64,000 bases of DNA from positions 868,001-932,000 of the forward strand of contig NZ_JAIGNN010000002.1 of NCBI RefSeq assembly GCF_019711565.1, written 5' to 3'. Shown one piece after another: positions 1 to 64,000 of this stretch (position 1 is its first letter; each line of letters opens with the position of its first letter). The translations under genes were made by a program, and so were the position numbers. The notes beneath the pieces were generated by a model. It was not told the DNA's origin. It worked only from the letters and a program-made list of their open reading frames with translations, and did no database searches. The stretch comes from Qipengyuania proteolytica. GTDB lineage: Bacteria; Pseudomonadota; Alphaproteobacteria; Sphingomonadales; Sphingomonadaceae.

Positions 1-225
1 GTCGAGGACAAGAAGCCGGTCGTCCGCAAGGCGGCGTCGGCGCGCGGCAAGCGTGCAGCTTTCACGCTGCGGCTCGATCACGAACGCCACCTGATGCTGC
101 GTCTTGCCTGCACAGTTCGCGGTCGCAGCGCCCAGCAGTTGGTGACCGACGCGCTCGACGGCCTCCTGGCGGAGATGCCGGAGATCGCGAGCCTCGCTGC
201 CCAGGTGCAGCAAAACGAAAAGTAA
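1..225 (+). CDS. Ribbon-helix-helix-like protein, 3' end only
   Basis: The open frame enters from outside the window and stops with TAA at 223-225, giving the last 74 residues. A basic stretch (KAASARGKRAAF) precedes TLRLDHERHLMLRLA and a helical segment with RSAQQLVTDALDGLLAEM, the strand-helix-helix pattern of small DNA-binding RHH proteins. It lies 36 bases before the SPOR lipoprotein in the same direction and may share its transcript. Genes of this kind often follow a ParA-like ATPase, but that partner is not visible here. The fold call is by pattern only. Confidence 0.6.
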   Translation, partial: VEDKKPVVRKAASARGKRAAFTLRLDHERHLMLRLACTVRGRSAQQLVTDALDGLLAEMPEIASLAAQVQQNEK

Positions 226-261
226 GTTCGAAGACGTGGGATCGCCTTCAGGGGAATGGAA

Positions 262-1596
262 ATGAGCACCGAGAGCAAAGCCAAGACCACCCGGTTCGTC
301 CGGCTCGCCGTTACCACGGCGCTGGCAACCACGGCGCTTGCCGGCTGCACCGGCAAGGTCGCGCCCTCGCACGCCTATTCGGCATCGCAGGCTGAGACCG
401 CGCTGAAGAAGGGCAAGGACAGCAAGGCGATCCAGCAGGCCGAAGCGGCCGTGCTGGCGGCGCCGCGCGATGCCTATACCCGTACGCTGCTCGGCAACGC
501 CTATCTCGAGGCCGGTCGGTTCACCTCGGCTGCCACCACCTTCGGCGAAGCGATCGAGCTCGGCGATACCGCGCCGCGCACCATCATCAGCTACTCGCTC
601 GCGCTGACTGCAATGGGCGACCGGGACGGCGCGATCCGCGTTTTGCGGGCGCATGAAGCGGCGATCGACGCGGCCGACTTCGGCCTCGCCCTCGCCCTCG
701 CCGGCCAGCCGCAGCAGGGTGTCCACGTCCTCAGCAACGCGCTGAAGGGCGGCCAGAATACCGCGAAGGTCCGCCAGAACCTCGCCTACGCTTTCGCTCT
801 CTCGGGCGATTGGAGCAACGCCCGCCTGCTCGCATCGCAGGACGTACCCGGCGACCAGCTTGGCGAGCGCATGAGCGAGTGGGCCAGGTTGGCCCAGGCA
901 GACGAGCCGACCGTTCGCGTCGCGAGCCTGCTCGGTGTCGATGCGGTGGCCGATCCCGGTCAGCCCGCGATGCTCGCGCTCGTCAATCACCCGGCAAATG
1001 GCCAGCTGGCGCTCGAAGCGTCGCAGCAGGTCGATCAGGTAGCCGAGGCACCGCACAGCGACTTCGCCATGGCGAGCGAGCTTCCGCCGGTCGTCGCTGC
1101 ACCGGTCGCACAGGATGCGGGTGAAGCCGCTTTCGCCGAAGCCGGTCTCGAAACCTACGGCGAGCAGCGCTTCGTCGCTGCCGAAGTGGCCCAGCCCGCC
1201 CCGGCACCGGTCGCCGCCAAGGTTGCCGCACCGCGTGTCGCAGCCCTCGCTCCGGCCGGCAAGCCCACCCTTGCCGCCCCCAGCGTCATGGCATCGGGCG
1301 ACTACAACATCCAGCTCGGCTCGTTCTTCTCGATGTCCGACGCACAGGCCGCATGGAAGATCTTCCAGAGCCGCTATCCCGAACTGGCCGATGCCGAAAA
1401 GGTCATCACCAAGGCGCGGGTCAACGGCAAGATCTACTACCGTGTGGCGGCGGCAGGCTATGCCAAGGCTTCGGCGCAGTCGATGTGCCGCACCGTCAAG
1501 GCCGGCGGCCACGGCTGCATTGCCTACGCCGCTTCCAACCCCCTTCCCGGCGCCCTCAATGTTGTGGGTAACGAGGTACGGGTCGCAGCGCGGTAA
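262..1596 (+). CDS. SPOR-domain TPR lipoprotein
   Basis: A predicted lipoprotein of 444 residues. The signal segment ends in the lipobox LAGC (Cys29), so it should be processed and lipid-anchored facing the periplasm. Residues about 45-215 form tetratricopeptide-like helical repeats (tail of one reads TRTLLGNAYLEAGRF), then comes an Ala/Pro-rich linker, then a C-terminal SPOR domain (from NIQLGSFFS to about the last 30 residues). SPOR domains bind denuded septal peptidoglycan, so a role at the division site is inferred. ATG 262 is preferred over ATG 256 because the AGGGGA at 250-255 sits at proper spacing only for 262. A strong terminator follows. Confidence 0.85.
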   Translation: MSTESKAKTTRFVRLAVTTALATTALAGCTGKVAPSHAYSASQAETALKKGKDSKAIQQAEAAVLAAPRDAYTRTLLGNAYLEAGRFTSAATTFGEAIELGDTAPRTIISYSLALTAMGDRDGAIRVLRAHEAAIDAADFGLALALAGQPQQGVHVLSNALKGGQNTAKVRQNLAYAFALSGDWSNARLLASQDVPGDQLGERMSEWARLAQADEPTVRVASLLGVDAVADPGQPAMLALVNHPANGQLALEASQQVDQVAEAPHSDFAMASELPPVVAAPVAQDAGEAAFAEAGLETYGEQRFVAAEVAQPAPAPVAAKVAAPRVAALAPAGKPTLAAPSVMASGDYNIQLGSFFSMSDAQAAWKIFQSRYPELADAEKVITKARVNGKIYYRVAAAGYAKASAQSMCRTVKAGGHGCIAYAASNPLPGALNVVGNEVRVAAR

Positions 1597-1623
1597 CATC
1601 CGCACTCCATCCAGACTTCGCCA

Positions 1624-1656
1624 GCCCCGTCCGGAGCGATCCGGGCGGGGCTTTTT
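1624..1656 (+). terminator. Rho-independent terminator after the SPOR gene
   Basis: A 12-bp GC-rich stem (1624-1635 with 1640-1651) with a 4-base loop is followed by five T. It lies 27 bases after the SPOR stop and just before the convergent pyrX stop, so it probably separates the two converging units. Confidence 0.85.
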
Positions 1657-1662
1657 CCTGCC

Positions 1663-2895
1663 CTAGAGGTCGATCGCGACGCCGCCTTTGTAGAGCGCGG
1701 TGACCCGGCCCTGCGTGGGTTGCCCATCGAAGGGCGTATTGCCGGCGGTGGCCGCCATCTTCGCGCTCTGGATGACCCAGGGCTTGTCCGGATCGATCAG
1801 GGCGATGTCCGCCTCTGTGCCCGGTTCCAGAACACCGGCCTCGACACCCAGCAGACGGGCGGGCGTCGCCGCCACGAGATCGAACGCACGCGGCAGGTCG
1901 ATTACCTCGTCGCGCACCAGCGAGAGCACCATGGCGAGCAGCGTCTCGGCACCCGCCATGCCCGGTTCGGCATCGGCGAAGGGCAGGCGCTTGTCCTCGG
2001 GTCCCCGGGGGTCGTGGCCACTCGCGATGACGTCGATCGTGCCGTCGGCGATGGCCTCGCGCACGGCCTGCCGGTCGTCCTCGCAGCGCAGCGGCGGCGA
2101 AAGGCGCGCAAAGGTGCGGAAGTCGACCGTGGCGAGATCGGACAACATGAAATGCGCCGGGGTCACGCCGCAGGTTACCGCGAGCCCCCGCGCTTTTGCT
2201 TCGCGGACCAAAGCCAGTCCTGCCCGCGTCGTCACCTGCCGGAAATGCAACCGCGCCTTTGCCATTTCGGCCAGCGCGAGATCGCGTGCGATGGCGATCG
2301 CTTCGGCCTCGACCGGCGCGCTGGGCAGGCCGCGGCGCGTGGCGATCTCTCCCGCCGTTGCGACTGCCTGCCCGACCAGCGCCGCATCCTCGGCATGGGT
2401 CACGACGAGCAGGTCGAGCATCGCCGCATATTGCAGCAGCCGCAGCATCGCACCCGAATCGCCGATCCATTTCCGCCCCGTCGCCACCGCCAGCGCACCG
2501 GCGTCACGCATGAGCGCGAGCTCGGCGATTTCGCGACCGGCAAGCTCGCGCGTTGCGGCGGCGAGCGGATGCACCCAGAAATCGGGCTTGCCGCTCTTGG
2601 CGATGTAGGAAACCCGGCTCGGCAGGTCGAGCGGCGGCGACTGGTCCGGCATCAGCGCGGCGCGCGTGATCCCGCCGAAATGGAACGCCGGCTTGTCGAT
2701 CGCGAACACGCCGAAATCGACGAGGCCCGGCGTCACGAGGGCGCCCTTTGCGTCGATGACCGCATCCTCGCTCCCGGCCTGCACGTTTCCGACTGCGGCG
2801 ATCTTGCCGTCGGCAAGCCTGATGGAGCCTTCGCGAACGCCATCAGGCGTCACGATCCTGCCGCCGGTCATCGTCAGGGGTTGCATCTGCTTCAT
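1663..2895 (-). CDS. pyrX: Dihydroorotase-like protein, probably non-catalytic (PyrX type)
   Basis: A 410-residue amidohydrolase-fold protein of the dihydroorotase family. The usual first-strand metal ligands (HxH in GxxDxHVHLREPG) are replaced: the equivalent site at residues about 57-64 reads GLVDFGVF. The later TDHAPH site reads [11 protein letters not shown], while HAED in the middle is kept. Loss of HxH is the hallmark of pseudo-dihydroorotases that partner aspartate transcarbamoylase in some proteobacteria, so the inferred role is structural or regulatory in an ATCase complex. ATG 2895 overlaps the pyrB stop in ATGA, so the two are translationally coupled. A catalytic PyrC should exist elsewhere in the genome. 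Confidence 0.8.
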
Positions 2896-3917
2896 GCCGC
2901 GTCCCCCCATCCCTCGACCCCGCGCCCGCGGCGGGTCAGCACGTCGAGCGCCGCCATGCGGATCGCGACGCCCATCTCGACCTGTCGCGTAATGATAGAG
3001 CGGTCGATCATGTCGGCCACCTCGCTGTCGATCTCCACCCCGCGGTTCATCGGCCCGGGATGCATCACCAGCGCGTCAGGCCTGGCATTGGCAAGCCGCG
3101 TCTTTGTCAGGCCGTAAAGGTGGTGATATTCGCGCGCCGAGGGGATGAACTGGCCGCTCATGCGCTCGGTCTGCAGGCGCAGCATCATGGCGACATCCGC
3201 CCCGTCGAGAGCGGCGTCGAAATCGTGGAAGACCTCCGCCCCCATCGCTTCGATGCCGCTCGGCATGAGTGCGGGCGGCGCGCACAGCCTCACCGTCGCG
3301 CCAAGCGCCTGCAGGCAGAGCAGGTTGGAGCGCGCCACGCGGCTGTGCAGGATATCGCCGCAGATCACGATCACGAGGCCGGTGAAATCCTCCGCTGCCT
3401 CGCCCCGCGCGCGCAGCGCATGGCGCAGCGCCAGCGCGTCGAGCAGCGCCTGCGTGGGGTGTTCGTGCTGCCCGTCGCCCGCATTGAGGACAGGGCAATC
3501 GACCTTGTCCGCGATCAGCTGCGTCGCTCCGCTCGACCCGTGCCGGATCACGATCGCATCGGCGCGCATGGCGTTCAGTGTGATCGCCGTGTCGATCAGC
3601 GTCTCGCCCTTCTTCACGCTCGACTGCGCGGCATGCATGTTCACGACATCCGCGCCCAGTCGCTTGCCCGCGATCTCGAAGCTCAGCAGCGTGCGGGTCG
3701 AGTTCTCGAAGAAGGCATTGATGACGGTAAGGCCCGCCAGCAGGTCGTTGTGCTTGGTCGGCTGGCGGTTCAGCGCCACCCACTGTTCCGCCTCGTCCAG
3801 CAGGAACAGGATTTCATGCCGCTCGAGCTGACCGATGCCGATCAGGTCGCGGTGCGGGAATGCCAGCGCGCCCGCAGGATAGCGGGCCGCGTGGGCCGAG
3901 GTTTCCGTCGATGCCAT
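2892..3917 (-). CDS. pyrB: Aspartate carbamoyltransferase catalytic subunit
   Basis: It condenses carbamoyl phosphate with aspartate, the committed step of pyrimidine synthesis, in the cytoplasm. The 341 residues show the carbamoyl-phosphate loop [12 protein letters not shown], the HPTQALLD motif that contacts the substrate, and HPGPMNRG near the C-terminus. The open frame extends 24 codons upstream, but ATG 3917 matches normal family length and the upstream part is unlike any ATCase N-terminus. The gene overlaps pyrX by four bases downstream and is divergent from sppA. Confidence 0.95.
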
Positions 3918-4019
3918 TGAAGCGACGCCCTTAGTCGAGCGGATAGGCCCGCTCAAGCGCTTTCGACTGGCGAAGCGGGCACGGCTCACCTAGCTAGGGC
4001 GCAACAGGAGAATATTCGG

Positions 4020-5897
4020 ATGCATTTCGCAGGTAGGGTCTGGCGGCTTCTGGTCGGCGTGAAGGACGCGCTGGTCCTCATCTTCATGCTGCTGTTCTTT
4101 GCGGCGCTGTTCGCGATCCTGACCGCGCGCCCCAGCCCGGCGGCCGTGCGCGACGGCGCTCTGCTGGTCGAACTCGACGGGGTGATCGTCGAGGAACGCT
4201 CCGAAGTCGATCCCATCGCGGCGCTGCTCGCTTCTAGCGCGCCGATGGCTGAATATCAGTCCCGCGACCTCGTACGCGCTCTGGATGCCGCTGCGAAGGA
4301 CGACCGGATCACGGCCGTCGTGCTCGATCTGGAACGCTTTCTGGGCGCTGGCCAGGTACACCTGCAGGAAGTTGGCGAGGCGCTCGACCGGGTGCGCGCG
4401 GCCGAGAAGCCGGTCCTAGCCTATGCCACCGCCTATACCGACGATGCCATGTTGCTGGCTGCCCATGCCAGCGAGGTCTGGGTCGATCCGCTGGGCGGCG
4501 CGGTGATCGCGGGTCCGGGCGGCGAGCGGCCCTACTACGGCGCCTTGCTCGAGAAGCTGAAGGTCAATGCCCGCATCTACAAGGTCGGCGAATACAAGAG
4601 CGCGGTCGAGCCCTATTCGCGGTCCGACATGTCCGAACCGGCCCGCGAAAACTACGGAGCTCTCTATGGCGCGCTGTGGGAAGAGTATGTCGCCAATGTG
4701 AAGAAGGCACGCCCCGCAGCCGATATCGAGCGCATCACGAGCGACCCGGTCGGCTGGATACAGGCGGCCAGGGGCGACCTCGCAACCGCTGCCAAGCAGG
4801 CCGGCCTCGTCGACAAGCTCGGCACGAAGGAAGAGTTCGACCAGCGCGTGGTCGAACTGGTCGGCGAGGACGACTGGAGCGAGCAGCCCGGCGCTTTCCC
4901 ATCGACCCCGCTCAATGCCTGGCTCGAAGACAATCCCGCCCCGACCAGCGGCAAGCCGATCGGCGTGATCACGATCGCCGGCGAGATCGTCGACGGCGAG
5001 GCAGGTCCCGGAACTGCCGGCGGCGACCGGATCGCCGAACTGCTCGACGAGGCGCTGACGCAGGATCTCGCCGGACTGGTGGTGCGGGTCGATTCCCCCG
5101 GCGGATCGGTCATGGCGTCCGAGCGTATCCGCACGGCGATCCTGCGCCAGAAGGCGCGCGGCATCCCGGTGGCGGTATCGATGGCGAACCTCGCGGCAAG
5201 CGGGGGCTACTGGGTTTCCACCCCTGCCGACCGCATTTTTGCGGAACCGGAAACCATCACCGGCTCGATCGGCATCTTCGCGGTTATCCCGACCTTCGAA
5301 CGCGCGGCGGCAGAGTGGGGCGTTTCAAGCGACGGCGTGCGCACCAGCCCGCTCTCGGGCCAACCCGACCTCATTGGCGGCTTCACCCCCGAAGTCGACG
5401 CCATGATCCAGGCGACGGTCGAGAACGGATACGAAGATTTCCTCGAACGCGTCGGCAACTCGCGCAAGTTGTCCCGCGACCAGGTCGACCGGATCGGTCA
5501 GGGGCGGGTCTGGGACGGCGGCACTGCGCGCCAGATCGGCCTCGTGGACCAGTATGGCGGGATGGACGACGCGCTCGCCTGGGTCGCGCAGCAGGCGAAG
5601 CTCGGCGACGGCTGGCATGCGCGCTATCTGGGCGCTAGCCGGAGCAGCTACGACACGCTGCTGCGCAGCTGGCTGATCGACGATGCCGAAACCGGGGGCG
5701 GCACCGATCCGGTGGCCGTCATCGCCTTGCGCGAGCGCGCCGTGCTGGGCCAGGTCGAAAGCGATGTCGACCGGCTACTGGGCGTGAAGGGCATGCAGGC
5801 CTATTGCCTCGAATGTCCGGCTGCACGCGGCGCCGTCCGACCGAGCGGCGAGACGCGCGGCTGGCTGACCGCCTTGCTAACCGCAATCGCCCGCTAG
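4020..5897 (+). CDS. sppA: Signal peptide peptidase SppA, 67-kDa type
   Basis: An inner-membrane serine protease that degrades cleaved signal peptides. It has 625 residues, the long tandem form of the family. One N-terminal membrane segment spans about residues 17-34. The Ser/Lys dyad is visible: Lys193 in GEYKSAVEPY in the first half and Ser394 in LAASGGYW in the second. AGGAGA about ten bases upstream supports the ATG. It stands alone, divergent from pyrB and followed by tRNA-Val. Confidence 0.95.
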   Translation: MHFAGRVWRLLVGVKDALVLIFMLLFFAALFAILTARPSPAAVRDGALLVELDGVIVEERSEVDPIAALLASSAPMAEYQSRDLVRALDAAAKDDRITAVVLDLERFLGAGQVHLQEVGEALDRVRAAEKPVLAYATAYTDDAMLLAAHASEVWVDPLGGAVIAGPGGERPYYGALLEKLKVNARIYKVGEYKSAVEPYSRSDMSEPARENYGALYGALWEEYVANVKKARPAADIERITSDPVGWIQAARGDLATAAKQAGLVDKLGTKEEFDQRVVELVGEDDWSEQPGAFPSTPLNAWLEDNPAPTSGKPIGVITIAGEIVDGEAGPGTAGGDRIAELLDEALTQDLAGLVVRVDSPGGSVMASERIRTAILRQKARGIPVAVSMANLAASGGYWVSTPADRIFAEPETITGSIGIFAVIPTFERAAAEWGVSSDGVRTSPLSGQPDLIGGFTPEVDAMIQATVENGYEDFLERVGNSRKLSRDQVDRIGQGRVWDGGTARQIGLVDQYGGMDDALAWVAQQAKLGDGWHARYLGASRSSYDTLLRSWLIDDAETGGGTDPVAVIALRERAVLGQVESDVDRLLGVKGMQAYCLECPAARGAVRPSGETRGWLTALLTAIAR

Positions 5898-5965
5898 CAG
5901 GTGCTTGCCACAACCCGATTCGCCGCGTAAAGGCGCGCCCCTGCCCTCAGCCGAGGCCGACGGGC

Positions 5966-6040
5966 GGGCGCGTAGCTCAGTGGTAGAGCACACCCTTCAC
6001 ACGGGTGGGGTCGCAAGTTCAATCCTTGCCGCGCCCACCA
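5966..6040 (+). tRNA. tRNA-Val (anticodon CAC)
   Basis: The full cloverleaf can be drawn: acceptor GGGCGCG/CGCGCCC, D stem GCTC/GAGC, anticodon stem CACCC/GGGTG with loop TTCACAC (anticodon CAC at 5998-6000), T stem GCAAG/CTTGC, discriminator A and encoded CCA. The 3' part from 5994 onward is the attL copy of the island repeat, so this is a hybrid gene: 5' half host, 3' half brought by the element. Confidence 0.97.
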
Positions 6041-6041
6041 T
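5994..6041 (+). repeat. attL, left copy of the 48-bp att core
   Basis: It covers the tRNA from the anticodon stem to the base after CCA. It differs from attR only at 6016 (A versus G) and 6026 (T versus C). These two bases pair with each other in the T stem, so the tRNA stays folded with either copy. Confidence 0.93.
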
Positions 6042-6075
6042 CTTTTCAGAGACTTAGCTGAATAGATGACCCCAC

Positions 6076-6096
6076 TACCCCCGTCAGGGGTATTTT
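6076..6096 (+). terminator. Terminator downstream of tRNA-Val
   Basis: Stem TACCCC/GGGGTA (6076-6081 with 6087-6092), loop CGTCA, then four T. It lies 36 bases after the tRNA, inside the island, so the element supplies its own terminator for the tRNA transcript. A GGGGTAGCG motif, repeated elsewhere in the island, follows at 6098-6106. Confidence 0.7.
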
Positions 6097-6116
6097 CGGG
6101 GTAGCGATCTAGCTCC

Positions 6117-7058
6117 TCACTCTGCTCCGGCTCCGACCTTAAGCCTCCTGCGCCGGTGAACGGCCGCGTCCTTCCGGCCGGTCCATGATGGATCCACGAT
6201 GGCCGCCTCGCTGAGCTTCCCGATGAGGGAGGGAAGGACCTTCATCTTGTCCTCGACAGTGGACGCAGCCGCCTCCACCTGCTCGAGCTCGGCAATGCCT
6301 TTCGCACGGCGGTGCGGGACCTCCCGACCGCGCCGCGTCTTTGCGATGCCGGTCAGCACCCGTGGTTGACCGGGTGAGAAGGACTTCGCCTTGTGGGCCT
6401 TCAAACCATATCGAGCGATGATCTTTCGCGCTGCCTGTTGGCACTTTCGATTGGCGAACACGCCAGTAATGGACATGTCATCGACATAGACGGTGAACTC
6501 GCAACCCAGCTCGACAGCGAGCGCCGCGATTTCATCGAACATCGGCTTGTAAGCCCAAAACGACAGGATGGTGCTGGCATTGCCGCCGGTCGGTAGATGA
6601 CCATCGTATGTGAGCAACTGCTTAGCCCGGGCCGCCACGTCCGGTGGGTACTCGAGCACGTCCTCGAAGAAGCGCTGGACGTAGTGCGAGCTCGAGGAGG
6701 GAAAGAACTTCTTGATGTCGAGCTTGATGCAGGCCTTGTCCGCAGTGTGCGCGTTCGCATTGGTGATGTAGGAGCGGCCCTTCACACCTGAGTGGAGATA
6801 GTCGGGGGTCTCGATTTGAGCGAGCAACCGCGCAAAGCGCTGGTGAATGAGCTTGAGTTGCGGCTTCGGCTCCTCGATCATTCGCGGTGCCTTCCCTTCC
6901 ACCTGGGCGAGGGGGCGGACGAGATAATTTTCGTCACCCCATCGGACCAGCCGCTCGAGCGCGGTGGGCGTCACCATGAGGATGTTTGCGAGACGGCGCG
7001 GCGAGGTCAGCCGAAAGAGAGCGCTTGCCTTGAGCGGGACCCGCTTATGCGTGCTCAT
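6117..7058 (-). CDS. Retron-type reverse transcriptase
   Basis: A 313-residue reverse transcriptase. Visible motifs in order: NAxxH (N100-H104, domain X, typical of retrons), LDIKKFF with first catalytic Asp114, LPTGGNAS at about 155-162, the polymerase YVDD at 191-194, and RVLTG at 233-237 standing where retrons have the VTG triplet. There is no maturase or endonuclease domain, which argues against a group II intron. Retron RTs copy part of their own ncRNA into msDNA, with an accessory protein acting in phage defence. The start overlaps the HTH gene by 14 bases, so the two are coupled. It is the last gene before attL. Confidence 0.9.
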   Translation of the reverse strand: MSTHKRVPLKASALFRLTSPRRLANILMVTPTALERLVRWGDENYLVRPLAQVEGKAPRMIEEPKPQLKLIHQRFARLLAQIETPDYLHSGVKGRSYITNANAHTADKACIKLDIKKFFPSSSSHYVQRFFEDVLEYPPDVAARAKQLLTYDGHLPTGGNASTILSFWAYKPMFDEIAALAVELGCEFTVYVDDMSITGVFANRKCQQAARKIIARYGLKAHKAKSFSPGQPRVLTGIAKTRRGREVPHRRAKGIAELEQVEAAASTVEDKMKVLPSLIGKLSEAAIVDPSWTGRKDAAVHRRRRLKVGAGAE

Positions 7059-7362
7059 GCTCGTCCCGCTCGGCCGTCACAGTCGAAATCCAATCAAGCA
7101 TCTTGAGGGTCTTGCCCGCCACGAATGTGCGCGTCTTTTCCGCAGGCGAAGGGTTTGCCGCCTGTTCCGCGAAGAACATGAGAGACGACAGCGGGATGGA
7201 GAACGCATCCGCGTACTTCTCCAGCACCTCCATAGTCACCTTTTTGTCGCCGCGCTCGAGCTCGGTGATGTACGACTTCGAGAGCCCGACGCGATCTGCG
7301 GTCTGCGTCTTGTTCAGGTCATGAAACACCCGAACCAGTCGCAGCGCCTCGTTCAGCATCAT
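7045..7362 (-). CDS. XRE-family helix-turn-helix protein of the retron
   Basis: 105 residues. The N-terminal 65 form a lambda-repressor-like HTH (NKTQTADRVGLSKSYITELERG, with the recognition helix around SKSYITELE). A 40-residue C-terminal tail contains SSLMFFAEQAAN. AAAGGA just upstream fits either of two adjacent ATGs (7362, 7359). It overlaps the RT start and follows the 67-residue peptide gene by 21 bases. Retron surveys describe families whose partner is a small HTH protein; that is the likely role, as effector or as regulator of the locus. A satellite repressor is the alternative, since no other repressor gene is seen in the island. Confidence 0.85.
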   Translation of the reverse strand: MMLNEALRLVRVFHDLNKTQTADRVGLSKSYITELERGDKKVTMEVLEKYADAFSIPLSSLMFFAEQAANPSPAEKTRTFVAGKTLKMLDWISTVTAERDEHEHA

Positions 7363-7383
7363 GCGTCCTTTCTGTAATGACGC

Positions 7384-7587
7384 CTAGAAGTGACGGAACA
7401 TCTCGAGGACGGCGCTGACCAGTTTCACGATGGCTTCCGCCATCTTGATCAGCGACATCAGGACAAGGCGGTTCCGCAGAACCTTATCGAGGCTCCACCG
7501 CACTGCTTTCACAATGCGCCGGACCGCCTGCCGTCCGTACTTCCACAACCCGGCGTCTGGGCTCTTTTTCGGCAAATGAGCCATCAT
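7384..7587 (-). CDS. Small basic amphipathic protein in the retron operon
   Basis: A 67-residue ORF with two adjacent ATGs (7587, 7584) and a clear GGGAG Shine-Dalgarno a few bases upstream. The sequence is rich in Arg and Lys in its first half (YGRQAVRRIVKAVRW) and strongly hydrophobic in its second (LVLMSLIKMAEAIVKLVSAV), so it should form a long amphipathic or membrane-active helix. It sits between the candidate msr-msd RNA and the HTH gene in the same direction. I recognise no family. It could be a toxic effector, an RNA/DNA-binding cofactor of the retron, or simply the ORF that couples translation into the operon. Confidence 0.6.
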   Translation of the reverse strand: MMAHLPKKSPDAGLWKYGRQAVRRIVKAVRWSLDKVLRNRLVLMSLIKMAEAIVKLVSAVLEMFRHF

Positions 7588-7681
7588 GAGTCTCCCAGAC
7601 CATCGACCGGCCGAATTGCCTGTCGATCTGCACTTGGTCCGAGAGCGGATCAGGGTTGAGGTTTTGCTTCTAGGCGCACAC

Positions 7682-7832
7682 TGCACACAAGAAATTCGAA
7701 CAAACCGAATAACTGCATACCGGGACCATCTTCGTTTCTCCGACGCCGAGACGCCGGAACGAGAGCTGGCAAAGTGGTAAAGGCCTAACTGGGACCTTCA
7801 CTGGCGGCGGACCGCCATGCTTCTAGTGCATC
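7682..7832 (-). ncRNA. Candidate retron msr-msd RNA
   Basis: Read on the minus strand from 7832 down: candidate a1 TGCAC..AGAA, an AGC where retrons carry the branching G, a 6-bp hairpin with a UCCG tetraloop (7802-7817), a second 6-bp hairpin with 7-base loop (7780-7798), a 62-base long hairpin (7718-7779) whose inner stem CCGGCG/CGTCGG needs a G-U pair that exists only in the minus transcript, a 5-bp hairpin (7694-7710), and candidate a2 TTCT..GTGCA at 7682-7693. The order, small msr hairpins then one long msd hairpin upstream of the RT, fits retrons. The a1/a2 pairing is weak (5+4 bp), so the exact ends are uncertain. Confidence 0.6.
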
Positions 7833-7855
7833 TCCATTACCCAAACGCTGAGATT

Positions 7856-7884
7856 GATGTAGGCTGGCAGTTCGCCAGATGCAA
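7856..7884 (-). promoter_or_regulatory. Possible promoter of the retron unit
   Basis: On the minus strand, TTGCAT and TACATC are separated by 17 bases, placing a start about 20 bases before the candidate a1. The spacer holds a 5-bp hairpin CTGGC/GCCAG. The match to the -35/-10 consensus is modest. Confidence 0.35.
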
Positions 7885-7886
7885 GC

Positions 7887-7909
7887 AAAAGTTCGCTGTT
7901 GGCGAACTT
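7887..7909 (-). terminator. Terminator between terS operon and retron
   Basis: On the minus strand an 8-bp perfect stem AAGTTCGC/GCGAACTT with a 5-base loop ends in a short T run. It starts about ten bases after the zinc-finger stop, so it would end the terS operon and isolate the retron unit. Confidence 0.6.
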
Positions 7910-7917
7910 ATCCACAA

Positions 7918-8076
7918 CTAGACCGCATACGGGCTCGTCTCGCTCACCCGATTGCCGCACGGACCGCACAGCCGATTGTGCGAGCCCTCGCTCTCGAAGG
8001 GCTTGCGGCACCGGAGGCAAGGCCGGGTCTCAGTCGGCATGGGCTCGCCATGCACGTCCCGGCGCTTGCGCCCCAT
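7918..8076 (-). CDS. Small zinc-finger-like protein
   Basis: A 52-residue protein (40 if ATG 8040 is used) with two CxxC pairs, CLRC and CGPC, separated by 13 residues including two basic stretches, a likely zinc ribbon. It is the last gene of the minus-strand terS operon and begins 20 bases after the previous stop. Similar tiny CxxC proteins are common in phages, but I recognise no specific family. The frame stays open further upstream, but that part overlaps the preceding gene in another frame and looks like a shadow. Confidence 0.55.
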   Translation of the reverse strand: MGRKRRDVHGEPMPTETRPCLRCRKPFESEGSHNRLCGPCGNRVSETSPYAV

Positions 8077-8096
8077 GTGTGTCAGGCCCGCGTTGC

Positions 8097-8429
8097 TCAC
8101 GCGACCTCGAGCATCGCCAACATTGTGCCGTAGGCCCGTCGCTGGCCCGCGTTCATCGTTTCGCGAACGAGATGCTGGTTGTCGGGCGAGCGGAACACGT
8201 CCACCCAGACCTCGCGCTCCCCGGGCTGCCGGATAAGCCCGAAGTACGCGCCAAGCTCCTCGACCGTCACGCCGTAGATGTTCGAGACGCGCCGGACGAG
8301 CTCGAGCGTGGGCCATTGGTCCTTCACTGTCGCGATGGCTGCGGAGAGCGCCACGGTGTGTGCCCTCCGGGTCCTTTCATCGAACCGGGCCACATAGTGG
8401 TCCAGGACCTGTTCCTCGGTCAGCTCCAT
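8097..8429 (-). CDS. Hypothetical protein of the terS operon (110 aa)
   Basis: A soluble, acidic, helical protein containing WPTLELVRRVSNIYGVTVEEL, which reads like a small helix-turn-helix. It overlaps the upstream 124-residue gene by ten bases and is followed by the zinc-finger ORF. Codon use matches its neighbours. No family is recognised. Position in a phage-like packaging operon is the only functional hint. Confidence 0.65.
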   Translation of the reverse strand: MELTEEQVLDHYVARFDERTRRAHTVALSAAIATVKDQWPTLELVRRVSNIYGVTVEELGAYFGLIRQPGEREVWVDVFRSPDNQHLVRETMNAGQRRAYGTMLAMLEVA

Positions 8430-8794
8430 TGGTCGCTTGCCTCATAGACCGCATCGGTGCGGGCCTTGCGGAAGGCGACCTCAGCCGAGCGCTCGGCACA
8501 GGCGAGCTCGATCAGCACCGGGTCGGTGCCGGAGTGGTCGAGGAGGGCCTTGCCGGGGGTGCAACCCTTCTCGAGGGCGATCTCCCCGGCGCGCACCATC
8601 ATCGCGTCTGCGTACTCGGCCGCCTTGTAGAGCGGGGCGGCCTCGCCAGCGGCGATCTCGGCTGCGTTCTTGCGGATGGCGACCGAGGCGCTCTTCAGGA
8701 TCACGGCGGTTGCGCCCTTCACGGCGGGCACGTCCACGGTCGAAATCTCGTTCACCGTCATATCGCGGACGATCATCTTCTTGGGCAGGGTCAT
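8420..8794 (-). CDS. Phage-like hypothetical protein (124 aa)
   Basis: The first 35 residues include VNEISTVDVPAVKGATAVIL, which resembles the segment VxEVSLVDxPAxxGA found near the start of many phage prohead-protease or XkdF-type proteins. The rest is helical and alanine-rich and lacks any protease motif, so it is far too short for a protease. The start overlaps the previous stop in ATGA. A remnant or a capsid-interacting adaptor is possible; this is inference from a short motif. Confidence 0.6.
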   Translation of the reverse strand: MTLPKKMIVRDMTVNEISTVDVPAVKGATAVILKSASVAIRKNAAEIAAGEAAPLYKAAEYADAMMVRAGEIALEKGCTPGKALLDHSGTDPVLIELACAERSAEVAFRKARTDAVYEASDQWS

Positions 8795-9192
8795 TGTGCG
8801 GGTTCCTTTTCGGCGGGGAGAGATGACAGGTCATTCTCGACCTGCCGGGCTATCAGGGTGGCGATGGTCTGGGCCTTGGCCCGGGATTGGCGGGGCTGGT
8901 TCAGGTGGCGGAGGAGGTCCGGCGCAGACAGCTCCAGCTCGCCCAAGAGCGAGCCGCGAAACTGGTGCATCAACCGGGAGGCAGAATGCGCCTCAGAGCC
9001 GTAGCGCTGCCGATGCTCAGCGAGGAATGCCCGGTCGGCATCGAAGAGCGCGGTCATCGCTTCCCCGGCGGCCGCGATAGCGGACGAGAAGCGGGTCGCT
9101 GCCTCGGCCTTCTCTGCGGCGATCTCGCGCAGCCGGTCGGTGTGTCCGCCGTCCGGCTCCGGCGCGTCAGGCCGCTTGTTCCAAATTCCCAT
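8791..9192 (-). CDS. Hypothetical protein of the terS operon (133 aa)
   Basis: ATG 9192 has a near-perfect GGAAGGAGA Shine-Dalgarno and begins MGIWNKRPD; the longer frame upstream lies inside the previous gene. The middle is a long helical, probably coiled-coil segment rich in Ala, Glu and Arg (residues about 20-110), a profile seen in phage scaffold or accessory proteins. It overlaps its downstream neighbour in ATGA. No family is recognised. Confidence 0.65.
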   Translation of the reverse strand: MGIWNKRPDAPEPDGGHTDRLREIAAEKAEAATRFSSAIAAAGEAMTALFDADRAFLAEHRQRYGSEAHSASRLMHQFRGSLLGELELSAPDLLRHLNQPRQSRAKAQTIATLIARQVENDLSSLPAEKEPAQ

Positions 9193-9613
9193 TGTCGTCT
9201 CCTTCCAATCCGGTGGTGGGGTTGCCCAAGGACGCACGCACCGATGCGATCACGTCGCGCGCCTCCTTCGGCTCGAAGCCCGCATGCTCGAGGTCTGCCC
9301 TTCGGGCGCTCCAGAATTGTTCATCGAATGCGGGCCGCTCGGCCTCGTCCCGGGCCTTCATCAGGACCCAGCGGTCATAGGTGCTGGTGGGCTCCCGCTC
9401 GCCCCGAATCAGCCGGTCCTCATGCCACAGGACGGCCAATTCGGGGGTCGCAGGCGCAGCCTCGCCCATCTCGTACAGGACCGAGATGCGCAAGGCGCGG
9501 CGCTCGGCCGGGGTCATCAGGCGATAGCCCACGGCGAACGCAAAATCATCGAGCGCGGTGTCCCGGTCCACCGGACCGAGCTCGAGCAGCCTGCGGGCTT
9601 CATCCCGCGTCAT
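9167..9613 (-). CDS. Hypothetical protein of the terS operon (148 aa)
   Basis: A soluble, charged protein with several Trp residues (LWHEDRLIRGE, YDRWVLMKARDEAE). It overlaps terS by 14 bases and the 133-residue gene by 26, so the block is tightly co-translated. No motif or family is recognised. In a normal phage the large terminase would sit here, but nothing in this protein resembles a Walker ATPase or nuclease. Confidence 0.65.
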   Translation of the reverse strand: MTRDEARRLLELGPVDRDTALDDFAFAVGYRLMTPAERRALRISVLYEMGEAAPATPELAVLWHEDRLIRGEREPTSTYDRWVLMKARDEAERPAFDEQFWSARRADLEHAGFEPKEARDVIASVRASLGNPTTGLEGDDNGNLEQAA

Positions 9614-10103
9614 GGTCGATCACCCGGGCCGGAGCCGGAAGCTGCGGGCGGAGGTTGCTAGCCATCTGCAACGCGACCTTCGCCACGGCATCGCCTAGCA
9701 CCCCGGCATCGACACTATGCGTCACTTGCTTGTTCACGGCGATGGCGTTGGTCTCGCGGTATGCAGGTAGCATCGCCCGGGCGCGAAGCTCGAGCAGGCG
9801 GTCCGAATACTTGCGGACGGTGCCGACAACCTTCTCACGGTATTTCCCGCCATATATCGGCTCTTCGACCCCCTCCTGCGCGCGGCGGTAAATCTCGGCT
9901 TCGATGCTGGCCTCTGCCGTCAGCAGGGCCTCGTCCCATTGCCGCGCGAACTCCGGGTCCCGCTCGCGTTCATCCTTGAAGGTCTGCACCGCACCGTAAC
10001 GGGCCGATGCACGCGGACTGGCGGCCCTTGCCGCACGGACGAGGATGCCGTGGCGGGATAACTCGGCCAAAAAGGCCTGCTTGCGGCGGTCGGTCAACTT
10101 CAT
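9600..10103 (-). CDS. terS: Small terminase subunit-like protein
   Basis: 167 residues. The N-terminus has an HTH-like region (LVRAARAASPRASARY), followed by ERDPEFARQWDEAL and then RRAQEGVEEPIYGGKYREK and VVGTVRKYSDRLLELRARAM, the signature run of phage small terminases. In phages this protein recognises pac/cos DNA and hands it to the large subunit. Without a large subunit nearby, the likely role is redirecting a helper phage's packaging motor to the island genome, as in PICIs and SaPIs. First gene of a six-gene minus-strand operon. Confidence 0.8.
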   Translation of the reverse strand: MKLTDRRKQAFLAELSRHGILVRAARAASPRASARYGAVQTFKDERERDPEFARQWDEALLTAEASIEAEIYRRAQEGVEEPIYGGKYREKVVGTVRKYSDRLLELRARAMLPAYRETNAIAVNKQVTHSVDAGVLGDAVAKVALQMASNLRPQLPAPARVIDHDAG

Positions 10104-10151
10104 GGCCGGAAGGTAGCTGGCGCGGCCAACGGAACGAACGGCGAAGCATTG

Positions 10152-10191
10152 ATGCCGTAGGAAATAATGAGGCTATTTTCCTCATCGGCAT
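10152..10191. repeat. Hairpin upstream of the terS operon
   Basis: Outer stem ATGCCG/CGGCAT (10152-10157 with 10186-10191) encloses two mutually exclusive inner stems: AGGAAATA with TATTTTCCT (one bulge), or ATGAGG with CCTCAT. It lies 49 bases upstream of the terS start, so it could be an operator or a 5' RNA switch for that operon. The stretch 10104-10597 has no convincing protein gene and holds only this hairpin, a short leader ORF and the structured region described next. Confidence 0.5.
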
Positions 10192-10356
10192 TGCAGCCAC
10201 CGAACGGCGTTGCTATATGGCGGGAATGCGTAGGTCCAAACTGCGCGTAGAAATTGAAGCCAGCGGATGTGTCCAAAGCACCGCGAGCACTTGCACCACT
10301 CAAGCTCAGGGTGGCGTGATGTGCCGACATATCCTGAGCAATCAAAGGAGTAGTCA

Positions 10357-10392
10357 ATGGCCAAAGAATTTCGTCGAGGCATGGATTGCTGA
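10357..10392 (+). CDS. Possible 11-codon leader ORF
   Basis: AAAGGAG at 10344-10350, six bases before ATG 10357, is one of the best Shine-Dalgarno sites in the island. The frame MAKEFRRGMDC ends at TGA 10390-10392. A 6-bp hairpin (10432-10452) and the interleaved inverted repeats follow before the membrane-protein gene, so a translated leader that switches RNA folding is possible. Its shortness means it may be coincidental. Confidence 0.35.
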   Translation: MAKEFRRGMDC

Positions 10393-10431
10393 TGAAAGGG
10401 AAGCACCACCAACAGTAATCCGATCCTCAAC

Positions 10432-10587
10432 TGCCGCTTCTTAAAGGCGGCAATCATCATTCCGAGACAGTAGTTACTCGTCTCGGTGCAGAAGAGCCTT
10501 GTGGTAATATTGGACCATATCTTGGCGAAACTCGGAATGATGGAAGGGTAACTACTGGTCGCATAAGCTATGGTCCGCATCCCAAGA
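10432..10587 (+). promoter_or_regulatory. Structured leader with interleaved inverted repeats
   Basis: Hairpin TGCCGC/GCGGCA at 10432-10452. Then block A CATCATTCCGAG (10455-10466) with its exact complement at 10531-10542, and block B CAGTAGTTAC (10468-10477) with its complement at 10548-10557. Weaker pairs follow the same order: GGACCATA 10512-10519 with 10569-10576, and TCTTGG 10520-10525 with 10582-10587. Partners appear in the order A B C D then A' B' C' D', so they cross one another like pseudoknots. A local hairpin CCGAGAC/GTCTCGG (10462-10468 with 10480-10486) competes with A and B. The region ends 10 bases before ATG 10598. Confidence 0.55.
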
Positions 10588-10597
10588 GGGAAGCGGA

Positions 10598-10888
10598 ATG
10601 GCGAAGTTTAAGGTGTCCATCGGCGAGCCTTTCGCAATCGATGGCGTTGAGATTGAAGATGTCGATGCGGTTGAGCGTCTTGCCGCTATCGATGAACGTC
10701 GCGGCTTGTCGCGGGATCAGGCCCGGATCACCTATGGTGTTCTCGGGGCTATGATTGTGGCTGTGTCGCTGACAGCGTTCATTGGCTGGCATGACGGGAG
10801 CTACAACGAGTTGAATGCCGTCTGGAATAATGGCGGCATCTGGGTCGGATTGGTGTTGGGCCGCTACTTCAACTTCAAGAAGGATTGA
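10598..10888 (+). CDS. Small membrane protein of the island (96 aa)
   Basis: The N-terminal 40 residues are soluble and acidic (VEIEDVDAVERLAAIDE). Then comes a membrane segment YGVLGAMIVAVSLTAFIGW and a second hydrophobic stretch IWVGLVLGRYF near the end, so the protein probably makes a two-pass hairpin. First gene of a three-gene plus-strand cassette behind the structured leader. The size and topology are like phage holins or membrane-active abortive-infection proteins, but no family is recognised. Confidence 0.65.
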   Translation: MAKFKVSIGEPFAIDGVEIEDVDAVERLAAIDERRGLSRDQARITYGVLGAMIVAVSLTAFIGWHDGSYNELNAVWNNGGIWVGLVLGRYFNFKKD

Positions 10889-10897
10889 AGGCGTCAG

Positions 10898-11137
10898 ATG
10901 CCCAAAGGGCAAACAACATCAGATAGCACATCGAAGCGCATACAGATGGATATGCCGCCGCGATCCGTCGAGCGGCTGAAACGTCTGCAGGAAGTGACGG
11001 AGGCGGCGTCTTACGCTGAGGTCATGAAAAACGCACTGCGTCTGTACGAGGCCTTGATCGAAGAGGTCGAGGCCGGGAACGAGATCATGGTGAAGCGCGG
11101 GAAAGACACCGTTCCGCTGCTGATCTTCTCGGCCTAA
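10898..11137 (+). CDS. Ribbon-helix-helix protein of the island
   Basis: 79 residues with KRIQMDMPPRSVERLKRLQEVTEAASYAEVMKNALRLYEAL, here in two parts: a strand (RIQMDMPP) and two helices typical of CopG/MetJ-type DNA binders. The tail KRGKDTVPLLIF is shared by many stand-alone RHH proteins. It starts nine bases after the upstream stop. RHH proteins often autoregulate their operon or act as antitoxins, so it may control the flanking membrane genes. Confidence 0.8.
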   Translation: MPKGQTTSDSTSKRIQMDMPPRSVERLKRLQEVTEAASYAEVMKNALRLYEALIEEVEAGNEIMVKRGKDTVPLLIFSA

Positions 11138-11151
11138 TTGCGAGCTCTGGT

Positions 11152-11835
11152 ATGCTGGAAATGATAGCTGATGGAGCCATTGGGGTGGGCTACGCAATCG
11201 GTCATTGGATCTACGACTTCCAAACGCTCATTACCGGCGCTGCTGCCATCGGTGCAGCGTGGTACGCCGGAGCTCCAGTCTGGCGTCAGCTAAAGGACAG
11301 CAACCTTCAAACCCGCATCATGCATCGGGAAACGCTTGCTATCCGCCAGCGTGAAACCGAAGAGCGCGCCGCCCGTGTGGCGAAGGCAATAGATGGGCCG
11401 CTCTGGAGAGCCCAAGAACTAACTAGCGACCCTGCGGGTGAACCTCTCGAAGTTGGCGAGCACGACGCCTTTGGATTGGAGCAGATGATCGTCGGCGCCC
11501 TTAACTGGTATTTAGTCACGCTCGAAGGCACCGAGGATGCGCGAATTGAAGAGGCGAAGGCTGCCTTGAAGGCGGCGCTCAAAGACCTGACCGACACACT
11601 GGGCGACGTTCACCGGCCTGCGTCCAGCGACCAGCATGGCGAGGACTACTCGTTCACGGATGAAGAATGGGCCGAGATCGAGCAGAAGGCAGCGAAGAGC
11701 AAGGCACTGGCGACTGAGAAAGTCAGTGCAGCATGGAAGGCGAATCGGTCGCTCAAAGCAGCGCAGGAACAGGTGGTCGATGAACTGCGCCAACAGATAG
11801 CAGCTCTGGACCTGAGCATCGCCAAAAGCACCTAG
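11152..11835 (+). CDS. Membrane-anchored coiled-coil protein of the island
   Basis: 227 residues. One or two hydrophobic segments lie between residues 8 and 42 (FQTLITGAAAIGAAWYAGA). A charged helical region follows (METLAIRQRETEERAARVAK-like, about 58-80), then a mixed middle and a C-terminal coiled coil rich in Ala, Glu and Lys (about 165-220). The start is ATG 11152 or 11161; neither has a strong Shine-Dalgarno. Third gene of the cassette, followed by a terminator beyond the iterons. No family recognised; an anchored scaffold or sensor is a guess. Confidence 0.65.
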   Translation: MLEMIADGAIGVGYAIGHWIYDFQTLITGAAAIGAAWYAGAPVWRQLKDSNLQTRIMHRETLAIRQRETEERAARVAKAIDGPLWRAQELTSDPAGEPLEVGEHDAFGLEQMIVGALNWYLVTLEGTEDARIEEAKAALKAALKDLTDTLGDVHRPASSDQHGEDYSFTDEEWAEIEQKAAKSKALATEKVSAAWKANRSLKAAQEQVVDELRQQIAALDLSIAKST

Positions 11836-11857
11836 GCGCTACCCTCGCCGCTACCCC
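11836..11857 (-). repeat. Paired GGGTAGCG motif, middle copy
   Basis: On the minus strand GGGGTAGCG (11849-11857) and GGGTAGCGC (11836-11844) lie 12-13 bases apart. The same paired arrangement occurs before the integrase gene (16489-16509), and one copy lies near attL (6098-6106). A shared regulator or integrase arm-site role is inferred. Confidence 0.55.
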
Positions 11858-12039
11858 CTTCTCAAATGGCCGTTGCGGCCCTTGGAAACGATGGAGTGAC
11901 TGCAAACGGCCCGGCCCTCGCATAGGGTCAGGTCCGGTTCCGGTGGTGGCGATCTCGCTCGCGCCCGCGCGAAGGGACAACGCACCAAACGGCGGGCGGC
12001 GGCACTTTGCCCAGAGGAGCCATCGAACAGGCAGAACCG

Positions 12040-12229
12040 GAGGTCGGTTAGGTCGGTCACTGGGTCGGTTGCCCGAACAGCCAATATTTCAACAGCTTTA
12101 CCGACTTAACCGACCTAACCGACTTAGAGAGAAGAATAATAGCGGAGGGGCCTTAGGCATGTCTATTTGGGCAGAGACTGGCCGCCGCTCCGCGCGGTTT
12201 TCTGGTCGGTAAAGTCGGCTAGGTCGGTT
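12040..12229. repeat. Iteron array, probable replication origin
   Basis: Three clusters of a 9-bp unit ACCGACYTA or its complement TAGGTCGGT. Cluster 1 (12040-12069): three reverse units, the third offset by three bases. Cluster 2 (12100-12126): three perfectly tandem forward units. Cluster 3 (12203-12229): three reverse units. The array lies between the plus-strand cassette and the 3' end of the primase-helicase gene, where PICI origins are often found. The rest of 11836-12301 is gene-free apart from a terminator and a small GGCGG/CCGCC hairpin at 12269-12285. Confidence 0.7.
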
Positions 12230-12232
12230 AAC

Positions 12233-12254
12233 CCCACGGGCTTCGTGGGTTTTT
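12233..12254 (+). terminator. Terminator of the plus-strand island cassette
   Basis: Perfect stem CCCACG/CGTGGG (12233-12238 with 12244-12249), loop GGCTT, then five T. It lies beyond the iterons, so the cassette transcript would read through the candidate origin. Confidence 0.8.
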
Positions 12255-12301
12255 CATCAAGAGGGGTCGGCGGGGATAAACCGCCCCCCGGTTCAAGTCG
12301 G

Positions 12302-14734
12302 TCAGTATGGGTCATTTTCGTCTGGCGCGGCGCTGCCGACACCCCAGCCCGGTGTCGGCTGCCATGCACCAGGGAACTCGATTTCATCCCACTTCCGCCG
12401 GATTTCTTCGAGTGGCGGCATCACCCACCCCCTCGGCCTCCGCCGACCATCCCTCATGCAGCCCAGATTATCGAGAAGCTCGCCCACCTCGTTCAGGGTC
12501 ATGTCATCGCGCCGCGTCCGCTTCTGCGCATACTCAAGGAGCTCGCTGGTCGAGACAAAGACGTGACCACCACCGCAATCCCGCACCGCCTGAAGCTGCG
12601 GCAATTCGCCTGTTTTAAGCAGGTCGAAAAATACACCTTTGAACCCCGTCAGCGATGCGGCCTTCTGCTCATTCAATGCGGCAGTCTGCGGCACTCCCCG
12701 GCGCGGATGCCAGTTGCCGAGGTCCATCGCCAACAGGTCATACAGGAAGCCTTGCAGTCCCTCGCCGTTAATCTCATCGTACAGTGCGTCCCAGAATGCG
12801 CGGTTGCGTTCCTCATTCGGGTCGCCCGGCCGCGCGGCGAGGTGCGGCGAAACGTCGAAGATGGCGAAGCGGCGCTCGTCAGCCCCGGCCGGTACAACCC
12901 ATCGCTCGTTCGATGCCATCATAACGTGCAGCCGGTTCTTCGCAGTGAACTTCCCCAGACCCTTCGGCTCGATCAGCAACGTAGGCTCGGTGATCATCAC
13001 CTTGATCATCTGCTCTGCCTTCTTCTCGCCCGGCGCGACGGCCTCGTCAGCGAACAGCAGGATGCAATCGTGGAGGTGGTCGTTGAACTGGCCGTGGAGG
13101 TGCTGCGGATGCGTGACGCTCATCCCGTGCTGGCCAAAAATGCGGCGCATTGCGTGACCAAGTGTGCTCTTGCCCACACCGCGCTTGCCGCGAAAGACGA
13201 GAGCGACCTCGGCCGCCCGTTCGGGGTGCTGAACCGCGAAGGCCAGCCAGCGCATGATGTATTCGGCATACTCCGCATTGCCCCCGGCTAGGCCCTCGTG
13301 AATCAGGCGATGTAATAGGGGCCACGAGTGCGGCTCCGGCGTTACCGCTAGCCCTCGCCAAAGGTTGTACTCGTGCAATTCATCGGTGTTCTCGCCCGGC
13401 GCGAACACGATGGTCTCGTACTGGCGGCGCATCGGGTGTTTCAGCCACCAATCACCGGCCGGAACCATCTTCGGATTGTTATTGCCATCGGTGCCGCATT
13501 GGACCTTGAGGTTCATGTAGCGGTTCTTGAAGTCAGCGACGGTTTGATATTCGAGGCATTCGCGGCCTTCGTCGATCTCGCTCCGGCGCGGCGATGCGAT
13601 GCGGAACTTGCCACCGATGCTGCCCACAGCGAAGTGCTTGCCATTCAGCTCGCGCAGCATCGGCTCCTCGACCTCGGCCCGCGCTCGCTCGATCTGGCGC
13701 TCAACGTAGGCGCGGGTCTGTTTTTGGGCGAGGGTGTGTGCCGAGATGCCGAGGTCCGGGTCCGCAATCACGGCGGCAATCTGCTCATCGGTGCAGCCAG
13801 CCCGGACCATCTCGCAGACGACAGCGAAGGTCACTTCTGAGCGGCTCGAGTACCTCAACGGGTCATCGGGGTCGTCACCCTGCACGATCAACATTCGGGT
13901 GCGCGGAGTTACGGCTGCGGGTAACGTGTCGAGGTCAATCGGGGCTGGAATGCCTTCGAGCTGTACCTTCGCCTGTCCGCTTGTCACGGACGCCTTCCTA
14001 GCTGACGCGGCGGTGAATTCTGCTACGCGATAGCGCTTTGGCAACTCGCCCTCGAGTGGAGAAACGAGCCGGGCGAGCCGGGGCTTGCGCCCGTCACCCT
14101 CCTTCCAGTTGATCGTGCCGGGTAAGCGAAGAACGCGGTCAACATTGTGGCAGCTATCCCCGCCAAGCACCGTCTCGAGATGCTGGTTGTAGAGCTCGGC
14201 ATCCTCGGCTGCCGCTTCGTTCCCTCCGATGTACAGCGGGTCTTCGAACAACCAAATGCCCTGCATCCCTCCGCCACTGTCGATTTTCAGCGAAGGTGCG
14301 GGCTTGAAGTCGCGCAACTTGGTGGCGGCCGCCTCCCGCTCACGCGCATAATGCTGGACTTTCTCCGCCTCGGTGGCGTCGTTGGGTGGCTTCCTCGGGT
14401 CAATATCGACGTGGCCGCCGATCATCCACTTGGTGTCCCGCTTCTTCGCCTTCTTCGTAAGGTCGTGCGTGGGCGTGTTGAGCATGAAATAGATGTTGTA
14501 GCGCTCGACTAGATTGTGCCGCTGGATCCACTCGCCCATGCGCTGCTCATCGCCCGGGTAGAAGGTCGCTGTCTTTGTCGGTTCGTTTCTCCCACGGATA
14601 GCGGTCAAGACCCAAGGACCCTCCGAGCGAATAAGGCGCTGCGAAAGGATTGCCTCGGCAATGCTCGGGCGGAGCTCCCCGTCCTCAACGCTTCGGCCTT
14701 CGTCCCCGGCTCCGGGGGCACTATAGTCACTCAC
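12302..14734 (-). CDS. AEP primase-SF3 helicase replication protein
   Basis: 810 residues. The N-terminal third carries an archaeo-eukaryotic primase signature: HVDID with Asp110 and Asp112, and HNVDRVLRLPGTIN at about 196-209. The C-terminal half is an SF3-type (DUF5906-like) ATPase: Walker A GKRGVGKS at 516-523, Walker B LLFADEA at 559-565, sensor Asn in MMASNER at 605-611 and ADERRF with the Arg finger. Proteins of this kind prime and unwind satellite and plasmid origins, here presumably the iterons beside its 3' end. Start is GTG 14734 with GGGAGA upstream. Downstream of alpA in the same direction. Confidence 0.9.
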   Translation of the reverse strand: MSDYSAPGAGDEGRSVEDGELRPSIAEAILSQRLIRSEGPWVLTAIRGRNEPTKTATFYPGDEQRMGEWIQRHNLVERYNIYFMLNTPTHDLTKKAKKRDTKWMIGGHVDIDPRKPPNDATEAEKVQHYAREREAAATKLRDFKPAPSLKIDSGGGMQGIWLFEDPLYIGGNEAAAEDAELYNQHLETVLGGDSCHNVDRVLRLPGTINWKEGDGRKPRLARLVSPLEGELPKRYRVAEFTAASARKASVTSGQAKVQLEGIPAPIDLDTLPAAVTPRTRMLIVQGDDPDDPLRYSSRSEVTFAVVCEMVRAGCTDEQIAAVIADPDLGISAHTLAQKQTRAYVERQIERARAEVEEPMLRELNGKHFAVGSIGGKFRIASPRRSEIDEGRECLEYQTVADFKNRYMNLKVQCGTDGNNNPKMVPAGDWWLKHPMRRQYETIVFAPGENTDELHEYNLWRGLAVTPEPHSWPLLHRLIHEGLAGGNAEYAEYIMRWLAFAVQHPERAAEVALVFRGKRGVGKSTLGHAMRRIFGQHGMSVTHPQHLHGQFNDHLHDCILLFADEAVAPGEKKAEQMIKVMITEPTLLIEPKGLGKFTAKNRLHVMMASNERWVVPAGADERRFAIFDVSPHLAARPGDPNEERNRAFWDALYDEINGEGLQGFLYDLLAMDLGNWHPRRGVPQTAALNEQKAASLTGFKGVFFDLLKTGELPQLQAVRDCGGGHVFVSTSELLEYAQKRTRRDDMTLNEVGELLDNLGCMRDGRRRPRGWVMPPLEEIRRKWDEIEFPGAWQPTPGWGVGSAAPDENDPY

Positions 14735-14763
14735 GGAAAGTCTCCCTTTCCACCCTGTGAATC

Positions 14764-14792
14764 GGCCGTCGCTCTTGGTCAGAGCGGCGGCC
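14764..14792. repeat. Hairpin between alpA and the primase gene
   Basis: GGCCG-CGCTCT paired with AGAGCG-CGGCC, 11 bp with one mismatch around a 5-base loop, fills most of the 64-base gap between alpA and the primase-helicase start. No T run follows on the minus strand, so it may set mRNA processing or partial attenuation rather than full termination. Confidence 0.55.
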
Positions 14793-14798
14793 CTTCGT

Positions 14799-14987
14799 TT
14801 AGGCGGCCAGCTTCTCTTCGAGCCACGCGATCACCTCGGACCGCATCCACACGACGCGATTGCTTCCGATGCGCTTTTGCTTGGGAAACTCGCCCTTCTT
14901 GACCATCGCGTAGATGGTCGATTGGGAAAGGGTGGTCAGCTCGATTACACCTCCGATGTCGAGGACAAGCTGATTGTCAGTACTCAT
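14799..14987 (-). CDS. alpA: AlpA-family excisionase/activator
   Basis: A 62-residue MerR-like winged HTH: IGGVIELTTLSQSTIYAMV is the helix-turn-helix and KRIGSNRVVWMRSEVIAWL the wing and third helix, matching AlpA closely in motif and length. In E. coli islands AlpA activates the integrase or the replication module; it also acts as an excision factor. GAGGAGA upstream supports the start. A 23-bp imperfect palindrome lies 13 bases before the ATG. It is divergent from nothing: integrase, alpA and primase all read the same way. Confidence 0.93.
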   Translation of the reverse strand: MSTDNQLVLDIGGVIELTTLSQSTIYAMVKKGEFPKQKRIGSNRVVWMRSEVIAWLEEKLAA

Positions 14988-15000
14988 CTTCCTATCTCCT

Positions 15001-15023
15001 CGCTTCGGTTCCGAACGGAAGCG
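15001..15023. promoter_or_regulatory. 23-bp palindromic operator before alpA
   Basis: CGCTTC at 15001 mirrors GAAGCG at 15018-15023 and the inner bases pair as well, with one mismatch over the whole palindrome. It overlaps the Shine-Dalgarno side of the alpA leader, so a bound repressor would block alpA expression. The XRE protein is the only obvious repressor candidate in the island. Confidence 0.6.
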
Positions 15024-15124
15024 AGGACCTATAGAAAGCCCGACTCAGGCTAAGTCGAGAACAGAGTTTTGAGAATTAAATTGGATGATTCATTTATCCC
15101 CGGTGTGCGAAACTGTCCCCGGTG

Positions 15125-16471
15125 CTAAATGGACTTCGCCCATAGCTTGCCCCACGTCTCCAGCGCGGCGCGCTTCTCGTCCAGATAGCTGTAGCGGTTG
15201 TACGTCCCGGCGACACCGGCAACGACATGGCCGAGAACCCGCTCGATATGTTCCTGGGCCACGCCAAGACGCGCCATGTGCGTCGCAACGGACCGGCGAA
15301 TGTCGTGCAGCGTCCACGGCTCCATCGGCTCGATCTCGGCCTTCTTCGCCTTCTTGGCAATCTTCACGTCCAGCCGCGCCTTCGCCTTCGAGAAACCGCT
15401 GAACGGCCGCTCGCCCCCGGTCGTGCTGAAGATGAACTCCCCGCCGTTCCACTTGGGCAGGGCCTCGACCAATGCCCAAGCCGGGGCGGACAGCGGGAAC
15501 ACGTGAGGCCGCTTGGTCTTGTAGCTGGCCGCCGGTATCTCGACCGCGCGCTGTTCCTTCTGAATCCATCCCCGCTCAAGCCCCGCGATCTCGGAGCGCC
15601 GTTGTCCAGTGAGAATGAGCAGGCGGATCATGTCGCCAAAGGGATGGCCCGCCTCCCCGGCCGCGTCCCATATCTGCCGCAATTCCTCGACCGTGAGCAC
15701 CCGTTCACGCGAAACGTAACCGAGCTCGGGCCGCTGCATCCCGGCGAGCGGGTTGGCGGCGATCAATCCCCGGTCCGCTGCCCAGTTGAACATCCGGGTC
15801 AGGTGCTTGCGCACCTCCCGGGCGATGGGTGCGCCGCTCTCCTCGATCACCTCGTCCAGCATTTCGTGCGCCTCTGCCCGAGTGATCGTCTCGATCAGGC
15901 GGCCCTGCCACTTCGGAGCGACGTGGTCAGCGAGCAATCGCTCGGCTGGACAGCGACCAACCTTGCGGGGTTTCGGCTCGTCCTCGGTCCCGGCTCCGGC
16001 CTTCTCTACATCGGCCTTGGCGAGCTCCTCCTGCGCCTTCGCCCAACGGCCGTCCTTCGTGTTGGGCTTGGCGTACAATTCAACGAAACGGTCGAGCACG
16101 ACCTCGAAGGTGCGCGTCTGCCGTTGTTCGACCTCTTCGGCTTTCACGGCGGCCGGATCGATGCCATCGTCTGCCTGCTCCAGTGCCGCCCGGGCTTTCG
16201 TCCGGGCTTCGGCCAGCGACACCTTGGGGTAGGCCCCGAGGCTCAACCGCTTCATGTCCCCGCGCTTTCCGTCCGGCTGGACGACACGGTAGAGCATGGA
16301 CCAGCTCTTCTTGCCGCTCTTGCCCACGCGGACGCGAAGCTCGCGCACGATGTCGTCCGCGATTTCGGAGCGGGTGCCTGCCTTAGCCGTCAGCGCCTCG
16401 AGCCGCTTCTCCGTGAGCCGCTCCCTGCCGCGCTTCTCTTTCACCGTGGGCGTATCTGCCGCCGTTGCCAT
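15125..16471 (-). CDS. int: Tyrosine integrase (P4-like, DUF4102 N-terminus)
   Basis: 448 residues. The N-terminus up to about 110 matches the arm-binding DUF4102 pattern (GDMKRLSLGAYPKVSLAEAR). The core-binding domain covers about 120-240, the catalytic domain 255-440. Catalytic residues: Arg in TGQRRSEI (about 291), HDIRR (His389, Arg392), LGH (His415) and a Tyr in TYNRY (about 424). It inserts the island into tRNA-Val. Unusually it lies at the attR end, not next to the intact tRNA. Two GGGTAGCGC repeats precede the start. Confidence 0.95.
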   Translation of the reverse strand: MATAADTPTVKEKRGRERLTEKRLEALTAKAGTRSEIADDIVRELRVRVGKSGKKSWSMLYRVVQPDGKRGDMKRLSLGAYPKVSLAEARTKARAALEQADDGIDPAAVKAEEVEQRQTRTFEVVLDRFVELYAKPNTKDGRWAKAQEELAKADVEKAGAGTEDEPKPRKVGRCPAERLLADHVAPKWQGRLIETITRAEAHEMLDEVIEESGAPIAREVRKHLTRMFNWAADRGLIAANPLAGMQRPELGYVSRERVLTVEELRQIWDAAGEAGHPFGDMIRLLILTGQRRSEIAGLERGWIQKEQRAVEIPAASYKTKRPHVFPLSAPAWALVEALPKWNGGEFIFSTTGGERPFSGFSKAKARLDVKIAKKAKKAEIEPMEPWTLHDIRRSVATHMARLGVAQEHIERVLGHVVAGVAGTYNRYSYLDEKRAALETWGKLWAKSI

Positions 16472-16488
16472 GCCTCAAACTCCTTTCA

Positions 16489-16509
16489 GGGGTAGCGCTA
16501 GGGTAGCGC
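16489..16509 (+). repeat. Paired GGGTAGCGC motif before the integrase
   Basis: GGGGTAGCGC (16489-16498) and GGGTAGCGC (16501-16509) are direct repeats 12 bases apart, 18 bases upstream of the integrase start codon. The same pair appears inverted at 11836-11857. Confidence 0.55.
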
Positions 16510-16626
16510 GGGACCCGGTTTGGGCAGGAACACTTCGGAACCGCCCGGAGCCGATTTAGCTGTAAAGCACCAGATTTCCTAATGTTTTTCGGAACCGCTC
16601 ATAACTCGGCGGAAAGGGTATCTTGT

Positions 16627-16674
16627 CCTTCACACGGGTGGGGTCGCAGGTTCAATCCCTGCCGCGCCCACCAT
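16627..16674 (+). repeat. attR, right copy of the 48-bp att core
   Basis: This is the displaced host 3' fragment of tRNA-Val, from the anticodon stem through CCA and one further base. It has G16649 and C16659 where attL has A and T. No 5' half exists here, so it is not a functional tRNA. Confidence 0.93.
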
Positions 16675-16694
16675 TAATACATCGCAGACACAAC

Positions 16695-16720
16695 AAAAAA
16701 GGCCGCCCCGAAGGACGGCC
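16695..16720 (-). terminator. Terminator of the small glycine-rich protein gene
   Basis: On the minus strand a GGCCGTCC/GGGCGGCC hairpin with a TTCG loop is followed by six T. It sits just outside attR. Confidence 0.85.
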
Positions 16721-16747
16721 TCTTTCATTGTTCGCTTGTGGCCGGTC

Positions 16748-17008
16748 TCAGGCGGCTTTTGCGCTCGTCGTCGCAGGAGCGGTCGAGGTCGCGGGCGGGG
16801 TCTGGTCCGCCGTCTTGTCCGCACGCTTATCGAGCATTTTCTTCGCGACATAGCCGCCGGCGCCGATGGCGATCATCGCGGGCAGGCTCATGCGCCGCAG
16901 GACCGTCGTGGCCAAGACCCCCAGTGCCGCACCGGTTGCGCCGCCCACGCCACTGGTTTGCTTGGCGATTTTATCGCCCACGAATGCTCCGATTACCTTG
17001 CCGATCAT
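16748..17008 (-). CDS. Small glycine-zipper-like membrane protein
   Basis: 86 residues. Residues 1-65 are rich in Gly and Ala with spaced glycines (GAFVGDKIAKQTSGVGGATGAALG, split here by a short polar stretch) and one hydrophobic helix LPAMIAIGAGGYVA. The tail is Lys/Thr/Ala-rich. AAAGGAGA six bases upstream gives a firm start. Probably a small membrane-associated protein; function unknown. First host gene after the island. Confidence 0.7.
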   Translation of the reverse strand: MIGKVIGAFVGDKIAKQTSGVGGATGAALGVLATTVLRRMSLPAMIAIGAGGYVAKKMLDKRADKTADQTPPATSTAPATTSAKAA

Positions 17009-17060
17009 ATGAAATCTCCTTTGACCCCATAACGGACGAACGCCCGCCGCGTTCCGGCGA

Positions 17061-18365
17061 TCACCTTCGGGTCAGGCGCCTGCCGGATTCGCCGTCCGTA
17101 CGATCGACCGCCACGCCGTAAGTCTCTACGTAGTCCGAAAATCGTTCGCCGACCTCGTCGTCGGTGAGTCCGAATTCTTCGAGGCTGTAGCGGTGCGGCT
17201 TGCGTTTGAGATCTGCCGAACGGTCCAGATACCGCCGCATCCCGGGAAGTGCGGGTTCGATCTCGAACTCGAGGAAACGATAAACTCGCTGCATCGTGCC
17301 GCGCCAATCGCTGTCCATGTCGTCATAGTGGATGTCGATCATCCGCTCGCGCGGGATTTTGGCGCGCGCCTCGCGCATCCGCTCGATCATGGTCGCAGTC
17401 TTATCCAGCCAGAACTGTCCGGTGCGAGCGGGGTCGACATCGTCGGAATAGATGATCGTCTGGTTCCATGCGAGCGAAGCCGCGCTGCCCACCACCCGCG
17501 TGGGATCGCGATGGGTGAAGATCAGGCGGGCATCGGGAAACACCTCCAGCAAGGCCGGCAGGTCGAGCATATGCTGCGGGGTCTTGAGGATCCACGGCTT
17601 CAGCGAACTTTCCTGCTGCGACCAGCCGATCAGGCGCAGGAGATCGGCCATGTAGCGGTAGGCCGGCACCGCGCTCTCGCCGAGGCACCACTGGGCGTAG
17701 GACGGCACGTGCCACTGCGCATCGTGCTTCATGCTCCACATGCTGGCGACGAGCAGGCCGAGTTCTTCCTCCGGCTCGTAAGGACCGGTCGGGTGGATCG
17801 ACAGCGTCCGCGGATTGGCCAGCCGCGCGACCTTCATGATCCGGCCTGCAAGGGTCGGGCGGAAATCTTCCTCCTCGCCGGCGAGCACTCCCTCGAAATC
17901 GGGTCTCGGCACGGGGCTGATCGTCTCGAAACTGCGCATATGGGCGAAGCGCTTGTCGCTCGCGAGCAGGCGGTGGAGGCGCGTGGTGCCCGAGCGCATC
18001 GGGCCGACGATCACGACCGGGCGGCGGATGGGCCGCGCGAGGATTTCGGGATGCCGCTTGAACCACCTCTGCGCGTAGAGCCGGTTTTCGAGCAGGTAGG
18101 CGAATTGCTGCATGGCGGAAAAATCGCCGGCGGCATTGAGCTTCGCCTCATGTTTTACACTGTCGAGCAGGACCTCAAACGGGCGTTCGAACCAGGGATC
18201 CCCGAAGTCGTCGAGACCGGTGTTCGTGACTGCCTGCTCCAACATGTAGTCCTTGTCGAGCCGCGCTGGCGCGATCGCACCGAGCGCACGTCCCGCGCGG
18301 ATGACCTTGTCCGCTATGTCGATGAAGCGCGTGCGGCGCGGTGGCTCGATTGGCTGTCCTTGCAA
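17061..18365 (-). CDS. Sulfotransferase family protein
   Basis: 434 residues. The PAPS-binding loop is visible as VIVGPMRSGTTRLHRLLA (5'-phosphosulfate site) and the 3'-phosphate site as ARLIFTHRDPTRVVGS. The family transfers sulfate to hydroxyls of lipids or other small molecules; the acceptor cannot be told here. The frame runs far upstream, antisense to serS, but a TTG at 18365 with AAAGG nine bases before gives normal length and avoids the overlap. It is divergent from serS. Confidence 0.85.
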   Translation of the reverse strand: MQGQPIEPPRRTRFIDIADKVIRAGRALGAIAPARLDKDYMLEQAVTNTGLDDFGDPWFERPFEVLLDSVKHEAKLNAAGDFSAMQQFAYLLENRLYAQRWFKRHPEILARPIRRPVVIVGPMRSGTTRLHRLLASDKRFAHMRSFETISPVPRPDFEGVLAGEEEDFRPTLAGRIMKVARLANPRTLSIHPTGPYEPEEELGLLVASMWSMKHDAQWHVPSYAQWCLGESAVPAYRYMADLLRLIGWSQQESSLKPWILKTPQHMLDLPALLEVFPDARLIFTHRDPTRVVGSAASLAWNQTIIYSDDVDPARTGQFWLDKTATMIERMREARAKIPRERMIDIHYDDMDSDWRGTMQRVYRFLEFEIEPALPGMRRYLDRSADLKRKPHRYSLEEFGLTDDEVGERFSDYVETYGVAVDRTDGESGRRLTRR

Positions 18366-18504
18366 GTTTGATTGCCTTTCAGACTGTTGCAATTGTCCCT
18401 GAACGCGCGTCCCGAAGAGAGGTGCCCGCTCTAGCAGAGGGTTCGCGCCTCCCCGTGCACTGCCCTCTGGCCAAGCGCGCGGGGACAAGGCATAGCGCGC
18501 CGCC

Positions 18505-19911
18505 ATGCACGATATCGCCTTTATCCGCGCCAATCCCGAAGCCTTCGACGACGCGCTGAAGCGCCGCGGGGCCGAGCCTGCCGCCGCACGGATCGTCGAG
18601 CTGGATGCCCGGAAAAGGGCCGCCACAACGCGCGTACAAGAGATTCAATCGCGCCGGAACGAGGCCTCGAAGGCGATCGGCCAGGCGATGGGCCAGGGCG
18701 ACAAGGACAAGGCCGGGGCCCTGAAGGCCGAAGTCGCCGAATTGAAAACCGCGATGCCCGAATGGGAAGAGGCGGAGCGGACCGCCTCAGCCGAACTGGA
18801 GGACATGCTCGCCCGACTGCCGAACATGCCGGCGGATGATGTGCCCGATGGTGCCGATGAAGAGGACAATGTCGAAGTCCACCAGTGGGGCGAGAAGCGT
18901 GACTTCGATTTCGAGCCGAAGGAACATGCCGACATCGGCCCGGCGCTGGGGATGGAATTCGAGACCGGCGCCAAGCTGTCCGGCGCGCGCTTCACCTTCC
19001 TGCGCGGCGATATCGCCCGCCTCCATCGCGCGCTGGCGCAGTTCATGCTCGACAAGCAGACGCGCGAGAACGGCTACACCGAATGCAACCCCCCGGTGCT
19101 GGTCAACGACGAAGCGATGTACGGCACCGACAAGCTGCCCAAATTCGCCGAGGACAGCTTTCAAACCTCACGAAACATGACATTCCTCGACTTTGTCATG
19201 CAACGCTATGGCCCATCCAAACCCAATCAAAGCGCGCGATCAGTCATCATTGAGACGATCGAGGCGCATGATGAATGGGTTGCGCCACCAGAAAAACGCG
19301 AACGTCTCTGGCTGGTCCCCACCTCCGAAGTCCCGCTCACCTATTCGGTCGCGGGCGATATCCTGCCCGATCTTGCCGAGCCGATCCGCCTCACCGCGCA
19401 TACGTTGTGCTTCCGCTCCGAAGCGGGATCGGCGGGCCGCGACACGCGCGGGTTCATCCGCCAGCACCAGTTCGAGAAGGTCGAATTGGTCAGCATCTGC
19501 CGCCCCGAGGACAGCGAGGCCGAGCACGAGCGCATGACCAAATGCGCCGAGGGCATCCTCGAAGCGCTGGAACTGCCCTATCGCCGCGTGCTGCTGTGCA
19601 CCGGCGACATGGGCTTCGGCGCGCGCAAGACCTTCGACCTCGAGGTATGGCTGCCCGGACAGGGCGCCTATCGGGAGATCTCGTCCTGCTCCAACACCGG
19701 CGACTTCCAGGCGCGGCGCATGAAAGCGCGCTACCGCACCGAGGACGGCAAGACCGCCTTCGTCCACACGCTCAACGGATCCGGCCTCGCGGTCGGGCGT
19801 ACGCTGGTGGCGGTGATGGAGAATTACCAGCAGGCCGACGGCAGCGTCACCGTCCCGCAATGCCTCGCCCCCTACATGGGCGGTGTAACCAGACTGGAGC
19901 CGCAAGCCTGA
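18505..19911 (+). CDS. serS: Seryl-tRNA synthetase with an internal insertion
   Basis: Charges tRNA-Ser in the cytoplasm. Residues 1-110 are the coiled-coil arm that grips the tRNA; the rest is the class II catalytic core with TSEVPLTY (serine-binding loop), [21 protein letters not shown] (motif 2, in two overlapping parts) and the [15 protein letters not shown] end (motif 3). It has 468 residues, about 45 more than usual. The excess is an in-frame segment at residues about 222-267, immediately before the TxE loop, with lower G+C than the flanks. It overlaps surE by one base and starts the serS-surE-M23-channel operon. Confidence 0.95.
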
Positions 19912-20675
19912 TGCGCATCCTCCTCACCAATGACGACGGTATCCGCGCCCCTGGGCTGGAAGTGCTGGAGGCGATCGCGCGCCAGTTCAGCGACGATATC
20001 TGGATCTGCGCCCCGGACGAGGAACAGTCGGGCATGGGCCATGCGCTCACCCTCACCCGCCCCGTGCGCCTGCGCCAGCATGACGAGCGGCGTTTCTCGG
20101 TCACCGGCACGCCGACCGATGCGGTGACGATGGGCCTGCGCAGGGTCGTTCCTGCAGCGCCGGACCTCATCCTGTCGGGAGTAAACCGCGGCGCGAACCT
20201 GGCCGACGACATCACCTATTCGGGCACCGTTTCCGCCGCCATCGAGGGGGCGCTTGCGGGCGTGCGCTCGATCGCGCTGAGCCAGGTCTATGCCAAGGAA
20301 GGCGCCGGCAACGACGTGTCGTTCGATGCGGCGGTCGAATGGGGCGCCAAGGTACTCGCCCCGCTGCTCGAAACGCCGCTGCCGAAACGCACGCTGGTCA
20401 ACGTCAATTTCCCGCCCCGTCCGGCATCCGACGTGAAGGGCATCCGGGTCGTGCGGCAGGGTTTCCACGATTATTCAAGGGGTACCGTGGTCGAAGGGCG
20501 TGACCCGCGCGGCTTCAAGTATTACTGGTTCGGCCTCGAAGCGATCGAGCACACGCTCGATCACGGGACGGATCTGGAAGCGATCGACGAGGGTTACGTG
20601 TCGGTGACACCGCTGCAACTGGACCTGACGCACCATGCCTCGCTCGGCAATCTGGCGGAGCGCTACGGCGGATGA
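19911..20675 (+). CDS. surE: 5'/3'-nucleotidase SurE
   Basis: A 254-residue metal-dependent phosphatase of nucleoside monophosphates. The N-terminus [11 protein letters not shown] holds the paired metal-binding aspartates, and SGVNRGAN plus YSGTVSAA complete the active site. The start shares a base with the serS stop (TGATG), so ATG 19911 is firm, and the downstream peptidase overlaps by four bases. Stress survival is the usual role. Confidence 0.95.
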   Translation: MRILLTNDDGIRAPGLEVLEAIARQFSDDIWICAPDEEQSGMGHALTLTRPVRLRQHDERRFSVTGTPTDAVTMGLRRVVPAAPDLILSGVNRGANLADDITYSGTVSAAIEGALAGVRSIALSQVYAKEGAGNDVSFDAAVEWGAKVLAPLLETPLPKRTLVNVNFPPRPASDVKGIRVVRQGFHDYSRGTVVEGRDPRGFKYYWFGLEAIEHTLDHGTDLEAIDEGYVSVTPLQLDLTHHASLGNLAERYGG

Positions 20676-21451
20676 AGCGCATCGCGCTCGCCCTTTCGGC
20701 CCTGCTGCTGGTGGCGGCGGGCGACCCTGCAACGGAGACGGAGCACACGGTCACCGAGGGCGAGACGCTGGGCGGGATCGCCAATCGTGCCGGCGTAGCC
20801 CCGGGCGTGATTGCTGCGGCCAACGGTCTCGTCGAACCCTATGCGGTCAGGGTCGGGCAGGTGCTCGTCATCCCGCGCCAGCGCACGCACACGGTGAAGG
20901 CTGGGGAAACCGGCTTTGCCATCGCGATGGATTACGGGGTGCCGTTCGAACTGGTCGCGGTGGCCAACGGGCTCGAGCCGCCCTACGCGATCCGGGTCGG
21001 CCAGAAGCTCATCATCCCGGCCTATTCGGACCGCGAGGTGCCCGTCGCGCCGGTGCGCGACACGCCCTACTTCCGCCCGCCGCATGACGGGGTGCAATTG
21101 CTCGGCTTCCAGCGCCGGCCCGACGGCACCGGGCACGAGGGCATCGACTATGCGGTGAAGCCGGGCGACATGGTGCGCGCGGCGGCCAGCGGTCGGGTGG
21201 TCTACGCGCAGACGGACAGCGGCCGGTTCGGCCCGCTCGTGGTGCTCGATCACGGCAATGGCTGGCGCACCCGCTACGGCCATCTCGCGCGCGTCACGGT
21301 CAAGCTGGGTGACATGGTCAAGGCGGGCGAGCGCGTCGGCATCGCCGGACAGGGCGGAAACGCAACCCGGCCCGAACTGCATTTCGACATCCTCAAGGAC
21401 AATGTCCCCGTCGATCCGGCGGGCAAGCTGTCCGGAGGGTCCGGCAAATGA
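20672..21451 (+). CDS. LysM-M23 peptidase family protein (NlpD-like)
   Basis: 259 residues with a signal peptide (about 1-18), two LysM repeats for peptidoglycan binding (about 27-72 and 73-118, each with IRVGQ or VRVGQ), and a C-terminal M23 domain. The zinc ligands look complete: HEGID, YGHL and LHFDI, so this may be an active endopeptidase, not only an EnvC/NlpD-type activator. In proteobacteria surE is commonly followed by an nlpD-like gene, as here. Four-base overlaps on both sides. Confidence 0.88.
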   Translation: MKRIALALSALLLVAAGDPATETEHTVTEGETLGGIANRAGVAPGVIAAANGLVEPYAVRVGQVLVIPRQRTHTVKAGETGFAIAMDYGVPFELVAVANGLEPPYAIRVGQKLIIPAYSDREVPVAPVRDTPYFRPPHDGVQLLGFQRRPDGTGHEGIDYAVKPGDMVRAAASGRVVYAQTDSGRFGPLVVLDHGNGWRTRYGHLARVTVKLGDMVKAGERVGIAGQGGNATRPELHFDILKDNVPVDPAGKLSGGSGK

Positions 21452-22575
21452 GCCGGAAGGATCGCCAGGTCGACACGATCACACCGTCGCAGGCGCCCAA
21501 GAGAGTTTATCGCGGGCCGCGCTTCCAGCCGCTGCGCCGGGCGGTGAAGATCCCGGTGTGGGGCGATCTCGGCATCAGGCTCGGGCTTGCGCTGGCCCTG
21601 GTCGGCATCGTGGTGATGATCCACTGGTGGGACCGCGAGGGTCTGGTCGACAATCTCGATGGCGAAATCAGCTTTCTCGACGTTGTCTATTTCACGATGA
21701 TTTCGATCACCACCACCGGCTTCGGCGACATCGCACCGATTTCGGACCGGGCGCGGCTCGTCGAAGCGGTGATCGTGACGCCGATCCGCTTCGCCGTATT
21801 TTTCATTTTCGTCGGCACGGCGTACAATTTCATCATCAAGCGCAGCTGGGAGAAATGGCGCATGGCCCGCATCCAGGAACAGCTTTCCAACCATATCGTG
21901 GTGCTCGGCTACGGCATCTCCGGCTCCGAAGCGGTGTCCGAGCTGATCGAGCGCGGCACCGATCCGTCGAGCATCGTCGTGATCGACCCGAGCGAGGAGC
22001 GGTTGCTCGATGCCGAAGCACTGGGCTGCAACGTGATGGCGGGCGACGCGACGCGCGACACGACGCTCAAGGCAGTGCGGATTGCCGAAGCGCAGAACGT
22101 GCTCGTCTCCGCCGGGCGCGACGATACGACGATCCTCATCACGCTCACCGTGCGCGCGCTCGCGCCCCACGTGCCGATCAGCGCCGTGGTCCGCGCCGAC
22201 GACAACGAATCGCTCGCGCGGCAGGCGGGGGCGAACAACGTCATCAACCCGGTGCGCTTCACCGGCCTGTTGCTCGCTGGCAGCGCCAAGGGCGAGCACA
22301 TCGCCGACTACCTCGCAGATCTCGCCTCGGTCTCGGGCAGGGTCCAGCTTGTCGAGCGCAGGATTACCGAGGAAGAATGCGGCTGCGGGATTTCGGAACT
22401 GCGCAGCGGCGGCCGGGGCCTGCGCGTTTACCGCGACGGGAAGGCGCTCGGCTTCTGGGAAGACGAATGCCAGCGTTTGCAGCCGGGCGACATCGTGGTC
22501 GAGATCGTCCCGACCGTCAGCGGCACCTCGAAAGGCGACGGCCATTTGCACGACGACCTCAAGGAAGACGCCTGA
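21448..22575 (+). CDS. Potassium channel with RCK/TrkA-N domain
   Basis: 375 residues. Two membrane segments (about 47-67 and 110-132) flank a pore loop with filter TTTGFGD, a variant of TVGYGD. Residues 150-275 form an RCK Rossmann domain (VVLGYGISGSEAVSELI) that would bind NAD or a nucleotide, followed by a C-terminal regulatory domain. A likely K+-selective ligand-gated channel of the inner membrane. Last gene of the serS operon, convergent with the next gene without a gap. Confidence 0.88.
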   Translation: MSRKDRQVDTITPSQAPKRVYRGPRFQPLRRAVKIPVWGDLGIRLGLALALVGIVVMIHWWDREGLVDNLDGEISFLDVVYFTMISITTTGFGDIAPISDRARLVEAVIVTPIRFAVFFIFVGTAYNFIIKRSWEKWRMARIQEQLSNHIVVLGYGISGSEAVSELIERGTDPSSIVVIDPSEERLLDAEALGCNVMAGDATRDTTLKAVRIAEAQNVLVSAGRDDTTILITLTVRALAPHVPISAVVRADDNESLARQAGANNVINPVRFTGLLLAGSAKGEHIADYLADLASVSGRVQLVERRITEEECGCGISELRSGGRGLRVYRDGKALGFWEDECQRLQPGDIVVEIVPTVSGTSKGDGHLHDDLKEDA

Positions 22576-22941
22576 TCAGGCGATCCAGAAGGCTGCGCCC
22601 ATCGCCAGATAGGCCGCCAGCCAATAGCCCCAATCGTAGAGCGCAGTGCGGATCGACGCCTCGCGCCGCACCGCGGTGATAAACAGCGCCGGCCCGATGA
22701 AGGTCAGCGCGAGGCCGCCCGACATCATGAAATAGAGCCAGGGTTTGGCATCGAGCGTCGCCGTGCCCACGCGCGCGAACATGTGGCCGAGCATGGTCGC
22801 GCTCGCGAACAGGAGCACGGCTGCGAAGCCGTGCAGCGCGAGGTTTCCCTGCGGCGTCGCCCGTCTGCCGTAGAAGGCGACGCCGAGCGCGGCGGCCAGA
22901 GCCCATGCGAGGGCAACCGCAAGCCAGTCTACCGGTCCCAT
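22576..22941 (-). CDS. Hypothetical four-helix membrane protein
   Basis: About 121 residues from ATG 22941 (MGPVDWLAV). Four hydrophobic helices can be drawn, at roughly 4-22, 33-52, 62-82 and 98-116. No conserved polar motif stands out. The start overlaps the upstream gene by 13 bases, so the pair is co-translated. A longer start exists but lies inside that gene. Confidence 0.7.
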   Translation of the reverse strand: MGPVDWLAVALAWALAAALGVAFYGRRATPQGNLALHGFAAVLLFASATMLGHMFARVGTATLDAKPWLYFMMSGGLALTFIGPALFITAVRREASIRTALYDWGYWLAAYLAMGAAFWIA

Positions 22942-23432
22942 TGCAGCTCCATCGCCTCGCCTTCCGGCGTGGCTTTCCATTTGTCACCGAGGTCAGCCAG
23001 CTGCCGCCGGATCGCCGCCAGCTGGGCGGAGTCCAGCGCGAGCGGCGGGACATGGCTGGCCGCCCAGCCTGCCCTCGCCATCGCCATAAGTCCTTCGTCG
23101 TCGTTCCCGCCGCTCCAGCTTTCGGCCTCGAAACATTCGACCAGCCGTTCCGCCTGCAGCAGTTCGACAAGTCCATCGTCGGGCACGTCCGCCCGCTTGG
23201 CGCTGGCATGGCCGCTGGCCTTGGCCCGCTCCTGGATCAGCTCAGGCTCCTCGCCTGCCGCGACGCTGCCCCAGAAGCCGCGCGTCAGGCCGAGCGTATC
23301 CTCGACGCAGAAGTGGACGAGATCGTGCGAAATTGCGCCTTTTTGCGGGATCGTGGCCCGCGCAGTGCTGCCGTCCGCGCGCTCGATCGCGAGATGCTCG
23401 GTGCGGCCGATGCGGGAGATCGCGATGCGCAT
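22929..23432 (-). CDS. Hypothetical soluble protein (167 aa)
   Basis: A soluble protein with [22 protein letters not shown] near the N-terminus and a C-terminal helical part ending in EGEAMELQW. The HDxxHFxVE pattern is shared by uncharacterised alphaproteobacterial proteins, but I do not assign a function. Divergent from rimO by 65 bases and overlapping the membrane protein downstream. Confidence 0.7.
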
Positions 23433-23497
23433 TGGTTGCCGGTAGCATGCGCGGCCGATTTCAGGTAGGGCGCGCGCGAATTCACGGACATCGGTAC

Positions 23498-24871
23498 ATG
23501 AGCACCCCCACCACCTCGATCCCCGACCAGAAGAAGGTCGGCATGGTTTCCCTCGGCTGCCCCAAGGCGCTGGTCGATTCCGAACGCATCCTCACGCGGC
23601 TGCGCGCCGACGGTTACGCGATGAGCGCCGACTATGCGGGCGCCGACGTGGTGCTGGTGAACACCTGCGGTTTTCTCGATTCCGCCAAGGAAGAAAGCCT
23701 CGCCGCGATCGGGGAGGCGATTGCCGAGAATGGCCGCGTGATCGTGACCGGCTGCATGGGCGAGGAAGCCGACGCTATCCGTGCCGCGCACCCCAGCGTG
23801 CTCGCGGTCACCGGCGCGCACCAGTACGAAGCGGTGGTGGAAGCGGTGCACGAGCATGCGCCGCCTTCGCAAGGCCCCTTCATCGACCTGATCCCGCAGC
23901 CCGACGTCAAGCTGACGCCGCGCCATTACAGCTATCTGAAGATTTCGGAAGGCTGCAACCACTCCTGCGCCTTCTGCATCATCCCCGACCTGCGCGGGAA
24001 GCTCGCCAGCCGGCGGATCGACGCGGTGCTGCGCGAAGCGGAAAAGCTGGTCGCCGCGGGCACGAAGGAACTGCTGGTGATCAGCCAGGACACGTCGGCC
24101 TATGGCGTCGACACGCGCCACGAGGCGAAGCCGTGGAAGGGCCGCGAGGTCCGCGCGCACATGACCGACCTCGCGCGCGAGCTGGGCCAGCTCGATATCG
24201 GTGGCGGCACGCCTCCATGGGTGCGGCTGCATTACGTCTATCCCTATCCGCATGTCGACGCGGTCATCCCGCTGATGGCCGAGGGACTGCTGACGCCTTA
24301 TCTCGACATCCCGTTCCAGCACGCGAGCCCCAAGGTGCTGCGCGCGATGAAACGGCCCGCGAATGAAGCCAAGGTGCTCGAACGGCTCAAGGGCTGGCGC
24401 GAGATCTGCCCCGAGATCGCCATCCGCTCGAGCTTCGTGGTCGGCTTCCCCGGCGAGACCGAAGAGGATTTCCGCTACCTGCTCGACTGGCTCGAAGAGG
24501 CACAACTCGACCGCGTGGGCGCGTTCCGCTTCGAACCCGTCGAAGGCGCGCAGGCCAATGCCCTGCCCGATCCCGTCCCCGAAGAGGTGAAGGAAGAACG
24601 CTACGCGCGGATCATGGAAGTGACCGAGCGGATCAGCGCCGCCAAGCTCGCCGCCAAGGTCGGCAAGACGATTGCCGTCATCATCGACGAGGTCGGCGAG
24701 GCGGACGAGGACGGCGATATCGGGGCGACCGGCCGCAGCCAGGCGGATGCGCCGGAAATCGACGGCGCGGTCTACCTGCGCCAGGTTCCGGGCGATCTCG
24801 AACCCGGCGATATCGTAACTGTCTCGATCGAGGACAGTGATGCGCACGACCTTTTCGGCGTAATCGCGTAA
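23498..24871 (+). CDS. rimO: Ribosomal protein S12 methylthiotransferase RimO
   Basis: A radical SAM enzyme that methylthiolates an Asp of ribosomal protein S12. The 457 residues have the UPF0004 domain with three cluster cysteines (Cys21, Cys57, Cys86), the radical SAM CxxxCxxC (Cys153, Cys157, Cys160 in [10 protein letters not shown]), and a C-terminal TRAM domain (about 390-455). The SLGCPK N-terminal motif separates RimO from MiaB. ATG 23498 fits family length; the longer frame is antisense to the preceding gene. Confidence 0.95.
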
Positions 24872-25127
24872 GATTCTTGCGCCGGAAACGCATGGACTGC
24901 GCGTTTACCATAGAGCTTAGCTGTCGCCTCGCCTCCTGAAAACGGCGGAAATGCGGGCTTTTCGAAGCCGACAGGGCGGGGCCAAAGGCGCTGCGCGGGT
25001 CATTTCGGAAAGGCTAAACGCTAAAGCGCATTTAACCATCGCATCCCAAGCATATCCAAGGCTCCGCCACCGTTCCCGACGCCGCGTCAAAGGTTTCTTA
25101 AACTTAAGGAGCCCATAAGCATGCACG

Positions 25128-27503
25128 ATGGACACGAAACGCGCCTTCGCTACGACGCGCCAGTTCCTGCCGAAATTGTGGCAGGGGCTGGGCGGGCGCG
25201 TGGCCGAACGACTCCGTCACCTCATTTTCGCAACCCTCTTCGCCCTCGGCATGATCGCGGTGTTCCTGCTGGAACCGATCGACCAGTTCCTGTGGCTGTT
25301 CCAATCTAAGATCGCCGGCCAGAAGCCGTCAGGCGACATCGTCTATGTCGTGTCCGACGAGATCATCGACGACCCTAACCTAGCCCACCGCAGGCTCGAC
25401 CTGGCGAAGGCGCTCGACGAGCTCGACCGACGCGGTGTCGGCAAGGTCTATGTCGACATCGTGTTCGACGAACCATCCGAACAGCAATTCGACCAGCCGC
25501 TTGCGCAGGCCATCGAGCGACTCGGGCCCCGCATCGCCCTCGCAGATCAGATGGTTCTCGACGCGAACGACAAGCAGCGGTTTTTGCGAACAGACCCCGC
25601 GATCAGCGGAACGGCAACCCGTGTCGTGGCCGACAGGAGGGATTCGAACTATTTCGGAATTGCCTGGATTGCCCAATACGGATTTAGGGTCGACGGCAAG
25701 CCCGTTCCATCACTCGGTGCAGCGCTGGGCGGTGTCACTGATGCCCATTCGGGCAACTTCCAGATCGACTACGGCTTCGCTGCCCGTGAAATCGCAACCT
25801 ATCCATTTTCGAGGCTCAGCCAAGGCGCGATGGGGAACTCGCATCCCCTTGCCAACTCGGTCGATTTTGCGGGCAAGACGGTGGTCATCGGCTACGATCG
25901 CCAGACATCCGGTTCCAGCATCACGATCCCCAACAGCGTCAATGCACCGTCGAGCTACGTCTCTATTTACGCCGGTGAAACACTCAAGAGCGGCCGCGTC
26001 GGCTTCCTGAGCTCGCTCCAGGTGATCGCGATCATGGGATGCCTGATGGCCTGCCTGATCATTCTGGCCCCGGCCCGTCGGCGCCGCTGGATCGGTTATG
26101 CGGCGATTGTCGGCTTCCTGCCGGTCATGCTGGTCCTTGCAGCCCGCATGGGTGTCCGTGTGGAAGCATCCTATGCCATCGGCCTGTTCACGGTCTATGC
26201 ACTGTTCCGCTCGCGCGCCCGCTGGAAACGCTGGGTCGCCCTCGTCAACCAGGATACGGGCTTGCCGACGCTGAAGGCGCTCGAAGCTCGCCTGATGCGG
26301 GAGCACTACACGTCGGGCCATGTGGTCGTGGCCAAGGTCCACAATTACGAACGGATCCTGAAGACCCTGCGGGCCGAGGATCGCACCACCTACCTTCTGA
26401 AGCTCATCGACCGGCTGCGCGCCGCCGATCCCAATCTCGCCGTTTTCAGCGAGGGCCATTATGTCGCCTGGCATTCGCCGATGGAGGATAGCGGTGCGCT
26501 GACCGAACATCTCGCCGGCCTGAGGGCGATCTTCGCCGCGCCGGTGTCGGTGGCCGACACCTCGATCGACGTCGGCATCACCTTCGGCATGGCCGCGCTG
26601 GAGGGAGATTCCCATCGCCGCGTGCCCGCCGCCATCGCCGCAGCGGAGGAAACGACCGAGGCGCACGACCCGATCAAGCTGGCGGAAAGCAGCGCGCAGT
26701 CGGACCTGCTGTGGGATATTTCGCTGCGCGCCCGCATCGACGAGGCGATGGATGCGGGCGAGATCTATTGCGTCTACCAGCCCAAGATCCACACCGGCAC
26801 GGGCGACCTTGCAGGCGTGGAGGCGCTCGTTCGCTGGCACGATCCGGCAAAAGGGTTCATCGAGCCGATGCATTTCGTCCAGCAGTGCGAAAAGGCCGGA
26901 CGCATGGAGCACCTGACCCGCTACGTGCTGCAGAGCGCCTGTTCGGCCGGTCAGCTGCTGCACTTCCGGGGTACGCAGATCACCATGTCGGTCAATATCT
27001 CGGCCACCCTGCTGGGCGACATGCGGGTGGTCGGCCTCGTCCGCAACGCCTTGCAGGCGACGCGCTTCGATCCGCGCTTCCTCGTGCTCGAGATCACCGA
27101 GACGTCGCGCATTGCCGATATGCAGACGGCTGCAACAATTCTCGAAGAATTGAGCGCTCTTGGCGTAAAGCTATCGATCGACGACTTCGGCGTCGGCGCC
27201 GCAAATTTCGAAACGTTTTTCAGCCTGCCCTTCGACGAGCTGAAAATCGACCGGCTGTTCGTGTCGAATATTACGACCGATCCCAAGGCACGGGCGATCG
27301 TTTCTAGCATCGTGGAAATGGGACACCAGGCGCGAATCACTGTGGTGGCAGAGGGCGTCGAGACCTTGCGAGAGGCTGAAATCCTTAACGAAATCGGCTG
27401 CGACGAGCTCCAGGGTTACGCTTTTTCAAGGCCGATTTCGCTATCCAAGCTTATGGAATACAAAGGGAATCACGACAAACGCCAGGCGGCAAACATGGTT
27501 TAG
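25128..27503 (+). CDS. CHASE2-GGDEF(degenerate)-EAL signalling protein
   Basis: 791 residues. TM helix at about 33-52, CHASE2 sensor domain to about 290 in the periplasm, two or three TM helices (about 297-365), a GGDEF-like domain that lacks GGDEF (FSEGHYVAWH in its place), then EAL at about 530-775. EAL keeps the catalytic set: EALVRW, LEITET, DDFG, DELKIDR and AEGVET, so it should hydrolyse cyclic di-GMP under control of an outside signal. An in-frame TAA forces ATG 25128, although the AAGGAG at 25106-25111 is 16 bases away and fits ATG 25121 in another frame better. The 256 bases before it show no other feature. Confidence 0.9.
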   Translation: MDTKRAFATTRQFLPKLWQGLGGRVAERLRHLIFATLFALGMIAVFLLEPIDQFLWLFQSKIAGQKPSGDIVYVVSDEIIDDPNLAHRRLDLAKALDELDRRGVGKVYVDIVFDEPSEQQFDQPLAQAIERLGPRIALADQMVLDANDKQRFLRTDPAISGTATRVVADRRDSNYFGIAWIAQYGFRVDGKPVPSLGAALGGVTDAHSGNFQIDYGFAAREIATYPFSRLSQGAMGNSHPLANSVDFAGKTVVIGYDRQTSGSSITIPNSVNAPSSYVSIYAGETLKSGRVGFLSSLQVIAIMGCLMACLIILAPARRRRWIGYAAIVGFLPVMLVLAARMGVRVEASYAIGLFTVYALFRSRARWKRWVALVNQDTGLPTLKALEARLMREHYTSGHVVVAKVHNYERILKTLRAEDRTTYLLKLIDRLRAADPNLAVFSEGHYVAWHSPMEDSGALTEHLAGLRAIFAAPVSVADTSIDVGITFGMAALEGDSHRRVPAAIAAAEETTEAHDPIKLAESSAQSDLLWDISLRARIDEAMDAGEIYCVYQPKIHTGTGDLAGVEALVRWHDPAKGFIEPMHFVQQCEKAGRMEHLTRYVLQSACSAGQLLHFRGTQITMSVNISATLLGDMRVVGLVRNALQATRFDPRFLVLEITETSRIADMQTAATILEELSALGVKLSIDDFGVGAANFETFFSLPFDELKIDRLFVSNITTDPKARAIVSSIVEMGHQARITVVAEGVETLREAEILNEIGCDELQGYAFSRPISLSKLMEYKGNHDKRQAANMV

Positions 27504-27562
27504 ACTTTACAAACAAGGATGGTTAATGACATGTCACTCCTGCACCAACAGGAGGTACGCAC

Positions 27563-27601
27563 ATGTGGAACATCTGGAAGTGGTTCTTCAGCGGCGATTA
27601 A
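27563..27601 (+). CDS. Possible 12-residue Trp-rich peptide
   Basis: ACAGGAGGT, a near-perfect Shine-Dalgarno, stands six bases before an ATG whose frame reads MWNIWKWFFSGD and stops. Three Trp and two Phe in 12 residues is extreme. A hairpin pairs GGTTC (27582-27586) with GAACC (27611-27615) over the end of the ORF, and a strong terminator follows at 27624. It lies 60 bases after the EAL gene, and no amino-acid biosynthesis gene is downstream, so a trp-type leader is unlikely. A membrane-active micropeptide or small-RNA locus is possible. Confidence 0.45.
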   Translation: MWNIWKWFFSGD

Positions 27602-27623
27602 TCGCTTCGTGAACCCGAATATT

Positions 27624-27648
27624 AAGGGCCCCCTAGCGGGGCCCTTTT
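27624..27648 (+). terminator. Strong terminator after the Trp-rich ORF
   Basis: Nine-bp stem AAGGGCCCC/GGGGCCCTT with a 5-base loop and a run of four T. It closes the EAL/micropeptide unit before the transglutaminase gene. Confidence 0.9.
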
Positions 27649-27712
27649 CACGTCCGGGACAAATGCGCCGCAGACCTGAAACGATGCCGGGCCGTCAGCG
27701 TTGGAATTGACG

Positions 27713-28510
27713 ATGCCTGTAACGATCGAAACCCGCTTCGCCTTCACGCTCGACCAGCCGACCGATTGCCTCCTCCAGTTCGAGGCGGCGGCGCTGCCCG
27801 AGCAGCAGATCCTGTCGGCGGATATGCAGTTGTCGGACACATTGCATTTCGCACGCGTGGCGGCGGAGGACGAGATCGGAGAACGTATCTGGATCCGTGC
27901 CACCGGCGATTTCGAGGTCGGCTACAGGGCCTCTGTCGCGCTCGATCGCCAGCTAGCCGACCTCGGCACGCTTGCCGCCCTGCCGCCGCACGAAATGCCG
28001 GGCGAGGCCGTGCATTACCTGCTCGACAGCCGCTATTGTCCGGCCGACCAGTTCCAGCCCTTCGTCGAGGCCGAATTCGGGGGAACATCGGGCGGCGCAC
28101 GGGTTGCCGCGATCCGCGACTGGCTGGCCGAAAACTTCACCTATACGCCCGGCTCCTCGGGCCCGGAAACCGGCGCCGCCGACAGCTTCATTTCCCGCCA
28201 CGGCGTGTGCCGCGACTATGCCCATGTGCTCGTCACCATGGCGCGGGCGAGCACGATTCCGGCCCGTTACGTGTCCTGCTACGCGCCAGGCGTGACCCCG
28301 CAGGATTTCCACGCGGTCGCCGAGGTTTTTCTTGCCGATCCGACCATAGAAGGCGGCGGCACCTGGCAGTTGGTCGATGCAACCGGCATGGCCAACCCGA
28401 CCGATACGGTGAAGATCGGTGTGGGGCGCGACGCGGCCGACGTCAGCTTCCTGACAAGCTTCGGTCCGAGCAATTTTCGCTCCAGCAGTGTCAGGGTCGT
28501 GCAAGAATAG
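27713..28510 (+). CDS. Transglutaminase-like cysteine protease-fold protein
   Basis: 265 residues. The first 90 match the bacterial transglutaminase N-terminal domain. The core shows the Cys-His-Asp triad: RHGVCRDYAHVLV (Cys), DFHAVAEVFL (His) and WQLVDATG (Asp). Such stand-alone proteins are mostly putative peptidases or amidases; the substrate is unknown. ATG 27713 has GGAA seven bases upstream. Confidence 0.88.
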   Translation: MPVTIETRFAFTLDQPTDCLLQFEAAALPEQQILSADMQLSDTLHFARVAAEDEIGERIWIRATGDFEVGYRASVALDRQLADLGTLAALPPHEMPGEAVHYLLDSRYCPADQFQPFVEAEFGGTSGGARVAAIRDWLAENFTYTPGSSGPETGAADSFISRHGVCRDYAHVLVTMARASTIPARYVSCYAPGVTPQDFHAVAEVFLADPTIEGGGTWQLVDATGMANPTDTVKIGVGRDAADVSFLTSFGPSNFRSSSVRVVQE

Positions 28511-28575
28511 GAATGCAGCCCACTGGCACTACCCCAGCCGCGCTGGTAACCGCTTGCGACAAGAGAGGGAGAACT

Positions 28576-28599
28576 ATGACAGCGAGGCTTGTCGCATGA
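28576..28599 (+). CDS. Possible 7-codon leader ORF coupled to zwf
   Basis: AGAGGGAGA sits three bases before ATG 28576, and the frame MTARLVA ends in TGA overlapping the zwf ATG (ATGA). Ribosomes finishing it could restart on zwf. zwf also has its own GAGG at good spacing, so this may be incidental. Confidence 0.3.
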   Translation: MTARLVA

Positions 28600-30038
28600 G
28601 TTTCACGGCCGATCGTCTGGTCCTGTTCGGGGCCACGGGAGACCTCGCGCAGCGCATGCTCCTGCCCTCGCTGTGCGCACTCGACGCAGACGGCCTGCTG
28701 CACGCAGACCTCAAGATCGTCGGGACGGCGCGCTCCGAACTCTCGACCGAGGAATATCGGGACTTTGCCCGCGAGGCGCTGGAAAAATTCCTGCCCGACA
28801 ACCGGCGTGGCGGCATGGCCGACTTTCTCAACCGCCTGCATTACGTACCGCTCGATGCGACGACGCTCGAAGGCTACGATCGGCTCGCGCAAGAAGTCGG
28901 CGCCTACGAAGGTGGCCTCGCCATTTTCCTGTCGACCGCACCCAGTCTGTTCGAAGCGACGATCGGCGGGCTGAAGCACGCCGGCCTGACCGAAGGTAAC
29001 GTGCGCATCGGGCTGGAAAAGCCGCTCGGTACCGATCTCGGATCGAGCTGCGAAATCAACGATGCCGTGGCGCGGGCCTTCCCCGAAGACCGCATCTTCC
29101 GGATCGACCATTATCTCGGCAAGGAAACGGTCCAGAACCTCCTCGCCCTGCGCTTCGCCAACCTGCTGTTCGAGCCGGTCTGGAACTCCAAATACATCGA
29201 CCATGTGCAGATCACCGTGGCGGAAACGGTAGGCCTCGAATCGCGCGTCGCCTATTACGACGACAGCGGGGCGCTGCGCGACATGGTGCAGAACCACATG
29301 CTGCAGCTGCTCGCGCTGGTCGCGATGGAGCCGCCCACCAGCTTCGATTCCACCGCCGTGCGCGACGAGAAGGTAAAGGTCCTGCGGGCACTCCGCAGCG
29401 TCGCGAAGGACGAGACTGTGACCGGCCAGTACCGCGCGGGTGCCATCAATGGCGCGGCGGTGCCCGGCTATGACGAGGAACTGGGCAAGGACAGCGACAC
29501 CGAAACCTTCGTCGCGATCAAGGCGCATGTCGACAACTGGCGCTGGAAGGGCGTGCCCTTCTACCTGCGCACCGGCAAGCGCCTGCCCGAACGCGTGACC
29601 GAAATCGTCGTCCAGTTCCGCTGCATTCCGCATTCGATCTTCGAAGGCCGTGGCGCGACCACCCAGCCCAACCGGCTAGTGATCGGCATCCAGCCCGAAG
29701 AGAACATCCAGCTGACGATGATGGCCAAGGTACCCGGGCTCGACCGCGAGGGCCTGCGCCTGCGCCCGGTCCCGCTCGACATCGCCATGCCGGACGCATT
29801 TTCCGGCACGGTGCGGCGCATCGCCTACGAACGCCTGCTGCTCGACCTGATCGAAGGCGACCAGACGCTCTTCGTCCGCCGCGACGAGGTCGAGGCGCAA
29901 TGGGAATGGATCGATGCGATCCGCGAGCTCTGGCACCAGGCCGAAATCAAGCCCCGGACCTACAGCGCCGGAACATGGGGGCCCAGCGCCGCCATCGCGC
30001 TCGCCGAACGAGACGGAGTGAGCTGGCACGATGAGTAA
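28596..30038 (+). CDS. zwf: Glucose-6-phosphate 1-dehydrogenase
   Basis: Oxidises glucose-6-phosphate to 6-phosphogluconolactone with NAD(P)+, the entry into the Entner-Doudoroff pathway. 480 residues with the cofactor site FGATGDLAQRMLLPSL and the substrate site RIDHYLGKETVQN. ATG 28596 is chosen because it begins right at the Rossmann strand; the upstream frame carries no conserved sequence. First gene of zwf-edd-glk-eda, overlapping edd by eight bases. No pgl gene is seen in the operon. Confidence 0.95.
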   Translation: MSFTADRLVLFGATGDLAQRMLLPSLCALDADGLLHADLKIVGTARSELSTEEYRDFAREALEKFLPDNRRGGMADFLNRLHYVPLDATTLEGYDRLAQEVGAYEGGLAIFLSTAPSLFEATIGGLKHAGLTEGNVRIGLEKPLGTDLGSSCEINDAVARAFPEDRIFRIDHYLGKETVQNLLALRFANLLFEPVWNSKYIDHVQITVAETVGLESRVAYYDDSGALRDMVQNHMLQLLALVAMEPPTSFDSTAVRDEKVKVLRALRSVAKDETVTGQYRAGAINGAAVPGYDEELGKDSDTETFVAIKAHVDNWRWKGVPFYLRTGKRLPERVTEIVVQFRCIPHSIFEGRGATTQPNRLVIGIQPEENIQLTMMAKVPGLDREGLRLRPVPLDIAMPDAFSGTVRRIAYERLLLDLIEGDQTLFVRRDEVEAQWEWIDAIRELWHQAEIKPRTYSAGTWGPSAAIALAERDGVSWHDE

Positions 30039-31845
30039 GCCTCTCAACGATACCATCCACCGCGTCACCGAGCGCGTGATCGCGAATTCCAGGGCCAGCC
30101 GGTCGGACTATCTCGACCTGATGGACCGCGAGGCCGACGGGCAGGTCAACCGCCACGTGCTGTCCTGCTCCAACCTCGCCCACGCCTTCGCCGGCGCGGA
30201 AGATGACCAGGAGGCGATCCGCGCCGCGCGCGGGCCGAACATCGGCGTGGTCACCGCCTATAACGACATGCTCTCTGCCCACCAGCCCTACTACCGCTAT
30301 CCGGAGCGGATGAAGATCTGGGCGCGCGAAGTCGGCGCGACGGTGCAGGTTGCGGGCGGAACGCCGGCGATGTGCGACGGGGTGACGCAGGGCCAGGCGG
30401 GCATGGAGCTTTCGCTGTTCAGTCGCGACACGATTGCGCTCTCGACCATCGTCGCGCTGAGTCATGCGATGTATGATGGGATCGCGCTGCTCGGCATTTG
30501 CGACAAGATCGTGCCCGGCCTGTTGATGGGAGCGCTGCGTTTCGGCCATTTGCCGGCGATCTTCGTGCCGTCCGGACCGATGGGCACCGGCATCTCGAAC
30601 AAGGAAAAGCAGCGCACGCGCCAGCTCTATGCCGAAGGCAAGGCGACGCGCGACGAGCTGCTGGCGAGCGAGATGGGCAGCTACCACTCGCCCGGCACCT
30701 GCACCTTCTACGGCACCGCCAATTCCAACCAGATGATGATGGAGATGATGGGGCTCCACGTCCCCGGCGCGGCCTTCGTCCCGCCGGGCGCCAAGCTGCG
30801 GCAGGAGCTGAGCCGCGCGGCGACCCATCGGATCGCGGGCATCGGCAAGGACAGCGGCGATTTCCGCCCGCTCGGACGGGTGGTGGACGAGAAGGCGATC
30901 GTCAATGCCGCTATCGGCCTGCTCGCAACCGGCGGCTCGACCAATCACGCGATCCACATCCCCGCGATGGCCCGCGCGGCGGGGATCATATTCGACTGGA
31001 CCGACCTCGCCGAGCTCTCGCGCGCCGTACCGCTGGTGGCGCGCGTCTATCCCAATGGCTCGGGCGACGTTAACCATTTTCACGAGGCTGGCGGCATGGG
31101 CTATGTCATCGGCACGCTGCTCGACGAGGGGCTCGCACACGCCGACATCATGACCGTGTGGGACGGCGGGTTCGAAGCCTACAGCATGGAACCCGGCATG
31201 GACGGCGACGCGCTGACCTGGCGCGATCCGGGCCCGAGCGGCGATGCCGAAATGCTCCGTCCCGCCTCCGATCCGTTCCAGGCCGATGGGGGCATGCGGC
31301 TGGTCGAAGGCAATCTCGGCCGCGCCTGTTTCAAGTCCTCTGCCGTCGAGCGCGAACGCTGGACCGTCGAGGCGCCGTGCCGCGTGTTCGAAGACCAGCA
31401 TTCGGTCAACGAGGCTTTCAGCCGCGGCGAGCTCGACAAGGACGTCGTGGTTGTCGTCCGCTTCCAGGGACCGCGCGCCAACGGCATGCCCGAATTGCAC
31501 AAGCTCACCCCCGCGCTGGGCGTGTTGCAGGACCGCGGCTACCGCGTGGCACTGGTCACCGACGGCCGCATGTCGGGCGCCTCGGGCAAGGTCCCGGCCG
31601 CGATCCATTGCACGCCAGAGGCGCTGGGCGGCGGCCCTCTGTCGCGCCTGCGCGACGGTGACATTGTCAGGGTCTGCGCCGAGACCGGCGAGCTCAGCAC
31701 GCCGACTGACCTCGATGCGCGCGAGCCCGCGCCCGAGCCCAAGCCCGACATGGGGATGGGCCGCGAGCTCTTCGCCATGTTCCGCGCAAATGCGGACGGC
31801 GCCGAACAGGGAGCGTCCTCGATGATGGCGATGGCGGGACTGTGA
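30031..31845 (+). CDS. edd: 6-Phosphogluconate dehydratase
   Basis: Dehydrates 6-phosphogluconate to 2-keto-3-deoxy-6-phosphogluconate. 604 residues, the usual size of an IlvD/Edd iron-sulfur dehydratase. [14 protein letters not shown] and the [15 protein letters not shown] segment ([14 protein letters not shown]) carry cluster cysteines, and [18 protein letters not shown] is the conserved C-terminal site. It overlaps zwf upstream and touches glk downstream, so it is translated in step with both. Confidence 0.95.
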
Positions 31846-31847
31846 GC

Positions 31848-32819
31848 ATGGACCTGGTCAGCGTCGATATCGGCGGCACCCACGCCCGTTTCTCCATCGC
31901 GACCGTCGCCGACGACGGTACGATCACGCTCGACGAGCCCGAGACGATCCACACCAAGGACCACGCGAGTTTCCAGACCGCGTGGGAAGATTTCCGCGAA
32001 CGCAAGGGCGGCAGCCTGCCGCCGCGCGTGTCGATGGCGATCGCGGGCCCGGTTGGTGGCGAGGTGATCCGTTTCACCAACAACCCGTGGATCATTCGCC
32101 CCGCGCTGGTGCAGGAAAAGCTTGGTGTCGAGCAATACTGCATCGTCAACGATTTCGAGGCGGTGGCGCATGCGGTCGCGCGGGTGAGCGAGGACCAGTT
32201 CATCCACCTGACCGGCCCCGACAAGCCGCTCTCGCCCACCGGTCGCCTGAGCGTGCTCGGTCCCGGCACCGGCCTCGGCGTGGCGCATCTCTATCGCGAG
32301 CCCGACGGCACCTACCGCGTCTCCGCCACCGAGGGCGGCCATATCGACTTCGCCCCGCTCGACCAGATCGACGACGCGATCCTTGCGCGGCTGCGCAAGC
32401 GGCACACGCGCGTCTCGGTCGAACGAGTCGTCGCTGGCCCTGCGATTTCGGATATCTACCAGACGCTCGCCGCGATGGAGGGCAAGCCGGTCGCCGAAGA
32501 GGACGATGTCGCCATCTGGACCCGCGGGCAGGAAGGCAGCGACAGCCTCGCCGCCGCCGCGGTCGACCGCTTCTGCATGTCGCTCGGCAGCGTGGCGGGC
32601 GATATCGCTCTGGCACAGGGCGGCTTCGGCGGCGTCGTGATCGCCGGGGGCCTTGGTTACCGGATCCGCGAAACGCTGGTGAAGTCGGGCTTTGCAGAAC
32701 GCTTCAAGGCCAAGGGCCGCTTCCAGGAACTCATGGCGAGCATTCCGGTCAAACTCATCACCCACCCGCAGCCCGGCCTGTTCGGCGCGGCAGCAGCCTT
32801 CGTTAGGGAACACGCATGA
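31848..32819 (+). CDS. glk: Glucokinase
   Basis: Phosphorylates glucose with ATP. 323 residues with the phosphate-1 motif [20 protein letters not shown], and the EGGHIDF sequence of Glk-type glucokinases. The start is ATG 31848; a GTG at 31842 overlapping the edd stop is possible and adds two residues. Together with zwf, edd and eda it makes glucose to pyruvate plus glyceraldehyde-3-phosphate a one-operon route. Confidence 0.93.
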
Positions 32820-33424
32820 GCATTTCCGACATCATGCAGACCGCGCCGGTGATCCCGGTCATCGTAGTGGACGAGGTCGAGCATGCCGTGCCGCTCGCGC
32901 GAGCGCTCGTTGCCGGCGGGCTCCGCGTGCTCGAAGTCACGCTGCGCACCCCTGCCGCGCTCGACGCGATCCGGGCGATGAAGACCGTCAAGGGCGCGAT
33001 CGTCGGCGCAGGCACTGTCACCAACCAGAAGGAGCTGGCCGCCGCGATCGACGCGGGCAGCGAGTTCATCGTTTCGCCGGGCCTCACCGAACCGCTCGGC
33101 AAGGCGGCGATCCGCGAAGGCATCCCCTTCCTGCCCGGCATCGCCAATGCGGGCGACATCATGCGCGGGCTCGACATGGGCCTGACGCATTTCAAGTTCT
33201 TCCCCGCGATGGCTGCGGGCGGGCTCCCGGCGCTGAAGGCGCTCGCCGCGCCCTTCGGCCAGTGCCGTTTCTGCCCCACGGGCGGCATCACGCTGGAGAA
33301 TGCACCCGAATGGCTCGCCTTCGATCCGGTGCTCTGCGTCGGCGGCAGCTGGGTCGCCCCGCGCGGGCCGGTGGACGAAGCGGCGGTCGAGAAGCTCGCC
33401 CGCGAAGCCTTTACCCTCGCGTAA
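32816..33424 (+). CDS. eda: KDPG aldolase
   Basis: Cleaves 2-keto-3-deoxy-6-phosphogluconate to pyruvate and glyceraldehyde-3-phosphate. 202 residues, a TIM barrel with the Schiff-base lysine in FKFFPA and the phosphate site CPTGGIT. It overlaps glk in ATGA and ends the operon. A 7-bp hairpin TCCGCGC/GCGCGGA follows at about 33433-33459 without a T run. Confidence 0.95.
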
Positions 33425-33497
33425 AAGCTTGTGTCCGCGCGGGACGGATCCTGCGCGGAGACTGGAAAATCCCTGCGGATCAGACCATAACCGCTGC

Positions 33498-34142
33498 ATG
33501 GATTCGGCGTTCAAATGGATTGGCGGACTGACGCTCCTGGTGGTCGCCGTGCTGGCCGGGGTGGCGTTCAACGGCTCGCTAGAGGCTGAAAGGCCTGCCG
33601 AACAGGCGCAGTCTGCACCCGCTCCCAAGCTTGAACCCATGGGTGCGATCGCTGCCAAGGCGCTGGCCGATTACGACCGGCTCTACACCGTGCGCCGCGT
33701 TCTGCCGATCAAGGGTCCGATCAAGTATGGTGAATGGCACTGGGACGACGAGGGCGTGCCCGATGGCCCGCTGCTCATCACCGTCGACCTCCAGGCGCGG
33801 GTGATCTCTGTTTTCCGCGGCGGCTACGAAATCGGCGCGGCGGCGGTCATGCTCGGGACGGACGAGCATCCGACGCCGCTCGGCAAGTTCCCGATCCTGA
33901 CCAAGGAACGCCACAACGTCTCGGAAAAATACGGCAATGCCCCGATGCCCTGGACGCTGCGCCTGACTTGGGACGGCATCGCCATCCATGGCGGGTCCGA
34001 GGTCGAGAACGGCTATGCCAGCCACGGCTGCGTCGGCATTCCCGACGAACTCGCCTCGCGCCTGTTCGCCATCGCGAAGACCGGCGACATGGTGGTGATC
34101 ACCGATGGCGAGAAGCTCAGCCTCGGCGATAGCATAGTCTGA
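33498..34142 (+). CDS. L,D-transpeptidase (YkuD) family protein
   Basis: 214 residues with an N-terminal signal anchor (about 6-26) and a YkuD domain. The catalytic motif is visible as IHGGSEVENGYASHGCVGI: the His and the nucleophilic Cys of SHGCVG. It should act in the periplasm on tetrapeptide stems of peptidoglycan, forming 3-3 crosslinks or attaching proteins. ATG 33498 begins the signal anchor; the longer frame overlaps eda. Confidence 0.9.
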   Translation: MDSAFKWIGGLTLLVVAVLAGVAFNGSLEAERPAEQAQSAPAPKLEPMGAIAAKALADYDRLYTVRRVLPIKGPIKYGEWHWDDEGVPDGPLLITVDLQARVISVFRGGYEIGAAAVMLGTDEHPTPLGKFPILTKERHNVSEKYGNAPMPWTLRLTWDGIAIHGGSEVENGYASHGCVGIPDELASRLFAIAKTGDMVVITDGEKLSLGDSIV

Positions 34143-34146
34143 GGCG

Positions 34147-35160
34147 CTAGCCCGTTCGGCGGGGCGGCTCCGGCTCGAACAGCCAACGCCCCTGATCGGA
34201 TTTCTCCACTTCGGCCATGATCCCGGCGATATTGATCTTGCGGCCGTCACGCAGGGCATCGACCAGCCTCGCCGCATCGGATCGGGACAAAGCGCGTCCC
34301 AGATCTTTCGCGACGCAGCGGACCACTTCGATCCACACCGGCTTGCGCTCGACACATGACGCAGCGAAGGGCGCGTAGGCGAAACCGGTTTGCGTCGCCT
34401 GCCGGTTGCGGTGCCAGTCTTCCAGCGCCATCGCCTCGACCATCGCTCTCACCTCGTCGAGAAGCCTGGCCGATCGCCCCACGGCCTCGACATCGAGCCA
34501 ATCCGCCTGCGCGAGGGCCCGGCGCATGCGCACGCGGTCGAATGAGGGATCGGCATTGCTCGGATCGCTGGCGAAGCGCACGCCCGCCCCCTCGACCAGG
34601 TCTCGCAATTCCTTGCGCCGGAACCCGAGCAGCGGGCGCAGCACGGGCACCGCGCAGCCTTCCACCAGTCCGCTAGCCCGAATGCCCGCAAGGCCGGCAA
34701 GACCGCTGCCGCGATTGAGCCGCATCGCCAGGGTTTCGGCCTGGTCGTCGGCATGATGCGCGGTCAGGATCCCTTCCAGGCCTTGTTGCTGCGCCCAGCG
34801 ACCAAGCGCGGCATAGCGCGCCTTTCGGGCCTGCTCCTGGAGGTTGCCCCGTTCGAGACTGACGTCGATCACCGTGCACGGGACCGCGAGTTCCGCGCAG
34901 ATTCGTACGACGAGGGCACATTCTCCCACAGCTTCGGGACGCAGCCCGTGATTGACCGTCGCGACTTCGACATCCGGCAGGTCCGCGCATGCGAGAAGCA
35001 GCATGGCCATGCTGTCCGGCCCGCCCGATACGGCGAGCCCAAGCCTGCCGCCACGATGCAGGCGGTCGATTGCCTCCGTGAAGCGCCTTACGAGCTCGGG
35101 ATCGAGCGTCCTATCAATTGCACTTAACCTTGCTACGCTGCGTCGCGTACTGGCCTGCAA
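34147..35160 (-). CDS. tilS: tRNA(Ile)-lysidine synthase
   Basis: Converts C34 of tRNA-Ile2 to lysidine using ATP and lysine. The PP-loop SGGPDSMAMLLL is at about residue 44-55, with VNHGLRPEA and the DQAETLAMRLNRGSG segment following. About 337 residues. The only start in frame before the domain is TTG 35160, inside the 3' end of cpoB (47-base overlap), so the start is less certain than the gene. A C-terminal TilS substrate domain is short but present. Confidence 0.9.
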   Translation of the reverse strand: MQASTRRSVARLSAIDRTLDPELVRRFTEAIDRLHRGGRLGLAVSGGPDSMAMLLLACADLPDVEVATVNHGLRPEAVGECALVVRICAELAVPCTVIDVSLERGNLQEQARKARYAALGRWAQQQGLEGILTAHHADDQAETLAMRLNRGSGLAGLAGIRASGLVEGCAVPVLRPLLGFRRKELRDLVEGAGVRFASDPSNADPSFDRVRMRRALAQADWLDVEAVGRSARLLDEVRAMVEAMALEDWHRNRQATQTGFAYAPFAASCVERKPVWIEVVRCVAKDLGRALSRSDAARLVDALRDGRKINIAGIMAEVEKSDQGRWLFEPEPPRRTG

Positions 35161-36064
35161 GGCGACCAGTCGCGAGCGCCGGATAGGTTTCGGCGAATTC
35201 CGCCAGCGCGATGCATGCGCGGTTGGTGTCCTTCAGCTCGATCATCGCCTCTGCAAGATAGAGCAGGCTGTCGCCCGCACGCGCACCGGACTTGTCTTCC
35301 TGATAGTTCTTGAGGAACCACGGCGCGGCCTCACGCGCCTTGCCGTCGTCCAGATAGGCCCGGCCGAGCAGGTTGCGGCCGTACGATGCCCGCGAATGGG
35401 TGGGGTATTTTTCGACGAACATGGTCAGCTGCTGCTGCGCCTCGGGGAAAAAGCCGGCATCCCACAGGCGGAACCCGTAGGAGTATTCGTCGTCGCCCGC
35501 ATCGTCGCTCTGGGGCTTGGTGATCGCCTGCACCGCAGCGAGACGCTCCGCACTCGGGCCGGTCGCCGCCGGGGTCGGCGTCGGCGTGTTGCCGGTCATG
35601 CGGTTGGTGTTGGTCGCGACCGCGCTGGAGGTCGGAGTGGGAGTGGGTGCCGGTGTCGCACTTGCTGCGGCACCAGTTCCGGTTCCCGCACCCTGGCCGC
35701 CTTCGAGCGCTTCGAGCCGCGAGGTCAGGAGGCGGATCGCGTTGCTGTTTTCCTCGATCTGCGAAGTCTGGCGTTGCAACTGCGCCTCGAGCGCATCGAG
35801 CCGCGCGAGGATATCGGTCACCGCAGTGGTCGAGGGTGTCGTCACGGTCGAATTGACGCTGGGCTGGGCGGTGATCTCCGGCTCGAAATACTTGCCGTCG
35901 CCGCCCGGGAAGACCTTGCGCTGCAACGCCCGCACTTCGGCCTCGAGCCGGCGCAGGCGTGCCTCGTCACCGCCGTCTTGCGGCAGCGCAGGGGTGGCGA
36001 TGGCCAGCAGGGCGAACAATGCGGCGCCCATGCTGGTGGTGCGCAGGCTGCGTCCGAAACTCAT
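35114..36064 (-). CDS. cpoB: Cell division coordinator CpoB (YbgF)
   Basis: A periplasmic partner of Tol-Pal that couples outer-membrane constriction to cell-wall synthesis. 316 residues: signal peptide (about 1-29), a coiled-coil trimerisation region (about 33-125, two parts around a Ser/Thr-rich stretch), an Ala/Thr/Pro linker, then tetratricopeptide repeats (about 190-310, EYSYGFRLWDAGFFPEAQQQL). AGGAG eight bases upstream. It overlaps tilS; the tol-pal genes themselves are not in the window. Confidence 0.9.
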   Translation of the reverse strand: MSFGRSLRTTSMGAALFALLAIATPALPQDGGDEARLRRLEAEVRALQRKVFPGGDGKYFEPEITAQPSVNSTVTTPSTTAVTDILARLDALEAQLQRQTSQIEENSNAIRLLTSRLEALEGGQGAGTGTGAAASATPAPTPTPTSSAVATNTNRMTGNTPTPTPAATGPSAERLAAVQAITKPQSDDAGDDEYSYGFRLWDAGFFPEAQQQLTMFVEKYPTHSRASYGRNLLGRAYLDDGKAREAAPWFLKNYQEDKSGARAGDSLLYLAEAMIELKDTNRACIALAEFAETYPALATGRLAGQYATQRSKVKCN

Positions 36065-36160
36065 CGGCGGGGCTCCTAAAGGAATGGCAATCGGTCGATA
36101 AACTGCCCTAGGCCCCGAAAGCTGTCGAGGCCATGAAGCGCGCTTTTCCCCTTCGGGAGA

Positions 36161-36994
36161 CTATTGCGCGGCGGGTGTCGCAGTCGGCGCGGGGCGCGGC
36201 GTGGCGTCCGGTGCGGACCGCGCCAGCAGGGCCTCCGCCGACACCGGCACGTCGCTCACAATCTCGTCCTCCTCGGACAGCTTCGGCACCGGCTGGCCAC
36301 CGACCGTGATGGCGAACGCGTAGGGCCGCCCGGTGCGGATTTGCGGCGTGTCCGCGCCGACAGGTACGGTGAACTTCTCGCCCACCGCCATGATGCCTTC
36401 GAACAGCGTCTCGTCCGCCGCGTCGTAGAAGCGGACCCAGGTCCCTTCCATTTCATTGGTAAACACCACCGGTCCGCCCGCCGGCTTCGCCGCGACCTGC
36501 TCGGTCGGTGTATCGGTGGCGGCAGCGACCGGCTGCTCGGTCTCGTCGCGCAGCGGCGCCGGGCCGAGCCCAGGGGCGAAATAGCTGCGATAGAAGGCGA
36601 AGATGCCGGCAAACAGCAGCAAGGCGGCGAGGACGGCGAACCACGCCAGCCCACGCCCGGGCACACGCGCCGGATCGCCGGGTTCGAAGCGGGCCGGGGC
36701 ACCGCGTTCGTCGCCATGGCCGGCGGACAGCTCTTGGCGGACCTGGGCGAGGATATCGTCCACGTCGAGCCCCACGGTCTTGGCATAGGTCCGGCTGAAG
36801 CCGACGGCGTATGTGCGCGAAGGCAGGGCAGCGAAGTCGCCAGCCTCGATCGCTTCCAGATGGCGCAGGGGAATGCGGGTTTCGGCCGCGACCTGTTCGA
36901 GGTCGTACCCCGCAGCCTCGCGCGCCGCGCGCAGCCTCGCACCGGCGCCCCCGACAGGTGCGTGCGTTTCCTCGACCGTTTCGTTGTTGTCCAT
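36161..36994 (-). CDS. RodZ-like HTH-membrane protein with DUF4115
   Basis: 277 residues: cytoplasmic HTH_25 domain (about 18-90, LEQVAAETRIPLRHLEAIE), a single TM helix (about 128-150), then a periplasmic DUF4115 beta domain (about 185-250). This is the layout of RodZ, which links MreB to the elongation machinery. The HTH in RodZ contacts MreB, not DNA. Monocistronic here; the upstream gap 36995-37137 has no feature. Confidence 0.85.
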   Translation of the reverse strand: MDNNETVEETHAPVGGAGARLRAAREAAGYDLEQVAAETRIPLRHLEAIEAGDFAALPSRTYAVGFSRTYAKTVGLDVDDILAQVRQELSAGHGDERGAPARFEPGDPARVPGRGLAWFAVLAALLLFAGIFAFYRSYFAPGLGPAPLRDETEQPVAAATDTPTEQVAAKPAGGPVVFTNEMEGTWVRFYDAADETLFEGIMAVGEKFTVPVGADTPQIRTGRPYAFAITVGGQPVPKLSEEDEIVSDVPVSAEALLARSAPDATPRPAPTATPAAQ

Positions 36995-37137
36995 GTATTT
37001 CCCGATTGGCGACCGCGCGGGTGATCCCGCTTCGTATTGGCTCTTGCCGCTGAAAGCGAAGGCGCGCCGTCACTGTCAAGCCGTGGTTATAGCACAGCTG
37101 AGGCAAACCGACGAGGCGCGCCGGACACGCGACGAAA

Positions 37138-39408
37138 TCAGTCGGTTTCGATGCCGCGTTCCTCTGCCCAGGCCCTGAGGCTCGTTCGCATGTCCGGCGG
37201 GGGCGAGAGGAGCCACTGGGTCATCTGCTCGCCGATTTCCTTGAGATCGACCTTGCGCACCAATTCCTTGATCGGGCCGACCGAGGCGGGGGTGATAGAG
37301 AGGCGGCGATAGCCGATGCCGAGTAGCGCCAGTGCCTCCAGCCGCTGTCCGCCCATCTCCCCGCACACGTTGATCCGCACCGGATGGCCGACCACGGCGT
37401 CGGCAATCCGCTTGAGGAACCGCAGGATCGCCGGGCTCAGCCAGTCGTAGCGCTCGGCGAGCTTGGGGTTCGCGCGGTCGGCGGCAAACAGGAACTGGGT
37501 GAGATCGTTGGTGCCGACCGAGATGAAGGACAGGCGCGGAATCAGCTGGTCGAGCACTTCGGCGAGCGCCGGCACCTCGAGCATGCAGCCGTATTCGATC
37601 ACTTCGGGCACGAGCTTGCGCTGCTTGCGCAGGTAGGCAAGCTGGTTTTCGAAGACCGCCTTCGCGGCGTCGAACTCCCAAGGTTCTGACACCATCGGGA
37701 ACATCACCGATAGCTGCCGCCCCGCGGCTGCTTCGAGCAGTGCGCGCGCCTGTGCCTTGAGCAGGCCTTCGCGTTCGAGCGAAAGGCGCAGCGCGCGCCA
37801 GCCCATGGCCGGGTTCTCGTCGCGCTCGGCCACCTGCGAATTCAGATAAGGCACCGCCTTGTCGCCGCCGATATCGACCGTGCGGAAGATGACTGGCTTG
37901 TCGCCTGCCGCATCGAGCACGTCGCGATAGAGGCGCAGCTGGCGGTCGCGCTGCGGCAGGGTGGCCGAAACGAGGAACTGGAACTCGGTGCGGAACAGAC
38001 CCACCCCATCCGCGCCGGTGATCGGCAGCATGCTCATGTCGTCGCGCAGGCCGGCGTTCATCATCACGGTGATGCGCGTGCCGTCGCGGGTGAAGGGCTC
38101 GACATCGCGCAGTTCGGCGTAGGTCGCCTGCCGCTCGCGGTTCTTGGCGAAACGGGTTTCGAAGGCGTCGAGCAATTGCTGGCCGGGACGAAGCGTCACC
38201 GTACCCCTGTCGGCATCCAGCAGGATCTCGTCACCTTCGCTGACGCGCGAGCGGATACCGTCCGCCCGGCCGAGCACCGGTATGCCCATGGCCCGCGCTA
38301 CGATCACGACATGCGCGGTGAGCGAGCCCTCTTCGAGCACCACGCCCTTCAGCTTGCGGCGATCATATTCGAGCAGTTCGGCGGGACCGAGGTTGCGCGC
38401 AATCAGTATGGCATCGCGGCGCAGCCCCTGTGTCGCGGCGGTGCCGAGCTGGCCCGAGACGATCCGCAGCAAGCGATTCGAGAGGTCCTCGAGGTCGTGC
38501 ATGCGGTCCGCCAGCAGCGGATCGTCGATTTCGCGCATGCGCATGCGGGTTCGCTGCTGGACACGCTCGATCGCCGCTTCGGCGGTGAGGCCGCTGTCGA
38601 TCGCCTCGTTGATCCGGCGGCTCCAGCCTTCGTCATAGGCGAACATCTTGTAGGTCTCGAGCACCTCGACATGCTCGCCGCCCTTGCCGAATTCGGGCTC
38701 CTTGCCGAGCGCGTCGATCTGCTCGCGCATCTTGTCGAAGGCGCGGTAGACGCGCTGGCGCTCGGCCTCGATATCCTCGGCCACGACCTGGTCGATCTCG
38801 ATGCGCGGCTGGTGGAACACCGCCTGCCCTGCGGCGAGGCCTTTGACGAGGGTGAGTCCTTCGATCACCTCCGTTTCCGTATGCGCTTCGCCGAAACCGA
38901 TCGCCTCCTGATCGTCGACCAGTTCCTTGTGCGCGATCAGCTCGGACAGGATCATGGCGGTCGTCTGCAGCGCCTCGATCTCGACGTCCTCGTAACGGCG
39001 CGGTTCGACATGCTGGACGCACAGCACGCCCACCGCGCGCTCGCGATAGACGATCGGGACCCCGGCGAAGGAGTGGAACTTTTCCTCGCCGGTTTCCGGA
39101 CGGTAGAGGAAGTCCGGGTGCGCCTTCGCCTCGGCCAGGTTGAGCGTTTCGATGTTCTTGGCGATGGTGCCGGTCAGCCCCTCGCCCACCGCCATGCGGG
39201 TGACGTGGACGGCGGCCGGGTTGAGGCCTTGAGTAGCAAACAGCTCGAGCGCGCCTTCGCGCAGCAGGTAGATCGAACAGACCTCGCTGTGCAGGCTGTC
39301 GGCGATAACTTCGACCACGCGGTCGAGCTTGTGCTGGGCGTGCGTGCGCCCTGCCATGATTTCGTGCAGGCGGGTAAGTATCTGGCGGGCTGATGCTGCG
39401 GCTGACAT
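37138..39408 (-). CDS. ptsP: PEP phosphotransferase EI-Ntr (PtsP)
   Basis: First enzyme of the nitrogen-related phosphotransferase relay, passing phosphate from PEP to NPr. 756 residues: GAF domain (about 20-150) that senses glutamine in relatives, then the EI N-terminal domain with active His in SLTAHVVIVARAMG, and the PEP-binding barrel with RTVDIGGDK, EFQFLV and NDLTQF. In alphaproteobacteria it feeds stringent and cell-cycle control. Two DUF465 genes and rcdA lie beyond its start. Confidence 0.95.
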   Translation of the reverse strand: MSAAASARQILTRLHEIMAGRTHAQHKLDRVVEVIADSLHSEVCSIYLLREGALELFATQGLNPAAVHVTRMAVGEGLTGTIAKNIETLNLAEAKAHPDFLYRPETGEEKFHSFAGVPIVYRERAVGVLCVQHVEPRRYEDVEIEALQTTAMILSELIAHKELVDDQEAIGFGEAHTETEVIEGLTLVKGLAAGQAVFHQPRIEIDQVVAEDIEAERQRVYRAFDKMREQIDALGKEPEFGKGGEHVEVLETYKMFAYDEGWSRRINEAIDSGLTAEAAIERVQQRTRMRMREIDDPLLADRMHDLEDLSNRLLRIVSGQLGTAATQGLRRDAILIARNLGPAELLEYDRRKLKGVVLEEGSLTAHVVIVARAMGIPVLGRADGIRSRVSEGDEILLDADRGTVTLRPGQQLLDAFETRFAKNRERQATYAELRDVEPFTRDGTRITVMMNAGLRDDMSMLPITGADGVGLFRTEFQFLVSATLPQRDRQLRLYRDVLDAAGDKPVIFRTVDIGGDKAVPYLNSQVAERDENPAMGWRALRLSLEREGLLKAQARALLEAAAGRQLSVMFPMVSEPWEFDAAKAVFENQLAYLRKQRKLVPEVIEYGCMLEVPALAEVLDQLIPRLSFISVGTNDLTQFLFAADRANPKLAERYDWLSPAILRFLKRIADAVVGHPVRINVCGEMGGQRLEALALLGIGYRRLSITPASVGPIKELVRKVDLKEIGEQMTQWLLSPPPDMRTSLRAWAEERGIETD

Positions 39409-39481
39409 GCCTACAGCCTATAGCAAATCCGCCGGTCGGCGAAAGCGGGACGCTGCGCCCCGCCCCCGCCTTATGGCCGGA

Positions 39482-39637
39482 TCAGCAGCTCGCGAGCTCT
39501 TCCTTGATTCTGAGCTTCTGCTTCTTGATCTGCTGGATCATCGCTACGTCGGGCGCCGGCCGGCATTGTTCCGCATGCAGGCGGGCCTCGAGACCGGCGT
39601 GCTTGGCTTTGAGCGCATCGACATGGGATGATTGCAT
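39482..39637 (-). CDS. DUF465 (YdcH-like) small protein
   Basis: 51 residues: HVDALKAKHAGLEARLHAE and QQIKKQKLRIKEELA, the two-helix hairpin with the KKQKLxIKEEL ending that defines DUF465. AAGGAGA seven bases before the ATG. It lies between ptsP and a second, divergent DUF465 gene. Function unknown; the family forms antiparallel coiled coils. Confidence 0.85.
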   Translation of the reverse strand: MQSSHVDALKAKHAGLEARLHAEQCRPAPDVAMIQQIKKQKLRIKEELASC

Positions 39638-39788
39638 CGGGCTGTCTCCTTACGGGTTGTGCGACCCCAAGAAGCGACTCGTGCCATGCGGCACGGGCCG
39701 CGGTCCGATTATCAAACCACAGTATTGCCGATTTACAAACACCCTCTTTCGCAGGCATGCGGCGAAACGAGATTCGGGAAGGACGGAT

Positions 39789-39998
39789 GTGAACGAGCAG
39801 GAGCTGCGCAAGAGGCTGGAGATGCTGAAGAGCGAGCATCGCGATCTCGATGCCGCCATCGCCGCCCTCACCGATGCGGGCGAGCGCAACGGTTTCGTCG
39901 ACCAGCTCCAGATCGCACGGCTCAAGAAACGCAAGCTCCAGCTCAAGGACCGGATCGCGCTGATCGAGGACACGCTGGTGCCCGACATCATCGCCTGA
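39789..39998 (+). CDS. DUF465 (YdcH-like) small protein, second copy
   Basis: 69 residues, starting with GTG 39789 behind GGAAGG. LEMLKSEHRDLDAAIAAL and IARLKKRKLQLKDRIALIED show the same two-helix pattern as the neighbour on the other strand. The two DUF465 genes are divergent and 151 bases apart, suggesting a shared control region. Nothing else is seen in that gap. Confidence 0.85.
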   Translation: MNEQELRKRLEMLKSEHRDLDAAIAALTDAGERNGFVDQLQIARLKKRKLQLKDRIALIEDTLVPDIIA

Positions 39999-40088
39999 CC
40001 GCAGCGGTGCAACGGGCTCCCGTACCCTTGCGGGACATTATGGTAAACGCGCTGGCAACCACCGGTGCAGAGGCGTAACCTGCTTGTC

Positions 40089-40547
40089 ATGGCTGCACGC
40101 AACATCAACCAGGAGATCATCGAGGATCTTTACACGGAAGCCCTGCTTCTGGCCGATGACGCGCGCGCGGTGTTCGACCTGAAACTGGGTGCCGATAGCG
40201 ACGGCGCGCATGACAATGTCCGCATTGCCCTTTCCATCGAAGGTCTGCGCACCACGACACGGGTGATGCACGTGCTCGCCTGGCTGCTCAACCAGCGCGC
40301 CTATATGTCGGGCGAACTGAGCGAGACGCAGCTGCGCCGGCACAATTCCCTCCCCGAAGAGCGCCCGGCGGACCCCGTCAACCTCGCGGCGCTGGAGCCG
40401 GAAACCCGCGCCCTCATCCGCGAGAGCGAGGACCTTCACGCCCGCGTGGCCCGTCTGGATCGCGACTGGCGTGCCCGCGACGCAGCTTCGGCACCGCCGG
40501 TGCAGGCGTTGCAAGGCCGACTGGCCGAAGCCTTCGGCGCGCGCTGA
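40089..40547 (+). CDS. rcdA: RcdA-family adaptor (DUF1465)
   Basis: 152 residues, an all-helical protein matching DUF1465, whose founder is Caulobacter RcdA. RcdA helps deliver CtrA and other cell-cycle proteins to the ClpXP protease through CpdR and PopA. NIRIALSIEGLRTTTRVMHVLAWLLNQRA (here in overlapping parts) is the conserved central region. ATG 40089 starts the first helix. It ends one base before the convergent glpK stop. Confidence 0.85.
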   Translation: MAARNINQEIIEDLYTEALLLADDARAVFDLKLGADSDGAHDNVRIALSIEGLRTTTRVMHVLAWLLNQRAYMSGELSETQLRRHNSLPEERPADPVNLAALEPETRALIRESEDLHARVARLDRDWRARDAASAPPVQALQGRLAEAFGAR

Positions 40548-42011
40548 TCAGGCCGCGGCCAGGGCTTTGGCGTAGCGCGCCAGACGCGCCTTCCTGACAT
40601 CATCCGTCATCGCCGGCGCGAAGGCGCGCGATGCACCGCGCATCGCCCGAGCGGCATCGGCCAGCGTCGGGTGGATGCCGGCCCCCACCGCGGCGAGGAT
40701 GGCCGCGCCGAGCGCGGTGGTCTCGACGAAATCGGGTCGTTCGACTTCGAGGTCCAGAACGTCGGCCAGATCCTGCGCCATCCAGTCGTTGACGCTCATC
40801 CCGCCGTCGATCCGCAGGCGCGACCACGGCGCGCCATCCGCCGCGAAGGCGCTGGCGAGATCGTGCGTCTGGTGTGCCATGGCCTCCAGCGCCGCGCGGG
40901 CGATCTGCGCCCTGCCGCTGGCGAAACTCAGGCCCGAGATGACCCCGCGCGCATCGGGCCGCCAGTGCGGTGCGCCCAGCCCGGCGAGTGCCGGCACGAT
41001 CACCACCTCGCCGCTATCCTCGATCGAGCGGGCCAGAGCCTCGGTTTCCGCCGCGCTGCCGATCAGGCCCAGCTGGTCGCGCAAATACTGGACGAGGCTC
41101 CCCGCGACAAAGCACGCCCCCTCGATCGCATAGGTTCGCACGCCCTCTTCCTGGTACAGCACCGTGCCCAGCAGGCGGTTGTCCGAATGCGGTATCTCCT
41201 GCCCCTTGTTGGTCAGGACGAAGGCGCCAGTGCCATATGTCGCCTTGGTTTCCCCGAAGGCGAGGCACCCCTGCCCGATCGTCGCCGACTGCTGGTCTCC
41301 CGCCAGCCCGCAAATCGGGATATCCGCGCCGAGGCATTCGGCGCTCGCCACCGCGATCCGGCCATGCGTGTCGACCACCTGCGGCAGCGCCGCGCGCGGG
41401 ACGCCGAGCAGTTCGCACAGATCCTCGTCGAACTGCGCCCCGTCGAGCGCGAGCAGCAACGTCCGGCTCGCATTGCTTGCATCGCTCACATGCGCCCCGC
41501 CGGACAGTTTGTAGACCAGCCAGCTCTCGACCGTTCCGAACGCCAGCGTGCCCTTATCGGCCGCCGCGCGCACTTCGGCGACGTTGTCGAGCAGCCAGCG
41601 CATCTTGGTGCCGGAAAAATAGGGATCGAGCAGCAAGCCGGTGCGCCGCTGCACCTCGGGCTCATGGCCATAGCTCTTGAGCCCCGCGCAGAAATCCGCC
41701 GTGCGCCGGTCCTGCCACACGATCGCACGGGCGAGCGGCTCGCCGGTCTCGCGGTCCCACGCCACCACCGTCTCGCGCTGGTTGGTGATGCCGATTGCGG
41801 CAAGGCGCGAGGCGTCCCCGCCCGCGACTTCGCAGGCGCAGGCGAGCGTCTTCTCCCAGATTTCCCCGGCGTCGTGCTCGACCCAGCCGGGCTGCGGATA
41901 GTGTTGTGTAATCTCGGCTTGCGCGACTGCCTCCAGCGTCCCGTCGGGCGCGAAGATCATCGCGCGCGTCGAGGTGGTTCCGGCGTCGAGGACGAGGATA
42001 CGGTCGGCCAT
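40548..42011 (-). CDS. glpK: Glycerol kinase
   Basis: Phosphorylates glycerol to glycerol-3-phosphate. 487 residues of the FGGY family, with LVLDAGTTSTRAMIF at the N-terminus, WQDRRTADFC, and the C-terminal RIDGGMSVNDWM motif that binds ATP and closes the cleft. GGGAGA supports ATG 42011. No glpD or glpF lies beside it in this window. Confidence 0.95.
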   Translation of the reverse strand: MADRILVLDAGTTSTRAMIFAPDGTLEAVAQAEITQHYPQPGWVEHDAGEIWEKTLACACEVAGGDASRLAAIGITNQRETVVAWDRETGEPLARAIVWQDRRTADFCAGLKSYGHEPEVQRRTGLLLDPYFSGTKMRWLLDNVAEVRAAADKGTLAFGTVESWLVYKLSGGAHVSDASNASRTLLLALDGAQFDEDLCELLGVPRAALPQVVDTHGRIAVASAECLGADIPICGLAGDQQSATIGQGCLAFGETKATYGTGAFVLTNKGQEIPHSDNRLLGTVLYQEEGVRTYAIEGACFVAGSLVQYLRDQLGLIGSAAETEALARSIEDSGEVVIVPALAGLGAPHWRPDARGVISGLSFASGRAQIARAALEAMAHQTHDLASAFAADGAPWSRLRIDGGMSVNDWMAQDLADVLDLEVERPDFVETTALGAAILAAVGAGIHPTLADAARAMRGASRAFAPAMTDDVRKARLARYAKALAAA

Positions 42012-42073
42012 GCTCTCTCCCTTGCAGATGGCAGGGCGTGACATGGGCCAGCAGGTCCCCCATATGCAACCCC

Positions 42074-42958
42074 ATGGCAGGACCTCCTCCCAAACCCTGG
42101 CCCACCGGGCAGGCCATGCAGCTCGAACCGCTGGTGCGCCGCGTGCTCGCGCCGAACCCGTCGCCCTACACCTATACCGGCACCCAGACCTATATCGTCG
42201 GCCTCGGCCCAGAGAACGGTGGGGGCTGCGCGGTGATCGACCCCGGTCCGGACGACCCGGCGCACCTGCTCGCGCTCGATGCGGCGATCGGCGAAGAGCA
42301 CGTCTGCGCGATCATGTGCACGCATACCCACCGCGACCATTCGCCCGCCGCGAAGACGCTCGCCGCGCGCACCGGCGCGCCCATCGTCGGCTGCGCCCCG
42401 CTGGTGCTCGACGACAGCGGCCCGCGCGCCGATGCCAGCTTCGACCGGACCTACGAACCCGACCGGGTGATGGAGGATGGCGAGCAGATGACCGGCCCCG
42501 GCTGGACCCTCACCGCAGTCGCCACCCCCGGTCACGTGTCGAACCACCTCTGCTTCGCCCTGGAGGAAAGCGGCGCATTGTTCACCGGCGACCACATCAT
42601 GGGCTGGTCGACCAGCGTGGTGATCCCGCCCGATGGCGACATGGGCGATTACATGCTCAGCCTCGAGAAACTGTATGCGCGCGAGGATACGGTCTTCTAC
42701 CCCGCCCATGGCGAAGCGGTCGACAATCCGCGCCAGCTGGTGCGCGGCATGATCGGCCACCGCCGGCAGCGCGAGAACCAGATCCTGCGTCATCTCGGCG
42801 AAGGACCGCATGCCGCGAGCGATTTCGTGCCGAAGATGTACAAGGGCCTCGACCCCAAACTGCACAAGGCGGCGGAGATGTCGGTCACCGCGCATCTGCT
42901 CGATCTGGAACGCCGCGGCATGGTCGCCCGTTCAGGCGATATATGGCGGACCATCTGA
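42074..42958 (+). CDS. Metallo-beta-lactamase-fold hydrolase (LACTB2-like)
   Basis: About 294 residues. The metal site HTHRDHSPAAK, GHVSNHLCF, TGDHIMGW and HGEAVDNP fits the LACTB2/PksB branch, which includes endoribonucleases and thioesterases. A C-terminal winged helix (about 230-290) is typical of that branch. The start is uncertain among ATGs 42038, 42074 and 42116. Overlaps the next gene by 16 bases. Confidence 0.85.
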   Translation: MAGPPPKPWPTGQAMQLEPLVRRVLAPNPSPYTYTGTQTYIVGLGPENGGGCAVIDPGPDDPAHLLALDAAIGEEHVCAIMCTHTHRDHSPAAKTLAARTGAPIVGCAPLVLDDSGPRADASFDRTYEPDRVMEDGEQMTGPGWTLTAVATPGHVSNHLCFALEESGALFTGDHIMGWSTSVVIPPDGDMGDYMLSLEKLYAREDTVFYPAHGEAVDNPRQLVRGMIGHRRQRENQILRHLGEGPHAASDFVPKMYKGLDPKLHKAAEMSVTAHLLDLERRGMVARSGDIWRTI

Positions 42959-43620
42959 CGACACGCGAAACCACTGTCGAACCTCACCTGACTCGCGAGC
43001 AGCCGCTTGCGCGGGTGCAGGCAGCGCCCTGGCTCATCGTGATCGTGCTGCTGGCGGCAGTGGCCTGGCTCGGCTGGCGCGCTTTTTTCTATCAGGAAGA
43101 AGGCGATCCCGTCGGCAGTGCCATGCTGGCGTTCGAGAAGCAGAATTCGCTGACTGTCTTCTCCTCGCGTTTCGAGGTCGTCGCCGAAAGCGTCGACCGC
43201 CGGGGGCCGGCCGGCGTGCTTGAAAGCCGGCAGGCGGCGATCATTCCGGCATCGGTTGAATACCGGCTCGACCTGTCGGGGATGGAACGCGGCGACTTCG
43301 CCTGGGATGCCGAGAGCGAAACGCTCGAAGTCGTCCTTCCGGTGCTGCGCATTTCGCGCCCCAATCTCGACGAGGCGCGGCAGAAGGTTTTCACCGAGGG
43401 GACCTGGGTCACCCGCGATGCAAGCGCCGACCTCGCGCGCAACAATTCCGAACAGGCCGAGCGCAAGGCCGCCGAATTCGCCAAGAACCCGGAAGTGCTC
43501 GCGCTCGCACGGCAGGCGGCGAAAGATGCGATCCGTCAGAACCTTGCGATCCCGCTGCAGGTCGCAGGCTATGGCGAAGCGAAGGTCGAGGTGCGCTTCG
43601 AGAATGAAAGCGCGTCGTGA
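42943..43620 (+). CDS. DUF4230 membrane-anchored protein
   Basis: 225 residues with one TM helix (about 29-48) and a periplasmic DUF4230 domain in the middle (SRFEVVAESVDRRG to about 200), whose repeated charged segment is typical of the family. Function unknown. ATG 42943 lies inside the end of the upstream gene, so the two are co-translated. Confidence 0.8.
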   Translation: MADHLTTRETTVEPHLTREQPLARVQAAPWLIVIVLLAAVAWLGWRAFFYQEEGDPVGSAMLAFEKQNSLTVFSSRFEVVAESVDRRGPAGVLESRQAAIIPASVEYRLDLSGMERGDFAWDAESETLEVVLPVLRISRPNLDEARQKVFTEGTWVTRDASADLARNNSEQAERKAAEFAKNPEVLALARQAAKDAIRQNLAIPLQVAGYGEAKVEVRFENESAS

Positions 43621-43712
43621 TTCACGGGCAGATTTGACCTTTTCATCCCGCTCGGCATAAATTCCCCACATACAGAACAGGTCGCTTGGACACCGGGGGG
43701 AGAACGAGCACC

Positions 43713-44489
43713 ATGGCCACTGCCGCAATCGATTCCGGCGCACAGGCGCGCGGGAACACACGCTTCTTCACGATCATGGCGTTCGTCATGTCCTTCGTCA
43801 TCGTGGCGGGCTTTTCGCTCAATTTGGCGATGGGGCGGTCCAGCTTCGCCGTCCCGTTGCCATACCACCTGCACGGCGCCGTGTTCATGAGCTGGATCGG
43901 CATCTACCTCGGCCAGCACCTCACCGCATCGTCGGGCAATTGGGCGCTGCACGCGAAGTTCGGCAAGATCGCCTATCTCTGGGTGCCGCTGATGGTCGCT
44001 TTCGGCACGATGATCATGATCGTCGTCGCGCGCCGGACAGGCGGACCGTTCTTCTTCCACGTCAGCGAGTTCCTGTGGAGCAACCTCATGACGCTGTGGT
44101 GCTTCGGCGGGCTCGCTTTTTGGGCGCTCCGCCGCCGACGTTACACCGGCTGGCATCGCCGCCTGATGCTGTGTGCCATGGCGATCCTGACCGGCCCGGG
44201 CCTCGGCCGACTGCTCCCGCTTCCGCTGCTCATCCCCAATGCCTGGACGATCACCATCCTCGTGACGATGATCTTCCCCGTCATCGGCATGATCGCCGAC
44301 AAGCGGAGCATGGGCCGCGTGCATCCTGCCTACTGGTGGGGCCTCGGCATTTATGCCGCGGTGTTCCTCGTCTCGCTGGCGCTCGCTTACAGCCCATTCG
44401 GCATCGGCGTGACCAAGAGCGTGATCGCCGGTACGCCCGGGGCCGAGCGCCCGATGGAGGCCTTCCTGCCGCCCGGCTTCAGCATGTGA
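43713..44489 (+). CDS. Hypothetical seven-helix membrane protein
   Basis: 258 residues with about seven TM helices (first at about 17-40, last at about 220-240). Conserved histidines occur in PYHLHGAVFMSW, GQHL and TGWHRRLMLC, which could bind heme or metal at the membrane. GGGGGAG lies upstream of ATG 43713. The gap 43621-43712 holds no other feature. Family not assigned with confidence. Confidence 0.7.
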   Translation: MATAAIDSGAQARGNTRFFTIMAFVMSFVIVAGFSLNLAMGRSSFAVPLPYHLHGAVFMSWIGIYLGQHLTASSGNWALHAKFGKIAYLWVPLMVAFGTMIMIVVARRTGGPFFFHVSEFLWSNLMTLWCFGGLAFWALRRRRYTGWHRRLMLCAMAILTGPGLGRLLPLPLLIPNAWTITILVTMIFPVIGMIADKRSMGRVHPAYWWGLGIYAAVFLVSLALAYSPFGIGVTKSVIAGTPGAERPMEAFLPPGFSM

Positions 44490-44578
44490 GACCCGTGCAT
44501 AACCGAATGCCCGGAACGCACTCGCCATCGCAGCCGTTCTGTCTATAAGCGCCACAAACGCATCAGACGGGACGGACC

Positions 44579-45565
44579 ATGACCGATCAGACCAAGCCGC
44601 TCACCGGTGAAGACCTGCTCAGCGAAATCAACCGGCTGCGCAAGGAAAAGAACGCGATCATCCTCGCGCATTATTACCAGACGGCCGATATACAGGACAT
44701 CGCAGACTTCGTCGGCGATAGCCTCGAACTGAGCCGCAAGGCGGCGGAAACCGATGCCGACGTGATCGTATTCTGCGGCGTCAAGTTCATGGCCGATACC
44801 GCCAAGATCCTCAGCCCCGAGAAGATCGTCGTCCTGCCCGACATGGACGCCGGTTGCAGTCTCGAAGACAGCTGCCCGCCCGAGAAGTTCAAGGCTTTCC
44901 GCGAGGCGCATCCCGATCACATCGCGCTGACCTACATCAACTGTTCGACCGAGGTGAAGGCGCTCAGCGACGTGATCGTCACCAGCTCGAGTGCGGAAAC
45001 GATCATCAGCCAGATCCCCGAAGACCAGAAGATCATCTTCGGGCCCGACCGGCACCTCGGCGGCTACATGAGCCGCAAGTTCGGCCGCGACATGCTGCTG
45101 TGGCCGGGCGTGTGCATCGTGCACGAAGCCTTCAGCGAAACCGAGCTGCTCAAGCTCAAGGCGCAGCACCCCGATGCCCCTGTCGCCGCGCATCCCGAAT
45201 GCCCGCCGACGATCATCGACCATGCCGATTACGTCGGCTCGACCAGCGGCATACTGCAGTTCGCCAAGACCTTCGAAGGCGACACGCTGATCGTCGCGAC
45301 CGAGCCGCATATCATCCACCAGATGGAAAAAGCCCTGCCCGAGAAAACCTTCATCGGCGCACCGGGCGCGGACGGCAACTGCAGCTGCAACATCTGCCCG
45401 TACATGGCCTTGAACACGATGGAGAAAATGTACGCCTGCCTGCGCGATCTCGAACCGCGCATCGAGATCGAGGAAGGCCTGCGCCTCAAGGCCAAGCAGA
45501 GCCTCGACCGCATGCTTGAAATGGCCAGCGGCACGATCGGCAAGGGCGATCTAGGCAAGGTCTGA
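44579..45565 (+). CDS. nadA: Quinolinate synthase
   Basis: Condenses iminoaspartate with dihydroxyacetone phosphate to quinolinate for NAD synthesis. 328 residues of the three-fold repeated fold, with 4Fe-4S ligands in MDAGCSLEDSC, the VAAHPECPP segment and NCSCNICPYM. Active-site His and Tyr stretches (ILAHYYQ, TYINCSTEVK) are kept. nadB and nadC are not adjacent in this window. Confidence 0.95.
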   Translation: MTDQTKPLTGEDLLSEINRLRKEKNAIILAHYYQTADIQDIADFVGDSLELSRKAAETDADVIVFCGVKFMADTAKILSPEKIVVLPDMDAGCSLEDSCPPEKFKAFREAHPDHIALTYINCSTEVKALSDVIVTSSSAETIISQIPEDQKIIFGPDRHLGGYMSRKFGRDMLLWPGVCIVHEAFSETELLKLKAQHPDAPVAAHPECPPTIIDHADYVGSTSGILQFAKTFEGDTLIVATEPHIIHQMEKALPEKTFIGAPGADGNCSCNICPYMALNTMEKMYACLRDLEPRIEIEEGLRLKAKQSLDRMLEMASGTIGKGDLGKV

Positions 45566-45585
45566 GCTCTAGGGAGAGTAAAAGA

Positions 45586-47700
45586 ATGGTCGCACGTCTG
45601 GCGCTTGCCGCCGCGCTCGTTTTCGCATCTCCGCCGGTTCTCGCGCAGGAGACCGATGCGGAGGATCCCTACATCTGGCTGGAGGAAATCCAGGGCGAAA
45701 AGGCGCTCGATCAGGTGCGCGAGTGGAATGCGGATACCGAGGCGGTGCTGACCGCCGCGCCCGAATATCCGGTCGCGCGGGCTTGGGCGAAGCAGATCCT
45801 CGATGACGACCGCCAGATTGCGATGCCGGATGCGATCTATGGTGATCAGGTTGCGAACTTGTGGCGCGATGCGGACAATCCGCGTGGCCTGTGGCGCATC
45901 GCTTCGCTCGCAAGTTACACGGCCGGCGCGCCCGAGTGGCGCACGCTGATCGATGTCGACCAGCTGGGCCGGGATGAGGGCAAGAGCTGGGTGTGGCACG
46001 GCGCCAATTGCCTCGCGCCGGACTACACGCGCTGCCTCGTCTCGCTCAGCCCCGGCGGCACGGATGCGGATGTCGTGCGCGAGTTCGATCTCGAAACCGG
46101 CGCATTCGTCGAGGGCGGCTTCACGCTGCCCGAAGCCAAGTCCAACGTCGCGTGGTTCGACAAGGACACGCTGTTCGTCGGCACCGACGAGGGCGACGGC
46201 ACCCTGACTGATTCGGGCTATCCGCGCTTCGTCAAATTGTGGCAGCGCGGCACCGACTTCGCGTCCGCACGCACCATTGCCGAAGGCGAGCAGGCGGACG
46301 TCAGCATCCGCGGCTTTTCCTTGCTCGACGGCGACACGCGCTGGCGTTTCGTGAACCGCGGCCCCAGTTTCTGGACCAGCCTCTATTCGCTGGTGAAGGA
46401 CGACGGCTCGCTCGTCCCGCTACCGCTGCCGGAGGATGCCGAATTCGAGGCGGTGCTCGACGGGCATGTGATTGCGAAACTCAACTCGCCCCTTTCGACC
46501 CGCAATCGCGAAGCGGAGGCCGGCTGGCTCGTGGCTTGGCCGCTACAGGCCGTGCTCGACGGCGAGCCAGCCGAACCCTTCGTGGTCTTCGCACCCAGCG
46601 AGACGCAGGCAGTCGAGGAAGTCGCGACCTCGGAGAACGTCCTCTGGGTCAAGGTGCTCGACGATGTATCGGGCAAGCTGATCGAAGTCCGCCCCGGCTA
46701 CCCCGGCTGGTTCAACCGCGACATGCATCTGCCCGCCAACAGCACGATCCAGATCGCCAACACCAGCGGCAAGGGTGACACCGCCTTCGTCACGATCGAG
46801 AGCATGCTGACGCCGCCGACGCTCTGGGCAGTGCCAAGCGTCGGCGCTTCGCAGGCGATCGCCGCCATGCCCGCGCAATTCGACGCCGAGCGGTTCACGG
46901 TCGAGCAGCGTTTCGCCACCTCGAAGGATGGCACGAAAGTCCCCTACTACCTCGCGCGACCCAAGGGCGCGACCGGCCCGCTGCCGACGCTGATCCACGC
47001 CTATGGCGGCTTCCGCAATGCGCAGACGCCCAAGTATCTGACTGCCGAGCCCTATCGCAGCGGCCCGCTGGCGCTGTTCTGGCTGGAAAGCGGCAATGCC
47101 TACGTCCTCGCCAATATCCGCGGCGGCGGCGAATACGGCCCGCGCTGGCACGAGGATGCGCTGCGCGAGAAGCGCCAGAACAGCTTCGACGATTTCCACG
47201 CCGTGGCCGACGACCTAGTCGCCGAGCGCCTAGCCACGCCCGGCAAGATCGCCGCCTCGGGCCGCTCCAACGGCGGCGTGCTGGTGGGCGCGGTCGCCAA
47301 CCAGCGCCCCGACCTGTACGGCGCGATCATCTCCGGTAGCCCGCTGATCGACATGCGGCGCTACAACAAGCTGCTCGCCGGCGCCTCATGGATGGCCGAA
47401 TACGGCAATCCCGACGTGCCATCGGACTGGGCCTTCATGCGAGCATGGTCGCCCTACCAGAACATGCGTCCCAGCGCCGACTATCCGGCCGTGTTCTACT
47501 ACCTCTCGACCCTCGACGACCGCGTCCATCCCGGCCACGCGCGCAAGGCCGCGGCCAAGCTCGAGGCCTTCGGCCAGACGTTTTATTATCGCGAAGCCAT
47601 CGAGGGAGGCCATTCGGTCGGCGCCGACCGCGAGGAAGACGCAAGGCGCGCGGCCCTGCTGCTCGCCTTCCTCAATCGCGAGATCGGCGACGAGAAGTGA
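45586..47700 (+). CDS. Prolyl oligopeptidase family protein (S9A)
   Basis: 704 residues with a signal peptide (about 1-20), so it acts in the periplasm. A seven-bladed beta-propeller lies at about 85-420, then the alpha/beta-hydrolase domain. The nucleophile is in SGRSNGGVLVG; STLDDRVHPGHA and EGGHSVGAD supply Asp and His. It should cleave short proline-containing peptides. GGGAGAG upstream supports the ATG. Confidence 0.9.
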   Translation: MVARLALAAALVFASPPVLAQETDAEDPYIWLEEIQGEKALDQVREWNADTEAVLTAAPEYPVARAWAKQILDDDRQIAMPDAIYGDQVANLWRDADNPRGLWRIASLASYTAGAPEWRTLIDVDQLGRDEGKSWVWHGANCLAPDYTRCLVSLSPGGTDADVVREFDLETGAFVEGGFTLPEAKSNVAWFDKDTLFVGTDEGDGTLTDSGYPRFVKLWQRGTDFASARTIAEGEQADVSIRGFSLLDGDTRWRFVNRGPSFWTSLYSLVKDDGSLVPLPLPEDAEFEAVLDGHVIAKLNSPLSTRNREAEAGWLVAWPLQAVLDGEPAEPFVVFAPSETQAVEEVATSENVLWVKVLDDVSGKLIEVRPGYPGWFNRDMHLPANSTIQIANTSGKGDTAFVTIESMLTPPTLWAVPSVGASQAIAAMPAQFDAERFTVEQRFATSKDGTKVPYYLARPKGATGPLPTLIHAYGGFRNAQTPKYLTAEPYRSGPLALFWLESGNAYVLANIRGGGEYGPRWHEDALREKRQNSFDDFHAVADDLVAERLATPGKIAASGRSNGGVLVGAVANQRPDLYGAIISGSPLIDMRRYNKLLAGASWMAEYGNPDVPSDWAFMRAWSPYQNMRPSADYPAVFYYLSTLDDRVHPGHARKAAAKLEAFGQTFYYREAIEGGHSVGADREEDARRAALLLAFLNREIGDEK

Positions 47701-47760
47701 GGCACACAATCGGGGGATGAGCGTTCACCCCCTGTCCGCAACTGGCAGGGGGAACGCCGT

Positions 47761-49077
47761 TTGACCGCCGACATCCGCTTCTTCTGGGCACGGCTCAACG
47801 CGAACTACTGGTTTTACCCGGCGCTGTTCTCGATCGCGGCTGGCGCGCTGGCGTTCGCCATGGTCGCGCTCGACCGCGCCGGTTTCGCCGAGTTCCTCAA
47901 CGACGTGGGCTGGATCGTGCCCGCCCGGCCCAAGGGCGCGGCCGACATGCTGACCGTGATGGCGGGGAGCATGATCGGCGTCGCGTCGACGGTGTTTTCC
48001 ATCACCATCGCCGCTGTCGCCTATGCCAGTGGCAACTACGGTCCGCGCCTGCTGACCAATTTCATGGAAGACCGGGGCAACCAGCTGAGCCTTGCGACCT
48101 TCATCGGCAGTTTCGTCTACGCGATCATCGTGCTGCGCGCCGTGCGGGCGGAGAACGAGACGCCCGCAGATATCGGCGACGCCGCCGCGACGGCGCTGCC
48201 CGGCTTCACCCCGCAGCTTTCCCTGCTGGTCGCCTACCTGTTGATGGGGCTGTGCGTGGCGGTACTGGTCTTCTTCCTCAACCACATCCCGTCGAGCATC
48301 CGCATCAACAAGGTGCTGAAGGGCATCGGCGAACGCTTGCTGGATGCAATCTTCGAAACCTATCCTGTCGAAGACGATTTCAGCGATGCGCTGGACCAGG
48401 TCGAGGGCACGCCGCTGACCGCGCGGGGCACCGGCTATGTCCAGCTTATCGACTTCGAAGACCTCGAGACAATCGCGCGTGACAACGGCGCGACCCTTTC
48501 GCTCAAGGTGCGGACCGGCGATTTCATCCATCGCGACATGGTCCTGCTGGAGGTCGCCGGCTGCGACCCGCAGGCAATCGAGGACAAGGTCCGCCCCTGC
48601 TTCACACTCGGCGCGACACGGACGCCCGAACAGGACCCGCAATTCCTGATCGACGAGCTGGTCGAAATCGGGTTGCGCGCCCTGTCCCCCGGGATCAACG
48701 ATCCGTTCACCGCGATCAACGCCCTCCACTGGCTGGGCGCGGCGACTGCCGAAGTCGGGCGAAGGGACCTGCGCAAGAACATCTGCGGCAAGGACGCGGA
48801 CGATTGCCCGCTCATTCCGCTGCCGGACAATTTCGACCACTATGTGAAGCGCGGTTTCGGCGCCATCCGCAGCGCCGTCGCGACGTCGCCGCTCGCCGCG
48901 GAGGTGATGCTCGACACGCTGGCCAATGCCGCCTGTCCGATCAGGGACGAGGGGCGGCAGAGGTTGCTGAAGCAAGAAGCCGAAGATCTCGCCGCGCAGG
49001 CCCGCCTGTCGCTGGTCGGGCCCGACCTCCAGCGCTTCGAAAATCACATGTCCGAATTCAGCCGGACGTTCTGGTAG
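47761..49077 (+). CDS. DUF2254 membrane protein
   Basis: 438 residues starting at TTG with GGGGGAA five bases upstream. Four TM helices lie in the first 180 residues, followed by a long cytoplasmic part with RALSPGINDPFTAINALHWL, the family signature. Function unknown. It overlaps the convergent EamA gene by 20 bases. Confidence 0.85.
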   Translation: MTADIRFFWARLNANYWFYPALFSIAAGALAFAMVALDRAGFAEFLNDVGWIVPARPKGAADMLTVMAGSMIGVASTVFSITIAAVAYASGNYGPRLLTNFMEDRGNQLSLATFIGSFVYAIIVLRAVRAENETPADIGDAAATALPGFTPQLSLLVAYLLMGLCVAVLVFFLNHIPSSIRINKVLKGIGERLLDAIFETYPVEDDFSDALDQVEGTPLTARGTGYVQLIDFEDLETIARDNGATLSLKVRTGDFIHRDMVLLEVAGCDPQAIEDKVRPCFTLGATRTPEQDPQFLIDELVEIGLRALSPGINDPFTAINALHWLGAATAEVGRRDLRKNICGKDADDCPLIPLPDNFDHYVKRGFGAIRSAVATSPLAAEVMLDTLANAACPIRDEGRQRLLKQEAEDLAAQARLSLVGPDLQRFENHMSEFSRTFW

Positions 49078-49981
49078 GCGCCTGCCCGAGTTTGGCCGGC
49101 GCCTTCGCCAGCACCAGCGCCGCGCCGACCAGCGCCATGCCCGCAATGTCGAGCGGGACCAGCAACTCGTCGAAGGCCAGCCAGCCGACCAAGGCCGCGA
49201 CGGCAGGCTGGGTCAGCAGCGCCATGCCGATGATCAGCGGCGGGAAGTGGCGCAGCGAATAGACGAGCAGCCCTTGCCCCACGATCTGGCTCGACAGCGC
49301 GAGCGCGAACAACGGCGTCCAGCCCGCTGGCCCCGGCAGCACGGGCTCGCCCGCGAACAGCGCCATGCCAAGCAGCAGCGGCGAGGCGGCGAGGCTCACC
49401 AGCAGCAGCACGGCCCATGGTCCGAGCGCGCCGCGTGCGCGTTGTGCGGGCAAGAGGTAGAAGGCGTAGAATATTCCCGCAGCGAGGCAGAACAGGTCGC
49501 CGATGAAGGTGGCGGCGGAGATCTCCAGGCTGCGACCGAGCAGGATCGCGGCGCCCGCCAGCGCGGCGAGCACGCCCGCTCCTTCGCGGCCGGAAGGCGC
49601 GCGCCGGGCGGCGACCAGCCCCCAGACCATCAGGATCACGCTGCCCGAATTGCCGAACAGCACCGCATTCGCCAGCCGCGTGCGCTCTATCCCGATATGC
49701 CAGCTGGCGAGATCGAAGGCGAAGAAGGCCCCGGCGGCAAGGCACAGCGCGGCCAGCCGCCTGTCGAGCGGACCGACCCTGCGTCCGTGCCAGGCGAGGA
49801 AGGCGATCACGGGTATCGGCAGCAGCAGGCGCCAGAATGCCGCCGAGACCGGGCCCGCGTCCGACAGCCGTACCAGCCAGGGGCCCAGCGCCAGCGCGAC
49901 GTTCCCGGCGATCAGCGCGGCAAAGTGCCATGCGCCAGCCTGAAAGCCATTCTTGTCATCGCCTGCGGTTGCGCCGTCCAT
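49058..49981 (-). CDS. EamA/DMT-family transporter
   Basis: 307 residues with ten TM helices in two EamA repeats (about 18-150 and 160-290), an inner-membrane exporter of metabolites. Substrate cannot be told. ATG 49981 with GGTGG five bases before is preferred to GTG 49990. It overlaps the previous gene's end and is divergent from the OYE gene by 54 bases. Confidence 0.85.
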   Translation of the reverse strand: MDGATAGDDKNGFQAGAWHFAALIAGNVALALGPWLVRLSDAGPVSAAFWRLLLPIPVIAFLAWHGRRVGPLDRRLAALCLAAGAFFAFDLASWHIGIERTRLANAVLFGNSGSVILMVWGLVAARRAPSGREGAGVLAALAGAAILLGRSLEISAATFIGDLFCLAAGIFYAFYLLPAQRARGALGPWAVLLLVSLAASPLLLGMALFAGEPVLPGPAGWTPLFALALSSQIVGQGLLVYSLRHFPPLIIGMALLTQPAVAALVGWLAFDELLVPLDIAGMALVGAALVLAKAPAKLGQAPTRTSG

Positions 49982-50035
49982 CCGCGCCACCTAGCTCTTT
50001 GGCCAAGTCGCGCCAGCAAAAAGGATTTGTCCCGC

Positions 50036-51136
50036 ATGCACGATACGCTTTTCCAGCCGCTCACCATGGGCGCCCTCGAGGCGAAGAACCGCATCTTCAT
50101 GGCCCCGCTAACCCGTGGCCGTTCGACCCAGCCGGGCTCGATCCCCAACGACATGATGACGACCTATTACCGCCAGCGCGCGAGTGCCGGGCTGATCATC
50201 TCGGAAGCCACAGGCATCAGCGTCGAAGGTTCTGGCTGGCCCGCGGCGCCGGGGATCTGGAGCGAGGAGCAGGTCGCGGGCTGGAAGCCGGTGACCGATG
50301 CGGTGCACGAGGAAGGCGGGCTGATCGTCCTCCAGCTGTGGCACATGGGCCGCCTCGTGCACCCGCTCTTCCTAGGCGGCAATCCGCCGGTCTCGGCCAG
50401 CGCGACGACCGCGCCGGGCCATGCCCACACTTTCGAAGGCCGCAAGGATTACGAACAGGCGCGCGAAGCTACCCACGAGGACATCCAGCGGATCGTCGGC
50501 GATTATCGCCGCGCTGCCGAGAATGCCAAGAAGGCGGGCTTCGATGGCGTGCAGCTGCATGGCGCGAATGGCTACCTCGTCGACCAGTTCCTGCGCGACA
50601 GCACCAACTTGCGCACCGACGAATATGGCGGCAGCCCCGAAAACCGCACGCGCTTCCTGCGCGAGGTGCTGACCGCGCTGGTCGATGTGTGGGGCGCGGA
50701 CCGCGTGGGCGTGCGCCTCTCGCCCAACGGCGAGACGCAGGGCTGCGACGACAGCGACCCGGCAGCGACCTTTGGCGCTGCCGCCAAGGTCTGCGAGGAC
50801 CTTGGCCTGGCGTTCGTGGAACTGCGCGAGCCGGGGCCCGACGGGACTTTCGGCGCGACCGAAGTACCCAAGCAGAGCCCGCTGATTCGCCAGCTCTACT
50901 CTGGCGCTCTTGTGCTCAACAGCGACTACACTCCCGATCAGGCGGTGGCGGACCTCGATGCGGGCCGCGCAGACGCAGTGAGCTGGGGCCGCGACTTCAT
51001 CTCGAATCCCGACCTGCCGGAACGCTTCCGCATCGGCGCGGCGATCGCTCCCAACGTCAACGTGCCGCACAGCTGGTACGGACAGGGGCCGGAAGGCTAC
51101 ATCGATTATCCCGAACTGGCCGAGGCGGCGGAGTAA
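50036..51136 (+). CDS. Old Yellow Enzyme family alkene reductase
   Basis: 366 residues, an FMN-dependent TIM barrel reducing activated C=C bonds or nitro compounds with NAD(P)H. Visible features: APLTRGRS near the N-terminus, QLWHMGRL, VQLHGANGYLVDQFLRD with the substrate-binding His and Asn, DEYGGSPENRTRF, and SWGRDFISNPDL at the phosphate site. Classic-type enzyme close to NemA. AAAGGA upstream. Confidence 0.92.
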   Translation: MHDTLFQPLTMGALEAKNRIFMAPLTRGRSTQPGSIPNDMMTTYYRQRASAGLIISEATGISVEGSGWPAAPGIWSEEQVAGWKPVTDAVHEEGGLIVLQLWHMGRLVHPLFLGGNPPVSASATTAPGHAHTFEGRKDYEQAREATHEDIQRIVGDYRRAAENAKKAGFDGVQLHGANGYLVDQFLRDSTNLRTDEYGGSPENRTRFLREVLTALVDVWGADRVGVRLSPNGETQGCDDSDPAATFGAAAKVCEDLGLAFVELREPGPDGTFGATEVPKQSPLIRQLYSGALVLNSDYTPDQAVADLDAGRADAVSWGRDFISNPDLPERFRIGAAIAPNVNVPHSWYGQGPEGYIDYPELAEAAE

Positions 51137-51139
51137 GGC

Positions 51140-51454
51140 TTACTCTGCGGTCGGCTCTTCAGGCGCGGCGGGGGCTTCGGCTTCCGCCGCGCTTTCGCTG
51201 TCCGCTTCGGTTGCACTGTCCGGCGCTGCTGCGGCGGGGTCGGAGCCGTCCGCAGTGGTTTCGGAGGCTTGGCGCAGCGGCGGTGATTGCGATTCCAGCG
51301 TATCGAGCGGGATCATGTCGTCGCTGATCGTCCCGCCGAGCACTTCTCCGCGCGCGCCGCGATCGTCACTCTCGCCCGGCGCGTCAGCAGTCTCGCTCCC
51401 GCAAGCGGCAAGCCCCAGCACCAGCGGGGCAGCAATGAAGACGAAACGGGTCAT
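51140..51454 (-). CDS. Small acidic lipoprotein
   Basis: 104 residues. The signal ends in LAAC (Cys18), then a low-complexity region rich in Ala, Glu, Ser and Pro to the end. It overlaps lipB by four bases (ATGA). No domain; function unknown. Confidence 0.75.
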
Positions 51455-52122
51455 GGCAGCGCGCAGGCCTTTCCTTGGAGCGCTTCGAGGAAATCGCCGA
51501 AGCGCGCCCGCAATGCCTCATCGAAGGCCTGTGGCGCAAGGTCGATCCCGAGTCGCTGGAGGCTGGTTACCCCGAATTCCTCGATCCCGCAGGGCACGAT
51601 ACCGGTGAAATGGGTGAGATCGGGCGCGAGATTGACCGAGAAACCGTGCATCGTCACCCAGCGCCGCACGCGCACGCCGATCGCGCCGATCTTCGCCTCC
51701 CGTCCGTCGATGTCGCGTGTCCAGATCCCGATCCGCCCTTCGGCGCGCCAGCATTCGACACCGATGTCGCCCAGCGTTGCAATCACCCAGCCCTCGAGCG
51801 AATGGACGAAGCAGCGCACGTCGCGGCCCCGCTCCTTGAGGTCGAGCAGGACATAGCCGATCCGCTGGCCCGGCCCGTGATAGGTGTAGCGCCCGCCGCG
51901 CCCCGCCTCGACCACTTCGAAGCGCGGGTCGAGCAGTTCGGCGCCGTCGGCACTGGTGCCTGCGGTGTAAACCGGCGGATGCTCGAGCAGCCAGATCATC
52001 TCGCTTGCCGTGCCTTCGGAAATGGCGCGGTTGCGTTCTTCCATCGCGGAGAGCGCCTCGCGATAGGCGACCTGGCCGGCCTCGGCGCGCCATTCGATGC
52101 TTTCGGGGGGCGGAATCGACAT
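51451..52122 (-). CDS. lipB: Octanoyl-ACP:protein transferase LipB
   Basis: Moves octanoyl from ACP to lipoyl domains, first step of lipoate synthesis. 223 residues with [32 protein letters not shown] carrying the catalytic Lys, and the acyl-accepting Cys in VPCGI. ATG 52122 fits family length. Divergent from the next gene by 57 bases. Confidence 0.95.
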
Positions 52123-52179
52123 CGGCGATTGCGTGGCGCCTGCCGCACCGCTTATCAAGGGGCAAGGAGAGCCTGACGC

Positions 52180-53013
52180 ATGAAATTCGATCTCGATACG
52201 GCTTGGCGCGATGCGAAGCGCTATGCCGGCGATAATTCCGGCTTGCTGTCGGCCATCGGCGGAATATTCGTGTTCCTGCCCTACGCGCTGCTGCTGGTCG
52301 TCCTGCCTGCGATCGCCGAGATGCCCGAGCTGCCCGACAATGCCGGCCTCGAAGTGGCGATGGAGGCGATGAACGCCTTTTACGCCAAGACCTGGTGGGC
52401 CTTCGCCATCGCCGCGGTCGTCGTGACGATCGGCCAGCTTGCCATGCTCGCCCTGCTCGGCAGCCGCACCAGCCCGACCGTGGGCGAGGCAATCGGGATC
52501 GGCGGCAAGGCGTTCCTGCCCGCCTGGCTGGCGCTCGTGCTGCAGTCGCTGGGTGTCAATTTCATCGTCCTGCTGATCGTTTCGGTCGCCAGCCTTACCG
52601 GGCTGGGGGCACTGGCCTTCGTCGCGACTGTCTTCAGTCTCGGTCTCGCGCTCTATCTCTTCACCCGTTTCTCGCTCGTCCTGCCGATCGTTGCGGTGGA
52701 AGGGGAATGGAACCCGTTCAAGGCGCTGCGCAGCTCATGGGCGCTGACCAGGGGCCAGGGCGGCCGCCTGCTGGCGTTCTACCTGCTGCTGGCGGTAGGT
52801 GCCTCCGTCGTCCTGGCGGTGGTGATGCTGGTGACCGGCCTGCTGCTCTCGCTCGGCGGCCCGACGACGGAAGAGGTGGGATCGGCCCTGGTCTCGGCTG
52901 CGGCCGTCACCGGCGTCGTGACCCTGGCGACAGCGGTCCTCGCCGCGGTGCATCGCCAGTTCCGGCGGCTCGAACGCGCGACCCCGAGCGTGCCGCCGAT
53001 CCATCACGACTGA
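52180..53013 (+). CDS. Multi-pass membrane protein (GDPD membrane-domain-like)
   Basis: 277 residues with about six TM helices and a conserved loop [22 protein letters not shown] between the fourth and fifth, which is common in glycerophosphodiester phosphodiesterase membrane-domain proteins and in YciC-like proteins. Function unknown. Its stop touches the stop of the convergent methyltransferase. Confidence 0.75.
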
Positions 53014-53748
53014 TCAGGCCATCGGTTCCTTCCAGCCCCAGAACAGCTGGCAGGGGAGCACGTTCAGCGCCTCGAAACCGCTGTCGATCCGCTCGAAATG
53101 CTTCGCCATGAAGTCGCGCGCCCTGGCCGAGAACTGGTAGACCAGGAATGCGCCGCCGGGGCGAATAACGCGATAGGTCGCTGCCGCAATGGCGGGGCCA
53201 ACGCCGTCGGGCAGGGTCGAGAACGGCAGGCCCGACAGCACGTAATCGGCATGGTCCGCGCCATGCGCCTTTACGATATCCTCGACATCGGCGGCCGAGC
53301 CGTGAACCGCGTGAAAACGGCTGTCGGTGAAATGCTTGCGCAGGTAGTCGATGTAGAGCGGGTTGGTGTCGATCACGATCAGCATGCCGTCGCGCCGCAA
53401 GCGGTCGAGCACCGGCTGGCAGAAGGTGCCGACGCCGGGGCCGTATTCGACGAACACGTCGCATTCGTCCCATTTCACCGGCGCGAGCATCTTCTCGATG
53501 GTGAAGCGCGAGGACGGGATGATCGATCCGACCATCTTGGGATGTTCGAGGAAACCGCGGAAGAACACCCCCCACTGGCCGAAGACCCTTGCAGCCTTGC
53601 GCTTGAACGACGGGCGATCAATTACGCCAACACTGTTTTCGGAAGACAAATCGAATACTCGCGGCGACCAGCGGAAAGGGAGGCGACGGTTTGGCAGCAC
53701 GTTCTTTCCATTGCAAGCCGAAGGAGCGCGGCCTAGCGACTTGTCCAT
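53014..53748 (-). CDS. PmtA-like SAM-dependent methyltransferase
   Basis: About 244 residues. The SAM site reads DVFVEYGPGVGTF, followed by the acidic end of strand 2 (LIVIDTNP) and LSGLPFSTLPD. PmtA-type phospholipid N-methyltransferases share GSIIPSSRF before motif I. It may methylate phosphatidylethanolamine. The ATG at 53748 lies in a CCATGG shared with the divergent MFS gene; a later start is possible, as the first 45 residues look unconserved. Confidence 0.78.
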   Translation of the reverse strand: MDKSLGRAPSACNGKNVLPNRRLPFRWSPRVFDLSSENSVGVIDRPSFKRKAARVFGQWGVFFRGFLEHPKMVGSIIPSSRFTIEKMLAPVKWDECDVFVEYGPGVGTFCQPVLDRLRRDGMLIVIDTNPLYIDYLRKHFTDSRFHAVHGSAADVEDIVKAHGADHADYVLSGLPFSTLPDGVGPAIAAATYRVIRPGGAFLVYQFSARARDFMAKHFERIDSGFEALNVLPCQLFWGWKEPMA

Positions 53749-55102
53749 GGCCGATGTCGAGCCTTCGCAGGCGATAGCGCCCCCTCCCCCCGCCAGGCCG
53801 CGGGCCATTTCGCGCGAGCGCATGGCGCTGCTGTTCGCGGTGATGCTGACCACTGCCGCGGGCAACACCGCGATGCAATCGGTGATGCCATCGATCGGAA
53901 CCGCGCTGCAGATAAACGACGTGTGGATCAGCCTCGCCTACAGCTGGTCCGCCCTGCTCTGGGTCGTCTGCGCGCCGTTCTGGGCCGAACGTTCCGACCG
54001 GCGCGGGCGCAAGGCGATGATGGCGCTGGGACTGGTCGGCTTCATCGCCAGCTTTTCCCTCTGCGGTCTGATGCTATGGTTCGGCCTGTCGGGCTATCTC
54101 ACCGCGTTCTGGGCGCTGTTGCTGTTTGCCGTGGCGCGCAGCTTGTACGGCGGTTTCGGCAGCGCTGCCCCGCCTGCGGTGCAGGCCTACGTAGCAAGTC
54201 GCACCCCGCGATCAGAACGGACGCAGGCGCTGTCCCTCATCGCCTCGAGCTTCGGCCTCGGCACGGTGATCGGCCCTGCGCTAGCACCGCTGATGGTGTT
54301 GCCGGGCGTCGGGCTTACCGGACCCTTCCTGATCTTTTCCGCCATTGGCGTCTTGACGCTGATCGCCCTCCGCTGGCGGCTCCCGAACGACGAGCCGCAA
54401 TTTCCCGCGCGCGGGAAGGCCTATGATGCGCCCTATTCGGGCAGCCCGACGTCCGAGATGGCCGAAGACGACGAGGAGAAGGACGAAGAGCAGGTCGAAC
54501 CGCACAAGCTGCGGTGGTTCGAACCGCGGCTGCGACCCTGGGTGATTTGCGGCCTGCTGGGCGGACATGCACAGGCCATGGTGCTTGGCATTTCGGGCTT
54601 CCTCGTGCTCGACCGCCTTGGCCTGCGCGATACGCCTGCGGAGGGTACCGGGCCGGTCGGCCTCGTCCTGATGAGCGGCGCCATCGCGACCTTGCTCGCC
54701 CAATGGGGCCTGATCCCGCGCTTCAACCTGGGGCCGCGCGCGGCGAGCCTGTCCGGGATAGCCATCTCTGCTTTCGGCGTGATCTTTCTGGGCTTCGCGG
54801 ACGATCTGCACTCGATCGCGCTGGCCTATGCGATCGCGTCGCTCGGCTTTGGCCTGTTCCGCCCCGGCAACACCTCGGGCACGTCGCTCGCCGTGACGCG
54901 GGCGGAGCAGGGGCAGGCCTCGGGCGTGACTGCCTCCGTTGCCGGCGCGAGCTTCATCTACGCCCCGGCGCTCGGCGTGTGGCTATACGGCCATTCGGAC
55001 TGGACGGGGTTCGGGCTGATCGTGGCGCTCTGCCTGATCGTGTTCGCCTATGGCTGGGCGTCGCTGCAGAAAGACAGCCTGCTGACGCGCGACCGTCGCT
55101 AG
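53747..55102 (+). CDS. MFS transporter
   Basis: 451 residues with 12 TM helices; the loop after helix 2 has FWAERSDRRGRKAMM, the motif A of drug/H+ antiporters, and helix 5 has GPALAPL near motif C position. A charged cytoplasmic loop rich in Asp and Glu (about 240-260) divides the halves. Substrate unknown. ATG 53747 lacks a strong Shine-Dalgarno. It overlaps arsC at the 3' end by four bases. Confidence 0.85.
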   Translation: MADVEPSQAIAPPPPARPRAISRERMALLFAVMLTTAAGNTAMQSVMPSIGTALQINDVWISLAYSWSALLWVVCAPFWAERSDRRGRKAMMALGLVGFIASFSLCGLMLWFGLSGYLTAFWALLLFAVARSLYGGFGSAAPPAVQAYVASRTPRSERTQALSLIASSFGLGTVIGPALAPLMVLPGVGLTGPFLIFSAIGVLTLIALRWRLPNDEPQFPARGKAYDAPYSGSPTSEMAEDDEEKDEEQVEPHKLRWFEPRLRPWVICGLLGGHAQAMVLGISGFLVLDRLGLRDTPAEGTGPVGLVLMSGAIATLLAQWGLIPRFNLGPRAASLSGIAISAFGVIFLGFADDLHSIALAYAIASLGFGLFRPGNTSGTSLAVTRAEQGQASGVTASVAGASFIYAPALGVWLYGHSDWTGFGLIVALCLIVFAYGWASLQKDSLLTRDRR

Positions 55103-55443
55103 AGGATTTCCAAGACCTTATCCTGCGGACGACACAGACGCACACCCTTCTCGGTCTCCACTAACGGCCTTTCGATCAGGATCGGGTCCGCCACCATCGC
55201 TTCGAGAACCGCATCAGCCGAAGCGGCTGGCAGGTCGCGTTCCTCCGCATCGGTACCGCGAATGCGCAAGCCTTCGTTCGGAGTGATCCCGGCATCTTTA
55301 TAGAGCTGCGCGAGCTTTGCCTTGCTCGGCGGATCCTTGAGATATTCGACCACCGTCACATCGACCTTTGACAGGTTTTCCAGGATCGCGAGCGTCTTGC
55401 GCGAGGTGCCGCATTTCGGGTTGTGCCAGATCGTCGCTTTCAT
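55099..55443 (-). CDS. arsC: Arsenate reductase (glutaredoxin type)
   Basis: Reduces arsenate to arsenite with glutathione/glutaredoxin. 114 residues of the ArsC/Spx fold, with active Cys11 in HNPKCGTSRKTL and the three-Arg pocket (IRGTDAEE, LIERPLV). ArsC-like YfgD or ArsI homologues share these motifs, and no arsenite pump or ArsR is adjacent, so its role may be general. Confidence 0.88.
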   Translation of the reverse strand: MKATIWHNPKCGTSRKTLAILENLSKVDVTVVEYLKDPPSKAKLAQLYKDAGITPNEGLRIRGTDAEERDLPAASADAVLEAMVADPILIERPLVETEKGVRLCRPQDKVLEIL

Positions 55444-55540
55444 CTCGGGCTCTCCTTGTTTCCCGCGCGGCTTAAGCGACTGTTGCGATCAGTGAAAGCT
55501 GCTCTTGCGATTTTTTCACGGGCCGGGATGCGGTTTCCGC

Positions 55541-55597
55541 TTGCGAATGAGAATGGTTCGCAATAGCACGCAGCCAGCAATTGAGAATCATTCGCAA
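55541..55597. promoter_or_regulatory. Two Fur-like boxes before the TonB receptor
   Basis: TTGCGAA (55541-55547) mirrors TTCGCAA (55557-55563), and a second site TTGAGAATCATTCGCAA spans 55581-55597, both rich in GAGAAT/ATTC as Fur boxes are. They lie 21-77 bases upstream of the receptor start and would allow iron repression. Confidence 0.65.
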
Positions 55598-55617
55598 GAT
55601 TAGAAAGTCCAAGTTTC

Positions 55618-57714
55618 ATGAGGATCGTTTCCGCTCGTGCCGCCCTACTGATCGGCACCACGCTCGCCACTTTCGGCGCACCCGCGCAGGCCGAAGACGC
55701 CCAGCCCGAACGCGACTACCTGCCGAGCGACATCGTCGTAACCGGCGACCGCGACGGTTACGGCAATGACGACGGCTCGACCGCGACCAAGACGCCGACT
55801 CCGCTGATCGACGTACCACAGGCCGTGACCACCATCACCCGCGACCAGCTCGACGACCAGAACGTCACCTCGCTCAACGAAGCGCTGCGGTTTGTGCCCG
55901 GCGTCAGCATGGAAACCGGCGAAGGTCACCGCGACGAAGTCTTCATCCGCGGCCAGGAAACCACCGCCGACTTCTTCATCGACGGCTTGCGCGACGACGC
56001 GCAATACTATCGCCCGCTCTACAACATCGAGCGCGTCGAAGTGCTCAAGGGCGCCAATGCGCTGATCTTCGGCCGCGGTGCGGGCGGCGGGGCGATCAAC
56101 CGCGTCAGCAAGAAGGCGATCATCGGCGACAGCCGCGTGATCGGCGCGGCCAGCGTCGACACCCACGGTGCTTTCAGTATCGCGGGCGACGTCGGCATCC
56201 CGGCAGGCGACACCGTGGCGCTGCGCCTCAATGGCACCTACGAGGAATTCGCCAACCACCGCGACGTATACGAAGGCCGCTTCATCGGTTTCAGCCCGAC
56301 CGCAACCGTCGCACTGGGCGCTGCGACCGACCTCGTGCTCAGCTATACCTACGACAATGACGAGCGCGTCGTCGATCGCGGCATTCCCGCTTTCCTCGGC
56401 CTTCCTGTCGAAGGCTACGACGAGACCTTCTTCGGCGATCCGGACTACAATTTCAGCGAGGTCGAAGCGCATATCGCCCGCGCCCGGCTCGATCACGATT
56501 TCGGTGGCGGCCTGTCGGCGAATGCGACCGTGCAATACGCGCATTACGACAAGTTCTATTCGAACATCGTCCCTTCGGAAGCGCTCGACACGGACAATGA
56601 CGGCGTGGCCGACACCGTCGCGCTGGGCGGCTACGAGAGCGGCACGGTGCGCGAGAACCTGATCGGCCAGGCGAACCTCGTCTGGGAAGGCAAGACCGGC
56701 AGCATCGGCCACACGCTGCTGCTCGGGGTCGAGGCTTCGCGCCAGAATACCGACGCAGACCGGTTCGGCGCGACGCTGGCGGATCCGGACGTCGATCTAG
56801 CCGACACCATCTTCATCCCGGCGTTCACGACCAGCTTCACCCGCGCCTCCACCTCGGAACTGTCGACCCTGTCGTTCTACATCCAGGACCAGGTCGACCT
56901 CGCCGACTGGCTGCAGGTCATCGTCGGTGCCCGCTATGACGAGTTCGATCTGGAAAGCTACGATATCGGCAACGATTTCGCCGCCTCGCGCAAGGACGAC
57001 AAGATCAGCCCGCGCCTCGGCGTGATCGTGAAGCCGCAGCCGAACCTGTCGCTTTACGCCGCCTATTCGGAAAGCTTCCTGCCGTCCGCGGGCGACCAGT
57101 TCACCGTGCTCAGCGGCAGCTCGATCAATCTCGAGCCGGAAAGCTTCGAGACGCTCGAAGCGGGCATCAAATATGCGCCGCGTGCCGACCTGCTGCTGAC
57201 CGCGGCCGTCTTCCGCCTCGATCGCAAGGACACCGCCTTTACCGATCCGGTGACGAACCTCGTGCTCCAGACCGGCGAGACCCGTGTGCAGGGCTTCGAG
57301 GCGGGCCTCGCCGGATCGCTGACCGACCAGCTGCATGTGAACCTTGGCTACACCTATCTCGATGGCGAAGTGCGTTCCGATACGAACTCGGCCGGGATCG
57401 GCACCGAGCTGCAGCAGATGCCCGAGCACCAGGTCGGCGCGTGGGGTCGATACGACTTCACCGACAATTTCGGCCTGGGCCTCGGCGTGGTCCACCAGTC
57501 GAGCCAGTTCGCCAGCTATAGCAACGAGGTGGTGCTGCCGTCATACACCCGCGTCGATGCCGCTGCCTTCTACACGGTGAACGACCGGATCAGCCTGCAG
57601 CTCAATGTCGAGAACCTGTTCGACGAGGATTACTATCCGAGCGCGCATGGCGACAACAACATCCAGCCGGGCAAGCCGCTGACGGCCAAGCTGGGTGTGC
57701 GCTTCGAACTCTAG
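55618..57714 (+). CDS. TonB-dependent siderophore receptor
   Basis: 698 residues: signal peptide (about 1-25), TonB box DIVVTGD, plug domain (about 55-170, with VEVLKGANALIFGRGAGGG), and a 22-strand barrel ending in the aromatic-poor VRFEL. The plug resembles catecholate and FhuE-type ferric siderophore receptors. Imports iron chelates across the outer membrane in iron shortage, consistent with the upstream Fur-like boxes. Confidence 0.92.
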   Translation: MRIVSARAALLIGTTLATFGAPAQAEDAQPERDYLPSDIVVTGDRDGYGNDDGSTATKTPTPLIDVPQAVTTITRDQLDDQNVTSLNEALRFVPGVSMETGEGHRDEVFIRGQETTADFFIDGLRDDAQYYRPLYNIERVEVLKGANALIFGRGAGGGAINRVSKKAIIGDSRVIGAASVDTHGAFSIAGDVGIPAGDTVALRLNGTYEEFANHRDVYEGRFIGFSPTATVALGAATDLVLSYTYDNDERVVDRGIPAFLGLPVEGYDETFFGDPDYNFSEVEAHIARARLDHDFGGGLSANATVQYAHYDKFYSNIVPSEALDTDNDGVADTVALGGYESGTVRENLIGQANLVWEGKTGSIGHTLLLGVEASRQNTDADRFGATLADPDVDLADTIFIPAFTTSFTRASTSELSTLSFYIQDQVDLADWLQVIVGARYDEFDLESYDIGNDFAASRKDDKISPRLGVIVKPQPNLSLYAAYSESFLPSAGDQFTVLSGSSINLEPESFETLEAGIKYAPRADLLLTAAVFRLDRKDTAFTDPVTNLVLQTGETRVQGFEAGLAGSLTDQLHVNLGYTYLDGEVRSDTNSAGIGTELQQMPEHQVGAWGRYDFTDNFGLGLGVVHQSSQFASYSNEVVLPSYTRVDAAAFYTVNDRISLQLNVENLFDEDYYPSAHGDNNIQPGKPLTAKLGVRFEL

Positions 57715-58262
57715 TCGTTGGATTCGTCGGGGGCGCTGATCGCGGGGACATCCTGCGCGGCGTCCTCGGCGCTGATACCCGGCACGGGCGCGGCGCTGAT
57801 CCGCTCCTGACGCCGGGCGACCCGGCCGGCCCGCTCGATCGCGCGGACGAGCCGCGGGTAGACGCCGCAGCGGCACAAATTGGGGATCGCCGCCCTGATC
57901 TCGGTTTCGCTCGGCGCGGCATTCTTTGCCAGCAGCGCGCTCGCCGCCATCACGATTCCCGGCGTGCAGAAGCCGCACTGGATCGCCTGCTCCGCCACCA
58001 TGGCCTGCTGCACCGGATGCGAGCGGTCGCGGCCGAGCCCTTCGATCGTGGTGATGTAGCGCCCCTCCGCCTCGGCGATGGTGATCAGGCAGCTGCGCAG
58101 CGCCTCGCCGTCGACATGCACCATGCAGGCGCCGCAATCGCCCTCCCCGCAGCCGTATTTCGTGCCGGTGAGGTTGGCCGCATCGCGCAGCGCCCATAGC
58201 AGCGGCGTGTCCGGCTCCATGCGGAAACGCACGGGCTTGCCGTTGACGGTCATGCTGGTCAT
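57711..58262 (-). CDS. 2Fe-2S small subunit of a xanthine-oxidase-type enzyme
   Basis: 183 residues with two [2Fe-2S] sites: CGEGDCGAC plus a later Cys (plant-ferredoxin type), and CGFCTPG with CRC (helical type). This is the IorA/CoxS small subunit of molybdenum hydroxylases such as isoquinoline 1-oxidoreductase. No molybdopterin-binding large subunit is nearby; a MATE gene follows on the other strand. Extended Ser/Ala/Pro C-terminal tail. Start ATG 58262 or 58253. Confidence 0.88.
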   Translation of the reverse strand: MTSMTVNGKPVRFRMEPDTPLLWALRDAANLTGTKYGCGEGDCGACMVHVDGEALRSCLITIAEAEGRYITTIEGLGRDRSHPVQQAMVAEQAIQCGFCTPGIVMAASALLAKNAAPSETEIRAAIPNLCRCGVYPRLVRAIERAGRVARRQERISAAPVPGISAEDAAQDVPAISAPDESND

Positions 58263-58375
58263 GCGGGGGCGCGCCTCATGCCCCCGTCCTATCGCATTGC
58301 GCCTGCCGTGCAAGCGAAGCGGTGCCCGCAATCCCCGCTAGGCAAGCGCCTCTCGCGCAGCTAGGCGAGGCGGCG

Positions 58376-59743
58376 ATGAGCGAGACGGCCAAACTGACGC
58401 GCGGAAGCGTTCGCGGCCATCTCGTGACCCAGACCGCCCCGATGATCATCGGCGTCGCGGCGATCATGTCGGTCGGCCTCATCGACGCCTATTTCATCGG
58501 CCAGCTCGGATCGCAGGAACTGGCGGCAGTGAGCTTCATCTTCCCGATTACCATCGCGCTTTCCAGCCTCGGCGTGGGGGTGATGGTGGGCATCAACTCG
58601 GTGATCGCCCGCGCGCTCGGCGAAGGCGATCGCGATCGGGCGGAGCGCCGCGCCAATTTCGGCGCGGTGTTCGCGCTCGGTATCGGCATCGCGCTGGCCC
58701 TGGCGCTCTATCTCCTGCTCGATGCGCTATTCCGGCTGATGCAGGCACCCGAGGCCCTGTTGCCGCTGATCCGCGAATACATGCGGCCCTATGCGCTCGG
58801 CATGGTGCTTCTGCTCGTTCAGATGGCGCTCAACGGCATATTGCGCGGGCAGGGAGAGGCGAAGGCGACGAGCTATGTCTCGCTGACCTACTCGGTCGCG
58901 AACTGGGTGCTCGATCCGCTGCTGATCACCGGCATCGGCGGCTTCGAAGGCTTCGGTGTCGCGGGCGCCGCCTATGCCACGCTCGCGGGCTGGGCCATCG
59001 CGATCGTGATGGCGCTTTGGCTGATCGGGCGCAGCACCCTCAAAATCCATCCTGCGCTCATCCGCCAGTGTCGCTGGGGCGAATCCGCCAAGGCGATCCT
59101 CAGTGTCGCCGGGCCGGCCGCCTTCTCCAACGCGATCAACCCCATCGGCCTGTCGGTCCTCACCGCGCTGCTTGCAAGCCAGGGCGAGGCGGCGGTGGCG
59201 GGCTTCGGCGCCGCCGGGCGTCTGCAGAGCTTCGCGGTCGTGCCGCTGCTGGCGCTGTCGGGATCGATCGGTGCCATCGTCGGCCAGAACTGGGGCGCAG
59301 GCATGCCCGGTCGCTCGCGCGAGGCCATGCGCGAGGCGGCGCTGTTCTGCATCGGCTACGGCCTCGTCGTCGCCATCATGCTCTATGCCTTCGGGGATTG
59401 GTTTGCGGATTTCTTCACCGACGATCCCGCCGTGATCGAGCAATTCTCGCGCTACCTCGCCATCTCGGTCTGGGGCTATGCCGGCTTCGGCGTGCTGATC
59501 GTCGCCAACGGCGCGATGAACGCGGTCGACAAGGCGCGCTATGCGCTGGGCCAGAGCTTTGCGCGGGTGTTCCTGGTGATGCTCCCCTTCGCCTGGCTGC
59601 TGCGCGGCGCATGGGGCCCGGACGCGATCTATGCCGCCGAGCTTGCGGCCAATGTGCTGGGCGGCTTGCTGGCCGCCTGGCTCGCCTGGCGGGTGCTGCG
59701 CGCACACTCCGAAAACACGCCCGAGCCCCAAACCATTCGTTAA
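58376..59743 (+). CDS. MATE family efflux transporter
   Basis: 455 residues with 12 TM helices in two equal halves, the second starting near SVAGPAAFSNAINPIG. Acidic residues in the first half (GLIDAYFIGQLGSQEL) are typical of Na+/H+-coupled NorM/DinF-type pumps. Substrate unknown. AGGCGAGG upstream of ATG 58376. Confidence 0.9.
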   Translation: MSETAKLTRGSVRGHLVTQTAPMIIGVAAIMSVGLIDAYFIGQLGSQELAAVSFIFPITIALSSLGVGVMVGINSVIARALGEGDRDRAERRANFGAVFALGIGIALALALYLLLDALFRLMQAPEALLPLIREYMRPYALGMVLLLVQMALNGILRGQGEAKATSYVSLTYSVANWVLDPLLITGIGGFEGFGVAGAAYATLAGWAIAIVMALWLIGRSTLKIHPALIRQCRWGESAKAILSVAGPAAFSNAINPIGLSVLTALLASQGEAAVAGFGAAGRLQSFAVVPLLALSGSIGAIVGQNWGAGMPGRSREAMREAALFCIGYGLVVAIMLYAFGDWFADFFTDDPAVIEQFSRYLAISVWGYAGFGVLIVANGAMNAVDKARYALGQSFARVFLVMLPFAWLLRGAWGPDAIYAAELAANVLGGLLAAWLAWRVLRAHSENTPEPQTIR

Positions 59744-59790
59744 CCATCTTCGGGCATAGCTGACCCCCGATCGTATCAGGGGCCGATGCA

Positions 59791-62187
59791 ATGGATGATC
59801 TTCTGGCGGATTTTGTCGCCGAAACGCGTGAAATGCTGGAAGCGAGCGGGGGCGAAATCGTCGCCTGGGAAGCCGATCCTTCGGACAAGGCCCGCCTCGA
59901 CACAATTTTCCGCTTCGTCCACACGGTCAAGGGAAACTGCGGTTTCTTCGATTTCCCGCGCCTCGAAAAGCTCAGCCACGCCGCCGAAGATGCCCTGTCG
60001 GAATGCCGTGCCGGGCGGCGCGAGCCCGACAGCGCGCTCGTGTCAGCCGTGCTCGCGATCATCGACCGGATCAGCGAAATGACCGATGCCATCGAAGCCG
60101 GCGAAGACTTCCCCGAAGGCGGCGACGACCAGCTGATCGCCGCGCTCCAGCCGGGCGAAGATTTCGAGGTCGCGAGCGCGGCGATGCAGGATGCCCCCCG
60201 CGAAACCGTGACCGCCAATGAGGACACGAGCGACGAAGCCGCACCCAAGGCCGCGCGTGCAAACCCGGTCCAGCGCTCGATCCGCCTGCCCGTCGACCTG
60301 CTCGACGAGGTGATGAAGGGCGTGTCCGACATGGTCCTCGCGCGCAACGACCTCGCGCGCCGCCTGCGCGAAGCGGGCGAGCAGCCGACCATCGACGGTC
60401 CGTTCGACCGTCTCTCCACCATCCTCGCCGATGTCCGCACCGCGATCACCCGCATGCGCATGCAGCGGCTCGAGCACCTGTTCAGCTCGCTCCCGCGCCT
60501 GGTGCGCGACCTGTCCACCGAACTCGGCAAGCAGGTGATGGTCGATTTCGAAGGCGGCGAGGTCGAACTCGATCGCGAGATGATCGAAATGGTTCGCGAT
60601 CCGCTGACCCACATCATCCGCAATGCCATCGATCACGGGATCGAAGGCCCGGGCGAACGCCTTAAAAAAGGCAAGCGCGAGATCGGCCTGCTCCGCTTCG
60701 CAGCGCGCCAGTCGGGCAACCAGATCAGCCTAGTGATTTCCGACGACGGCCGCGGCATCGATACCGTGCGGCTGGCCGAAAAGGCGGTCGCCGCCGGCAT
60801 CTATTCGCGGGCCGAGATCGACCGCATGTCGGATCGCCGCAAGCAGCACCTGATCTTCCACGCCGGCCTGTCGACCGCGGACACGGTAAGCTCGGTCTCC
60901 GGTCGCGGCGTCGGGATGGACGTGGTGCGCGCCAATATCGAACGCGTCGGAGGATCGATCGACCTCGTCAGCAAGCCGGGCGAAGGCACCAGTTTCCACC
61001 TCAAGCTGCCCCTCACCCTCAGCATCATAGCCGCGCTTACCGTGGGCTCCAGCGGCCAGCGCTATGCCATCCCGCGCAGCTATGTCGAGGAAATCGTCTT
61101 CGGTTCGAGCAGCAATGTCGAATTCGCCGAAGCGGGCGAGCGCCGCCTCGTCACCTTCCGTGGCAAGCGCGTCCCCTGCCTTGCGCTCGGCGATATCCTC
61201 GGCACCGAGGCCAATGAGGATATCGAGTGGGAGGACAAGACGCTGGTCCTGATCCGCCTCGCCAACGAGGAGGTCTTCGCGCTGGCCGTCGACCGGGTGT
61301 TCGATCACGAGGACGTCGTGGTCAAGCCGATCGCCCCTGCGGTCATGGAAACCCGGCTTTACGCCGGTACGACGCTGCTCGACGACGGAAGGCCGATGAT
61401 GCTGCTCGACCTGCCGAGCATAGCCACCAGCCGCCTGCTGATGAACGAAGGCCGTAGCGCGGCTCCGGTCGTCGAGGAGGAAAGGGTCGAAGCGCGCCGC
61501 AAGACCGTTCCGATCATGCTGTTCGCCGGTCTCGACGGTCGTCGCCGCGCGGTCCGGCTCGAAATGGTCCGCCGGATCGACACCGTCTCGCGCGAGGCGA
61601 TCGATATCGACGGACGCCGCATGCAGGCGGTTATCGACGGCTCGATCTTCCCGCTGGTCGGCCTCGAATACGGCGAGCTGAGCGAAGAACGCTGCCGCTT
61701 GCTCCGCCTGTCCGACGGCGAGAACGAAGTGGTCTACGCCGTGGGCGAGGTGCTCGACGCTGCCGAGATGGAAGGCGAAATCATCCCGTCGCACGACGAT
61801 CCGCTGATCGAGGGTGTCACGCTGATCGATGATGCCCCGATCCCGGTCATCGACGGCCACACGCTGTTCGCCCGGCATCATGCCCCGCGCCGCACCGAAC
61901 AGCCGCTCACCTGCCGCATTCCGGCCGACAGCGACTGGGCCCGGACCATCCTCGGCCCCCTCGTCGAGGCGGCCGGTTACCGCGTCGCCAGCGACGGGGA
62001 CGAGGACGCGGATGTCGCCATCCTTCTCGCCGAACAGGCCGACGTGCCTGCCGGCCCGGCGCGCAGCGTCATCCGCCTGCGCCAGGAACCCGAGGGCGTC
62101 GGCGAGGATGCCGAAACCATCTACCGCTACGATCGCGACGGCTTGCTCGCCGCGCTCAAACAGGCCCGTTTCGGGAGGACCGCATGA
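59791..62187 (+). CDS. cheA: Chemotaxis histidine kinase CheA
   Basis: 798 residues: HPt domain (1-105) with phospho-accepting His44 in RFVHTVKGN, dimerisation and HATPase domains (about 175-420, DPLTHIIRNAIDHGIE and GRGVGMDVVR), CheW-like regulatory domain(s) after that, and a further C-terminal CheW-like half. No P2 domain is obvious, only a short acidic linker at about 115-165. First gene of cheA-cheW-cheY-cheB. Confidence 0.95.
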   Translation: MDDLLADFVAETREMLEASGGEIVAWEADPSDKARLDTIFRFVHTVKGNCGFFDFPRLEKLSHAAEDALSECRAGRREPDSALVSAVLAIIDRISEMTDAIEAGEDFPEGGDDQLIAALQPGEDFEVASAAMQDAPRETVTANEDTSDEAAPKAARANPVQRSIRLPVDLLDEVMKGVSDMVLARNDLARRLREAGEQPTIDGPFDRLSTILADVRTAITRMRMQRLEHLFSSLPRLVRDLSTELGKQVMVDFEGGEVELDREMIEMVRDPLTHIIRNAIDHGIEGPGERLKKGKREIGLLRFAARQSGNQISLVISDDGRGIDTVRLAEKAVAAGIYSRAEIDRMSDRRKQHLIFHAGLSTADTVSSVSGRGVGMDVVRANIERVGGSIDLVSKPGEGTSFHLKLPLTLSIIAALTVGSSGQRYAIPRSYVEEIVFGSSSNVEFAEAGERRLVTFRGKRVPCLALGDILGTEANEDIEWEDKTLVLIRLANEEVFALAVDRVFDHEDVVVKPIAPAVMETRLYAGTTLLDDGRPMMLLDLPSIATSRLLMNEGRSAAPVVEEERVEARRKTVPIMLFAGLDGRRRAVRLEMVRRIDTVSREAIDIDGRRMQAVIDGSIFPLVGLEYGELSEERCRLLRLSDGENEVVYAVGEVLDAAEMEGEIIPSHDDPLIEGVTLIDDAPIPVIDGHTLFARHHAPRRTEQPLTCRIPADSDWARTILGPLVEAAGYRVASDGDEDADVAILLAEQADVPAGPARSVIRLRQEPEGVGEDAETIYRYDRDGLLAALKQARFGRTA

Positions 62188-62618
62188 CCCAGTTGCTACT
62201 CCAGTGCCTCATCGCCGGTCGCCAGGCCGCGATCCCGGCGAGCGACGTCCAGTCGGTGATCGAGGTCGACGAGATCACGCCGATCCCGCGCACGCCCGAT
62301 TTCATCCGCGGCCTTACCGCGCTGCGCAGCCAGGCGCTGACCGTGATCGACTGCTCGCTTGCGCTCGGGCTCGAAAGTGCCGGTGACCAGCCGGACCAGC
62401 GCGCGGCTGTCGTCGAGATCGAAGGCCACCTCTACGCACTGCTTGTGGATGCCGCCTATGATGTCGGTGAAGCGAGCAGCGAGCCGGTCGCGGTGCCCGG
62501 CGGTTTCGGCCCCGGCTGGCAGCGCGCCGCGCGCGGCATGGTCGAAACCGAAACCGGCCCCACCCTCCTCATCGATGTCGAAGCCCTGATTGCCGGTCCG
62601 CTCGAAGAGGCGGCTTAA
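62184..62618 (+). CDS. cheW: Chemotaxis coupling protein CheW
   Basis: 144 residues, a single CheW domain. It links CheA to receptors at the membrane array. Visible features: QSVIEVDEITPIPRTPDFIRGL and a hydrophobic core of beta strands. Overlaps cheA in ATGA. No receptor (MCP) gene is in the window. Confidence 0.93.
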   Translation: MTQLLLQCLIAGRQAAIPASDVQSVIEVDEITPIPRTPDFIRGLTALRSQALTVIDCSLALGLESAGDQPDQRAAVVEIEGHLYALLVDAAYDVGEASSEPVAVPGGFGPGWQRAARGMVETETGPTLLIDVEALIAGPLEEAA

Positions 62619-62675
62619 GCGAATAGTTACGCATCGGGCCTTATACATCGCCCGAAACATACGAGGTCCACTACC

Positions 62676-63041
62676 ATGAAAACCTGCCTGATCGTCGACG
62701 ACTCGCGTGTCATCCGCAAGGTGTCGCGCCACATCCTCGAGACGCTCGGCTTCACTGTCGAGGAAGCCGAGAACGGCCAGGAGGGCCTTGAACGCTGCAT
62801 GGAGACCATGCCCGACGTGGTCCTGCTCGACTGGAACATGCCGGTCATGACCGGCATCGAATTCATCACCCAGCTGCGCCAGCGCGAGGGCGGCGACAAG
62901 CCCAAGGTGGTGTTCTGCACCACCGAAAACGACGTCGCCCACATCCGCGAGGCGATCAGCGCCGGGGCGGACGAATACGTGATGAAGCCGTTCGATCACG
63001 AAACGCTGCAGATCAAGCTCCAGCTTGTCGGCATGGCCTGA
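62676..63041 (+). CDS. cheY: Response regulator CheY
   Basis: 121 residues, single receiver domain. Acidic pair DD at 8-9, phospho-Asp52 in VVLLDWNMP, Thr/Ser switch near 81, and Lys103 in VMKPF. It would shuttle CheA's signal to the flagellar motor, or serve as a phosphate sink. It follows cheW by 57 bases. Confidence 0.93.
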   Translation: MKTCLIVDDSRVIRKVSRHILETLGFTVEEAENGQEGLERCMETMPDVVLLDWNMPVMTGIEFITQLRQREGGDKPKVVFCTTENDVAHIREAISAGADEYVMKPFDHETLQIKLQLVGMA

Positions 63042-63052
63042 GGAGCGCCGGC

Positions 63053-64000
63053 ATGAGCGCAGTCCTCAAACCCCAGGCGATCGCACCTGACACCTCCGCC
63101 AAGCGCAAGGTGCGGGTGCTGATCGTCGACGATTCGCTGACCGTGCGGACCGTCTTCAGCCGCATGCTTCAGAGCGAGAACGACATCACCCTCGTCGCCA
63201 CCGCCAATACGGCGGAACGCGGGCTGGAAGAGCTGCGCCAGCACGACGTCGACGTAATCATGCTCGACCTCGAAATGCCCGGCATGGGCGGGATCGAGGC
63301 GCTGCCCAAGATCCAGCAGGCTGCGCCAGGCGTGCAGGTGCTCGTCATTTCCTCGCTGACCGCCGACGGTGCCGAACATACGGTCCGCGCGCTCTCGCTG
63401 GGCGCTGCCGACACCATGCTCAAGCCGCGCCCGGGCGGTTTCAACGACGACTATCGCGCCTCGCTGCTGGGCAAGATCCGCGCGCTCGCCGGTGTCGACG
63501 CCGAACCGGCCAAACCGGCCCGTCCTGCCCCGGCCGCGTCTAGGGCGAGCAAGCAACCACAGGTCGTCGCGATCGGTGCCTCGACCGGCGGCATCCATGC
63601 GCTCAACCTGTTCCTGCGCAAGGTGCCCAAGTCCTTCGACCTACCGATCCTCATCACCCAGCACCTGCCCGACAGCTTCATTCCCGTCTTCGCAAAGCAG
63701 ATGGAAATGGCGGCCGACCGCGAAGCCGTGCTGGCCGACGAGGGCGTCGAGCTGACCCGTGGCAAGATCGTCATCGCGCCCGGCCACGGCCACATGGTCG
63801 TCCGCAAGTCGGGCACACGCTACGTCACCGGCCTCGCCTATCATCCGGTCAAGAGCGGCTGCATGCCCTCGGTCGATCCGATGTTCGAAACGCTGGCCGA
63901 AGCTTATGAAGGCCGCGTGGCCGGCGTGCTGTTGTCCGGCATGGGCCGCGACGGCACCGACGGCGCGCAGGCCATCGCCGCCGCCGGCGGTTCCATCTAC
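63053..64000 (+). CDS. cheB: Chemotaxis methylesterase CheB, 3' end outside window
   Basis: 316 residues are seen before the window ends. Receiver domain (about 20-135) with phospho-Asp72 in IMLDLEMP, a proline/alanine linker, then the methylesterase domain with catalytic Ser177 in IGASTGG, His204 in TQHLP and Asp300 in SGMGRDG. It demethylates receptors and sets adaptation. CheR should be nearby beyond the window. Confidence 0.95.
   Translation, partial: MSAVLKPQAIAPDTSAKRKVRVLIVDDSLTVRTVFSRMLQSENDITLVATANTAERGLEELRQHDVDVIMLDLEMPGMGGIEALPKIQQAAPGVQVLVISSLTADGAEHTVRALSLGAADTMLKPRPGGFNDDYRASLLGKIRALAGVDAEPAKPARPAPAASRASKQPQVVAIGASTGGIHALNLFLRKVPKSFDLPILITQHLPDSFIPVFAKQMEMAADREAVLADEGVELTRGKIVIAPGHGHMVVRKSGTRYVTGLAYHPVKSGCMPSVDPMFETLAEAYEGRVAGVLLSGMGRDGTDGAQAIAAAGGSIY

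What the first reader, a model, noticed from the sequence alone, without database searches (positions are those of the whole stretch)
6117..7909. A retron carried as cargo of the satellite
RT with NAxxH, YVDD and LTG motifs, an overlapping XRE HTH gene, a basic 67-residue peptide and a folded upstream RNA form one unit with its own candidate promoter, placed at the attL end. Known retrons defend against phage, and a satellite has an interest in excluding rival phages.
Basis: partly seen in the sequence, partly recalled or inferred. Interest (0 to 1): 0.85.

Follow-up and report, generated by a model that had tools for sequence, protein, structure and literature searches.

The report
Type VI retron in a satellite
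A small phage-dependent DNA island carries a retron, a reverse-transcriptase system of a known but little-studied kind, and comparison with relatives suggests that the gene for its small membrane-type peptide is built into the same folded RNA that the system uses, which could be a new way to keep such a peptide in check.

Summary
Window 6117-7909 (minus strand) is one unit: palindrome and promoter-like boxes, folded leader RNA, a 67-codon ORF, an XRE-type HTH gene and an overlapping RT gene. RT and HTH best match PADLOC's type VI retron profiles (RT_VI 245.5 bits, runner-up 109.5; HTH_VI 107.4 bits). The unit lies between attL, in tRNA-Val, and the core of a 10.6-kb island with integrase, AlpA-like excisionase, primase and small terminase subunit. 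A sister island lacks the retron and carries a methyltransferase/Vsr cassette. So "retron as satellite cargo" is supported, as a new member of a known kind. Defence and msDNA were not testable.

New here: in 48 of 52 dereplicated loci a cationic peptide ORF sits just before the HTH gene (39 of 2080 resampled controls). Its codons are constrained at synonymous sites (16 of 16 chosen pairs), and it is enclosed by a covarying inverted repeat (P/P', 0 of 5000 permutations). I propose that the retron RNA is also the mRNA of a small amphipathic effector, so that the reverse-transcription machinery controls its translation in cis. Which segment is reverse transcribed remains open.

The parts
6117..7058 (-). 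retron reverse transcriptase, type VI (313 aa)
   Evidence: PADLOC RT_VI E 1.5e-73, 245.5 bits; Pfam RVT_1; NANAH, YVDD, LTG read in sequence
7045..7362 (-). XRE-family HTH protein (105 aa), overlaps RT by 14 nt; candidate autoregulator
   Evidence: PADLOC HTH_VI E 8e-32; Pfam HTH_3
7384..7587 (-). small cationic amphipathic peptide ORF (67 codons), candidate effector; RNA-constrained
   Evidence: positional ORF in 48 of 52 loci; amphipathic tail; dS 0.04-0.05 against HTH 0.46; two predicted helices
7380..7390 (-). element P' over the stop codon of the small ORF
   Evidence: pairs with P
7592..7645 (-). hairpin SL5 directly before the small-ORF start, with asymmetric bulge Q' at 7628-7635
   Evidence: fold
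7667..7677 (-). element P, complementary to P'
7676..7718 (-). second leader hairpin
7730..7765 (-). long hairpin that varies between relatives, candidate msd
7776..7801 (-). leader hairpin hpB, candidate msr
7803..7816 (-). leader hairpin hpA, candidate msr
7819..7832 (-). element Q, can pair with the bulge of SL5
7856..7884 (-). promoter-like -35/-10 with 17-nt spacer
   Evidence: counted by hand from sequence
7892..7906 (-). palindromic candidate HTH operator; extra half-site 7870-7877
5994..6041 (+). attL core in tRNA-Val (5966-6040)
16627..16674 (+). attR core
9600..10103 (-). terminase small subunit
   Evidence: phrog_4044 E 3.8e-28
12302..14734 (-). primase (DUF5906)
14799..14987 (-). 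AlpA-like excisionase/regulator
   Evidence: phrog_2790 E 5.3e-15
15125..16471 (-). tyrosine integrase

Best explanation
A type VI retron carried as exchangeable cargo at the attL end of a PICI-like satellite. Shown by comparison: palindrome, folded leader, small cationic amphipathic ORF, XRE HTH and RT form one conserved unit; the small ORF is conserved as a protein pattern, its nucleotides are also constrained as RNA, and it lies inside a long-range covarying stem (P/P'). Inferred: the HTH protein binds the palindrome and autoregulates; the peptide is the membrane-acting effector; RT bound to the leader and/or its msDNA keeps the peptide silent, in part in cis because its mRNA is continuous with the retron RNA; phage damage to RT, msDNA or repressor frees translation and stops the cell. 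The satellite gains exclusion of rival phages.
For: Family. Small ORF: 48 of 52 loci against 39 of 2080 resamples; helical moment z>=1 in 43 of 48; two-helix model, mean pLDDT 75.3. RNA constraint: small-ORF dS below HTH dS in 16 of 16 chosen pairs, counting three saturated HTH values as higher; third-position identity above HTH in 13 of 13 pairs. P/P': mean -16.6 own against -13.2 kcal/mol permuted, 0 of 5000; also 0 of 5000 without the window's clade; z -7.5 and -9.8 in the two windows 120-60 nt before the small ORF, elsewhere between -2.6 and +1.3, HTH and ORF-interior controls between -0.9 and +1.3. In 7 sequences of the window's clade 9 of 10 pairs are always canonical and 4 changed on both sides (register set by eye). 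Operator 42 of 51 loci against 7 of 153 control stretches. Cargo.
Against: P/P' is not visible in every locus: own rank <=0.05 in only 10 of 51, and a gapped-duplex shuffle test reached p<=0.05 in 15 of 59. The outermost of the 10 window-clade pairs is non-canonical in 4 of 7. The canonical a1/a2 of retrons was only weakly seen (z -1.8 to -3.1). An alignment of SL5 over 21 loci gave no consensus structure. Leader MFE z lies between -2.6 and -0.1 in 15 loci. The operator consensus was taken from part of the same loci, and 9 of 51 loci, among them the E. coli/Klebsiella P2 group, have no strong operator. Small-ORF dN/dS near 1 in the closest pairs is unusual for a protein gene. Nothing was tested in cells.
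Confidence: 0.5

Rival explanations
1. Canonical arrangement: msr (hpA, hpB) and msd (variable hairpin) lie in the leader; the msDNA-RT complex holds the small peptide in trans as in other retrons; P/P' only processes or insulates the mRNA.
For: Two hairpins followed by a long hairpin that varies between relatives; Q/Q' links the leader 5' end to SL5 (z -5.8 at its peak; 3 of 5000, and 14 of 5000 with 31 representatives). The likeness to the msr of known retrons is recalled, not tested.
Against: Does not by itself explain synonymous constraint inside the small ORF.
Confidence: 0.4
2. P/P' are the a1/a2 repeats: the small ORF lies inside the reverse-transcribed RNA, and RT-DNA is antisense to the peptide gene.
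For: P/P' is the strongest long-range pairing found; RNA-like evolution of the ORF; consensus hairpins inside the ORF of the window's clade with compensation seen by eye (4 sequences).
Against: Leaves the leader hairpins unexplained; ORF folding z lies between -2.1 and +0.8 in 15 loci.
Confidence: 0.2
3. The unit is a lysogeny or immunity regulator of mobile elements, not an abortive system; the peptide is a co-regulator.
For: XRE protein with a palindrome at its own promoter region; phage carriers.
Against: Cationic amphipathic peptide looks more like a membrane-active peptide than a regulator (inference); also on plasmids.
Confidence: 0.15
4. Block exchange or gene conversion of leader plus small ORF, not RNA constraint, lowers dS there.
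For: The unit is mobile.
Against: Leader before P is less conserved than the small ORF in 11 of 13 pairs; the pattern recurs in all 16 pairs, from several clades.
Confidence: 0.1

Closest known systems
Type VI retrons (Mestre 2020; P2-like phages and Shewanella MuM16-1 in PMC8541194, passages seen)
   Same: RT preceded by a DNA-binding protein gene and associated with small auxiliary protein genes; carried by phages
   Different: here in a satellite at attL; the small ORF's RNA constraint and P/P' are reported here. Mestre 2020 is not held, so I cannot say it does not describe the RNA
Retrons in P4-like satellites (phiR73) and P2/P4 defence hotspots (PMC9122126, passages seen)
   Same: satellite or phage with a variable defence slot that holds retrons or restriction systems
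   Different: other satellite family, other slot; retron type not compared here
Tripartite retron toxin-antitoxin systems (recalled; PMC12548924 and PMC13405049 seen as abstract starts and passages)
   Same: RT, RNA and an effector
   Different: effector here would be a tiny amphipathic peptide encoded on the retron transcript
Small amphipathic type I toxins (recalled, not tested)
   Same: short amphipathic or hydrophobic helix, mRNA with structured leader
   Different: no credible Pfam match; linked to an RT

Membership tests
type VI retron | RT of the type VI clade | tested here: met
   RT_VI 245.5 bits against 109.5 for the next profile; no tree was built
type VI retron | partner DNA-binding (HTH) gene | tested here: met
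   HTH_VI 107.4 bits
type VI retron | small auxiliary protein gene (as cited in PMC8541194) | tested here: met
   7384-7587
type VI retron | msr-msd RNA with a1/a2 repeats | tested here: inconclusive
   structured leader and covarying P/P', but canonical a1/a2 weak and no Rfam match
type VI retron | branched msDNA made by the RT | not testable with these tools
   needs RT-DNA sequencing
type VI retron | anti-phage function | not testable with these tools
   needs phage assays
group II intron or DGR RT | best RT match to these classes | tested here: not met
   group_II_RT_mat 13.8 bits; retron models 64-93 bits; no DGR model appeared in the list
PICI-like satellite | integrase, excisionase/AlpA, primase, TerS, att repeats | tested here: met
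PICI-like satellite | no capsid or tail genes | tested here: inconclusive
   none among ten ORFs scanned against PHROGs; the other ORFs of the island were not scanned there
PICI-like satellite | induction and packaging by a helper phage | not testable with these tools
   needs helper phage

The most novel reading that the evidence does not exclude
In type VI retrons the retron RNA and the effector mRNA are one molecule: the small amphipathic toxin ORF is folded into the RNA by P/P' and Q/Q', so that RT binding or reverse transcription and toxin translation are mutually exclusive, and phage interference with the RT directly releases toxin synthesis.
Probability: 0.35. Interest if true: 0.82.

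Novelty: new member of a known kind. Interest (0 to 1): 0.55.

Why it matters
Units of this kind occur in phages, plasmids and this satellite; in E. coli the leader/small-ORF/HTH region of phage P2_2H1 has a match in 99 of 5426 genomes. The listings of my paper searches showed no title or abstract start on the mechanism of type VI retrons; I opened passages of six papers only, and most subscription journals are not held. A conserved small peptide ORF embedded in an RNA-constrained, covarying transcript gives a concrete, testable mechanism and names the segments to mutate. It would join retrons to type I toxin-antitoxin logic and show how satellites swap defence modules at attL.

Tried and rejected
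Rfam retron match: none. DGR/group II origin: rejected. Antisense gene as the cause of synonymous constraint: antisense frames open in only 14, 14 and 2 of 48 loci. Gapped-duplex test of P/P': weak. The P-to-leader signal at op+125..160 (z -4.8) came, by eye, from the arms of the variable hairpin. SL5 alignment over groups: no structure. Pfam on 24 small proteins: only chance-level matches, best E 0.027. MFE z-scores: not decisive. I considered whether msDNA could carry the operator as a decoy and saw no operator in the window's variable hairpin by eye. L118 was fetched and not used.

Full report
What is there. On the minus strand of 6117-7909 the order is palindrome (7892-7906), promoter-like boxes (7879-7884, 7856-7861, counted by hand), folded leader, 67-codon ORF (7384-7587), XRE HTH (7045-7362) and RT (6117-7058). 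RT and HTH best match PADLOC RT_VI and HTH_VI. NCBIfam retron models score 64-93 bits, below their own cut-offs, and the group II model 13.8 bits. The six PDB sequences matched are retron RTs (Ec67, Kva2, Ec86). The RT has one match in its genome. No RT tree was built.

The element. tRNA-Val 5966-6040 holds attL; a 48-nt repeat recurs at 16627-16674. Between them lie integrase, AlpA-like protein, primase and TerS, a PICI-like set. Of 60 genomes of the genus, its own included, 5 have an RT relative at E<=1e-20, 2 a TerS relative at E<=1e-15 and 1 this integrase at E<=1e-100. In G1125 (L115), of the 14 kb compared, window 5991-8099 (att core plus retron) is shared at 99%, plus a 151-nt stretch 88% like the window's integrase next to it; beyond the att core lies a different phage integrase, with 29% identity over 147 residues to the window's. 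In G1130 (L117) parts of the satellite core are shared (7952-8782, 9187-9541, 9610-10154 and pieces of 11933-13780), a tRNA-Arg lies past its last cargo gene, and in place of the retron there are other genes; between TerS and primase it has a methyltransferase, Vsr and an ORF matching the PADLOC candidate PDC-M33A; its genome has no RT relative at E<=1e-20. Its integration site was not tested by att repeats. The retron thus behaves as exchangeable cargo with a junction near 7950.

Relatives. Relatives came from one genome-contig scan (3 loci), one viral-contig scan (8 loci, not used further), tblastn on phages (23 records) and plasmids (157 records), and family searches: 33 of 397 family and 21 of 385 class genomes (both E<=1e-30), 16 of 398 phylum genomes (E<=1e-55), plus 8 of 396 order genomes with the RT protein at E<=1e-40; the own genome is in each of the last four. 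Weaker hits include other retron types. I examined 75 loci, chosen from those fetched; 61 have the HTH upstream of the RT, 14 do not. In E. coli the leader/small-ORF/HTH region of P2_2H1 matches in 99 of 5426 genomes.

The small protein. A picker that takes the best-scoring ORF found one 24-73 nt before the HTH in 60 of 61 loci; the other, L110, is cut by the record start. L081, L082 and L084 have a different, not clearly cationic ORF; L096 has a broken frame. After removing 8 near-duplicates, 48 of 52 loci meet ATG, length, charge and hydropathy criteria, against 39 of 2080 first-order Markov resamples. In 48 loci (duplicates, L096, L081, L082, L084 left out) the tail's helical moment has median z 2.26, 43 with z>=1; the N-terminal half is net positive in 47. 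AlphaFold, on 19 rows, gives two helices, 10-37 and 39-64, mean pLDDT 75.3, pTM 0.35. No family hit worth the name. [quoted passage not shown]

RNA-level constraint. In 16 chosen pairs both halves of the small ORF have lower dS than the HTH gene (three saturated HTH values counted as higher; the margin is small in L070-L068, 0.62 against 0.66 for one half); window-L002: 0.05/0.04 against 0.46 for HTH and 1.47 for RT. Third-position identity of the small ORF exceeds that of HTH in 13 of 13 pairs and lies within 10 points of the ORF's overall identity. Antisense frames do not explain it. dN/dS near 1 in the closest pairs fits an RNA constraint laid over a protein that is conserved in pattern.

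Long-range pairing. Segment P, about 60-120 nt before the small ORF, pairs with P' at its stop codon: 51 dereplicated loci, own -16.6 against permuted -13.2 (sd 0.38), 0 of 5000; without the window's clade 0 of 5000; 31 representatives, 0 of 5000. In a scan of 18 windows the two covering P have z -7.5 and -9.8, the others -2.6 to +1.3; six control windows lie between -0.9 and +1.3. In the window's clade 9 of 10 pairs, in a register set by eye, are canonical in all 7 sequences and 4 changed on both sides; the outermost is non-canonical in 4. A helix of 8 or more occurs in 35 of 51 loci against 37.3% for foreign P'. Against it: own rank <=0.05 in only 10 of 51 loci, and the first test was weak. 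Q/Q', leader to SL5 bulge, is weaker: 46 loci (5 left out), z -5.8 at its peak in a scan of 88 window pairs, 3 of 5000 in wider windows, 14 of 5000 with 31 representatives. For the E. coli/Klebsiella group the anchor was set by a motif inside Q; leaving it out gives 4 of 5000. Cross controls Q/P' and P/Q' are negative. Canonical a1/a2 is weaker still.

Operator. A TTCGCT-n3-AGCGAA-like palindrome lies upstream of promoter-like boxes (seen by eye) in 42 of 51 loci against 7 of 153 control stretches. The consensus was seen first in the window's clade, so those rows are not independent.

Mechanism and limits. Shown: unit, family, cargo status, conserved peptide, RNA constraint, P/P'. Inferred: HTH autoregulation, peptide toxicity, silencing through RT, msDNA and cis RNA, phage trigger, benefit to the satellite. 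I cannot tell which segment is reverse transcribed. Retrons in satellites are known (PMC9122126, passages read), so the element is a new member of a known kind; the RNA-embedded effector is the part that may be new.

Noticed in passing
L117 2851-8082 and 10421-12203: Sister satellite with methyltransferase, Vsr and a PDC-M33A-like ORF between TerS and primase, and other genes (one PDC-M32A-like) in the retron's slot, near a tRNA-Arg.
   Followed up: partly
L115 7749-11560: Same retron with att core beside a different phage integrase, next to a 151-nt stretch 88% like the window's integrase.
   Followed up: partly
L081, L082, L084 upstream of HTH: These more distant relatives carry a longer, not clearly cationic ORF in the small-ORF slot; possibly a variant effector.
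   Followed up: no
L096 upstream of HTH: The small ORF has a broken frame relative to L045; intact copies exist elsewhere.
   Followed up: no
L107, L109, L110: RT/HTH units of this kind on plasmids of Scytonema, Staphylococcus and Ligilactobacillus; the first two with a small ORF of the same pattern, the third cut by the record start.
   Followed up: partly
window 10598-11835: Three plus-strand ORFs of unknown function inside the satellite, opposite in direction to the genes listed in parts; no PADLOC match for the three, no PHROG match for the one scanned.
   Followed up: no
window 7870-7877: Extra GCGAAC half-site 21 nt after the one in the palindrome, inside the promoter spacer; also in L002 and L022.
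   Followed up: no
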